DNA of 41,480 nucleotides from Chloroflexota bacterium (lineage in GTDB: Bacteria; Chloroflexota; Anaerolineae; Aggregatilineales; UBA3940): assembly GCA_010092885.1 (NCBI GenBank), contig JAADYX010000103.1:1-41480 (forward strand). The letters are read 5' to 3'. Position numbers and translations under genes: made by a program. Positions 1 to 41,480 of the stretch are shown one piece after another. The notes below the pieces were generated by a model. The model did no database searches, was not told where the DNA came from, and was given only the letters and a program-made list of their open reading frames with translations. The first letter of the stretch is position 1. The number at the start of each line of letters is the position of its first letter.

Positions 1-1
1 C

Positions 2-310
2 AACAGGCGTGACCTAGGCATGTACGGCTCTCGCGGGCAAAATCGGACAGCGGTGCTCGCCCTGAAGCTGGCTGAACTCGGCTGGATGCGGGATATCTCC
101 GGCGAGTGGCCAATCCTACTGCTGGATGAAGTGGCCGCTGAGCTTGATCCGAATCGCCGCCGTTATCTGCTGCAGAGCATCAACCAGGCCGAACAGGTGC
201 TCCTGACAACAACCGAACCCTCCCTGCTTACTGATGCCTTTCTTGAGTCGGCACAGGAATGGCATGTCAAAGCAGGCACGATCACCATCAAGAACGGACA
301 TAACCTGTGA
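2..310 (+). CDS. recF: DNA replication and repair protein RecF, C-terminal fragment
   Basis: The frame is open from the window edge, so only the last ~102 residues are seen. RecF is an SMC/ABC-type ATPase that helps RecO and RecR load RecA at single-strand gaps. Visible are the ABC signature region (RDLGMYGSRGQNRT, matching the RecF pattern RDLG-x-YGSRGQ-x-R) and the Walker B strand followed by the D-loop (ILLLDEVAAELDPNRR). The C-terminal end is of normal length. The stop codon overlaps the GTG start of rlmB by 4 bases (GTGA), so the two genes are probably translationally coupled. Truncation is only due to the window boundary. Confidence 0.93.
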   Translation, partial: NRRDLGMYGSRGQNRTAVLALKLAELGWMRDISGEWPILLLDEVAAELDPNRRRYLLQSINQAEQVLLTTTEPSLLTDAFLESAQEWHVKAGTITIKNGHNL

Positions 311-1059
311 CCATTGAGCATCTTTATGGTAGACGACCGGTGTTGGAGGCCCTGCGTGCCAGACGCAGGACACTGCACGAACTCATGGTGGCCGAAGGAA
401 GTTCCGGCGGCATCATTGAGGAGATCATCACGGCGGCTGAGAAGCAAGGGGTGACGGTGCGTGCTGCACCTTCGGGCTGGTTGGACGACCGTCTCCGCGG
501 CGCTGGCAACCATCAGGGTGTGATGCTGGCAGCAAGCGGCTACCCATACGTTAATCTTGAGGATGTACTCGCTCTGGCCGGGCAGCGTGGAGAACCGCCT
601 TTGGTTTTGCTGCTGGACCTGCTTCAGGATGTACAGAATATCGGTACGCTGCTGCGAACAGCGGAGGCCGTTGGGGTGCATGGCGTTGTCATTCAGGAGC
701 GACGGTCAGCCCGGGTAACACCAGCCGTGGTTAGTGCCTCATCGGGCGCTGTGGAGCACCTGCGGGTGGCACAGGTGACCAATCTGGTCAACACGATGGG
801 TGATCTGAAGGAGCAAAGCGATATCTGGATCGCGGGACTGGATCAGAGCGAGGGTGCGCAGCGCTTTGACCGGGCCAACCTAAAGGGCGCGATGGGGTTG
901 GTGGTCGGCAGTGAGGGGAGCGGCCTGCGGCGTCTGGTGCGCGAGACCTGCGACTATCTGATCTACCTGCCAATGCGCGGATCAATCGCCAGCTTGAACG
1001 CTGCAACGGCTGGCAGCATCGCTCTCTATGAACTCTGGCGCGCGCGCGATTTCAGTTGA
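307..1059 (+). CDS. rlmB: 23S rRNA (guanosine-2'-O)-methyltransferase RlmB (SpoU/TrmH family)
   Basis: This SpoU-family (SPOUT, trefoil-knot) methyltransferase probably 2'-O-methylates 23S rRNA G2251 using S-adenosylmethionine. The 250-residue length fits RlmB. An N-terminal L30e-like substrate-binding domain (about 1-75, starting EHLYGRRPVLEAL) is followed by the three SpoU motifs: motif 1 at 104-119 (DLLQDVQNIGTLLRTAE), motif 2 at 198-207 (LVVGSEGSGL) and motif 3 at 220-235 (YLPMRGSIASLNAATA). The GTG start lies inside the recF stop and has no better competitor. Its last 34 bases overlap tail to tail with the gene on the opposite strand. A paralogue acting on another RNA (TrmH-like) cannot be excluded. 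Confidence 0.93.
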   Translation: MTIEHLYGRRPVLEALRARRRTLHELMVAEGSSGGIIEEIITAAEKQGVTVRAAPSGWLDDRLRGAGNHQGVMLAASGYPYVNLEDVLALAGQRGEPPLVLLLDLLQDVQNIGTLLRTAEAVGVHGVVIQERRSARVTPAVVSASSGAVEHLRVAQVTNLVNTMGDLKEQSDIWIAGLDQSEGAQRFDRANLKGAMGLVVGSEGSGLRRLVRETCDYLIYLPMRGSIASLNAATAGSIALYELWRARDFS

Positions 1060-1508
1060 AGCCAGCCAAGAGCGAGCGCAGCCGCTCCGCTGCTGAGCGA
1101 AAGTGCAGCCCAGGCCCCCGCACTCCCCGGGAAGGCCATGCGTGGGTCGACGGCGTTTACCAGCGGATCGGAAGACCGCATCCACACGATTGTCTGGTCG
1201 CCCTGCCCCTCTATATGTGACAGGGCGCGGCGTGTGACGGCCTGCTGGCCGCTGATGGTAGTCCCAACAGGCGGTGCGGGGAAACTGTAGCGCACAATGT
1301 GTGCCTTCACGGGCCAGCCGAGCGGCGTATCGCTTTGCGTGGTAGTTTGAGTTTCCAGGACGATGCCTTCGACCTGAACCACATCCCCACTCAGATGAAG
1401 CCTGACAGCCGAGGCGCTGCGCCTATAAGTGCTCAATGCAGAACGGGCACTAAGGGCGAGCAGTGCCAGCATCAACAGGATGCTGCTCACGCGGACTGCC
1501 GTCCTCAT
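1026..1508 (-). CDS. DUF3592-like membrane protein
   Basis: This 160-residue protein has a hydrophobic N-terminal segment (about 7-24, SSILLMLALLALSARSAL) and a second one near the C-terminus (about 130-150, AWAALSLSSGAAALALGWLQ), with a beta-rich middle region between them. This arrangement, with a central strand ending in a YSFPAPP stretch and a GQ turn, resembles the DUF3592 family, whose function is unknown. It is the last gene of a minus-strand operon: its ATG overlaps the stop of the FGE-like gene by 4 bases (ATGA). Its own 3' end overlaps rlmB by 34 bases. The domain assignment is by eye and tentative. Confidence 0.75.
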   Translation of the reverse strand: MRTAVRVSSILLMLALLALSARSALSTYRRSASAVRLHLSGDVVQVEGIVLETQTTTQSDTPLGWPVKAHIVRYSFPAPPVGTTISGQQAVTRRALSHIEGQGDQTIVWMRSSDPLVNAVDPRMAFPGSAGAWAALSLSSGAAALALGWLQLKSRARQSS

Positions 1509-2884
1509 GGTGTGTAAACGCAGCGGAAGCCCAGCCCCGCTGAGCGTGAGTCAGGTGCGAAGCGAGAGCGTGCCACACTGTTGAGATCCTCAAGGGATAC
1601 GCCCCAGGCACCGCCTCGGACCACACGCAGCGACCCACTCGCAGGGCCGGTCGGGTCCGTCTGTGCCTCGGATGGATAGCTGCCAAACCAGTCTGCAACC
1701 CATTCGGCGACATTGCCTGCCATATCCAGGGCACCGCTCGGGCTGGCCCCATCAGGAAACGAGCCCACTGGTGCTGTCTGCGCAAAGCCATCCGAAGGAG
1801 CCCCCGGGTTGGTGTTGAACGGGCAGTTCTCATCGCAGAAGTTCGCTGCCTGCGGATCGGGTTCATCGCCCCACGGGTAACGGAAAACCTCACCCGTTTC
1901 CGGATCCCAGCGGGCAGCCATTTCCCATTCAGCTTCAGTTGGCAGGCGTCCGCCTTGCCATTCGCAGTAGGATGCTGCCGCGAACCAATCCACGTTGACC
2001 ACCGGGTAGTCGCTGAAGTCTTCCTCGCCAAAGTAGGGATCGCCATTGTAGCCCGTAGGGGGCACGGGCGGGTCGCATGCTCCCTCATTGACACAGGCCT
2101 GCCATTGTGCGTTGGTGACTTCTGTCCGGTCGAGATCGAACGGCGAGAGTGTCACAGCGTGGGTCGGGCTGGCCACTCCTGAGCCCGGAATGCCCATGGT
2201 GAAGGTGCCGCCCGGGATCGAGATGATGCGGTCATCGCCTGCGGGCTGCTCAGGTGAGGGAGTCAGTGTGTCGGTCGGCACCTCAATATTGATCAGCGGC
2301 GTGGGCGTTACCGTGGCTGTGGGAGTAGCCGTGGAGTTGGGCGGGATCTGCGCAGCCGGTGCCGGTGAGGCCCCCTGTACATTCACCAACGCGTCAAACG
2401 GTGGTGGCAGGGTCCCCGTCAGGGCTGACCATACGGCAACGCCAATCACCGCGAGCAGCAGCCCAATGATGCCGATGCGCGCCAGCGTGAAGCCGCGACG
2501 GACTACCTGTTGTGAACTCGCCGCATCCGGCTTCGGTTGCTCGGAGGGGCGGAGGTCTTCGGGCGTTTTCAGGCCGATGCTGGGGCGTGTCGGCGGCAGC
2601 GGGATCTTCTTCCGGCGCTGGGTCCGGCTGGGTGGCGGGGGCTCAGGGATATCGTCCGGATTCCCCTCACCGATGAAAATGTCTGCCGGACGCCTTTTGC
2701 CGTTCGGCTCTTCCGGTGGGAAGAAGGTTCGGATGACGACACCGTCATCACGAACGGTTTCTAACATGCGCGGTTTGTCAGATTTGCTGTCCGAGTCTTT
2801 GCCAGGCGGTGGGATATACTCACCACCAGCGTAAGCATCGCCCTCTTCGCTTTCAAATTCGGGGCGCATCGGATCCTGGCTCAT
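1505..2884 (-). CDS. Membrane-anchored formylglycine-generating-enzyme-like (SUMF1/FGE-sulfatase domain) protein
   Basis: The 459 residues comprise an acidic, proline-rich cytoplasmic part (1-128), one transmembrane helix (about 131-155, after a VVRR positive patch), a Pro/Thr-rich linker (170-215, PTATVTPTP) and a C-terminal FGE-sulfatase domain (about 220-457). Domain landmarks are IPGGTFTMG, PVVNVDWFAAASYCEW, GGRLPTEAEWEMAARW, MAGNVAEWVADW, VVRGGAW and a final GFRCV. The segment after RGGAW (GVSLEDLNSVARSR) lacks the cysteine pair used by true formylglycine-generating enzymes, so it is more likely a binding or non-sulfatase member, as are most bacterial FGE-fold proteins. It starts 4 bases after the PAS gene's stop and overlaps the next gene by 4. 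Confidence 0.9.
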   Translation of the reverse strand: MSQDPMRPEFESEEGDAYAGGEYIPPPGKDSDSKSDKPRMLETVRDDGVVIRTFFPPEEPNGKRRPADIFIGEGNPDDIPEPPPPSRTQRRKKIPLPPTRPSIGLKTPEDLRPSEQPKPDAASSQQVVRRGFTLARIGIIGLLLAVIGVAVWSALTGTLPPPFDALVNVQGASPAPAAQIPPNSTATPTATVTPTPLINIEVPTDTLTPSPEQPAGDDRIISIPGGTFTMGIPGSGVASPTHAVTLSPFDLDRTEVTNAQWQACVNEGACDPPVPPTGYNGDPYFGEEDFSDYPVVNVDWFAAASYCEWQGGRLPTEAEWEMAARWDPETGEVFRYPWGDEPDPQAANFCDENCPFNTNPGAPSDGFAQTAPVGSFPDGASPSGALDMAGNVAEWVADWFGSYPSEAQTDPTGPASGSLRVVRGGAWGVSLEDLNSVARSRFAPDSRSAGLGFRCVYTP

Positions 2885-2888
2885 TGGT

Positions 2889-3902
2889 TTAGTCTTCCCA
2901 GAGAGGCAGTGTAAAACTGAATGCGTTCATGCTGCCTGTCCGACTGACCACCCAGATTCGCCCACCGTGACGCACGATGGTCTGCTCAGCGATGGCGCAG
3001 GGCATCATATCGAAGATAGCGCCATCCAACGGCAGCGTATCGCCGTGCAGCGCCATGGTGACATGTGCGTTGCGTCCCTTTGCCCGGGCGGTGATGTGCA
3101 GCTCATCGTCCGCGTTGAGATGGCTCATTGCGGCCTCCAACAGCGCGCATAGAGCCGCATGCAGATGAGGCGCAGCGGCCTTTACGGGGGCCAGGTCGTC
3201 GGGCATGTCGAAGATGAATTCGGGGCCTTCGTGGGCCGTCATTTCCTCAGCTTCGATCAAGGCTGTGGCAAAAGCATCCATCAGCAGGATGGGCTCCATG
3301 TGCCAGTGCTCACTGTAGAGCGGATCGGTGTTGTACAGGCGGCGGATGCGCTTCCAGATGGACAGTGCCCGTTGGATGCTCTCATGCACGATGCGTGACA
3401 GGTCGTGCAGTTCAAAGCTCTGCGTGACACCGCGCTCAATGCGTTCCAGCAAAGTTTCGGCATAGCTGGCTGCGAACATCATGGGGCTGTGCATATCATC
3501 CCCGATGACGGTCTGGGCGATCAGGTCAGCCCGCCAGTGGCTGACCTCGCGCAGCATCATAACAATATAGGACGCTTCGCCTGCCTCCATGCGCATCAGC
3601 GTAATACGCAGGCGCCGGTCCGCGGTCATGACCTCATAGGTGTCGTCTTCAATGGCTCCGGTGGACATCATCTGGCAGAAACGCGGCCCGTCGAGGCGGT
3701 CCGGGTGACACAGCGATGCAAAATCATCGCGGTCCAGGCCGAGCATGGTATCTCGTGGATAGCCGAACAGACGTCCAGCTTCATCATTAGCGTAGGAGAC
3801 CATACCGCGGCGGTCTCCAATGACCACCACACCTTCGTCAAGCCGGTCCACTACGGTTTGCCACAGCGATGAATCGATCTGGTCGGGGATGAACGGTAGC
3901 AT
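2889..3902 (-). CDS. PAS domain protein with degenerate histidine-kinase core
   Basis: The 337-residue soluble protein has a PAS domain (about 12-120: DEGVVVIGDRRGMVSYANDE, then LFGYPRDTMLG), a helical dimerisation-like region (about 130-200) and a C-terminal HATPase-like region (about 230-337, with HGGRIWVVSRTG as in the G-box end of kinases). The core looks inactive: at the position of the phosphoacceptor motif (H-E/D-L-R-T-P) it has DDMHSPM, with Asp where His is expected; the N-box reads ALLEAAMSHL, without the Mg-binding Asn; and no DxGxG is seen. It is therefore probably a pseudokinase or signal-binding protein. It heads the operon with the FGE-like and DUF3592-like proteins. A GAGGG ribosome binding site precedes the ATG. 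Confidence 0.82.
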   Translation of the reverse strand: MLPFIPDQIDSSLWQTVVDRLDEGVVVIGDRRGMVSYANDEAGRLFGYPRDTMLGLDRDDFASLCHPDRLDGPRFCQMMSTGAIEDDTYEVMTADRRLRITLMRMEAGEASYIVMMLREVSHWRADLIAQTVIGDDMHSPMMFAASYAETLLERIERGVTQSFELHDLSRIVHESIQRALSIWKRIRRLYNTDPLYSEHWHMEPILLMDAFATALIEAEEMTAHEGPEFIFDMPDDLAPVKAAAPHLHAALCALLEAAMSHLNADDELHITARAKGRNAHVTMALHGDTLPLDGAIFDMMPCAIAEQTIVRHGGRIWVVSRTGSMNAFSFTLPLWED

Positions 3903-3996
3903 AAAATAGCCCTCGCAAACAATAACGGCACGATTGCACGGTCATGATAGCATATCTTAAGGCTTCTCACTCGCATGCACGGTTAGGAATCGCAAA

Positions 3997-4017
3997 CCCC
4001 CGGCTGCTGACCGGGGG
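3997..4017 (-). terminator. Stem-loop terminator after ctaB
   Basis: A perfect 7-bp GC stem (CCCCCGG / CCGGGGG) with a 7-base loop lies 20 bases beyond the ctaB stop. On the minus strand it is followed by only three T residues, so it is a weak intrinsic terminator or a 3' stabilising hairpin. Confidence 0.55.
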
Positions 4018-4037
4018 CTGTTGTTCTGCCGGGGCAT

Positions 4038-4955
4038 TTAGAGGAAGAGCTGTCGGCCCGTTGTGGTCAGGATGATCAGGACAAATACCATGAGGAGAAA
4101 CACATTTGTCGCCACGAAAAGCCGGATGGCATGCTGGCGGCTGGGTGTGCGGATCAGGCGCATGCCCCAACCGAGCATGAACAGGGTCACAAGCGCAACA
4201 GGGATCAGGTAAAACAGACCGAGAGCCGGGTGAGCCGCCAGCACCAAGGTCGCGAACGCCGTGCCCGCGGCATGGATGAAGATCCACCAGGCCGTCTGCC
4301 CTTCTGAGGCAATTACGGGCAGCATCGGTGTTTGAGCGGCTGCGTAATCGTCTTTGTAGTATAGGGCCAGTGCCCAGAAATGGGCCGGGGTCCACAAGAA
4401 GACGAGCAGTGCAAGGATGATGACCCCCGGGTCTGAAGCGGCGCCGACAGCAGCGCCACCCGTCATGACAGCCGCACTGCCCGCCGCACCACCGATGACG
4501 ATGTTGAGCACACTGCGAGGCTTCAGCCAGATGGTGTAGACACCGATGTAGATGGCGGCACCCGCGAAAAGATAGAATGCCATCGGCGCATTAAACGGAA
4601 CGATGAGCATAACAGGAACGACTATCATGGCGATGGAAAGGAGCCACACCATCGGGATCTGCGCAATGCGGCCGCTGGCCACTGGCCGATCCTCAGTACG
4701 GCCCATACGAGTATCCGTGTCGCGCTCAATGATCTGGTTGATGGCAGAAGAGCCACCAGCAGCCAATGCACCGGACACGATCAGTAGCAGCATATCGCCA
4801 AGGGAAGGTAGGCCTCCCGCTCCGAGAAATGCGCCACCAAGCGAGGCCATGACCAACAAAAAGACAATGCGTGCTTTAAATAGAACGGCCAGTGTTTTGA
4901 GTGTGTCAACTAGGCTGTTTTTTGCATCTCCCCTGACGGGAGTTTCCAGACTCAT
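4038..4955 (-). CDS. ctaB: Protoheme IX farnesyltransferase (heme O synthase)
   Basis: This UbiA-family integral membrane enzyme transfers a farnesyl group to heme B to form heme O, needed for heme-copper terminal oxidases. The prenyl-diphosphate binding motif is seen as NQIIERDTDTRMGRTEDRPV, and the second conserved loop as YYKDDYAAAQTPMLPVIASE. Around eight hydrophobic helices are present and the ~305-residue length is normal. A longer reading frame opens at 5057, but the ATG at 4955 is preferred: it has a GGAG 7 bases upstream and begins the usual short N-terminus before KTLAVLFKARI. The gene stands alone, divergent from the HD hydrolase. No cytochrome oxidase genes are in the window. Confidence 0.93.
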   Translation of the reverse strand: MSLETPVRGDAKNSLVDTLKTLAVLFKARIVFLLVMASLGGAFLGAGGLPSLGDMLLLIVSGALAAGGSSAINQIIERDTDTRMGRTEDRPVASGRIAQIPMVWLLSIAMIVVPVMLIVPFNAPMAFYLFAGAAIYIGVYTIWLKPRSVLNIVIGGAAGSAAVMTGGAAVGAASDPGVIILALLVFLWTPAHFWALALYYKDDYAAAQTPMLPVIASEGQTAWWIFIHAAGTAFATLVLAAHPALGLFYLIPVALVTLFMLGWGMRLIRTPSRQHAIRLFVATNVFLLMVFVLIILTTTGRQLFL

Positions 4956-5075
4956 ATGCTGCTCCAGCACGCAGGTATGCGCTATTAGCGAGAGATAGAT
5001 TGCTGCAAGAGATCGCGTTAGTGTGATAATTTTCTCAAAATGGACACAAGGTGTCAAAAAAATAGGAAGGATATC

Positions 5076-5669
5076 ATGATCACCCTATACGATGTTGCCG
5101 CATTCTATGACGATTCAGATCCTGTGCATGACATCAGCCATGTGGAACGGGTTCTCGCTCTGGCGGAACGGATCGCAGCTGCTGAAGGGGCTGATCGCAT
5201 GGTGGTACGCACCGCTGTACTGCTGCATGATGTCAGCCGGGCTGAGGCGGATCATGAGGCTTCAGCCGTAGCATTCGCCCGAGAGTACCTTGCTGGTCAC
5301 GATGTGCACTTCGTCAATCGGGTGGTCCATGCTATTGAAGCACACCGGTTCAGTGGGGGCCCTGCCCCACAGACACTTGAAGCACAGGTTGTCTTCGATG
5401 CAGACAAGCTGGATGCCATCGGGGCTGTGGGCGCTGCCCGCGCGTTTGCCTTCGCCGGGAAGCACGGCACTGCCCTGTGGAAGCCCGTGGCCGGTGAACC
5501 GACCGCCGCGGACCGCATCATCAGTGCGCACCATGAGTATCGCTACAAGCTGGTTCGCATTAAGGAGCGGCTTCATACGATGACAGCCCGTCAGATTGCG
5601 GAGGAGCGGCACAAGTTCATGGCGGCTTTCTTTGAGCAGATGGCACGCGAGATCAGCGGGGAGGTCTGA
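5076..5669 (+). CDS. HD-domain metal-dependent phosphohydrolase
   Basis: The protein of 197 residues is a single HD domain. The metal ligands of the family can be followed: His in DISHVERVLALAERI, the HD pair in TAVLLHDVSR, and the Asp in VVFDADKLDAIGAVGAAR. The overall pattern matches the YedJ/YpgQ-like subgroup of small HD hydrolases, some of which act on nucleotides; the substrate here cannot be told. The ATG at 5076 is chosen because AGGAAGG lies 6 bases upstream. An in-frame ATG at 5040 lacks such a site. The gene is monocistronic, between ctaB (divergent) and pstB (convergent). Confidence 0.85.
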   Translation: MITLYDVAAFYDDSDPVHDISHVERVLALAERIAAAEGADRMVVRTAVLLHDVSRAEADHEASAVAFAREYLAGHDVHFVNRVVHAIEAHRFSGGPAPQTLEAQVVFDADKLDAIGAVGAARAFAFAGKHGTALWKPVAGEPTAADRIISAHHEYRYKLVRIKERLHTMTARQIAEERHKFMAAFFEQMAREISGEV

Positions 5670-5714
5670 GATCAAAAACGGGCACACCCCTGCGGATGCG
5701 CCCGTTGGTTGATC
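5670..5714. terminator. Bidirectional terminator between HD hydrolase and pstB
   Basis: A long near-perfect inverted repeat (GATCAAAAACGGGC at the left, GCCCGTTGGTTGATC at the right, one extra base on the right) flanks a 16-base loop. It lies between two convergent genes and has A-rich and T-containing stem ends on both strands, so it could end transcripts from both the HD gene and the pst operon. Confidence 0.7.
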
Positions 5715-5721
5715 GTGTGGA

Positions 5722-6516
5722 CTAGCCAAAGCGACCGGAGACGTAGTCCTCGGTCTCTTTTTTCTGCGGGTTGGTGAAGATCTGCTCGGTGGGACCGAAC
5801 TCAACCACATGGCCGATGCGAGCATCGGGGTTGCTGCGGTCAATGCTCATAAACGTCGTGTAGTCGGACACACGAGCTGCCTGCTGCATGTTATGCGTCA
5901 CGATCACGATGGTGTAGTCTTCCTTCAGCTCGTGCATCAGCTCCTCAATGCGCAGGGTCGCGATGGGGTCCAATGCGGAAGCAGGCTCGTCCATCAGCAG
6001 GACATCGGGCTGAGTGGCCAAGGCGCGGGCAATGCACAGACGCTGCTGCTGACCACCGGAAAGGGCCAGGCCGTTCTCCTTAAGCTTGTCTTTGACCTCG
6101 TCCCATAGGGCGGCCTGCCGCAGACAGCGCTCAACCAGCTCATCCATGTTGCCCTGGTAGCCGTTGATGCGCGGGCCAAAGGCGACGTTCTCGTAGATTG
6201 TTTTGGGGAACGGATTCGGCTTCTGGAAGACCATGCCAATCCGGCGGCGGACTTCGACCGGGTCGGTGCTGTCATCGTAGATGTTCCGCCCGTCGTAGAT
6301 GATTTTCCCCTCAACGCTGGCACCCGGAATGAGATCGTTCATGCGGTTGAAAGAGCGCAGCACGGTGCTCTTTCCACAGCCGGAAGGGCCGATCAGAGCG
6401 GTGATATGATTGCGCTTGACCTGCAGGTTGATGTTGTCAACAGCCAGTTTGCCGTCGTAGTAGACGCTCAGGCCATCGGTCTCGAATACGTAATCAGTAC
6501 TGCCGTTGGTTGTCAT
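5722..6516 (-). CDS. pstB: Phosphate ABC transporter ATP-binding protein PstB
   Basis: This is the cytoplasmic ATPase of the high-affinity phosphate importer PstSCAB. The 264 residues show Walker A (GPSGCGKST, about 42-50), the Q-loop region ([19 protein letters not shown], typical of PstB), the signature [15 protein letters not shown], Walker B ([13 protein letters not shown]) and the switch His in [16 protein letters not shown]. It is the third gene of pstC-pstA-pstB and starts 13 bases after pstA. No phoU follows, which is a common place for it; the convergent HD gene lies there instead. Confidence 0.97.
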
Positions 6517-6529
6517 CGGAGTTCCTCCC

Positions 6530-8188
6530 TTACCACTTGATTTCGAACCGGTTGCGTAAGAAGATAGCGATAGCGTTCATGGAAAGCATGATGGCCAACA
6601 GAATGATAATGCCTGCAGCGGCCAGCTGAACGCGGAACGCATCGCCGGGCAGCTGGACCCAGTTATAGATCTGGATGGGCATTACGGTGAACTGGTCCCA
6701 GATTGAGCTGGGCAGGAAGGCGATGAACGTGAACGCACCCATGATGATCAACGGAGCGGTTTCACCGATCGCGCGGCTCAGCGCGAGGATCATGCCTGTC
6801 ATGATACCAGGGAAAGCAATCGGGAAGATGGTCCGCGAAATCACCTGCCATTTCGTAGCACCCAGACCGAATGCCGCCTCACGAATGGAGGGCGGAACTG
6901 CACGGATCGCCTCACGTGAAGCAATAATCACGATAGGCAGGATGAGCAGGGTCATGGTGGCCCCACCAGCCAGCAGGCTGCGGCCAAAGGGCAGATGGAT
7001 CTCCAGCCAGGGAATGCCGAACAGGTTGAATATCCAACCGCCAACGGCACCTTCTTCCACAGGGATGTTGAATGCCTGGACCAGCGGACTCGATGGTCGG
7101 AATGCACCGAAGAATCTGACAAATACCGTTAGACCGAGCATACCATAAACAATCGACGGGACACCCGCCAGATTGTTGATGTTGATGTTGATCAGGTTGG
7201 TCAGCCAGCCACGATTGGCGTACTCTTCCAGGTAGATGGCAGCCCCCACACCCAGTGGGAAGCTGAACAAGGCCGTCAGGCCGATCACGATCACACTGCC
7301 GACGATACCGGAAAGCATGCCTGCTTCACGCGGGCGCCGTGAAGGAAAGTCCGTGATGACCGTTCCCGTTAGTGGGGGGCGGGTGCCAAACAACTCTTCC
7401 AGCTGAGTCTGGTCACCGTCCGGGTCTGCGGCAAAGAACATCAGCGTGCCTTCTTCCAGCACGACAGTCCGGCGGCCCATGCTGGTTTCCAGCGTGATAT
7501 TCTGCTGGACAGACAGTTCCTCTGTGCCGTCATCGCTGGCGATCTGCACTGAGATGGTGGGACCTTCAAAGCTGCGGATTTCGCCGGCGATGCTGCCCTC
7601 GGGTGGCCCAACAAGGATCTCCTGGCCAATAATGAAATCCTGGCGTTCGATGCCAATGACCATCACATGAGCGCTGCCGTCTACGGGGAAGCTCTCCAGT
7701 GTTGCGGGGGTTTCTCCTTCATCCTCGTCGAGAATGACGGTGTCCTCATCGATCTGGATCAGAACCTCGCCATGCTCTGTGTCTAGCACGAGAAATTCGA
7801 GATTGAGGGTATCGCCACCGCGTGTCTCCTCTGTCCTGGTTTCCGTGCCAACGATCTCGCCAGCGATACCCCGGTCAGTCTGCGTACGTGATCCAGCGAT
7901 GCGCTCAAGCGGATCGATCACCGCAACCTCGTTGGCTGTGATCGTGTCGCCAGAGATGTCGCCCGTAACGAGCATGTAGTCACCGGGCAGGTCGTTGAAG
8001 ATACCCTTGACGACTACATCTGTAATGAGTAAGGCGAGCATCACCAGGCCGAACACAGTGGCCAGGATCAGAATGACAAAGAAGATGCGCCCGGCATTCT
8101 CGCGAGCTGAGCGGTTTTCTTTATACGTGCCTACGGCTTCAGCCGCAGGAGCCTGTGTCGTCGGTGTGGTGGTTTCGACGGTGCTCAT
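6530..8188 (-). CDS. pstA: Phosphate ABC transporter permease PstA with a large extracytoplasmic insertion
   Basis: This is a membrane permease of the Pst phosphate importer. At 552 residues it is about twice the usual PstA length. Residues about 33-60 form the first membrane helix. From about 68 to 280 there is an inserted, acidic, strand-rich domain not found in ordinary PstA. The normal sequence resumes with [19 protein letters not shown] and five further helices, including the permease loop [20 protein letters not shown]. The insert contains two similar blocks, each starting IAGEI (about 109 and 201) and followed by beta strands. By topology it should lie outside the membrane, where PstS docks. 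The gene overlaps pstC by 4 bases. Confidence 0.94.
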
Positions 8189-9183
8189 TCGTACTCCTCC
8201 CGGAAGCGCCGCAGGATGAAGTCACCAATCAGGTTCATGGTGAAGGTCATCAGGAACAGGGTGGCCCCGACTGCATAGATCGACTGGCTGTTGATCGAGC
8301 CAGCAGCGGCATCGCCAAAGCTAACCTGCACGATGAATGCGGTCATCGTCTGGACACTTTCCAACGGGTTAAGTGTCATTTTGGGGGTTGCGCCCGCGGC
8401 AACGGTCACCGCCATTGTCTCCCCGATAGCGCGGGAAATCGCGATCACGAAAGATGCCAGAATGCCACTGAGGGCGGCGGGCACGACAACACGGGTAGCT
8501 GTTTCGAACTGGGTAGCTCCTAGCGCGAATGATCCTTCACGCAGGCTGCGCGGCACTGATCGCATCGCGTCCTCACTGATGGAGGCAACCAGCGGGATGA
8601 TCAGAACGCCAACAACGATTGATGCACTCAATGCGTTGAACAGGTTGATTTCGATTTCCCCGGGGCCGTCCGTCAAACCGAAGGCGGTATTGATGGCCGC
8701 GATGATGCGTTCAAGCTGGGGCGTGATGAAAACGAGAGCGAAATAGCCATAGACAACGGTAGGAATGCCTGAGAGAATCTCCAGCAGGGGTTTGACCGCG
8801 CGCCGCAGCCTGCCGGGCGCATACTCGCTGAGGAAGATGGCGGTTGCCAGACCGACCGGCAGCGCAACCAGGCTGGAGAGCACGGCGATCATGATCGTGC
8901 CGTTGATGAGTGGAAGTATACCAAACTGCGGATTGGACTGCAGCAGAGGTGCCCATTCCGTACCGGTCAGGTATTCACGAAGGGTTACTTCCGGGTTAGC
9001 GGTGAAGAAGGTGATGGCTTCACCAAAGAGTGAGGCAATAATGCCCAGTGTGACGAGGATGGAGAACGCACTGGCTATAAACAGCAGCGCATGCATGACG
9101 CGCTCATACACGTTGCGTGCTGCTTGTGTGCGGAGAAAAGCCAGCGGCCCGCCTCCTCCTGAGTCAATCGGAACATCGGCCAT
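8185..9183 (-). CDS. pstC: Phosphate ABC transporter permease PstC
   Basis: First gene of the pst operon: the second membrane permease of the PstSCAB phosphate importer. The 332 residues contain about six hydrophobic helices, the PstC-typical segment after helix one ([19 protein letters not shown]) and the permease loop [21 protein letters not shown] that contacts PstB. The N-terminal 18 residues are glycine-rich. An AAGGGA ribosome binding site precedes the ATG. A sigma-70-like promoter and, further upstream, a PHO-box-like array are present. The phosphate-binding protein pstS is not adjacent and not in the window. Confidence 0.96.
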
Positions 9184-9231
9184 GGGTGCTGTCCCTTCTT
9201 AAAAGAGTGGTGTGCAGCTACATCGTGAAGC

Positions 9232-9259
9232 ATTGTAGCCCAGAGAGGGCAAATGACAA
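9232..9259 (-). promoter_or_regulatory. Probable sigma-70 promoter of pstCAB
   Basis: On the minus strand TTGTCA (9259-9254), a 16-base spacer and TACAAT (9237-9232) match -35 and -10 consensus in five of six positions each. The -10 lies about 48 bases upstream of the pstC ATG. Confidence 0.6.
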
Positions 9260-9317
9260 AATTGGCGAGATAAATGCACCCCTAAGTGAGTTACAACTCG
9301 ACACGCTAACACATGCG

Positions 9318-9356
9318 ATTTAAACACGTGTTAGATGCGTGTTAAGAGTAGTTTAA
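9318..9356 (-). promoter_or_regulatory. PHO-box-like array of four 11-bp-spaced hexamers
   Basis: Read on the minus strand, four hexamers lie exactly 11 bases apart: TTAAAC (9356-9351), TTAACA (9345-9340), CTAACA (9334-9329) and TTAAAT (9323-9318), each separated by 5 bases. This is the geometry and nearly the sequence of PhoP-binding sites described in Bacillus (TTAACA-like direct repeats, 11-bp period). The array sits in the shared control region of pstC (135 bases to its start) and the zinc-ribbon gene (about 50 bases to its start). Binding by a PhoP-like regulator is inferred from position and pattern. Confidence 0.65.
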
Positions 9357-9379
9357 ATGAATCGAAGTCCTGTGTAAGG

Positions 9380-9385
9380 TATACT
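9380..9385 (+). promoter_or_regulatory. Probable -10 box of the zinc-ribbon gene
   Basis: TATACT lies 19 bases before the ATG of the downstream gene. No good -35 is present at 16-18 bases upstream; instead the PHO-box-like array ends 23 bases upstream, as in activator-dependent promoters. The leader would be very short. Confidence 0.4.
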
Positions 9386-9404
9386 CTAACCATGGAGGTG
9401 AGCT

Positions 9405-10271
9405 ATGGCTGTTGACGAAAAACGAATGCCGCAAGAAGCGCGTGAGAAATCGGCTGCTGCACCGGTGATGTGCATGTCCTGTGGCCAGTCCTTTTCGGCG
9501 GATCTGTGGCAGCCATGGATGCGCTGCCCGCATTGTGACACAATCGGCTACCCGGACCACGCAGGCTTTCACCTGATGCCCCTCAATTGGCTGTGCCAGG
9601 AATGCGGGCATGACAACGACGGTTTGACGAACTTCTGTGTGAACTGCGGCGCAGGCCTCGTGAGCCGCTGCGCGCGCTGCGAGTCGCCTGTATATGCTGC
9701 TTCCTGCACGGTGTGTGGCACCCTCCAGCAGCCTATCCTTCAACGTATTCGGATGGCGCAGTACCGGGATAAACACTTTCAGCCGGTGCGCTCGCGTGTG
9801 ATTGTGAAGAAAGTCCAACAGGAGGCAGCCATACGCCCCGCGGCACGCCACAATCCGACTTACGGTGTTGCCGGCTGGCGTCAGATCAACCCATCAGGGA
9901 ATGGCAATCCACAACCACCACAAGAGGAAGACCAACCTGCTGGGGGCCAATGGCAGACCGCACCAACTGCTACCACATCGGGCGGGTCATCTGCACAAAC
10001 AGCGCCAGCCAAAAAGCGAACCAATCGCACATGGCCCTCCCGTTTTGCAGGTCTGTTCTGGATAATCGTCGGGCTTGCTTTCCTGCTTGCATCAGAGAGC
10101 GGTGCTGAACTGCTAGGATGGGAGAATGGTACACCCCTCGACAGCATCATTACCCTGTACAATGAGAATACTGCAGAAATCTGGTTGGGGATCACCGCAG
10201 TGGGCGGCCTTATTGCTATCCTGGTAAGTGTGCGCCTCTTCCGGCGAATTAGCGAACAGCTCTTCCCCTGA
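9405..10271 (+). CDS. Zinc-ribbon membrane protein of unknown function
   Basis: The 288-residue protein begins with six CxxC knuckles (Cys 23/26, 41/44, 64/67, 78/81, 89/92, 101/104), enough for three zinc ribbons in a row, as in double-zinc-ribbon and zinc-ribbon proteins. A basic region and a Gln/Pro/Gly-rich linker (about 140-205) lead to two predicted membrane helices (about 213-231, 258-276), so the ribbons would face the cytoplasm. The start is supported by GGAGGTGA six bases upstream. It is divergent from pstC and shares its regulatory region, which hints at phosphate-linked expression. No specific function can be assigned. Confidence 0.85.
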   Translation: MAVDEKRMPQEAREKSAAAPVMCMSCGQSFSADLWQPWMRCPHCDTIGYPDHAGFHLMPLNWLCQECGHDNDGLTNFCVNCGAGLVSRCARCESPVYAASCTVCGTLQQPILQRIRMAQYRDKHFQPVRSRVIVKKVQQEAAIRPAARHNPTYGVAGWRQINPSGNGNPQPPQEEDQPAGGQWQTAPTATTSGGSSAQTAPAKKRTNRTWPSRFAGLFWIIVGLAFLLASESGAELLGWENGTPLDSIITLYNENTAEIWLGITAVGGLIAILVSVRLFRRISEQLFP

Positions 10272-10306
10272 TGTAAGCTTCGGCCCCAATTGAGCGTCTA
10301 ACAAGT

Positions 10307-10328
10307 GAAGTCACGCGGTCGTGGCTTC
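10307..10328 (+). terminator. Terminator after the zinc-ribbon gene
   Basis: A 9-bp stem with one G-T pair (GAAGTCACG / CGTGGCTTC) and a four-base loop is followed by a T-rich run (ATTTGTTTTGTGTTT). It lies 36 bases after the stop codon. Confidence 0.75.
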
Positions 10329-10379
10329 GCATTTGTTTTGTGTTTATGTTCCTCTGACGAAATGCATATGTGCAAAGGG

Positions 10380-10408
10380 TTGACAAAATTCCGATCCGCC
10401 TGTAACAT
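10380..10408 (+). promoter_or_regulatory. Strong sigma-70 promoter of the sigma-factor gene
   Basis: TTGACA (10380-10385, perfect -35), a 17-base spacer and TAACAT (10403-10408) form a clear promoter. The expected transcription start falls at about 10415, inside the first TTGTACAA site, giving a leader of about 60 bases. Confidence 0.8.
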
Positions 10409-10410
10409 GG

Positions 10411-10440
10411 TTGTACAAAGCTTGTACAAGGATTGTACAG
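10411..10440 (+). promoter_or_regulatory. Triple TTGTACA operator-like array
   Basis: TTGTACAA at 10411-10418, TTGTACAA at 10422-10429 and TTGTACAG at 10433-10440 are spaced exactly 11 bases. TTGTACAA is itself a palindrome. The array begins two bases after the -10 box and covers the expected transcription start and early leader, a position typical of repressor sites. A fourth TTGTACAA lies just past the gene at 11507-11514. The binding protein is unknown. Confidence 0.6.
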
Positions 10441-10476
10441 CCTTTTGAGCAACTGCGAAGTCAGGAAGGCAAGAGA

Positions 10477-11490
10477 ATGAGCAATGTCGTAGAAGAATTT
10501 CTGGAAAAAGTAGAAGCCGACCTGCGTGCTGAAGAAAGTACGTTTGCGGATTATCGAGTTGAATTAGAGAACATTGATCATATCCCGGCTGATGATACGG
10601 TGAGTCTCTACTTCCGGCAGATGGCCAGCGAACCGCTGTTGACCGCCGAGCAGGAAGTTGAACTGGCCAAGTACATCGAACGCGGCATGCAGGCTGAGGA
10701 GATCCTCACTGAGGATCCGGAAATGAGCTTCAGTCAGGAACGGCGCATGCGCGAGATCGTGTTTGCCGGTCAGGAAGCGCGCGAGCATCTGGCACGGGCC
10801 AACACCCGGCTGGTGGTAAGCATTGCCAAGCGCTATCGCAACCAGGGTCTGCCCATGTCCGATCTCATCCAGGAAGGCAACGTCGGCCTGATGATCGCGG
10901 TGGACAAGTTCGACTATACGATGGGCAACCGGTTCAGCACATACGCGAGCTGGTGGATCCGCCAGACAATCACCCGGGCCCTCTCACAGAAATCCCGGAC
11001 GATCCGGCTGCCGCTGCATCTTTCCGATCAGCTGCGGCGTGTGACGACCGCTATGGAGATCATGGGCCAGGAGTTGGGCCGCGACGCGACTATCGAAGAG
11101 GTGGCGGAGCGCCTCGGCCTTGAGCCGGACGAAGTGCGTGATGTGCTTGAAGCCAATCCACAGACTATCGCGCTGGAAGCACCTGTGGGTGATGACAGCG
11201 AGTTCGGCGATTTCATCGAAGACGACCAGTCTATCAGCCCGGATGATGCGATGCACGGGGTGATGCTGACTGAAACGCTCAACCGCATTATGGGTGAACT
11301 GATGCCCCGTGAGGCAGAGATCCTGCGCCTGCGCTTCGGTCTCAATGGTGGTGTGCCGCAGACCTTGGAGCAAGTAGGCAAGGCGATGGGCCTCTCGCGT
11401 GAGCGCATCCGCCAGATTGAACGCCAGGCACTGCGCCGTCTGCGCCAGCCGCAGTTCGCCGCCATCCTGCAGGACTTCTTCGCCTCCTGA
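10477..11490 (+). CDS. RNA polymerase sigma factor, RpoD/SigA family
   Basis: A sigma-70 factor of 337 residues that directs RNA polymerase to promoters. Region 1.2 (DTVSLYFRQMASEPLLTAEQ) is present, region 1.1 is absent. Region 2 follows (TRLVVSIAKRYRNQGLPM to RFSTYASWWIRQTITRAL), then region 3 with linker and region 4 (TLEQVGKAMGLSRERIRQIE). The length and lack of region 1.1 fit a compact primary or a group 2 sigma factor; which one cannot be told from this window. The start at 10477 is supported by AGGAAGG; a frame-consistent ATG at 10411 lies inside the promoter/operator region and is rejected. Expression is probably controlled through the TTGTACA array. Confidence 0.93.
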   Translation: MSNVVEEFLEKVEADLRAEESTFADYRVELENIDHIPADDTVSLYFRQMASEPLLTAEQEVELAKYIERGMQAEEILTEDPEMSFSQERRMREIVFAGQEAREHLARANTRLVVSIAKRYRNQGLPMSDLIQEGNVGLMIAVDKFDYTMGNRFSTYASWWIRQTITRALSQKSRTIRLPLHLSDQLRRVTTAMEIMGQELGRDATIEEVAERLGLEPDEVRDVLEANPQTIALEAPVGDDSEFGDFIEDDQSISPDDAMHGVMLTETLNRIMGELMPREAEILRLRFGLNGGVPQTLEQVGKAMGLSRERIRQIERQALRRLRQPQFAAILQDFFAS

Positions 11491-11506
11491 TCCGGCGCGC
11501 AAAAGG

Positions 11507-11514
11507 TTGTACAA
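11507..11514. promoter_or_regulatory. Isolated TTGTACAA site after the sigma-factor gene
   Basis: An eight-base palindrome identical to those upstream of the sigma gene, with similar flanks (GG before, AAA-like after). It directly precedes the terminator stem. It could be a second operator that loops with the upstream array, or chance. Confidence 0.4.
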
Positions 11515-11546
11515 AACACCCTCCTCTTAATCAAGGGGAGGGTGTT
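11515..11546 (+). terminator. Intrinsic terminator of the sigma-factor gene
   Basis: A 12-bp stem (AACACCCTCCTC / GGGGAGGGTGTT, one T-G pair) with an 8-base loop is followed by CGCTTTTA. It lies 24 bases after the stop. Confidence 0.85.
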
Positions 11547-11681
11547 CGCTTTTATGCAACTTCTACAGTGTTTACGCTACAATGAAAGCAAGGGAGTCCG
11601 CTCCACAAACTACGAACGACCTCGATATGAGCGCGTATATCCTCCCATCTAAAACAGCATATCTACTGAGGAGAGATTTCT

Positions 11682-13190
11682 GTGGCTGTCACCAAACTGC
11701 CTGAAGAGGTCACACTGCAACCGGAGACTACTGCTTTCCTTTCCAGCGGGCCGAAAAAACTGCTGATCGGAGGCGAGTGGGTATCCGCTGCAAGCGGTGA
11801 AACCTTTGAGACAGTGAACCCGGCAACGGGTGAAGTGTTGATGGAAGCTGCCGCTGCCGGTGAGGCAGACGTAGACGCAGCTGCTCATGCTGCCCGGGAA
11901 GCGTTCATCAGCGGTCCATGGTCTCAGATGAACGGCTACCAGCGCGCTGATCTGCTGTGGAGGCTGGCTGAGCTGATCGACCAGCACGCCGATGAACTCG
12001 CTGAGCTCGAAACGTTGGACAATGGCAAGCCGCTGAAGATCTCGCGCCGTGTTGATATTCCACAAGCGGCCAAGCATCTTAAGTATTATGCGGGCTGGGC
12101 GAATAAGATCGAAGGTTCAACCATCCCCGTTTCTTTCCCGAACAATTTGGTTTATACGGTGCGCGAACCGGTTGGTGTGGTTGGCGCGATTATCCCCTGG
12201 AACTTCCCCCTGCTGATGGCAACCTGGAAGCTGGCACCCGCTCTGGCCGCAGGCAACACCGTGATCCTCAAACCGGCAGAGCAGACTCCGCTGACAGCCT
12301 TGCGCTTGGGTGAGCTGATCGCGGAAGCGGGCTTCCCGCCCGGTGTGATCAATATCCTGACGGGGTTCGGTGTGCCTGCTGGCTCCGCCATTACGGCGCA
12401 CATGGGCATCGACAAGGTCGCATTCACAGGTTCAACGGCTGTTGGGCGGCGCATCATGGAAGCAGCCGCTACCAGCAACCTGAAACGAGTCAGCCTGGAG
12501 TTGGGGGGGAAATCGCCGAACATTATCTTCGCGGATGCCGATATGGCGGGAGCCGTGCGGGGTGCCAACTGGGCAATTTTCAGCAACGCCGGGCAGGAAT
12601 GTGTGGCCGGATCCCGGCTGTTTATTGAGCGCCCGGTGTTCGATGAGGTTCTGGACGGTCTGGTTGCCCAATCAGAACGTGTGCGTGTGGGCAACGGCTT
12701 CACGAACGCCAACATGGGCCCGATCATCAGCGAGAAACAGTTGAGCAATATCCTCGGCTATCTCGAAACCGACAGTGACAATATCGAGATTGTGACGGGT
12801 GGCGAACGTCTGACTGGTGAGCTGGCTGAGGGGTACTTCCTGCCGCCGACTATTGTGACCCATGACAATGACTCACTGACCATCGTCAACGAAGAGGTGT
12901 TCGGGCCGGTGGTAACAGTAACGGCCTTCGACGAGTGGGAAGAGATCGTCGAGCGGGCCAACCTGACCAACTACGGTCTGGCCGCGGGCATCTGGACACG
13001 GGACATTGGCAAAGCTCACCGGCTTGCCCACGCCATCAAGGCAGGGACTGTGTGGATCAACCAGTACGGCATGATCGATGCGCCTGCCCCATTCGGCGGC
13101 TTTAAGCAGAGCGGTCACGGTCGCGAGATGGGCAAGGATGCGCTGGATCTGTACACGGAGACGAAGACGGTCTGGGTCAGCCTGGGATAG
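11682..13190 (+). CDS. NAD(P)-dependent aldehyde dehydrogenase
   Basis: The 502-residue protein belongs to the ALDH superfamily, which oxidises aldehydes to carboxylic acids. Catalytic residues are visible: Asn 174 (IPWNFP), Glu 273 (LELGGKSP) and the nucleophile Cys 307 (SNAGQECVAGS); the glycine motif FTGSTAVG is at about 248. It resembles class 1/2 ALDHs such as phenylacetaldehyde or betaine-aldehyde dehydrogenases. Position directly before paaABCD suggests a role in making phenylacetate from phenylacetaldehyde, but this is inferred from context. The GTG start follows a GAGGAGAG site. A TACAAT (11578-11583) about 100 bases upstream may be its -10 box. Confidence 0.9.
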   Translation: MAVTKLPEEVTLQPETTAFLSSGPKKLLIGGEWVSAASGETFETVNPATGEVLMEAAAAGEADVDAAAHAAREAFISGPWSQMNGYQRADLLWRLAELIDQHADELAELETLDNGKPLKISRRVDIPQAAKHLKYYAGWANKIEGSTIPVSFPNNLVYTVREPVGVVGAIIPWNFPLLMATWKLAPALAAGNTVILKPAEQTPLTALRLGELIAEAGFPPGVINILTGFGVPAGSAITAHMGIDKVAFTGSTAVGRRIMEAAATSNLKRVSLELGGKSPNIIFADADMAGAVRGANWAIFSNAGQECVAGSRLFIERPVFDEVLDGLVAQSERVRVGNGFTNANMGPIISEKQLSNILGYLETDSDNIEIVTGGERLTGELAEGYFLPPTIVTHDNDSLTIVNEEVFGPVVTVTAFDEWEEIVERANLTNYGLAAGIWTRDIGKAHRLAHAIKAGTVWINQYGMIDAPAPFGGFKQSGHGREMGKDALDLYTETKTVWVSLG

Positions 13191-13258
13191 GCTGCACGGG
13201 CACAACGCCTGCGCAGGTATTACGTTCTTGTGTTTGAGACTATAGGAGAGAGATCATT

Positions 13259-14227
13259 ATGTATGGTGCTACAGTAGACGAGATCGAAGATGCTGCTTAC
13301 GATGATAAACTGGCTGAGTTCGAAGCGCGGATTGCCCGCGGAGAGAAGATCGAGCCGGGTGACTGGATGCCGGATGAATACCGCCGCCAGCTGATCCGGA
13401 TGATCTCCCAGCACGCCCACAGCGAGGTGGTCGGTATGCTGCCGGAAGGTACATTCATCACCTCCGCGCCAACCCTCCGCCGCAAGCTGATCTTGCTGGC
13501 GAAAGTGCAGGACGAAGGCGGGCACGGACAGTATCTGTATCACGCCGCTGAAACCCTCGGCGCGACCCGTGAGGAGATGCTCGAAGCCCTGCTGAGCGGC
13601 AAAGCCAAATATGCCAGCGTATTCAACTATCCTGCTCTAAGTTGGGCAGATATGGGCGCGATCGGCATGCTGGTTGATGGGGCTGCAATCCTCAACCAGA
13701 CGATGTTAGCCCGTGCTTCCTACGGGCCTTACTCACGGGCCATGATCCGCATCTGCACGGAGGAGAACTTCCACCAGCGGCAGGGTGAGGATATTATCAT
13801 CACGTTGGCCCAAGGTACGGAAGAGCAGAAAGCCATGGCGCAGGACGCCATCAACCGCTGGTGGTGGCCTTCCATGATGATGTTTGGCCCGCATGACAGC
13901 GACTCCAAAAACAGCGAGATCCTGCTGCGCTGGGGCGTGAAGACCCGTACCAACGATCAGCTTCGCCAGCAGTTTGTGAACCAGATGGTCCCCAAGCTGC
14001 ACAAGCTCGGTCTGAGCGTGCCCGATCCGGATCTGCATTATGATGAGGAATCCGGCAACTGGATCCATGGCGAGATCGACTGGGATGAATTCTGGAATGT
14101 GATCAAGGGCAACGGCCCGTGCAATGCTGAACGCATGGCTGCCCGCCGTAAGGCACATGAGGACGGTCAATGGGTGCGTGAAGCCCTGGAAGCCTACGCT
14201 GCCCGTCAGGAAGCACAGCCTGCCTGA
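13259..14227 (+). CDS. paaA: 1,2-phenylacetyl-CoA epoxidase subunit PaaA
   Basis: Catalytic alpha subunit of the bacterial multicomponent di-iron monooxygenase that turns phenylacetyl-CoA into its ring-1,2-epoxide, the first oxygen step of aerobic hybrid phenylacetate breakdown. Length (322) is usual. Two ExxH iron-binding motifs are clear: Glu86-Gly-Gly-His89 ([11 protein letters not shown]) and Glu169-Asn-Phe-His172 ([11 protein letters not shown]). The W-rich segment [17 protein letters not shown] is typical of PaaA. An AGGAGAGAG site precedes the ATG. The gene begins the paaABCD group, 68 bases after the ALDH stop. Confidence 0.97.
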
Positions 14228-14244
14228 CACCAAGACGAATCCGA

Positions 14245-14285
14245 GCGGGGGTGTTCCGATGCCCCCGCCTAACCTCAGGAACACC
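14245..14285 (+). promoter_or_regulatory. Intercistronic RNA element with two exclusive pairings before paaB
   Basis: Between paaA and paaB, GCGGGGG (14245-14251) can pair with CCCCCGC (14262-14268). Alternatively GGTGTTCC (14250-14257) is exactly complementary to GGAACACC (14278-14285), which contains part of the paaB Shine-Dalgarno AGGA (14277-14280). The two pairings share bases and cannot coexist. This could set the level of PaaB relative to PaaA, or be only a stabilising hairpin. Confidence 0.45.
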
Positions 14286-14290
14286 AATCC

Positions 14291-14848
14291 ATGACAGATA
14301 CACAATGGCCCCGCTGGTTAGTCTTCGAACAGTCGAGTGAGAAATCCCACCATACGATCGCCGGGTCGGTGCACGCCCCCGATGCCGAACTGGCACTGCT
14401 TAACGCGCGTGATGTGTTCGTACGTCGCCCACAGGTTATCAGTCTGTGGTTGGTGCGTGCTGACCGCATTTATTCCAAGACCGCCGAGGAGATGGCCAAC
14501 AATCCGGATTGGGCATCTGATGCTGAGCCGGGTGAAACAGAGACCTATCTGGTTTTCCAGAAACTGGGGCATCGGGGCAAACACACTCATGCAGGCGAAG
14601 TTACTGCCTCCTCGCCGCCGGCAGCGGTGAGTGCCGCGCTGGAGGCGCTGCCCGGCAGCGGAAGACAGGAGCCTGTCGTCTGGTGGGTGGTGCCGGACCG
14701 GCTCGTGTACCGTTCAACTGAGGCAGACATTGCCGAGATGTTTGAGATAGCCCACAGCAAAGCCCCTATCCGTGACCAGGGTTTCTTTCTCACCAAGCTT
14801 AAACTTCGCCAGGGCATTGACGAATATGACGAGGATGACCACGAATGA
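14291..14848 (+). CDS. paaB: 1,2-phenylacetyl-CoA epoxidase subunit PaaB, tandem-domain form
   Basis: PaaB is a small structural subunit of the phenylacetyl-CoA epoxidase, normally about 95 residues. This one has 185. Residues about 6-73 match canonical PaaB (WPRWLVFEQ, then GSVHAPDAELALLNARDVF with RRP and ISLWLVRADRI). Residues about 84-160 repeat the same plan (TYLVFQKLG, KHTHAGEVTASSPPAAVSAA, PVVWWVVPDRLVYRSTEAD), followed by a C-terminal helix region. It therefore appears to be an internal duplication or fusion of two PaaB domains. It follows paaA by 63 bases and overlaps paaC by 4 bases (ATGA). Confidence 0.9.
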   Translation: MTDTQWPRWLVFEQSSEKSHHTIAGSVHAPDAELALLNARDVFVRRPQVISLWLVRADRIYSKTAEEMANNPDWASDAEPGETETYLVFQKLGHRGKHTHAGEVTASSPPAAVSAALEALPGSGRQEPVVWWVVPDRLVYRSTEADIAEMFEIAHSKAPIRDQGFFLTKLKLRQGIDEYDEDDHE

Positions 14849-15612
14849 ACGATACACAGAAACAGGCCCTGGCCGCCTACTTGATTGCGTTAGGCGACGA
14901 TGAGTTGATCCTCGGGCACCGGGACTCGGAATGGGCGGGACACGCGCCGATTCTTGAAGAGGATATCGCCTTTGCCAACCTCGCCCTCGATGAGATCGGG
15001 CATGCAGTGGTGTGGTATGAACTGGCATCCGACGCGACCGGTGAGAACCCGGAAACCCACCCGAATCATCTGGCCTATTTCCGGGACGTGCATGATTTCC
15101 GCTGTGTGCAGATGGTGGAACTGCCTAAAGGCGATTGGGCCTACACCATTGTCCGACAGTATCTCTTCGATGTTGCGGAACGCATCCGACTGACGGCGCT
15201 GGCGCAAAGCAATTATCCGCCGCTGGCTGAGGCCGCTGGCAAGATCAAAGGCGAAGAACTTTACCATCTGCGACATTCGGCAGCATGGGTTAAGCGCCTC
15301 GGGTTGGGTACTGCGGAAAGCAACATCCGCATGCAGCACGCTCTGAATGAACTCTGGGCTCTGGCTCATCAGCTTTTCATGCCGCTGCCCGGTGAGAATG
15401 ACCTGACCCCTGATGACATTGTGCCGGTGAGCGCCAACCTGCTACCTGAATGGGAAGCTGTGGTGCGCACAGCTTTTGCGGAAGCGGATCTCACCCCCCC
15501 GGCAGCGAACACCTCGCCTAGCAGAGACCGTAGTGTCCATACACCGTATCTGATCGATCTAGTGACCGAAATGCAAAAGGTTGCCCGGCTTGACCCCGAC
15601 GCAACATGGTAG
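14845..15612 (+). CDS. paaC: 1,2-phenylacetyl-CoA epoxidase subunit PaaC
   Basis: Structural beta subunit of the epoxidase; it pairs with PaaA and has the ferritin-like four-helix fold without a full catalytic site. The 255 residues match PaaC in length and in landmarks: ALGDDELILGHRDSEWAGHA, EEDIAFANLALDEIGHAVVW, then QYLFDVAERIRLTALAQS and KGEELYHLRHSAAWVKRLG. It is coupled to paaB by an ATGA overlap and followed by paaD. Confidence 0.96.
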   Translation: MNDTQKQALAAYLIALGDDELILGHRDSEWAGHAPILEEDIAFANLALDEIGHAVVWYELASDATGENPETHPNHLAYFRDVHDFRCVQMVELPKGDWAYTIVRQYLFDVAERIRLTALAQSNYPPLAEAAGKIKGEELYHLRHSAAWVKRLGLGTAESNIRMQHALNELWALAHQLFMPLPGENDLTPDDIVPVSANLLPEWEAVVRTAFAEADLTPPAANTSPSRDRSVHTPYLIDLVTEMQKVARLDPDATW

Positions 15613-15626
15613 ACTTGGAGATCACC

Positions 15627-16112
15627 ATGCTGACACGAGATGCAATATGGCAAGCTTTGGAAGACGTGCCGGATCCCGAAATCCCGATGGTTTCCCTGGT
15701 GGAGATGGGTATCGTGCGCGATGTTGAAATCGGTGACAAAACGGTCACTGTGACTATCACCCCGACCTTTTCCGGATGCCCGGCCCTACAGGTGATGAAG
15801 GATGAAATCGTCGAGCGCCTGAAAAAGGAAGAGGGCATCAGCGATGTGACGGTTGAAACGACGTACAGTCCACCGTGGACAACGGATTGGATCGCCGAGA
15901 CAGCGCGTGACAAACTCAAGGACTTCGGCATCACGCCCCCACCCCGTTTGGATGGCACTGCCGTCGAGATCGTGCTGTTTGAGCCGGTGGCCTGCCCACA
16001 GTGTGGTTCAACCAATACCAGCATCAAGAACAATTGGGGCCCAACCCCCTGCAAGACGATCCACTACTGCAACAGCTGCAACCAACCGTTCGAAAGCTTC
16101 AAGCCCCTGTAG
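15627..16112 (+). CDS. paaD: 1,2-phenylacetyl-CoA epoxidase subunit PaaD (MIP18-like)
   Basis: PaaD is thought to help mature the metal centres of the epoxidase complex. The N-terminal MIP18/DUF59 domain (DVPDPEIPMVSLVEMGIVRDV, with PTFSGCPALQVM) is followed by a zinc-ribbon-like end (CPQCGSTNT and YCNSCNQPF). The start at 15627 is chosen because GGAG lies 6 bases upstream; an alternative in-frame ATG at 15606 overlaps paaC by 7 bases and has no such site. The reductase subunit paaE, which would supply electrons, is not in the window. Confidence 0.94.
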   Translation: MLTRDAIWQALEDVPDPEIPMVSLVEMGIVRDVEIGDKTVTVTITPTFSGCPALQVMKDEIVERLKKEEGISDVTVETTYSPPWTTDWIAETARDKLKDFGITPPPRLDGTAVEIVLFEPVACPQCGSTNTSIKNNWGPTPCKTIHYCNSCNQPFESFKPL

Positions 16113-16122
16113 AGGGGAACAG

Positions 16123-16147
16123 AGGCGCAGATCTAAGCTCTGCGCCT
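16123..16147 (+). terminator. Hairpin after paaD
   Basis: A perfect 9-bp stem (AGGCGCAGA / TCTGCGCCT) with a 7-base loop lies 10 bases after paaD and 9 bases before the HIT gene. The T run is short (TTT), so termination may be partial. It suggests that the paa unit ends here. Confidence 0.6.
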
Positions 16148-16156
16148 TTGGCCTAT

Positions 16157-16594
16157 ATGACAGACTGTATCTTTTGCCAGATACTCGCCGGTGAGGCGCC
16201 GGGCAGCTTTGTGTATCGTGATGAGCACACCGCTGCCATCATGGATATCAACCAGCCGAATCCCTACCGGGTTCTGGTTATGCCCATCGCACATGTCGAG
16301 GCGATCTATGATCTAAACCGGGATCAGGCAGCACAAATCTTCCAGACGACTGTGTTGGTTGCCAATGCGGTGCGGGCTGCTTCCGGTTGTGATGGCATGA
16401 ACCTCTTCCAGAACAACGGACGGGTGGCCATGCAGACGGTTTTTCACTTCCATATGCACGTGCTGCCGCGCTTCGCTGGGGACAGGTTGCTGCTGCGCCT
16501 GCCGTTAGCCCGTTTCTTTCGCAAGGACCGGGCTGAACTCGATCGGATGGCGGCAGCGATCCGTGCCCATCTTCAGCCGGACAGCACAGTGTGA
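16157..16594 (+). CDS. HIT-family nucleotide hydrolase/transferase
   Basis: A 145-residue histidine-triad protein. The triad HFHMHVLPRF (HxHxH) is the catalytic site for nucleotidyl transfer or hydrolysis of AMP- or dinucleoside-type substrates. The N-terminus TDCIFCQILAGEAPG has the CxxC typical of many HIT proteins, and the start ATG at 16157 is fixed by this conserved beginning. The reading frame is open further upstream, through paaD in another frame, which is not coding. Its last 22 bases overlap the convergent glycosyltransferase gene. The physiological substrate is not known. Confidence 0.93.
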   Translation: MTDCIFCQILAGEAPGSFVYRDEHTAAIMDINQPNPYRVLVMPIAHVEAIYDLNRDQAAQIFQTTVLVANAVRAASGCDGMNLFQNNGRVAMQTVFHFHMHVLPRFAGDRLLLRLPLARFFRKDRAELDRMAAAIRAHLQPDSTV

Positions 16595-17700
16595 TACACA
16601 CCGAGCGTATCGGCAGCAGTACGCTCCCAGCTAAATCGTGCGGCTTGAGCTAGGCCACGTTCGCTGCTGCGCTGCCGAGTATCCTCCTGTGTGATGTTCG
16701 CCAGGATCGAACCGCCCATTGAGCGCGCGTCATCTGGGTCAACCAGAAAGCCAGCATCTCCCACGATCTCCGGAATAGATGATTCGGTGGTAGCCACAAC
16801 AGGCGTTCCGCACGCCATAGCTTCCAGGACAGGGAGCCCAAACCCCTCATAACGCGACGGGTAAGCAAAGACGGTCGCATCACGGTAAAGTGTCGGTTTT
16901 TCTGCCTCCTCCACGAACCCGATCAGGCGCACAAACTGCTCCAGTGCCATGGTCTCGATCCAGTGATGGATATCGTCAAAGCGCGGTGTGATGCGTTCCG
17001 GCAGCTTCCCGGCGAGCACCAGCGGAACTGTCAGCCCGACGCCCTGCGCGACGTACGTATAGGCCTTAAGCAGCGTACGTACGTTCTTGCGTATATCGTA
17101 ACCGCCCAAATAGAGGACGTACTCCTCAGGCAGATCGTATTTCTGGCGGATGCTCATATCGACCAGGCTGCGTGCTTCTGGCTGGTACTGCGGACCGGCA
17201 GCTAAGGGAATCGGGTAAAGACGTTTGGGATCGACCTGGAGGTGTTCGACGATGTCGGCGGCGGACGAGTCCGAGTCGGTTATCACCGCGGAGGCACCAC
17301 GTGCTGAGGCGGCGACCAGTCCTGTATACAGTCTACCGAGTATGCCTCCGCGATAGTCCGGCAGCAGCAGAGGAATGATATCGTGCACGGTCACCACTAC
17401 GGGCACCGGGCTGCGCAGCGGGGCGGCCCAATAGGGAACATGGGCCAGGTCCGCTCCGACTGCATGCGCTACATCGGGGAAGATCTGCTGTTCAAAGCCG
17501 GTTTTGCCCCAGCGCCCTGTCCGGCGCAGCTGTACCGGCTGCACGACCACGCCGGGTGGCATGCTCTCCATCTGCCAGGATCGAGGTGCAACAAGGGTTA
17601 TCTGTGCCTGGCCGGCCATGTACGTGACCAGGCTGCGGAGATACTGTCCGCTGCCGGTATGGGGTTGATCCCAGAACCAGGCGTTGATCGCAATATGCAT
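16573..17700 (-). CDS. Glycosyltransferase family 4 protein
   Basis: This 375-residue protein has the GT-B fold of retaining, nucleotide-sugar-dependent GT4 enzymes. The N-domain carries the acceptor-side glycines (WDQPHTGSGQYLRSL) and VVVTVHDIIPL; the C-domain has VLYLGGYDIRKNVRTLL and the donor-binding E-x7-E motif YEGFGLPVLEAMACGTPVV. It is cytoplasmic or membrane-associated and probably works on cell-surface glycans. The neighbouring divergent GT-C type membrane enzyme supports a surface-polysaccharide or glycosylation role. Donor and acceptor are unknown. Confidence 0.93.
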   Translation of the reverse strand: MHIAINAWFWDQPHTGSGQYLRSLVTYMAGQAQITLVAPRSWQMESMPPGVVVQPVQLRRTGRWGKTGFEQQIFPDVAHAVGADLAHVPYWAAPLRSPVPVVVTVHDIIPLLLPDYRGGILGRLYTGLVAASARGASAVITDSDSSAADIVEHLQVDPKRLYPIPLAAGPQYQPEARSLVDMSIRQKYDLPEEYVLYLGGYDIRKNVRTLLKAYTYVAQGVGLTVPLVLAGKLPERITPRFDDIHHWIETMALEQFVRLIGFVEEAEKPTLYRDATVFAYPSRYEGFGLPVLEAMACGTPVVATTESSIPEIVGDAGFLVDPDDARSMGGSILANITQEDTRQRSSERGLAQAARFSWERTAADTLGVYHTVLSG

Positions 17701-17763
17701 GGGTTCCTTTCCATCTGAGTGATGATTGCGTGTTGAGTATACCTTGGCTAGACTTCAGGCCGT

Positions 17764-19884
17764 ATGCTCACACGACTCAACAACCTGCCACCATGGATCC
17801 TGCCCCTGTTGATGGTCCTCATCATCATGGGGGCGGCGGCACCCTTCTGGGATGTGCCGCTTAACCGTGATCAGGGAGTGTACGCCACCTGTGCCGATGT
17901 GCTGCGTGCGGGGGGTGTGCCCTACCGTGACTGTTGGGATACCAAAGGCCCGGCCCAACATGTAACCTATGCGGCTGCCTTTACCCTTCTGGGGGAATGG
18001 ACTGGTGCCCCCACCGCCCTGAATGCGTTCATCATCGGACTGACGGCCGTTGTTATTGCGGTCCTCATGCAGCAGTGGGGCTGCTCACGGCTTCTCGGGT
18101 TGGGTGCTGGTCTGCTCTACGGGCTGCTTGCCGTAGGCGTTCGCTATGATATGAACGCCCAGCCGGAGTCGTTTGCCAACCTCTTCGCGCTGCTGGGGTT
18201 GGTTGGTATTACCATGGCCGCCCGCAAAACCGATCCGGCGCGTTTTGCCGCATGGGGCGTTGGTGCGGGGTTCGTGTTGGCTGTGACAGGATTCTACAAG
18301 TACGCTCTGATCATGCCCTACGGTGCGGCGGCATTGGCCCTCATTGCGTTTATTCGTCCGGCGGAGCGCCGGCTTACCACCCGCGACCGTGTGCTTCTGT
18401 TCGGATGGGTGTTTGGGGGATCGGTGACACTGGCTGCAACATTCGGATTGTATCTGGTGGCTGCGGGCGCGCTTGATGAGGCTCTGCTGCACATACGGTT
18501 TATCTTCCTGTATTTTCCACGGGCCCAACTTAACCCAGACGAATTCGCCCTGCGTTCACAGCCGCTGCTGCAAACCATGCAGTACTTTTTCCGGCTGCCG
18601 GTGCTTTACGGCGCTGCATTGGCGGGCTGCCTGCTTGCCATTCGGGAGAAGGATTGGCGCGGCTGGGCCCTGCTGATCCCTCTGGTTGCTGGGACGGCGG
18701 CTGTGTGGCTCCAGCAGCGTTTTACGCCCTACCACTGGACGGTCATCCTGCCGTTCGCAGCGATGGCCTGCAGTCTCTTGGCAGTCCGCCTGGCAGCTTG
18801 GCAGGCAGTACCTCAATCCGTGAGTGTGGGTGTGCTGGCCGCAGCCCTTTTGGTGAATACGGCGGTTTTCTTCTACCAAGATCAGTGGCTCATCGTAGGG
18901 CCCTATGTAACCGGCCAGCAGTCCCAGGAAGATTTCTTCGAGTCCCAGGGCGTGTGGGACCATAAGGTGGTCGCCGATCACATCCGTGAGCGCACCGATC
19001 CCGGCGATGGGCTGTGGGGCTGGGGGCACCACACCGCGATTTACCATCTGACGGGGCTGCAGACGCCCACGCGCTACATCTACAATGAACCCCTGCTGAT
19101 GCGCATCCGTGGCGGGCACCCCTGGCGTGATGAATGGCGGGAAGAAGCACTCAACGATGTGTTGGCTGATCCGCCTACGTATCTGCTGATCACAACCTTC
19201 GACCGCACCTACTTCGATTTTCAGAACCCGAATGAGTCATGGGCGGGCATTGCGGAGTACGCCGAATTGACAGACATGCACTATGTGCGGGAATGGGGAT
19301 TCGGGCGCTTTGAGGTCTACCGGCTGCTGCCCTACTGGGATCGTCGCAACGACCCGGAAAAGCTGGATGCCGTCACGCACGCCGATTTCGTCGCGTTGTT
19401 CGACCAGGCGCGCATCCTTTCACAGACCGATCCTCCGGCCGAGCTCAAAGACTTTACGCTGATCGGCGATGAACCGCATCCGACGGTGCTCATGCATGCG
19501 GGCGGCGCAATCGCTTATCAAGTCGAACTGCCTGAGGACCGGGCCTGCCTGCGCGCCGACCTGAGCATGTTCCCGGACAGTTGGGCATGGGGTGGCGATG
19601 GATCGTCATACCGGGTGGTCGTCAACGGAGACACCGTCTTTGAGACACTGGTCACCAACGACCCAACCGACCAGCGTTGGCGGCCTGTCATCATCGATTT
19701 GAGCAGCTACGCCGGTCAAACGGTCCAGTTTGAGCTTCACAACGGCCCCGGCCCGGCAGGTGACTTCACAGGGGATTGGGCTGGCTGGGGCATGCCGCGC
19801 ATTGTGCAGCCGCCCGGCAGCCAACCCTGTGATAGCAATGCTATTCTCTATGAGCGTCCCTATTCGGCGGGTACAACCCGGTGA
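17764..19884 (+). CDS. GT-C type polytopic membrane glycosyltransferase with C-terminal beta domain
   Basis: The 706 residues comprise about ten membrane helices (about 12-370) and a large extracytoplasmic part. The first loop (LNRDQGVYATCADVLRAGGV, PYRDCWDTKGP) has the acidic residue and layout of GT39/ArnT-like enzymes that use lipid-phosphate-linked sugars. After the helices comes a mixed domain (380-560) and a beta-sandwich-like end (about 575-690, with DGSSYRVVVNGDTVFE and LSSYAGQTVQFELHNG) that resembles carbohydrate-binding folds. It is divergent from the GT4 gene. The last 25 bases overlap the next convergent gene. Substrate unknown. Confidence 0.85.
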   Translation: MLTRLNNLPPWILPLLMVLIIMGAAAPFWDVPLNRDQGVYATCADVLRAGGVPYRDCWDTKGPAQHVTYAAAFTLLGEWTGAPTALNAFIIGLTAVVIAVLMQQWGCSRLLGLGAGLLYGLLAVGVRYDMNAQPESFANLFALLGLVGITMAARKTDPARFAAWGVGAGFVLAVTGFYKYALIMPYGAAALALIAFIRPAERRLTTRDRVLLFGWVFGGSVTLAATFGLYLVAAGALDEALLHIRFIFLYFPRAQLNPDEFALRSQPLLQTMQYFFRLPVLYGAALAGCLLAIREKDWRGWALLIPLVAGTAAVWLQQRFTPYHWTVILPFAAMACSLLAVRLAAWQAVPQSVSVGVLAAALLVNTAVFFYQDQWLIVGPYVTGQQSQEDFFESQGVWDHKVVADHIRERTDPGDGLWGWGHHTAIYHLTGLQTPTRYIYNEPLLMRIRGGHPWRDEWREEALNDVLADPPTYLLITTFDRTYFDFQNPNESWAGIAEYAELTDMHYVREWGFGRFEVYRLLPYWDRRNDPEKLDAVTHADFVALFDQARILSQTDPPAELKDFTLIGDEPHPTVLMHAGGAIAYQVELPEDRACLRADLSMFPDSWAWGGDGSSYRVVVNGDTVFETLVTNDPTDQRWRPVIIDLSSYAGQTVQFELHNGPGPAGDFTGDWAGWGMPRIVQPPGSQPCDSNAILYERPYSAGTTR

Positions 19885-21095
19885 ATGCCGGTGATATCCG
19901 AGAAGTAGATATAGCCATCTGGGCCGGTCAGGATGTCAACAGCGCAGTTGGCATCGCCGGTGCGGATGATGCCCGAACGCTCCACGGTGAAACCGTCATC
20001 CTCTAGGTCCAGCCAATACATCTCCCCAAAGTTGTAGACGCAGAACAACATGCGATTCTGCCAGTCGGGGAATTTGTCGCCGGTGTAGAAGGTGATCCCG
20101 GTTGGCGATACAGGCGGCGTATAGTACACAACCGGTGGGAAGAAGCGCTCAGGATAGTCCTCTTCACTCAGGTTGTTGTCCTCACACAGACCGTCTTCAC
20201 GCCAGCCATAGTCAGCACCCGGCCACACCTGGTTGATCTCGTCATCGCAGTCTGGGCCGTTTTCAGTGGCATACATCACACCCGTCTCAGGATGGAATGT
20301 GAACCCGTAGGCGTTGCGGAAGCCGTAGGCATACACGGAGTCGCCGTTGATGTTCTCTGGCGAGGGCTCCAACGGAATGCCGGGGATGAACCGGTGGATT
20401 TTGCCATGGGGTTCGCTGCGATCGTTATGAACCAGGATATTGTTTGTCGAACCCACGGAGATGTACAGGTCGCCCTCAGGACCGAACTTGATGTCACCGC
20501 CGTTGAGAATGGTTGACTCGGTGAACGCATCGCGGATCTCCCACGCGATTTCCAGATCGCCGCCAGTCAGCGGATCGCTGGTTGTGTCAACCGTGAAGCG
20601 CCCGATGCGGTGGAAGACATCGCTGATCTCCCCTTCGTTGTTTTCCACAGAGACCGTGTAGTAAATCCATACATGGCCGGTTTCGTTGTAGTCGGGTGAA
20701 ATCGCGATGCCCAGCAGACCCTGCTCGCCGGAGGCGTCAACCTCAACTTCAAATACGGCTTCAGGCTGAAGCTCGCCTTCTGGTGAGATAACACGCACAC
20801 TCCCGGCTTTTTCTGTCACAAAAAGTTCGCCGTTAGGCCCCCAGGCCATCCGGGTTGGGAAGGCGATACCCAGGACGTATTCCTCAATGAGGACGGGTGG
20901 ACCTTCATACAGGAGCGGAAGATCATCAATGCCGGAGTCCTGGCCGACGTCGAACTCCTCATAGCCAGAACCTTCCGCCAGGTCAGCTAGAACAGGTTCT
21001 TCGTCGGTTGACCCGGCAGCTGGCCCGGCACACGCGCTGATGATCATGGCCAGCACAAGAACCAGGCCGATCGTCGTGGATTTATTCATGTTCAT
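19860..21095 (-). CDS. PQQ-dependent sugar dehydrogenase-like lipoprotein (GSDH family)
   Basis: A secreted six-bladed beta-propeller protein of the glucose/sorbosone dehydrogenase family. The N-terminus is a lipoprotein signal peptide with lipobox ISAC (Cys 22). Family segments are FPTRMAWGPNGELFVTEKAG, GEQGLLGIAISPDYNETGH, GGDIKFGPEGDLYISVG, YAYGFRNAYGFTFHPETG and VWPGADYGW. Such proteins oxidise aldoses with PQQ and calcium, but many homologues have no proven activity. The ATG at 21095 has GGAG 8 bases upstream; a second ATG two codons later is possible. It follows gnd's terminal region on the same strand with a 181-base gap. Confidence 0.88.
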   Translation of the reverse strand: MNMNKSTTIGLVLVLAMIISACAGPAAGSTDEEPVLADLAEGSGYEEFDVGQDSGIDDLPLLYEGPPVLIEEYVLGIAFPTRMAWGPNGELFVTEKAGSVRVISPEGELQPEAVFEVEVDASGEQGLLGIAISPDYNETGHVWIYYTVSVENNEGEISDVFHRIGRFTVDTTSDPLTGGDLEIAWEIRDAFTESTILNGGDIKFGPEGDLYISVGSTNNILVHNDRSEPHGKIHRFIPGIPLEPSPENINGDSVYAYGFRNAYGFTFHPETGVMYATENGPDCDDEINQVWPGADYGWREDGLCEDNNLSEEDYPERFFPPVVYYTPPVSPTGITFYTGDKFPDWQNRMLFCVYNFGEMYWLDLEDDGFTVERSGIIRTGDANCAVDILTGPDGYIYFSDITGIHRVVPAE

Positions 21096-21181
21096 CTAGA
21101 TTTCTCCAGAAGTCAATCGAATAGATATCGTCAGTGTTCTATACAGTGGTGTTTGCTCGCATAACGTAGGCGAGTCTGAGA

Positions 21182-21218
21182 CTTGACCACATCCTGCCTG
21201 TGAACAGTTGTGGTCAAG
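21182..21218. repeat. 10-bp perfect inverted repeat upstream of the GSDH-like gene
   Basis: CTTGACCACA (21182-21191) and TGTGGTCAAG (21209-21218) are exact reverse complements with a 17-base centre. They lie 87 bases upstream of the lipoprotein start. It has no T tail, so it is more likely an operator or leader hairpin than a terminator. Confidence 0.5.
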
Positions 21219-21244
21219 CACCAGTATACCAACCATCTTCTGGA

Positions 21245-21272
21245 GTGCCCCATAACATTCGTCATGGGGCAC
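21245..21272 (-). terminator. Hairpin after the 6-phosphogluconate dehydrogenase gene
   Basis: A perfect 9-bp stem (GTGCCCCAT / ATGGGGCAC) with a 10-base loop lies immediately after the gnd stop on the minus strand. No T run follows, so its strength as a terminator is doubtful. Confidence 0.5.
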
Positions 21273-21276
21273 GGTG

Positions 21277-22188
21277 TTACTCTTCCGCTTTCACGACGGC
21301 GTGACCGCCGAACTGATTGCGCAGCGCAGCCAACATCCGATCGGCGAAGGTGTTTTCCTGCCGGGAGCGGAAGCGCCGCTGCAGAGCCATTGTGATCACC
21401 GGGGCGGGCACATTCAGTTCAACAGACTCGATCACGGTCCACCGACCCTCGCCGGAATCCGGAACGTAACCGCGGATCATATCGAGGGCGGGGTCTTTGG
21501 CAAGTGCATCCGCGGCCAGATCGAGCAGCCAGGAGCGGACCACACTGCCGAAACGCCACACCTCAGCGATCTGCTGCAGATCAAGGTTGAACTCCTCCTT
21601 GGCCTGCATGATCTCAAAGCCTTCGGCGTAGGCCTGCATCAGGCCGTATTCAACGCCGTTGTGAACCATCTTGACGAAGTGGCCAGATCCGGTCGGGCCG
21701 ACATGCCCCCAACCCTTGTCAGTCGCAGGGGCAAGCGCTTCAAAGAGCGGACGGTGACGTTCCACCACATCGGCGTCGCCGCCAACCATCATACTGTACC
21801 CTTCTTTCAGCCCCCAGATTCCGCCGCTGGTCCCCACATCCACAAAGTGGATTCCTCGTTCGGCAAGGAACTGGCCATGCGCGACGGACTCCTTGTAGTT
21901 GGAGTTACCGCCATCAATGATGGTGTCGCCTTCAGCGAGCAGACCGGCCAGCTCTTCGATGGTTGAGTCCGTTATTGGACCGGCGGGTACCATAATCCAG
22001 ACAGTGCGTGGTGCTTCCAGCTGTCCAACCAGTTCCTCAAGGGAGGACGCACCGCCGCCCCCTTCCTGCCTGAGTGAATCAACTGCGTCTACATTGGGGT
22101 CAAAGCCGATCACGTCGTGCCCATGTTCGATCAGACGGCGGGACATATTGCCGCCCATTTTACCAAGCCCGACCATCCCGAGTTTCAT
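21277..22188 (-). CDS. gnd: 6-phosphogluconate dehydrogenase, short (GndA/YqeC) type
   Basis: The enzyme oxidatively decarboxylates 6-phosphogluconate to ribulose 5-phosphate. At 303 residues it is the short, decarboxylating form, often NAD-dependent. Visible motifs are the Rossmann glycines (MVGLGKMGGNMSRRL), DGGNSNYKES, the signature VGTSGGIWGLKEGYSMM and the catalytic lysine region GSGHFVKMVHNGVEYGLMQ. The start at 22188 begins MKLGMVGLG; a longer frame to 22251 adds 21 residues with no homology and is rejected. It is divergent from the uracil-DNA glycosylase gene. Confidence 0.93.
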   Translation of the reverse strand: MKLGMVGLGKMGGNMSRRLIEHGHDVIGFDPNVDAVDSLRQEGGGGASSLEELVGQLEAPRTVWIMVPAGPITDSTIEELAGLLAEGDTIIDGGNSNYKESVAHGQFLAERGIHFVDVGTSGGIWGLKEGYSMMVGGDADVVERHRPLFEALAPATDKGWGHVGPTGSGHFVKMVHNGVEYGLMQAYAEGFEIMQAKEEFNLDLQQIAEVWRFGSVVRSWLLDLAADALAKDPALDMIRGYVPDSGEGRWTVIESVELNVPAPVITMALQRRFRSRQENTFADRMLAALRNQFGGHAVVKAEE

Positions 22189-22326
22189 CTGTGTGCTGCT
22201 CCTTGTGGTTTTGTCATCAGGTTCTAAGTATAGGACGGGAACCCCCCTCAAGGCCTTACAAGTTGCGGGTCGAGAGCGCCAATGCTATTTTCAGCGGGCC
22301 ACGTCACACAAACCGGAGAGAAACTT

Positions 22327-22932
22327 ATGGAGCTTGAAAAGCGCACAGAGTTGATGCGTGCAGTCCGTGATGAGGTTTTCAACCTCACTGAGTCACCCCT
22401 GTATGAATATCGTGTATCAAACGGATACCACGCTGTGTTAGGCCAAGGACGTCATGATGCGGATATCATGTTCATCGGGGAGGCCCCCGGCAAAAACGAG
22501 GCACAGCAGGGCATTCCGTTTTGTGGGAGTTCGGGGCGTGTGCTCGATGAACTGCTGGAGTCTATCGGTTTGGACCGCGATACGGTCTATATCACCAACA
22601 TCGTCAAGGACCGCCCGCCGGACAATCGCGACCCAACCAAAGCCGAGATCGAATTGTATGCGCCCTTCCTCGAACGGCAGATCGATATTATCCAACCACG
22701 TGTGATCGCCACGCTGGGTCGCTTCTCAATGGAGTTCATCCTGAAGAAGTACGACTCTCCTCAACAGAACAGCAAGATCAGCCGAGTGCATGGTCAACTG
22801 CTTGAGGCACATGCTCCCTACGGCGAAATCTACGTACTGCCTCTCTTCCATCCGGCTGTAGCCCTGTATCGCCCCGACCAGAAACAGACACTGTTCGAGG
22901 ATTTTGAGGTGCTCAAACAGTTTATCGCGTAG
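22327..22932 (+). CDS. Family 4-like uracil-DNA glycosylase lacking the Fe-S cysteines
   Basis: A 201-residue protein of the UDG superfamily that removes uracil from DNA. Motif 1 is GEAPGKNEAQQGIPFCGSSG, then VYITNIVKDRPPDNRDPT, and the late His motif is PLFHPAVAL, as in family 4. Family 4 enzymes carry a [4Fe-4S] cluster held by four cysteines. Here the CxxC near the N-terminus is TESP, the KCRPP cysteine is Asp (KDRPP), and the fourth position (IC-TDKWL in Thermus) is Tyr in ELYAPFL. The start at 22327 follows GGAGAG. It may be the first gene of a group with the small membrane and WD40 proteins. Confidence 0.9.
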   Translation: MELEKRTELMRAVRDEVFNLTESPLYEYRVSNGYHAVLGQGRHDADIMFIGEAPGKNEAQQGIPFCGSSGRVLDELLESIGLDRDTVYITNIVKDRPPDNRDPTKAEIELYAPFLERQIDIIQPRVIATLGRFSMEFILKKYDSPQQNSKISRVHGQLLEAHAPYGEIYVLPLFHPAVALYRPDQKQTLFEDFEVLKQFIA

Positions 22933-22997
22933 CCGGAGGTGGCTTGGTGTGATACACTGCCGGGGAACTTACTGGAAACTCTGTTGAGAGGTTAGGT

Positions 22998-23213
22998 ATG
23001 GAACTCCTGCAGCCGGTCGCTGATTTGCTGGGGGTTACAACCACACAAATCCTGATTGTCAGCGGCCTGTTCATCGTCGCGGTGGTGGGGTGGTATATAC
23101 TAAAAGCCCTACTCAGGATCACCTGGAAGGTGTTTGTCACAGGTGTGGTGCTGCTGGTGACGCTGGCCTGTGGTCTGGGCCTGGTCTTCATCGTGTTGGG
23201 TGGCATCGGGTGA
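22998..23213 (+). CDS. Small two-helix membrane protein
   Basis: A 71-residue protein made almost only of two hydrophobic helices (about 18-38 and 44-69) joined by a short basic turn (KALLRITWK). No known domain is recognised. The start is supported by GAGAGG about 8 bases upstream. Its stop overlaps the GTG start of the WD40 lipoprotein by 4 bases (GTGA), so the two are translated together and may act together at the membrane. Confidence 0.8.
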   Translation: MELLQPVADLLGVTTTQILIVSGLFIVAVVGWYILKALLRITWKVFVTGVVLLVTLACGLGLVFIVLGGIG

Positions 23214-24322
23214 GGCTCTGGCCGCTGCTGTGCATCGGATTGGCTGGCTGTGTCTCCGTGACGACACCCGCCGCCGTCACGTCGGTACCGACCGGAGCAG
23301 CACCAACTGTGACGGCTTCACCTCTCCCGACAATCGCCCTGCCAACGGCATCACCGCTGCCAACCGATCCTCCACCACCGACAGCCCCACCGACAGCCAC
23401 GCCTGTACCACTTGCGCCGCCCATCACGCCGGACAATGCGGCTGATCTGATGGATATGCTCACGTTGACAGGGCACAGCGGCACCATCTATGGAGTGGAC
23501 AGCACGCCCGATGGGCGGCGCATTGCGACAGCGGGGCGCGACCAGACAGTGCACCTGTACGATGGCGAAACGGGAGCCTTGCTCGCTGTCTTGGAACGTC
23601 ATCGCGATTTTGTGTATGCAGTGGCCTTTTCACCGGATGGCAGCCTGCTGGTATCCGGCGGGCGCGACCGCACCATTCAGATATGGGATGCATTGAGCGG
23701 TGAGCGCATCTTCGGGGCGAGGGCCAACGGCGAGGTCGCACAGATCGCTTTCTCACCGGACGGTGAACGCTTTGTGGGCGGTGGCTATTACAGCTCCATC
23801 GGGCAGATGTGGCAGGCTTCTGATGGTGCCACGATCACGCTGTTGGAAGGCCACACGACTCGATTGCGCAGCGCCGCGTTTGATCCGATGGGCGGATGGC
23901 TGGCTACTGGCGACTCAGATGGTGTGGTCCTGCTGCGCGAGCCATTCACCGGAACAGTGCTCGGGTCAGTGGCCGTAGACGGTGAAGCACTCTCATTGGC
24001 CTTCTCACCAGTGGATGCCCACCTTGCCGTAGGCAGCTCAACGGGCGAGATCACAATCTGGGACCCGGTTGAGCGCATGGCGATTACCAGCTGGCGAGCG
24101 CACAGCAGTGGCACGTTAAGCCTCGCCTTTTCGCCGGATGGCCAACTGCTGGCCTCGGGTGGTAGTGACAGCACGGCACGCCTCTGGTTAATCAACGGCG
24201 AACGCCTAACCAGCCTGAGCCGCCATGGGACCCCTGTTCGCAGTGTGGCCTTTAGCGGGGATGGCTCCACGCTGGTGACTGGCGGCGATGATGGCCGTGC
24301 TTTTGTGTGGCGGGTGCCCTGA
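23210..24322 (+). CDS. WD40-repeat lipoprotein
   Basis: The 370-residue protein starts at a GTG overlapping the upstream stop; this start gives a proper lipoprotein signal (RLWPLLCIGLAGC, lipobox LAGC), which decides it over the longer open frame beginning at 23090. A Pro/Thr-rich linker (PPPPTAPPTATPV) leads to seven WD40 repeats, enough for one closed beta-propeller. Typical repeat ends are HRDFVYAVAFSPDGSLL and GGRDRTIQIWDA. It should sit on the outer face of the membrane as a scaffold or binding protein. The partner is unknown. Confidence 0.93.
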   Translation: MRLWPLLCIGLAGCVSVTTPAAVTSVPTGAAPTVTASPLPTIALPTASPLPTDPPPPTAPPTATPVPLAPPITPDNAADLMDMLTLTGHSGTIYGVDSTPDGRRIATAGRDQTVHLYDGETGALLAVLERHRDFVYAVAFSPDGSLLVSGGRDRTIQIWDALSGERIFGARANGEVAQIAFSPDGERFVGGGYYSSIGQMWQASDGATITLLEGHTTRLRSAAFDPMGGWLATGDSDGVVLLREPFTGTVLGSVAVDGEALSLAFSPVDAHLAVGSSTGEITIWDPVERMAITSWRAHSSGTLSLAFSPDGQLLASGGSDSTARLWLINGERLTSLSRHGTPVRSVAFSGDGSTLVTGGDDGRAFVWRVP

Positions 24323-24335
24323 GCTATGATTTGTG

Positions 24336-24366
24336 TTGACAAGATTGGGCAGTTCTGGCATTCTAA
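24336..24366 (+). promoter_or_regulatory. Possible promoter of the S1-domain gene
   Basis: A perfect -35 TTGACA (24336-24341) is followed 19 bases later by TTCTAA (24361-24366). The spacing is long and the -10 weak, so only the -35 is convincing. The leader would be about 135 bases and contains no clear riboswitch. Confidence 0.35.
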
Positions 24367-24506
24367 AATAGCCGGGATGTAAACACCCATTTAGGTGGGT
24401 AACGGGCGGGCCTGGCCATAAAACGCAAGTCTCTGATGTACTCTGCCCGTATTCTCCGATGCCATTCATTGGAATATAAGCCCATAATTGAGGAAGGTAT
24501 TGTGTC

Positions 24507-25547
24507 ATGTCACTCGATGATTTCTATAACACCGATGACGATCCAACTGCGATCGCTGCGTCGCTTGAGCCGAATGAGGCCTATTGGTCCGCCCTGCTGC
24601 AAGAAGGGGAACATCCTGGCAATCAGGTAAACAACGGTCACAGCTGGGAAAACGAGTCAGAGAGTTTCTACGACGCCCCCCTGTTTGGCAACCCCGCCAC
24701 CATCAAACAAGATTGGCACACCGCTGCCGAAACCTTCGAGACAGACAAGACCGTAGAACTGACAGTCACCGGCTACAATCGCGGCGGGCTGCTTGTTACC
24801 TGGAACAGCCTGCGCGGTTTTGTGCCCGCCAGCCAATTGTTGAACTTCCCTGTGGATGTGGAAGACTCGCGGCGGCGTGAGATGCTGACCAACTATGTCG
24901 GGAGGGCTTTGCGTCTGCGCATCATTGAACTGGATGAGGAGGCCAACCGCCTGATCCTCAGTGAACGCGCGGCACAGGTTCAACCTGGCAAGCGCGAACA
25001 GGTTCTCAATATGCTGCAAGCAGGCACCACGGCAGAAGGTACCGTCACCAACCTGTGTGACTTTGGTGCCTTTGTTGATCTGGGTGGTGTTGAAGGGTTG
25101 GTTCATATCTCGGAGCTGTCGTGGGGGCGTGTTGGCCACCCACGCGATGTATTATCGAGTGGCGAGCGGGTGCGCGTTCACATTATGTCCGTTGATCCGG
25201 ATGAAGAGCGCATTGCTCTGAGCATTAAACGCCTGCAACCCGATCCCTGGGAAACCGTCGAAGACCGCTACACCGTCGGGCAGACTGTCTCCGGTGTGAT
25301 TACCAACGTCGTGGATTTTGGTGCCTTTGCGCGCATCGAGGAAGGTTTAGAGGGGCTGGTCCACATCTCCGAACTGGCGGAAGGACAGTTTCTCCATCCA
25401 CGAAACGTGGTCCGCGAGGGTGACCGCATCACCGCGAAGATACTCAACATCGATGGCGGCAATCGTCGCCTGGGACTGAGCCTGCGCCGGGCCTACGAAG
25501 AGCGCCGCAACGGGAACCACGCTGCCAACGGGTTCAACTCACTGTAG
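24507..25547 (+). CDS. S1 RNA-binding domain protein (three S1 domains)
   Basis: A 346-residue RpsA-like protein that probably binds mRNA at the ribosome. After an acidic N-terminal 70 residues there are three S1 domains: about 75-150 (LTVTGYNRGGLLVTWNSLRG, the most divergent), about 175-245 (VTNLCDFGAFVDLGGVEGLV) and about 260-335 (ITNVVDFGAFARIEEGLEGL, ending GLSLRRAYEE). Primary S1 proteins of proteobacteria have six domains; shorter ones are usual in other phyla. An AGGAAGG site lies upstream of the ATG. It is followed 33 bases later by the flavoprotein gene. Confidence 0.9.
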   Translation: MSLDDFYNTDDDPTAIAASLEPNEAYWSALLQEGEHPGNQVNNGHSWENESESFYDAPLFGNPATIKQDWHTAAETFETDKTVELTVTGYNRGGLLVTWNSLRGFVPASQLLNFPVDVEDSRRREMLTNYVGRALRLRIIELDEEANRLILSERAAQVQPGKREQVLNMLQAGTTAEGTVTNLCDFGAFVDLGGVEGLVHISELSWGRVGHPRDVLSSGERVRVHIMSVDPDEERIALSIKRLQPDPWETVEDRYTVGQTVSGVITNVVDFGAFARIEEGLEGLVHISELAEGQFLHPRNVVREGDRITAKILNIDGGNRRLGLSLRRAYEERRNGNHAANGFNSL

Positions 25548-25580
25548 GGCGCAGGTCGTTCAAAAAGACGCTGCCAACCC

Positions 25581-26714
25581 ATGCTGAACTGTTTGATCAT
25601 TGGCGGCGGTATACATGGCACCTATCTATCCCATGTGTTGGTCCACCGCGCGGGGATAGACCGGGTGCGCGTTCTTGATCCCCATATAGAACCACTGGCT
25701 CGCTGGAATCGTCTTTCAGCTAATAGTGGGATGCGCTTCATGCGTTCACCTGCGGCGCATCACATCGGGTTGGAAGCCAACGCACTGCTGGCCTACTCAC
25801 GCAGCCATCCGGAGCGCAGCCCCACCGCCGATTTCCGGGGACGAATGCTCAAGCCTTCCTACGCGCTCTTTCAAACCCACGCACGACACGTTATCGAATG
25901 CAACCGGCTGGCTGATCTGCGCGTGCAGGGGCGAGCGCATACCATCGCAGCCAACGGGCGCGGTCTGACCGTGGAAACCGACCGGGGGCTACTTCACGCG
26001 CGGCGGGTTGTGCTCGCGATTGGTCGAACGGCGGTGCGCCGTCCCGGCTGGGCAGAAGGCATCCCACACGTGTTCGATGCGGACTTTAAGCGGGATGATC
26101 AGAGCCCTTGGGTACATGCGGTTGGCTTCGGCGGCGGGATCACAGCAGCGCAGCTGGCGCTTGCATTGGCCAGGCAGCGTCCTGGTCAGGTAACCCTGCT
26201 CTCGCGCCGCAGGCTGCGTGTCAGCGAGTTTGATGCCAGTTCGTGTTGGGTGGGGCCTGCCTGCCGCAAACAATTAGCCCGCACGCCAGATTTCGATGCG
26301 CGCAGGCACATAGTCAACCAAGCGCGGCACAGCGGAACTGTCTCTCCGGTGGTGGCTACCGCAGTCCGGCAGGCCCATGAACGCAGAGAACTCATCCATA
26401 AGGTTGGTGAAGTTGCCCTACGGCAGGACGATACACTGCATCTGTATGATGGCCGGACGCTGCAAGCCGATAGAGTAATACTCGCCACGGGCTTTTCTGC
26501 AAGGCGACCGGGTGGCCGGTGGCTCTCGCAGGTTATCGACAGTTTGGGACTGCCGACGGCTGCGTGTGGCTATCCGGTCGTGGATTGGGGGCTGCACTGG
26601 GGAAAAGGGATCCACGTGAGCGGCCCGCTGGCGGAACTTGAACTCGGTCCCGCCGCACCGAACATCGCAGGCGCACGGCTGGCCGCACAACGGCTGCACG
26701 GGAGTTTGTCATGA
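25581..26714 (+). CDS. FAD/NAD(P)-binding oxidoreductase-like protein
   Basis: The 377 residues begin with a Rossmann dinucleotide motif (LIIGGGIHGTYLSHVL) and contain a second one (HAVGFGGGITAAQLALAL, about 181-198) plus the ATG motif RVILATGFSARRPGG. The region NRLSANSGMRFMRSPAAHHI resembles lysine/ornithine N-monooxygenase-like and other FAD-NAD(P)-binding proteins. The reaction is unknown. It overlaps the response regulator by 4 bases (ATGA), so it belongs to the same transcript as the two-component system. The ribosome binding site is weak, which suggests coupling to the S1 gene upstream. Confidence 0.82.
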   Translation: MLNCLIIGGGIHGTYLSHVLVHRAGIDRVRVLDPHIEPLARWNRLSANSGMRFMRSPAAHHIGLEANALLAYSRSHPERSPTADFRGRMLKPSYALFQTHARHVIECNRLADLRVQGRAHTIAANGRGLTVETDRGLLHARRVVLAIGRTAVRRPGWAEGIPHVFDADFKRDDQSPWVHAVGFGGGITAAQLALALARQRPGQVTLLSRRRLRVSEFDASSCWVGPACRKQLARTPDFDARRHIVNQARHSGTVSPVVATAVRQAHERRELIHKVGEVALRQDDTLHLYDGRTLQADRVILATGFSARRPGGRWLSQVIDSLGLPTAACGYPVVDWGLHWGKGIHVSGPLAELELGPAAPNIAGARLAAQRLHGSLS

Positions 26715-27367
26715 AGACGATTCTGTTGGTGGATGACAGCGCAAATATCCGGCTGATGGTATCCGACTACCTGTCAGAGGCAGGCTACCGCGTCGTGACC
26801 GCAGACAACGGGCGCGATGCGCTCTTCACTGCGCGGCATGAAAAACCTGACCTGATCCTGTTGGATATTATGATGCCTGAGATGGATGGGTACACGTTCA
26901 TCAAGACATTCCGCAAGGAACGCGAGACACCGATCATCCTGCTGACGGCAAAGTTGGATGAAACCGACAAAGTCATCGGGTTGGAGTTGGGTGCCGATGA
27001 CTACGTGACCAAGCCGTTCGGCATGCGGGAACTCGTCGCGCGGATCCGGGCGGTGCTGCGCCGTGCGGAGCATACACCTACCATGGGTGAAGTACTGCGT
27101 GGGGGCGGCATCGTGCTTGATCGCGGGAGCCGGACCGTCCACGTTGGTGATGAGACCATCAGTCTTACCCCGTCTGAGTTCGACCTGCTGGCCATCCTGA
27201 TGGAAACGCCGGAGCGGGTCTTCTCCCGGGGGGAGCTGCTTGAAAAGATGGCGAATGACACGGGCGTAGAACGCACCATCGATACGCATGTCAGCAACCT
27301 GCGCAGCAAAGTCCCTGAAGAGTCCATCGAAACGGTCTTTGGGGTTGGCTACCGGTTTCGCCCCTGA
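26711..27367 (+). CDS. OmpR/PhoB-family response regulator
   Basis: A 218-residue two-domain transcription regulator. The receiver domain has the acidic pair (LLVDDS), phospho-acceptor Asp 52 (LILLDIMMPEMDGY), the Thr/Ala switch (ILLTAK) and the Lys (YVTKPF). The C-terminal winged helix (about 125-216) ends with RTIDTHVSNLRSKVPEE and VFGVGYRFRP. It is translationally coupled with the kinase that follows (TGATG) and with the flavoprotein before it. Its target genes cannot be told; the PHO-box-like array at 9318-9356 could be bound by a member of this family, but nothing links it to this one. Confidence 0.96.
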   Translation: MKTILLVDDSANIRLMVSDYLSEAGYRVVTADNGRDALFTARHEKPDLILLDIMMPEMDGYTFIKTFRKERETPIILLTAKLDETDKVIGLELGADDYVTKPFGMRELVARIRAVLRRAEHTPTMGEVLRGGGIVLDRGSRTVHVGDETISLTPSEFDLLAILMETPERVFSRGELLEKMANDTGVERTIDTHVSNLRSKVPEESIETVFGVGYRFRP

Positions 27368-28743
27368 TGCGCTCAATCACCGTTAAGCTCACCCTCGCGT
27401 TTGTGATCGCCAGCGTGATTGGCGCAATTCTTGTCGCAGTCATCGTGCGGCAGGTCACCCTCAGTGAGTTCGACCGGTTGGTGGTTGAAAGCACGCGTGA
27501 GGCCTTCGCGGCCTATGCGGTTCAATATTATTCGCGCAACGGCAGCTTTGCGGGCTTCGACCGGTGGCTGCCGGATCAACTGCGACGCGGCGGCCCACGT
27601 GGACGCCAGCCCCTTGACCCAAATGCATTTCGGGCCTTCGCGCTCGTGGATGCAACTGGCCGGGTGATCTGGCCAGCTGGGGGTCTGCAACCCGGCCAGA
27701 CGATACCACCTGAACGTGCCAGCAGCGGGATGGCCGTACAGGTCAACGGCGAGACTATTGCTGTTGTGCTGACGGTCGGTGAAACACCACCGCTCAACCC
27801 ACAGGAGCAGCGTTACATCCGGCAGACGGACCGGGCTGCTCTGCTGGCAGCGGGCATCGCGGGGACGGTAGGCATTGTGCTCAGCGTATTCCTCGCTCGT
27901 TCGCTAACGCGCCCTATCCGCGATTTGACGGCAGCCACACGCGGTCTCGCTGGAGGCGATCTGCGGCAGCAGGTTCCCGTGCGCACGCGTGATGAGCTGG
28001 GTGACCTGGCAGTGGCCTTCAACCAGATGAGCGCCGATCTCGACCGCTCCAACCGGCTGCGCCGCCAGATGACAGCGGACATCGCCCACGACCTGCGCAC
28101 TCCATTGACCGTGATCAACGGCTATCTGGAAGGTCTGCGTGACGGGGTCGTGGAACCCACACCAGAACGTTTTGATATCATGCATGCTGAGGCCGCTAAC
28201 CTGATGCGGTTGATCGAGGATCTACGCACCCTTTCTCTGGCTGACGCTGACGAATTGAGCCTCAAACGGCAGGCGATACAACCGCGCGATCTATTGGAAC
28301 GAACGGCTGCTGCGCACGCGGTGCAGGCCGAGACCCACGGGATCCGTTTGCGGGTTGAGACGGATCCGGAGCTGCCCCCCGTGATTGTGGACCGCGACCA
28401 GATGGCGCGGGTATTGGGCAATCTGGTGACTAATGCGCTGCGTTACACACCCGATGGAGGTCTGGTGATGCTGTCCGCACGGCAGGCGAACGGCACAGTT
28501 GAGCTGGCTGTTGAGGACACAGGCACCGGGATCGCGCCGGAGGACCTGCCCCACATCTTTGAGCGCTTCTACCGGGTAGACAAATCACGCACATCGGGCG
28601 AGTCCGGATTGGGGCTGGCCATTGCACGCTCTGTTGTTGAAGCCCACGGCGGCACAATCCGGGTCCGAAGCCAGCTTGGTCAGGGGACACAGTTTGTGAT
28701 CGCGCTTAATCCGGCAGCACCTCGATCCGGATCCGCTCACTGA
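27367..28743 (+). CDS. Membrane sensor histidine kinase (HAMP-HisKA-HATPase)
   Basis: The 458-residue partner kinase of the preceding regulator. One membrane helix at about 8-28, an extracytoplasmic sensor region (about 30-155), a second helix at about 157-177, a HAMP linker (ARSLTRPIRDLTAATRGL), the phosphoacceptor His 241 (ADIAHDLRTPLTVI), the N-box (LGNLVTNALRYTPDGG) and G-boxes (VEDTGTGIAPEDLPHIFERF, SGLGLAIARSVVEAHGG). All catalytic parts look intact. Its 3' end overlaps the convergent PBP gene by 38 bases. The signal is unknown. Confidence 0.96.
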   Translation: MRSITVKLTLAFVIASVIGAILVAVIVRQVTLSEFDRLVVESTREAFAAYAVQYYSRNGSFAGFDRWLPDQLRRGGPRGRQPLDPNAFRAFALVDATGRVIWPAGGLQPGQTIPPERASSGMAVQVNGETIAVVLTVGETPPLNPQEQRYIRQTDRAALLAAGIAGTVGIVLSVFLARSLTRPIRDLTAATRGLAGGDLRQQVPVRTRDELGDLAVAFNQMSADLDRSNRLRRQMTADIAHDLRTPLTVINGYLEGLRDGVVEPTPERFDIMHAEAANLMRLIEDLRTLSLADADELSLKRQAIQPRDLLERTAAAHAVQAETHGIRLRVETDPELPPVIVDRDQMARVLGNLVTNALRYTPDGGLVMLSARQANGTVELAVEDTGTGIAPEDLPHIFERFYRVDKSRTSGESGLGLAIARSVVEAHGGTIRVRSQLGQGTQFVIALNPAAPRSGSAH

Positions 28744-31678
28744 CGGTTGAATTGCCCACGCGATCATAAGCACGGATCTCCACAATGTATGTGCCCGGCC
28801 CGGTAATGATCCATCGTTCATTGAAGGGGGCAATGGTGCTCGTCGCGATAAGCTGGCCGTCCACGTAGAACTCAACCCGGTCCATACTGATGTTGTCGGC
28901 AATCAGCGGTTGGATGGTCACAAACTCGTCGGAGACCCGGTAAGTCTGGTCCTGCTGCGGAGTGACCATGTCGATGGTGGGCGGCTGGTTGTCCACTGTG
29001 ACCTGCATGATGAATTCCTGCACGTAGCTGTCCGAACGAACAACCAGCAGCCGCAGACTGTAGAGACCGTTTAGGCGGCGTGCATCCCAAATCCCCAGGT
29101 CACCATCAAACACACCGTTGAAGTTCTCTTCGCCGATCTGGATCCATTCCTGTGGATTGAGACCCTCACCATAATACAAACTGTAGGACCGGAACCCGGC
29201 CAGATTGGCATTGCCACGCACCGTCACCACGCCCTTGACGTAGCTGAAGGCAGCGGGCTGCGTGATGGCGACCGGCCCGGCCGTATCCGGTGAGGTGATC
29301 ACATCGTATTCGGTGGGTGGCTGCGGGATACCGGCATTGCGCACCCAATCGGCAGCCTGGGCTGGCAGCACCATATAGACCCGTTCCTCAACCAGTTCGG
29401 GTGGTGTGTAAACCGTAGCCAGCAGATCGGTCTCCCGGTTGATCAGGAAGGGCTGGTAGACATTATCGATCTCGTTGGGCTCAGTGCCCGTGATGAAGAT
29501 CTCAGTTCGGGTGGGGCAGTACTGGCTGGGGAGCAGTCCAGAGGTCTGACAGACTTCCTGCTCGACGATGTTCGGCGGCTGCTCCCAGGTTTGAACTGGC
29601 TTGTCGAGATGGGCGTATTCCATAACGGCATGCCAGATAGGTGCTGCCCCATCCAGCGCGGGTAGGTTGGTCATAGGGGTGTTATCTGTATTGCCTACCC
29701 ACACACCGGCAGTCAGTTGAGGTGTATAGCCAACAGACCAGTTATCGCGGAAGTCATTGGTTGTGCCTGTCTTGACTGCTGCCGGACGGCTGATCTGCAA
29801 GGGGCTTTGCAGGCCGACGCTCTCCTGCCGGGCTGTATTGTCGGAAAGAATGTCATTGATCAGATAGGCCAGTTCCGGCTGGATCACGGCGTTGCTGCGG
29901 AAATTGGACACGTTACCGTATTCCCACAGGATGGTGCCCTCCTGCGTTTCGACTCGCAGCAGCAAGGTCGGATCTGTGCCGCGGAAGCCCTCGCGCCGCA
30001 GATCAGGAGGGATGGGAACTCCGCGCATCTGGCCCATATTGGCAAACACACTGTAGGAATAGGTGAGATCAGTGAGCGTCACCTCGCCGCCGCCGAGGGT
30101 CAGGGCCAGGCCATAATAGTCCAGGCCGCGGTCCAACGTGTTGATGCCCATCTGGTGGGCGGTGCGGATCACGTTCTCGATGCCGACCCAGTCAAGCACC
30201 TGAACGGCTGGCACGTTGTAGGAGTTAGCCAATGCGCTGCGGATGCTCTGCGGGCCATGGAACTCGCGGTCAATGTTTTCCGGCACGTAGGGATTGTTGC
30301 TCTCTACATCGAAGGCGGTGCGCACGTCGAGGGTCATCGTGGCGGGTGTGTATCCCTGCTTGAACGCGGTCAGATAGGTGTAGGGCTTAAACGCAGAGCC
30401 AGGCTGACGTTCGGCGAACGCTACGTTGAAGTTGCCATCGATGGCCTCGTTGTAGTAGTCCAAACTGCCCATCATGGTCAGCACCTCGCCAGTCGGCGCG
30501 TTCAGAATGACCATTGCTGCGTTGGAGACATTGTGGTTGACGCCCACATCCTCTGGCGGTATCGGGGGGAGGTAGGCGGCTGCGGCACAGGCTGTACCCG
30601 CAGAAGTCGGCACAACTGTATTCGGATCTGTGCCGGAGAGGCGTGCTACATGCGAACGAGCGGCGCATTCGGCCTGCAGGTAGAGATCGTAGTCCAGCGT
30701 GGTGTAGACGACAAGACCGCCTCGTGCCAGAACATCAGCACCAACAATACGCTCTAGCTGCTGGCGGGCCGCAATCGAGAAGTGAGGCGCAACAAGATTG
30801 AAGCGCTCATCCGGGCGGCGGATGTTCAACGGGGCAGCAAAGGCAGCTTCAGCCTGCTCTGGTGTGATGTATCCCTGCTCAAGCATCTCATCCAGTACTA
30901 CACGCTGACGCTGTTTGGCCTGCTCAAAATTGTCGATCGGGTTGAGCGCAGGCGACTGCGGGATGGCGGCCAGCATGGTGGCCTCAGCGAGCGTGAGTTC
31001 CGTGACCGGCTTGTCGAAGTAGAGCTGTGCAGCCGCTTCCACCCCATACGCCAGATTGCCGTAGTAGTTGCTGTTCAGATACCACTCAAGGATCTGGTCT
31101 TTGCTGTACTCGTTGCTGATGCGGATGGCAAGGATCAGCTCTTTGGTCTTGCGGTCCACGGTAAGTTGGGTGCGCTCCTCCGGCTCGATGAGCACATTCT
31201 TGACCAACTGCTGTGTGATCGAGGACCCACCCTGGACCTCGCCTCCGGTGAAGTTGTTCCACAAAGCGCGGACAATACCCCAGAAATCATAGCCGGGGTT
31301 CTCATAAAAGGTCTGATCCTCCAGCGCGATAGTGGCATTGACCAGACTCTGCGGAATGGTATCGATCGCGACCCATGTGCGGTCACCGCCCAGCGGATCG
31401 ATCACCTCGTAGATAAGGTGTTCGCCGGTACGGTCGTAGAATTTGGTCGTCTGGAAGTCCTCTTCAACGCGGGTGATCTCACCGGGTTCAGGCAGCTGCT
31501 GCGCGTAGAAGCTGTAAATGCTCACCACCGTGCCGACACCAGTCAGCATGCCGAGCAGATTTAAGCCGACCAAAGCCAGCACAACGATCGTCAGCCACCG
31601 GAAAGCAAGCCGTGCGCCGGAACGTGCCTTAATGCGTTTTTCCCGCCGTCTCTGGATGATGCGCCGTGTGGTGCTCAA
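28706..31678 (-). CDS. Class A penicillin-binding protein (PBP1-type) with C-terminal Ig-like domains
   Basis: A bifunctional peptidoglycan synthase of 990 residues. A membrane helix (about 26-56) follows a basic cytoplasmic tail. The GT51 glycosyltransferase (about 80-260) shows the catalytic Glu 120 (ALEDQTFYENPG), GGSSITQQLVKN and the KTKELILAIRISNEYSKDQI motif. The transpeptidase (about 380-690) has S428-x-x-K (PGSAFKPY), S486-Y-N and K636-T-G (AVKTGTTNDF). The last ~190 residues look like two Ig/FN3-like beta domains (AFSYVKGVVTVRGNANLAGF; VDNQPPTIDMVTPQ), an addition seen in Chloroflexota. It lies 54 bases after the CHAD gene on the same strand. Confidence 0.95.
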   Translation of the reverse strand: MSTTRRIIQRRREKRIKARSGARLAFRWLTIVVLALVGLNLLGMLTGVGTVVSIYSFYAQQLPEPGEITRVEEDFQTTKFYDRTGEHLIYEVIDPLGGDRTWVAIDTIPQSLVNATIALEDQTFYENPGYDFWGIVRALWNNFTGGEVQGGSSITQQLVKNVLIEPEERTQLTVDRKTKELILAIRISNEYSKDQILEWYLNSNYYGNLAYGVEAAAQLYFDKPVTELTLAEATMLAAIPQSPALNPIDNFEQAKQRQRVVLDEMLEQGYITPEQAEAAFAAPLNIRRPDERFNLVAPHFSIAARQQLERIVGADVLARGGLVVYTTLDYDLYLQAECAARSHVARLSGTDPNTVVPTSAGTACAAAAYLPPIPPEDVGVNHNVSNAAMVILNAPTGEVLTMMGSLDYYNEAIDGNFNVAFAERQPGSAFKPYTYLTAFKQGYTPATMTLDVRTAFDVESNNPYVPENIDREFHGPQSIRSALANSYNVPAVQVLDWVGIENVIRTAHQMGINTLDRGLDYYGLALTLGGGEVTLTDLTYSYSVFANMGQMRGVPIPPDLRREGFRGTDPTLLLRVETQEGTILWEYGNVSNFRSNAVIQPELAYLINDILSDNTARQESVGLQSPLQISRPAAVKTGTTNDFRDNWSVGYTPQLTAGVWVGNTDNTPMTNLPALDGAAPIWHAVMEYAHLDKPVQTWEQPPNIVEQEVCQTSGLLPSQYCPTRTEIFITGTEPNEIDNVYQPFLINRETDLLATVYTPPELVEERVYMVLPAQAADWVRNAGIPQPPTEYDVITSPDTAGPVAITQPAAFSYVKGVVTVRGNANLAGFRSYSLYYGEGLNPQEWIQIGEENFNGVFDGDLGIWDARRLNGLYSLRLLVVRSDSYVQEFIMQVTVDNQPPTIDMVTPQQDQTYRVSDEFVTIQPLIADNISMDRVEFYVDGQLIATSTIAPFNERWIITGPGTYIVEIRAYDRVGNSTVSERIRIEVLPD

Positions 31679-31732
31679 GCCGTTGTCCTCACATCCGGAT
31701 GTGCTGCGGCAAGTCTACCACGGGCGTTCGCC

Positions 31733-32572
31733 TCACACCACGCTGACGGCAAGCGCCAGCTTAAGGCGCGTTTGGGGTGAGACGATCTCAGCCCACAAGG
31801 AGGGAAACTCCTCGATGAGGGTGTCTGCCTGCTGCTTAAACTGACCTGCAATGCGGTCCCGGGTGGCTGGGTCCGCGATGTACTGAGCGACAATCTCCTG
31901 GCCGACGTGCGCATCATTGAGCGCGCCAAGATGGTCTTGCGTGCGGCGCATCAGGTGGCGGACAGCAGAAGCGCGGGTTCCCAATACCGGATCAAAGAAG
32001 CGCAGTGTATAGCGCAGACGCTTACAGGCGATCCGCAGATCGTGCAATGTCTCCGGTTCAGGGTCGTTCAGCATGGTTTCGTAGGCGCGGATGGCCTCAT
32101 ACCGTGTATACAGGCTTGATGCGACCATATGGCTGAGCAGCAGGGTTGCTTCAGGTGCGGGCTGCTCCAAAAAACCGTTGAAGCGCTTGTTGAACTTTCG
32201 ATATTTCTTGCTGGCTGCGTACGCCTGAAAGGCTTTGTAGGCAGCCTGACGTTGTGACCCGAGCTCCTCAATGGCGTCATGCAACGGGAAGTCCAGACTT
32301 TGCAGGCGCTCCATCAGCACGTCCAGATCACGGACAGGAGCGAGCGCGCGGGCGGTTCGCTTCAGCCCTTGCCGCAGCCATTTTTCAGCGGGCAGCAGGG
32401 GTGCAAATACGTCTACAGCGGCTCGCATCCGGCGGATGGCTACACGCATCTGGTGTACGTCAACGGGCTTGCCCGCTTCGAGCAAGCGATTTTCGTGGGT
32501 CCGCATGGCAGCAGCCTGCTCACATAGGATTGCATGCCGGGCGAAACTGACTGTGTGGGTCGATGAAAGCAT
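31733..32572 (-). CDS. CHAD domain protein
   Basis: The 279-residue all-helical protein consists of one CHAD domain, known to bind polyphosphate through conserved histidines and basic residues. Two repeats of the helical pair are visible, each with the basic signature: VHQMRVAIRRMRAAVD (about 39-54) and LHDLRIACKRLRYTLRFF (about 178-195). The ATG at 32572 is preferred over a GTG at 32596 because GAGG lies 8 bases upstream. A TATAAT box is found at 32619-32614 on the minus strand. A link to phosphate metabolism, given the pst genes in the window, is only suggestive. Confidence 0.92.
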   Translation of the reverse strand: MLSSTHTVSFARHAILCEQAAAMRTHENRLLEAGKPVDVHQMRVAIRRMRAAVDVFAPLLPAEKWLRQGLKRTARALAPVRDLDVLMERLQSLDFPLHDAIEELGSQRQAAYKAFQAYAASKKYRKFNKRFNGFLEQPAPEATLLLSHMVASSLYTRYEAIRAYETMLNDPEPETLHDLRIACKRLRYTLRFFDPVLGTRASAVRHLMRRTQDHLGALNDAHVGQEIVAQYIADPATRDRIAGQFKQQADTLIEEFPSLWAEIVSPQTRLKLALAVSVV

Positions 32573-32636
32573 AGGGCAACCCTCAAACCAGATCACTACC
32601 TGTTTTTAAGTTCAATTATACGACAGGTGTCAAGGG

Positions 32637-32661
32637 GGGCCTACCAGAGGGAAGTAGGCCC
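32637..32661 (-). terminator. Hairpin after cysS
   Basis: A perfect 8-bp stem (GGGCCTAC / GTAGGCCC) with a 9-base loop lies 13 bases after the cysS stop. On the minus strand the tail is CCCTTG rather than a T run, so the end of transcription may be inefficient. Confidence 0.55.
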
Positions 32662-32674
32662 TGCACATGAGCAG

Positions 32675-34117
32675 CTACCTGGCACGATAGTAAGTGCCTT
32701 CGGGGCCATCTTCCAAGACGATACCGAGCTTGCTCAGATGATCGCGGATTGCATCAGCGCGAGCGTAGTCTTTGTCTTTACGAGCCTGTGAGCGGATATC
32801 GATGAGCATCATCAGGAGGGGGTCAACTGTTTCGAGATCAGTGCGAATAGTAATGGTTTCCGGAACAACCCCAAGGATCTGACCACCGAGCTCATTGTAA
32901 GCGTCATTGATCGCAGTCAGCACGTCCATGCCGACTACCTGACCCTGATCAAGGAAACGATTGACATCGGTTGTCAGTTCCTGTAGTTCGGCGATGGCTT
33001 GCGGGGTGTTGAAGTCATCATTCATATAGCGCAGAAAGGCCTGTTTGCGCTTTTCGACTGTCTCCAAGAAATCAGATCCTGCAGCATCTTCAGGCGCATC
33101 CTTCATGGCAAAACGAACGCGCTGCACACCGACCATCAGACCGTCCCACCCGCCGCTGGCTGCCTTCAATGCCTCATCACTGTAGTCGATCGGGCCGCGG
33201 TAGTGGCTGGAAAGCAGAAAATATCGCAGGGCTTCTGGGCGATACTGCTCTAGCGCCTCTTTGATCGTGACAAAGTTGCCCAAACTCTTGGACATCTTCT
33301 CACCATCAATGGTCAGTGAACCCGTCAACAGCCAGTAGTTTGCAAATGGCTTCTCATGGAGGGCTTCACTCTGGGCGATCTCACAGTCGTTGTGCGGATG
33401 TTGGTTTTCAAGCCCACCTCCGTGGATGTCAAAGGTCTCGCCGAGATACTTCTTAGACATCGCCGAACACTCAATGTGCCAACCGGGGAAGCCACGGCCC
33501 CAAGGCGAATCCCACTGCATCAGGTGTTCAGGTTCAGCATGGCGCCACAGAGCAAAATCGGCGGAGTTACGCTTCTCTGACCCGACGATCTGCCGTTCGC
33601 TCTGAGCGTCTTCCACACTCCGGCCAGAGAGCTTGCCGTATTCCGGCCACTTGGTGACATCAAAGTAGACGTCGCCGACATCGGTGACATAGGCATAGCC
33701 CTTTTCGATAAGGCCCTGTGTCATTTCGATCTGCTCGGGGATGTGTCCGCTGGCCTGCGGAGAAATGTCCGGGCGGATCACATTGAGCGCATCCATATCC
33801 TGAAAAAAGGAACGGGCATATGTCTCAACGACTTCCATAGGTTCGAGGCCTAACTGCCCGGCTTTGCGGATAACCCTGTCTTCATCAGTTTCCAGCAGGT
33901 GGCCGACATCCGTAATGTTCTGCACGTAGCGGACCTTGTAGCCTGTGTAGCGCAGATAGCGCACAATCACATCAAAGGCCACGTACGTTTTGGCGTGCCC
34001 AAGATGTGCATGGTCGTAGACTGTGGGACCGCACACATACATCTTCACTTCGCCCTCGGTAAGGGGCTTGAATTCCTCTTTTTGGCGTGTAAGGCGGTTG
34101 AATACAGTCAGTGGCAT
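32675..34117 (-). CDS. cysS: Cysteinyl-tRNA synthetase
   Basis: A class I aminoacyl-tRNA synthetase (480 residues) that charges tRNA-Cys. The zinc Cys in [20 protein letters not shown] and the HIGH-like motif HLGH are near the N-terminus. [42 protein letters not shown] and the KMSKSLGNF loop are in the expected order, and the C-terminal helical domain with [20 protein letters not shown] is complete. Ends are normal. The downstream gene is CHAD; upstream on the same strand is the PIN/TRAM protein. Confidence 0.98.
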
Positions 34118-34173
34118 CAGCGTTGTCCTCTTGTTGTTGACAGCAGCATGTGTAATTGTATCTCAGCGAAAAA

Positions 34174-34192
34174 CGCACGCCTAAGGCGTGCG
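34174..34192 (-). terminator. Intrinsic terminator after the PIN/TRAM gene
   Basis: A perfect 8-bp GC stem (CGCACGCC / GGCGTGCG) with a 3-base loop is followed on the minus strand by TTTTT. It lies 24 bases beyond the stop and separates the gene from cysS. Confidence 0.85.
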
Positions 34193-34216
34193 CTTGCAGG
34201 GCAGAAACAGTTCTGT

Positions 34217-35272
34217 TTAGCGCCCGGCAGGGCGGGCAAAGATCATGCGGCCAGCGGACGTCTGTAGCACCTTGGTGACGGTTGCCGAGATCGTACTGCC
34301 CATATGGCGGCGTCCGTCTTCAATAACAACCATAGTGCCATCTTCCAGAAAGCCAACACCCTGATTGAGTTCTTTGCCTTCCTGAATGATCTCAATGTCA
34401 AGGTCCTCACCGGGCAGGTAGATGGTCTTGACCGCATTGGCCAGGTCGTTGATGTTTAGGACGAGCACACCATGTAATTCCGCGATGCGGTTCAGGTTGA
34501 AGTCATTGGTGACGATGGCGCAATCCAACTGTTTGGCCAGCAGGATCAGTTTCTCATCCACTTCCTCGACGCCTTCCACATCCATATCCGTGATGCGTAC
34601 GGGCACCAGGGCGTCGGTCTGCATCCGGTTGAGGATTTCGATCCCACGTCGTCCACGGTTGCGCCGCAGTTGGTCAGACGAGTCAGCGATATGCTGAAGC
34701 TCATTGAGGATAAAACGCGGCACAATCATCGGGCCCATAATAAAGCCCGTTTGGCTGATATCCGCAATGCGCCCATCGATGATCACACTGGTATCCAACA
34801 GAACATCGCGTGTGGAAGTCAGCCCTTCATCATTGGTCTGGGCCATATTCAGATTGGCGAAGGACCCGCTGAAGAGATCAAAGACGTCGCGGCGACGGCT
34901 GGCAAATATGCTCGTGCCGAAGTAGCCGAGTATCACGGCGGCGACGACCGGCAGCAGCGCATTGAATGGTTCAGGCAGCAGTGACAAAGGCAGCGACAGG
35001 AGCGCGGCGATAATCAGGCCAATGATCAGGCCGACAACGCCAGCGACCAGCTGCTGCGCGGGCAGCCCGTTAAGATAATCTCGGAGTTGACGCGCCGGGC
35101 GTGTGGTCAGGTGAGGTGTGAGTATCAGGCCGGCAAGCGCGCCCACAAGCGCAAAGACAATGGCCCACAGGGATTGCTGCGCATCGGTGACACGCAGGTT
35201 AGAACCGAGGGTTAGCCCGCCGAATGCGAGCACTGCCATCCCCACAAGGCGAAGGAAAAATTCGAAGCTCAT
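34217..35272 (-). CDS. PIN/TRAM domain membrane protein (YacL-like)
   Basis: The 351 residues contain four N-terminal membrane helices (about 5-24, 34-52, 75-97, 103-122), a PIN nuclease domain (about 155-275) and a TRAM RNA-binding domain at the end. The PIN acidic residues are visible: Asp 160 (VLLDTSVIIDGRI), LNELQHIAD, and IVTNDFNLNRIAELHG; the TRAM part is GKELNQGVGFLEDGTMVVIE. YacL-type proteins are widespread in Gram-positive-like phyla and are thought to be membrane-bound RNases. A GAGG site is 7 bases before the ATG. Confidence 0.95.
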   Translation of the reverse strand: MSFEFFLRLVGMAVLAFGGLTLGSNLRVTDAQQSLWAIVFALVGALAGLILTPHLTTRPARQLRDYLNGLPAQQLVAGVVGLIIGLIIAALLSLPLSLLPEPFNALLPVVAAVILGYFGTSIFASRRRDVFDLFSGSFANLNMAQTNDEGLTSTRDVLLDTSVIIDGRIADISQTGFIMGPMIVPRFILNELQHIADSSDQLRRNRGRRGIEILNRMQTDALVPVRITDMDVEGVEEVDEKLILLAKQLDCAIVTNDFNLNRIAELHGVLVLNINDLANAVKTIYLPGEDLDIEIIQEGKELNQGVGFLEDGTMVVIEDGRRHMGSTISATVTKVLQTSAGRMIFARPAGR

Positions 35273-35404
35273 GATAAGACCTCAATAGATAAATACAGGC
35301 CTCTCCTCGCCACAGGCATAAAGTGCAATGATAACAAATGAAAGTGGTGTTTGAGAGGAGAAACGGCGATTAAACCTAGCATCGATATTCTAGCAAAAGA
35401 ACCT

Positions 35405-35434
35405 TTGTCCGGCAATGGCTCAAGCCGTTATACT
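35405..35434 (+). promoter_or_regulatory. Probable promoter of the bisphosphate nucleotidase-like gene
   Basis: TTGTCC (35405-35410), an 18-base spacer and TATACT (35429-35434) form a sigma-70-like promoter about 53 bases before the ATG. Upstream between 35273 and 35400 a CTCTCCTC / GAGAGGAG inverted pair about 40 bases apart is present but has no assigned role. Confidence 0.55.
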
Positions 35435-35487
35435 GATGATTCGTGGGCATATCGTTGTGTGTTCGTCACCTAGCAAAAGGATCAGCA

Positions 35488-36471
35488 ATGCAGGCGGAGC
35501 GTAATACAGCAGTTAGTGCCGCGCACGCAGCGGGGCAGCTGGCAATGGTCATCCGGCGGGAGGCGTTCCAGCAGGAAGACACGATGGAAAAAATCGGTCG
35601 GGAACCAGTCACAGTCGCTGACTTTAGTGCACAGGCTGTGATACTCAAAATGCTGGCACAGGCCTTTCCCGATGATGGTGTGCTTGCGGAGGAGAAAGCC
35701 GAGGACTTCACCCGGTTATCCGGTGAGCGCACCCATGCGCAGGTTCTCCACTACGTAGGCCAGGCGGTTGACCAGAGTGTCACCGCGGACGACATCAGCA
35801 CATGGTTGGACTTCGGGCGCGGGAAAGGCAACCGCCGCTTCTGGACGGTGGATCCGATTGACGGCACAAAGGGCTTTATCCGAGGCGATCAGTTTGCGAT
35901 TGCCATTGCTCTGATTGTGGATGGCATTGTTGAAGTGGGCGTTCTGTGCTGCCCTGCCATGCCATTTGATCCGGCGCGGCCCGATTCTTCAGGCGGAGTG
36001 ATTGCAGCGGCGGTGCGTGGTGAGGGCACTTCGCTGCTGCCCATGGACGATATCAGCAAGCAGCATGCTGCGTCCGTAACCACGGTACCCGATCCTGAGG
36101 CCGCACGTGTGGTGGAAAGTGTAGAGAAAAAGCACACTGATCATGGGTTTTCGGCGCGTGTGTTGGAAGAAGCTGGAGTCGGTGGTGACCCCGTGCGCAT
36201 CGACAGTCAGGCAAAGTATCTGGCGGTAGCTGATGGTCGGGCGGAGATCTACATCCGCAACTCGCGTGATGGCCATGTGGAGCGCATCTGGGACCATGCA
36301 GCAGGCGCACTGGTTGTGACGGAAGCGGGAGGGCGTGTCACCGATTTGGACGGCAAAACGCTTGACTTCTCACGCGGTGCGTATCTCGATGCAAACCGGG
36401 GGATCCTCGCGACCAACGGTCCGATTCACGATCCGATACTGGCTGCGATTGAGGCGGTGTCGCAGCGGTGA
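35488..36471 (+). CDS. 3'(2'),5'-bisphosphate nucleotidase-like phosphatase (inositol monophosphatase superfamily)
   Basis: A 327-residue member of the Mg-dependent, lithium-sensitive phosphatase superfamily. The metal-binding motifs are seen as LAEEKAED (Glu), WTVDPIDGTKGFIRG (Asp-Pro-Ile-Asp-Gly-Thr) and IWDHAAGALVVTEAGG (Trp-Asp). The long central part (IAAAVRGEGTSLLPM and the following ~100 residues) fits the HAL2/BPNT type that removes the 3'-phosphate of PAP and PAPS rather than the shorter IMPases. The start at 35488 follows AAAAGGA; an in-frame ATG at 35443 has no better support. Confidence 0.88.
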   Translation: MQAERNTAVSAAHAAGQLAMVIRREAFQQEDTMEKIGREPVTVADFSAQAVILKMLAQAFPDDGVLAEEKAEDFTRLSGERTHAQVLHYVGQAVDQSVTADDISTWLDFGRGKGNRRFWTVDPIDGTKGFIRGDQFAIAIALIVDGIVEVGVLCCPAMPFDPARPDSSGGVIAAAVRGEGTSLLPMDDISKQHAASVTTVPDPEAARVVESVEKKHTDHGFSARVLEEAGVGGDPVRIDSQAKYLAVADGRAEIYIRNSRDGHVERIWDHAAGALVVTEAGGRVTDLDGKTLDFSRGAYLDANRGILATNGPIHDPILAAIEAVSQR

Positions 36472-36483
36472 GTATGGGGCTGC

Positions 36484-37320
36484 TTACTCGTCGAGGATGA
36501 GAAAGCTGTCGATCAGTTCACCATCACGGTTGGACAACGACACGGAAACACCGGGTTCCCAAACAGCCGTCGTCAAACCCCAATAGAGGCTGCGGGCATC
36601 GTTGTCGCCGACGCGCGTGTATACGGTTACCGCTCCACCGGTGAACAGGCTGAACGCTGGAAAGGTGAACTCCTCGCTGATGTCTTCGCTGGTCAGAGTC
36701 CAGCCAGCCAGATTGACCGGTGCGCCTTCGTTGACGATCTCAACCGCTTCGGCGGTGATATCGCCTGGATTGATCACCCGGGCAATGGAGACTACAACCG
36801 AGCCTGCCGGAGCTGCAGTCGCGGTTGGAATGGGGGTCGTCTGTGTTGGGGTGGTGGTGGGTGTAGGCGGTTCAGTTGGGATGGGTGTGGGCAGACCGCA
36901 CACCGGGATCAGAATCTCCTGACCGACGGAAAGTATATCCGGGTTAAATTCGGCGTTTACGATGAGATTGGCTTCTGTGATGGCGTCCACGCTGACACCA
37001 TACTCGTCGGCGATCACACCGAGGGTCTGGCCGCTTTGCACTTCATGCAGTGGGTTCTCACAGCCATCGGGTGGGGGGCTTTCACTGTCAGCGATCTCGT
37101 CAGGTGCGGCAGCGGATGCATCGCCATCCCCTTCAGCCGCTGCGGTTGGTTCGCGTTCCGGCAGTTGGGCGGTTGGGCCTGGGGTAGGCAAAACGATCAC
37201 ATCTTCCTGCTGCTGACCCTCCCAGACGCGCAGAACGGCCAACGTGACCAGCAGCGACACCACTGCCGGGACTCCGATCAGAATGAGGAGGGAAGTTCCC
37301 CCACCGCGCCGTTGAGCCAT
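36484..37320 (-). CDS. Membrane-anchored LysM and lamin-tail (LTD) domain protein
   Basis: The 278-residue protein has one N-terminal membrane helix (about 11-30), an acidic Ala/Pro-rich spacer, a LysM domain (about 95-143: HEVQSGQTLGVIADEYGVSV, ending ILIPVCG) that binds peptidoglycan-type glycans, a threonine/proline linker (PTEPPTPTTTPTQTTPIP) and a C-terminal lamin-tail domain (about 170-275: VEIVNEGAPVNLAGWTL). It should be exposed at the cell surface. Such LysM/LTD architectures are frequent in Chloroflexota. It lies 13 bases after the permease gene and may share its transcript. Confidence 0.92.
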   Translation of the reverse strand: MAQRRGGGTSLLILIGVPAVVSLLVTLAVLRVWEGQQQEDVIVLPTPGPTAQLPEREPTAAAEGDGDASAAAPDEIADSESPPPDGCENPLHEVQSGQTLGVIADEYGVSVDAITEANLIVNAEFNPDILSVGQEILIPVCGLPTPIPTEPPTPTTTPTQTTPIPTATAAPAGSVVVSIARVINPGDITAEAVEIVNEGAPVNLAGWTLTSEDISEEFTFPAFSLFTGGAVTVYTRVGDNDARSLYWGLTTAVWEPGVSVSLSNRDGELIDSFLILDE

Positions 37321-37333
37321 TTAGCGTAAATCC

Positions 37334-38101
37334 TCAGGTTGTTCGGCGAATTTGTGCACGGAAGGCAACAGTCGAAAGAACGATGCCAAAAAGCGCAAAG
37401 CCAATGAGAACCCCCAGCGCAAGCCAGTTGTTGGCCTGACCGGCATATTCCACGCCATACATCAGGCTGCGCACGGCGTCAATTACATACGTGGTTGGGT
37501 TCAGACGACCGATGACTTGCATCCAACCGGGCAGCAGCACCAATGGGTAGAGCGCACTGCTGGCAAACAACAGCGGGAGATCGAGCGCTATGAGCCCATG
37601 ATAGCCCAACGTTGAATTTACACTCGCGGCTACTGCGAGCGCTAAGCCAGCCATCCCGATGGCATACAGGCCAATGTAGCCCAAGGCTGCGAGCCACCCA
37701 AGTGGGTTCATGCTGATGCTTGATCCAATAATCAAACCCAATGCCGCAATAAGTATCGCCTGGAACAACCCTTTGGTTGCCGTGGAGAGGGCACTCCCTG
37801 CCAGGATCGCATATCGTGGGATGGGTGCAGCCATGTATTCTTTTGTGATGCCATTGAGGCGCTCGTTGAGCATGATTGAGCCACCGGAGACGGCCCCACT
37901 CAGGGCGGCTAGGGCAATGATTCCGGGAACCATGAAACTGATATAGTTCTCCACAAACGACTCGCCGCCGATAAATGAGCGCATCCCCACACCGAAGAGT
38001 GCCACCCACAGCACGGGCTGTAGGAGCATACCAAAAGCGGCCTCCGGGTTGCGGAAGAACTTGGTCATGTGTTTGTGCCACAGGGTAAGTGTTGCTGCCA
38101 T
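37334..38101 (-). CDS. ABC-2 type transporter permease (DrrB-like)
   Basis: A 255-residue integral membrane protein with about six helices. The N-terminus MAATLTLWHKHMTKFFRNPE and the segment ending in YVIDAVRSLMYGVEY near the C-terminus are typical of DrrB/NodJ-like ABC-2 permeases for drug or polysaccharide export. The start at 38101 avoids overlap with the CitE-like gene, whose stop is 13 bases upstream. No matching ATPase gene is next to it, which is unusual. The substrate is unknown. Confidence 0.9.
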   Translation of the reverse strand: MAATLTLWHKHMTKFFRNPEAAFGMLLQPVLWVALFGVGMRSFIGGESFVENYISFMVPGIIALAALSGAVSGGSIMLNERLNGITKEYMAAPIPRYAILAGSALSTATKGLFQAILIAALGLIIGSSISMNPLGWLAALGYIGLYAIGMAGLALAVAASVNSTLGYHGLIALDLPLLFASSALYPLVLLPGWMQVIGRLNPTTYVIDAVRSLMYGVEYAGQANNWLALGVLIGFALFGIVLSTVAFRAQIRRTT

Positions 38102-38114
38102 AGGGAAGCGATCC

Positions 38115-39008
38115 TCAGTCGATATCGTCGGGCGAAATCGCGCGAGCAAGAATGCGGCGTGCGGCGCGGATCATGGGCATATCCACCATTTTGCCATTGT
38201 AGGCAAAGACACCGGTACCGTTTTGCTGGTGGTTCTCAAAGGCCGTGATAAGCGCGTGTGCCTCCGCGACTTCCTGTTCAGTCGGTGTGAACACCGACTT
38301 GATCACGTCAATCTGTGCCGGGTGGATGGCAAGCTTGCCTGTGTAGCCCAGACGCATCACACGCTCGGACTCAGCCCGTAGACCATCCAGATCATGTAGA
38401 TCGACATACGGCGTATCGAGTGCTTGCAAACCAAAGGCCGCAGCATGCAGCACTACGGCGCTGCGGGCATAGAAAACCTCATCGCCTTCGGGTGTGCGCA
38501 CCGCACCGATGCTGCCTGCGAGGTCTTCCGCACCGAAGGCTAATGCCTCAACACGTTGGTCAGCGCGGGCAATACCGGGCAGGTTGACCACTCCTAAGGC
38601 GGTCTCAATGATCGGGATCAGGCGCGTTGTGTTTGGCTCAAGTCCAATGCGCCGTTCGTGCCGGCGCAGCGTGTCAGATAGAGTCTGAATGTCATCGGAT
38701 GACTCCACTTTGGGAATAACGTAACCATCAGGGTAGCCCTCAATCGTGACCGCGATGTCACTTTCTTGCAAACCGGTACCCGGCGGATTGAGCCTTACGA
38801 GCCGTTCAGTACGCCCAAACTCGATTGACTCATCACGTAGAGCCTGCCGGACTGTCTCGCGGGCTGCCTCCTTATGGTTAAGGGCAACGCCATCCTCCAA
38901 ATCCATTATGATGCTATCTGCGCCGGATGCTGCTCCCTTTTTAATCTTGTGCAGATCGTCGCCAGGCATAAACAGAAGGACACGGCGGGTTCGCCTTGCT
39001 CTGAGCAT
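38115..39008 (-). CDS. CitE/CLYBL-like acyl-CoA lyase, probable citramalyl-CoA lyase
   Basis: A TIM-barrel enzyme of the HpcH/HpaI-CitE family (297 residues) that cleaves 3-hydroxyacyl-CoA esters to acetyl-CoA and an oxoacid. Landmarks are LLFMPGDDLHKIKKG, IIMDLEDGVALNHKEAAR, VIPKVESSDDI, IPIIETALGVVNLPGI, LAFGAEDLAGSIG and the C-terminal region HQQNGTGVFAYNGKMVDMPM. The latter closely follows human CLYBL and Mycobacterium Rv2498c, which act on citramalyl-CoA. A MaoC hydratase lies 4 bases upstream, as in Rv2499c-Rv2498c. Alternatives: malyl-CoA lyase/thioesterase. Confidence 0.88.
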   Translation of the reverse strand: MLRARRTRRVLLFMPGDDLHKIKKGAASGADSIIMDLEDGVALNHKEAARETVRQALRDESIEFGRTERLVRLNPPGTGLQESDIAVTIEGYPDGYVIPKVESSDDIQTLSDTLRRHERRIGLEPNTTRLIPIIETALGVVNLPGIARADQRVEALAFGAEDLAGSIGAVRTPEGDEVFYARSAVVLHAAAFGLQALDTPYVDLHDLDGLRAESERVMRLGYTGKLAIHPAQIDVIKSVFTPTEQEVAEAHALITAFENHQQNGTGVFAYNGKMVDMPMIRAARRILARAISPDDID

Positions 39009-39012
39009 CGGA

Positions 39013-39462
39013 TCACTCCGGTTTCTTCAGGAACATCACGGCACGGATGACCTCACATACGATGTCGTCGTGCTGGTTGTAGCCAAGGTGTTTCAGCCGC
39101 ACAATACCCCGATCGGGCTTGGAACGCGAGTCGCGCTTGCTGAGAACCTCTGTCTCAACCCGAATGGTGTCATTATGAAATACGGGATGCGGGTGCACCA
39201 CCGATTCATAGCCAAGATTCGCCACAATCGTACCAAACGTCAGGTCGTTGACGGTAATTCCTACAACGAGGCTCAGTGTGTACAGGCCATTGACGAGACG
39301 CTGCCCGAACTGTGTATCCTTAGCGAAAGCTTCGGAAATGTGCAGTGGCTGTGGGTTGAGGGTCATCGCACAGAACAAATGGTGCTCGCCCTCTGTAATG
39401 GTCTTCTGATAAGCATGCTGAAGACGCATGCCGACTTCGATTTCTTCAAAGTAGCGCCCCAT
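39013..39462 (-). CDS. MaoC-like (hot-dog) acyl-CoA hydratase
   Basis: A single hot-dog domain of 149 residues (MGRYFEEIEVGMRLQHAYQK), with the MaoC catalytic stretch LNPQPLHISEAFAKDTQFGQ in place of the usual Asp/His N-x-x-H-x-D pattern (N-P-Q-P-L-H-I-S), GQRLVNGLYTLSLVVGI and HPVFHNDTIRVETEVLSKRD. It probably hydrates an enoyl-CoA such as itaconyl-, mesaconyl- or crotonyl-CoA. It is coupled by a 4-base gap to the CitE-like lyase and transcribed from a promoter overlapping that of the divergent regulator. Confidence 0.88.
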   Translation of the reverse strand: MGRYFEEIEVGMRLQHAYQKTITEGEHHLFCAMTLNPQPLHISEAFAKDTQFGQRLVNGLYTLSLVVGITVNDLTFGTIVANLGYESVVHPHPVFHNDTIRVETEVLSKRDSRSKPDRGIVRLKHLGYNQHDDIVCEVIRAVMFLKKPE

Positions 39463-39494
39463 TGGTGATTCATCTCCAATTTGGATGCAGTTCG

Positions 39495-39523
39495 TTTATA
39501 ATTAGATACCTATCTATTGACAG
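39495..39523 (-). promoter_or_regulatory. Probable promoter of the maoC-citE pair
   Basis: On the minus strand CTGTCA (39523-39518), a 17-base spacer and TATAAA (39500-39495). Its -35 overlaps the -35 of the divergent regulator's promoter, and the TAGATA/TATCTA palindrome fills its spacer. Confidence 0.5.
39503..39516. promoter_or_regulatory. Palindrome TAGATA-CC-TATCTA, candidate operator
   Basis: A perfect inverted repeat with 6-base arms and a 2-base centre. It sits between the divergent promoters, in the spacer of one and directly next to the -35 of the other, which is where a repressor would control both. The adjacent XRE-type regulator is the natural candidate ligand; this is inferred. 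Confidence 0.55.
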
Positions 39524-39545
39524 AAGCCATTTCCTCGGATACAAT
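39517..39545 (+). promoter_or_regulatory. Strong sigma-70 promoter of the XRE regulator
   Basis: TTGACA (39517-39522), exactly 17 bases, then TACAAT (39540-39545). The leader to the ATG is about 95 bases. Confidence 0.75.
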
Positions 39546-39646
39546 AATCTAGATTCGTGCTCATGTATACCTGCATTCGATCAATGTTTTTGTATATCGT
39601 GAGCCGCCACAGCCAACATTTCTGCACAAGAGAGTGAGTAACAAAA

Positions 39647-40354
39647 ATGGCTAGAGATGACAAAGAACTGAGTGAATTTGCGCGCTGGCTTACACGCCGG
39701 ATGGGCGTACTCGGGCTCAAGAACGCGGATGTAGCACGTGCTACCAGTGTGACCGGTCCCGCAGTCAGCCTCTGGCGGACAGGCGTAAATGTCCCGGACA
39801 ATGACCGGATTGATGATCTTGCCGATGTGCTGCAGGTCACCCCGGAAACGATCCTCATCAAGTTGGGGCGTATGAAGCCGCGTGAAGGCATCACCAAAGA
39901 GTGGGAAGATATCATCACCCGCTTCCAGGATGCGGGCCCTGAGGCCGAGCGTCTGTTGTTCGCCCTGGGAGATGCGCTGCTTCTGGCCCTGCACCGCAAT
40001 CGCACACAGACCGAAATTCAACTGTCTCTCGATCCCGTCTTCCATGGCGAAAACCTCGAGGCGATGCGCAATATTCATGAGCTTGAAGATGAAGAGCGGC
40101 TCCTATTTTACAATCAGGTCCGCCTGCCAACCAACAAGAGCATCCAGCTTATGGTGACCATCGCGGGCTCAGAGGGGCCCAACCGGTATGTGGTTGTCGC
40201 TGAGTCCAGCCAGGACGAGCTGCCTGACATGACGGCCAACTTGAAAGTCGGCAGTGCGACTTATCAGACTCAAAGTGATGGCAAATACTTTGTATTCGAT
40301 GAGATCATCCTCGACGACACAGTGCGCAACATCACGCTGACGCTAGAACGCTAG
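39647..40354 (+). CDS. XRE-like helix-turn-helix transcription regulator
   Basis: The 235 residues begin with a helix-turn-helix of the lambda-repressor/Cro type (about 8-66: LKNADVARATSVTGPAVSLW, then VPDNDRIDDLADVLQVTP). A helical linker (about 80-118) leads to a C-terminal beta-rich domain (about 120-235) that I do not recognise and that may bind a ligand. The gene is divergent from maoC-citE and has a palindrome in the shared promoter region, which suggests it controls that pair and itself. An intrinsic terminator follows. Confidence 0.88.
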   Translation: MARDDKELSEFARWLTRRMGVLGLKNADVARATSVTGPAVSLWRTGVNVPDNDRIDDLADVLQVTPETILIKLGRMKPREGITKEWEDIITRFQDAGPEAERLLFALGDALLLALHRNRTQTEIQLSLDPVFHGENLEAMRNIHELEDEERLLFYNQVRLPTNKSIQLMVTIAGSEGPNRYVVVAESSQDELPDMTANLKVGSATYQTQSDGKYFVFDEIILDDTVRNITLTLER

Positions 40355-40379
40355 AGCCTCAACCGTGTAGTTGAATACG

Positions 40380-40406
40380 AAAGCCCGGCACTATGCCGGG
40401 CTTTTT
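40380..40406. terminator. Strong bidirectional terminator
   Basis: A perfect 9-bp stem (AAGCCCGGC / GCCGGGCTT) with a 5-base loop, a T run on the plus strand and an A-rich 5' flank that gives some T on the minus strand. It lies between convergent genes, so it serves the regulator and perhaps the E1 beta gene. Confidence 0.92.
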
Positions 40407-40410
40407 GCTG

Positions 40411-41421
40411 TTAGAAAGCTAGAAGCTCCTCGATTTCAAACCGGATACGCTCAACAGTGGGCACGACATGATCCATCAAGGTGGTGTTATACGGTACCGG
40501 CACCGGTGGGGAGGCTACGCGGCGCACGGGTGCATCGAGATCGAGGAAAGCTTCGTCGACGATAACCGCCGCGATCTCTGCCCCAAACCCCCCTGTGATG
40601 ATGTCCTCGTGCACGATTAAACAGCGCGAGGTTTTTCGCACTGATGTGAGTACCGTTTCACGATCCCAGGGCACAATAGTGCGCAGGTCGATGATCTCAA
40701 TGGCGGCCTCTACCGCATTGGCGGCGGCTTCGACCCGTTCAACCATGGCCCCCCAGGTAACAATGGTGAGTTCATCCCCCTGGGTGAGAACGGCCGCACG
40801 CCCAAACGGCAGCACATAGTCGTCGCCAGGATAGGGGCGGCGAGACCACGATGCATCATACACAGACCGGTGCTCGAAGAAGATGACCGGATCACTGCCG
40901 CGCAGGGCTGAGCGCAGCAGACCGACTGCGTCTTCAGCATTTGAGGGGAAGGCCAGCAGCCAGCCGACTTCATGCGCATAGACGATCTCACTGGTTTTGC
41001 TGTGCCAGGGATCGCCGATCTTGCGGTAGCCTCCCGGAATACGGACGATCATGGGAGCAGCGAACTTGCCGGCGGTGCGCCATCTAACGGTACCGGTGTT
41101 GTTGATCTGCTCTGTGGCCGGATCGGCATATTTGCGAAATTGGATCTCCGGCACGGGGACGAGGCCAGCATAGGCCAATCCCATTGAGCGCCCAATGATG
41201 CCTTCCTCGGAAAGGCTTGTGTCAAAGACCCTGGGTTCACCAAAGGCCTTTTGCAGACCGAGTGTCGCCGCATGGACACCGCCTTTTAGACCGACATCCT
41301 CGCCGAAAACGAGAAGCCGCGGATTGACCTCCAACTCATGTTCCAGTGTGCGCCGTACTGCCTCGATCATGTTAATGCGCACCGATGAGGATGGCTGCGG
41401 TCTATCCGTACCGGCGGGCAT
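40411..41421 (-). CDS. 2-oxoacid dehydrogenase E1 component, beta subunit
   Basis: The 336-residue transketolase-type subunit forms, with E1 alpha, the thiamine-diphosphate site of pyruvate, branched-chain or acetoin dehydrogenase complexes. Family segments are RINMIEAVRRTLEHELE, VFGEDVGLKGGVHAAT, TSLSEEGIIGRSMGLAYAGL, PVPEIQFRKYADPATEQINN, KFAAPMIVRIPGG and CLIVHEDIITGGFGAEIAA. The ATG at 41421 follows GGAAGGA by 6 bases. The frame, however, stays open to the window edge, so an alpha-beta fused protein is possible. Which oxoacid is used cannot be decided. Confidence 0.88.
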   Translation of the reverse strand: MPAGTDRPQPSSSVRINMIEAVRRTLEHELEVNPRLLVFGEDVGLKGGVHAATLGLQKAFGEPRVFDTSLSEEGIIGRSMGLAYAGLVPVPEIQFRKYADPATEQINNTGTVRWRTAGKFAAPMIVRIPGGYRKIGDPWHSKTSEIVYAHEVGWLLAFPSNAEDAVGLLRSALRGSDPVIFFEHRSVYDASWSRRPYPGDDYVLPFGRAAVLTQGDELTIVTWGAMVERVEAAANAVEAAIEIIDLRTIVPWDRETVLTSVRKTSRCLIVHEDIITGGFGAEIAAVIVDEAFLDLDAPVRRVASPPVPVPYNTTLMDHVVPTVERIRFEIEELLAF

Positions 41422-41423
41422 GG

Positions 41424-41480
41424 TTATTCCTTCCGCCGCGAGGCCGCCCACCGCCTGCGGGCGATCCGGGTCGGAAAAGG
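41424..41480 (-). CDS. Possible C-terminal end of an E1 alpha subunit gene (partial)
   Basis: On the minus strand a second frame ends at a TAA (41426-41424) two bases before the E1 beta ATG. It would give a tail of 18 residues beginning PFPT, a pattern found near the end of E1 alpha chains, but the rest is arginine-rich and could be non-coding. If the real frame is the one continuous with E1 beta, this entry is wrong and the two subunits are fused. Confidence 0.35.
   Translation of the reverse strand, partial: PFPTRIARRRWAASRRKE

Follow-up and report, generated by a model that had tools for sequence, protein, structure and literature searches.

A predicted PHO-box promoter in front of the pstCAB genes of a Chloroflexota bacterium

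Described PHO boxes and the array in front of pstC

The PhoP boxes of Bacillus subtilis are TTAACA-like hexamers repeated at an 11-bp period in the direction of the coding strand, and the box recognised by mycobacterial RegX3 is GTTCACC-like. In Escherichia coli, 10 bp separate the PhoB boxes from a downstream -10 element of the form TAN3T/A (PMC1906773). The SphR boxes of cyanobacteria are CTTAACCT 8-mers joined by 3-bp linkers, and thus also of 11-bp period, which occur at least three in tandem and precede pst, phoA and nuclease genes (PMC1906773). No described PHO box for the lineage considered here, apparently Chloroflexota, was found in the literature searched, which lay mostly outside subscription journals.

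The stretch of DNA analysed, called the window, comprises 41,480 nucleotides of one contig from a genome of 4.06 Mb in 431 contigs. The minus strand of one of its intergenic regions carries the hexamers TTAAAC, TTAACA, CTAACA and TTAAAT, and their exact 11-bp period, claimed in an earlier note on this DNA, is borne out by the sequence; the spacers between them, read on that strand from 9356 down to 9318, are tactc, cgcat and cgtgt. The note had also correctly placed this array between pstC and a zinc-ribbon gene (Table 1). With high confidence, the site can be read as a PHO-box operator-promoter of pstCAB, used by a phosphate-starvation regulator. Such promoters are recognised by tandem direct repeats at an 11-bp period, by their position before genes for phosphate acquisition, in the direction of transcription, by conservation in orthologous promoters beyond that of the spacers, by a TAnnnT -10 element set at a constant short interval after the last box, with no -35, and by their occurrence before several phosphate-scavenging genes. 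The array consists of four such repeats, and pstC lies 135 bp downstream of it on the same strand.

The likeness to Bacillus drawn in the note holds for the TTAACA-like sequence and the period, but the array is at least as close to the SphR box (CTTAACCT, N3 linker), in whose manner it can be written TTTAAACT act CTTAACAC gca TCTAACAC gtg TTTAAATC. It differs from the SphR system in the phylum, in having four boxes, of which the third is usually degenerate within the family, and in that the -10 register has been measured here. The B. subtilis system likewise belongs to a different phylum, and the candidate regulator of this genome, encoded on contig C279, finds its best NCBIfam match in PhoB and its nearest solved structure (PDB), over the full length, in RegX3. 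This last point is shared with the mycobacterial SenX3-RegX3 system, whereas the RegX3 box differs from those of the window. As in E. coli PhoB promoters, tandem 11-bp units replace the -35 element and are followed after 10 bp by a TAnnnT -10, but the box is TTAAAC/TTAACA here and CTGTCAT in E. coli.

Table 1. Features of the window around the array
Feature	Position	Strand	Basis or remark
pstB, ATPase	5722..6516	-	TIGR00972, 392 bits, cut-off 343
pstA, 552 aa	6530..8188	-	TIGR00974, 238 bits, cut-off 193
pstC, first gene downstream of the array	8185..9183	-	TIGR02138, 275 bits, cut-off 196
Ordinary sigma-70-like promoter TTGTCA-N16-TACAAT, between array and pstC	9232..9259	-	10/12 consensus bases
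Predicted -10 TAGCGT of the PHO-dependent pstC promoter	9303..9308	-	inferred from geometry conserved in relatives
Four-box PHO array TTAAAC-N5-TTAACA-N5-CTAACA-N5-TTAAAT	9318..9356	-	11-bp period, reads towards pstC
-10-like TATACT of the zinc-ribbon gene	9380..9385	+	sequence
Divergent zinc-ribbon protein gene	9405..10271	+	DZR (PF12773), C-terminal hydrophobic stretches

The pattern YTAAMH taken four times at 11 bp matches the window once and 100 dinucleotide shuffles not at all, and its two-box form matches three times, always inside the array, against 0.06 expected; these patterns were composed after the site was known, and the independent tests given below carry more weight. Nothing comparable to the array lies elsewhere in the window. 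Across the genome, (TTAACA N5)x3 with at most 3 mismatches is found six times, two of these being the array, while the reversed-pattern control gives two matches. The first array scans relied on a hand-made TTAACA matrix and were superseded by word-spacing and de novo motif tests; the learned matrix was applied to the window and to selected contigs, and the genome-wide scans were made with patterns.

Conservation upstream of pst across the order

Regions upstream of pst were collected from 40 relatives, in all of which pstS precedes pstC, and 37 non-redundant regions were retained; those without a clear site (e.g. L047 and L085) stayed in the word-spacing and motif counts. Pairs of TTAA, counted directly as a word and with no matrix, are found 12 times at a spacing of 11 bp, 34 times at 22 and 12 times at 33 in these regions, with an excess also at 10 and 32 and about one pair at each of the other spacings. 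An 11- or 22-bp pair is present in 28 of the 37 regions, whereas shuffles give a mean of 0.5 and at most 3. Other four-letter words produce no such peak, and neither does the remainder of the same loci. The motif learned de novo by EM from both strands of the 37 regions, with the window left out, is cTTAAaC-N5-TT-N9-cTTnAC, and it stands in the orientation of pst in 36 of them. Scanned over both strands of the window, it has its best match at 9330-9357, that is, on the array, and its second best one box further on. The note had named a lack of hexamer conservation in aligned pst upstream regions as refuting its claim of a phosphate-starvation regulator, and the claim strongly survived this test.

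In the closest relative, whose PstC is 73% identical, TTAAAC-TTAACA-CTAATC-TTAAAG is followed in the same register by TATGGT, before pstS. Between this region and the window, box bases are conserved at 21 of 24 positions and spacer bases at 6 of 24; the alignment was anchored on the boxes, which somewhat favours the contrast, and the informative part is that the spacers are at chance level. Two further genera likewise have four boxes, with a -10 at this register. Arrays of this kind precede pst in named Anaerolineales and Dehalococcoidales records as well, and the named best matches of pstC (Dehalococcoidales, SAR202 and Anaerolineales records) fit an origin in Chloroflexota.

The -10 element and the promoter geometry

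Of 33 pst regions, 21 have a TAnnnT hexamer downstream of the motif at an offset of precisely 10 bp, where its mean score is +2.5; at every other offset the mean lies between -2.5 and -7. In the window, the hexamer at offset 10 is TAGCGT when boxes 2 to 4 are taken as the motif. It shares no more than 3 of 6 bases with TATAAT, yet it has the T, A and T that relatives keep. The note, which correctly gave 23 bases from the array to the -10 of the zinc-ribbon gene, overlooked that the opposite end of the array is just 9 bases from this predicted -10, which is the spacing from the last hexamer at which relatives keep TAnnnT. The predicted promoter has no -35 hexamer, its place being occupied by the last box. 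Downstream of it lies a second promoter, TTGTCA-N16-TACAAT, of a grade expected 0.3 times in shuffles; it is possibly a basal promoter.

The pst operon and its missing first gene

In the window, pstC follows directly behind the array with no pstS before it, whereas the operon of the relatives begins with pstS. The only clear PstS found in the genome is a domain in the open frame with which contig C272 begins (L115:2-1228), where it forms the C-terminal part of PstS and the frame runs on into a PhnD phosphonate/phosphite-binding domain; phnC- and phnE-like genes, so named from a reading of their sequences, lie downstream. The contig end cuts off the N-terminus and the promoter of this gene, so that the genome's own pstS upstream region is absent. 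In another family member (G006, L128:2-1591), PstS is fused in frame to a UgpB-like domain, likewise at a contig start. Contig starts within pstS call for caution; however, the frames are open and the fusion partners differ. It is a tentative idea, and a rather doubtful one, that the pst promoter lost its usual first gene, the array driving pstCAB alone, and that a single fused PstS-PhnD binding protein might serve two importers. A PF12849 match on contig C71 was rejected as PstS, its sequence reading as a tungstate-type binding protein.

Two further features of these operons were observed. In the N-terminal half of the window's PstA, a long insertion, of some 200 residues, separates the first hydrophobic stretch from the permease domain. 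The other feature concerns one family of the order (L151, L154, L157, L170 and L174), where the first gene behind the PHO promoter, in the position of pstS, encodes a fasciclin-like N-terminal stretch, as judged by eye.

The divergent zinc-ribbon gene

It had been proposed in the note that the zinc-ribbon gene, being closer to the array, may be a new member of the phosphate regulon. The corresponding explanation, that the array controls both divergent genes and that the regulator also activates or represses the zinc-ribbon gene, is unlikely. The 23 bases that separate the array from TATACT speak for it, as does the palindromic nature of TTAA, owing to which the plus strand also reads as a four-box array, albeit a weaker one (17.2 against 27.9 with the hand-made TTAACA matrix). 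However, the nearest plus-strand box begins 27 bp before TATACT, where PHO promoters have 15 bp, so that the geometry is not an activating one, and the motif is directed to pst in 36 of the 37 relatives. Counting this one, eight genomes of the family carry the gene. None of the orthologues in the seven others inspected has an upstream array (best score at most 4.5, against 17.2 for the window site), and none of the seven lies beside pst. Their conserved partner is a sigma-factor gene, which adjoins the orthologue in six of six genomes with contig room.

The same order is found in the window, where the zinc-ribbon gene is followed on the plus strand by a primary-type sigma-factor gene; the two are neighbours in all family genomes that show both (L098-L103; window 9405-11490), which suggests that they are functionally linked. 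The two nearest relatives have another gene upstream of pstS, common to both. Since the orthologues do not lie beside pst and a different gene precedes pstS in these relatives, it would appear that the zinc-ribbon/sigma pair came to adjoin the pst promoter through a rearrangement in this genome. With orthologues free of the array, a sigma-factor gene as neighbour and an unfit orientation and spacing, the proposed regulon membership is not upheld, and the zinc-ribbon gene is probably a bystander.

Just upstream of the sigma-factor gene, at 10408-10440, the window contains three TTGTACA(A) units, again at an 11-bp period, and single or double copies of TGTACAA precede the sigma-factor gene in four of six relatives. 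This repeat may be a separate operator.

Other genes behind the promoter pattern

When the full promoter pattern was searched in 61 genomes of the order, 36 matches were obtained, against 8 for the reversed control, and about 15 of the 36 are pst promoters. In several genomes the pattern also precedes genes for UgpB-like proteins, assigned below the curated cut-off, and in a family member it precedes a metallophosphoesterase gene. Uptake of glycerol-3-phosphate is a classical function of the phosphate regulon, and the ugpB-like targets therefore connect the motif with phosphate, beyond pst alone. The promoter is thus common to several phosphate-scavenging genes in relatives, while the genome itself gives weak candidates only.

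This genome has no exact match to the strict pattern, because the array of the window departs slightly from it. A relaxed pattern finds the array and one further site, on contig C407 (L144:1130-4225), where a PHO-like array, followed by TATGCT at the spacing kept in relatives, stands before the gene of a secreted protein of 1003 aa that carries two lamin-tail domains and DUF3616; this gene is a plausible second target. The genome's best array match, TTAACA-TTAACA-TTAACG on contig C352 (L118:4136-4164), lies between rfbC-like and Ser/Thr-kinase/WD40 genes. As a PHO promoter it was judged weak or due to chance, its -10 candidate being at offset 20 and not 10, and the motif matches on contigs C394, C226 (within an ATP-synthase-alpha-like gene) and C320 were judged in the same way.

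The candidate regulator and the proposed mechanism

On contig C279, a phoU gene that scores above its cut-off stands beside genes for a kinase, with PnpS and PhoR as best matches, and the PhoB-like regulator (249 bits); kinase and regulator fall below the equivalog cut-offs for PhoB, PhoR and PnpS. No array was found upstream of phoU or of the regulator genes of this genome. Another regulator of the OmpR family, such as that of the pair at 26711-28743 of the window, could bind the boxes in place of the C279 regulator, so that pst would answer to a different signal from phosphate. Direct repeats of similar period are the binding sites of many members of this family, and PhoB is the best NCBIfam match of the window regulator too (211 bits, below the cut-off). 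This explanation is nevertheless very improbable: the C279 regulator scores higher against PhoB and is encoded next to phoU and the gene of a PnpS/PhoR-like kinase, the kinase of the window pair resembles WalK/BaeS, and the promoter found before pstS also stands before ugpB-like genes. That the repeats arose by chance in an intergenic stretch AT-rich for this genome, with pstCAB driven only by the good sigma-70-like promoter closer to pstC, is hardly credible against the shuffle controls, the order-wide conservation of spacing and orientation, and the boxes kept while the spacers diverge.

The proposal of the note that a phosphate-starvation regulator acts here is supported, for pstCAB, by this order-wide conservation, the orientation and the -10 spacing, all of them features of the sequence. 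In the model of a PHO-box promoter of pstCAB, phosphate starvation would cause a histidine kinase to phosphorylate a response regulator of the PhoB/PhoP/RegX3 type, the two being probably the pair beside phoU on contig C279. The regulator would bind the boxes head-to-tail from 9356 to 9318, one monomer per 11-bp unit. As the last box replaces the -35 element, the bound regulator would recruit the housekeeping RNA polymerase to the -10 at 9308-9303, and pstCAB would be transcribed leftwards from about 9296. The constitutive-looking promoter at 9259-9232 may supply basal expression. Binding and activation, like the phosphorylation and the identity of the regulator, are predictions drawn from comparison of sequences.

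Significance

The site is very probably a PHO-box promoter, a switch of known kind, in a lineage for which no published description was found. The fixed spacing is held in common with E. coli and the box sequence with cyanobacteria, which together suggest that the mechanism would be an old one. For this lineage, the analysis provides a testable PHO-box consensus and geometry, namely cTTAA(A/C)C at an 11-bp period with a TAnnnT -10 element 10 bp after the motif, and these allow the phosphate regulon to be predicted from sequence in these mostly uncultured bacteria.
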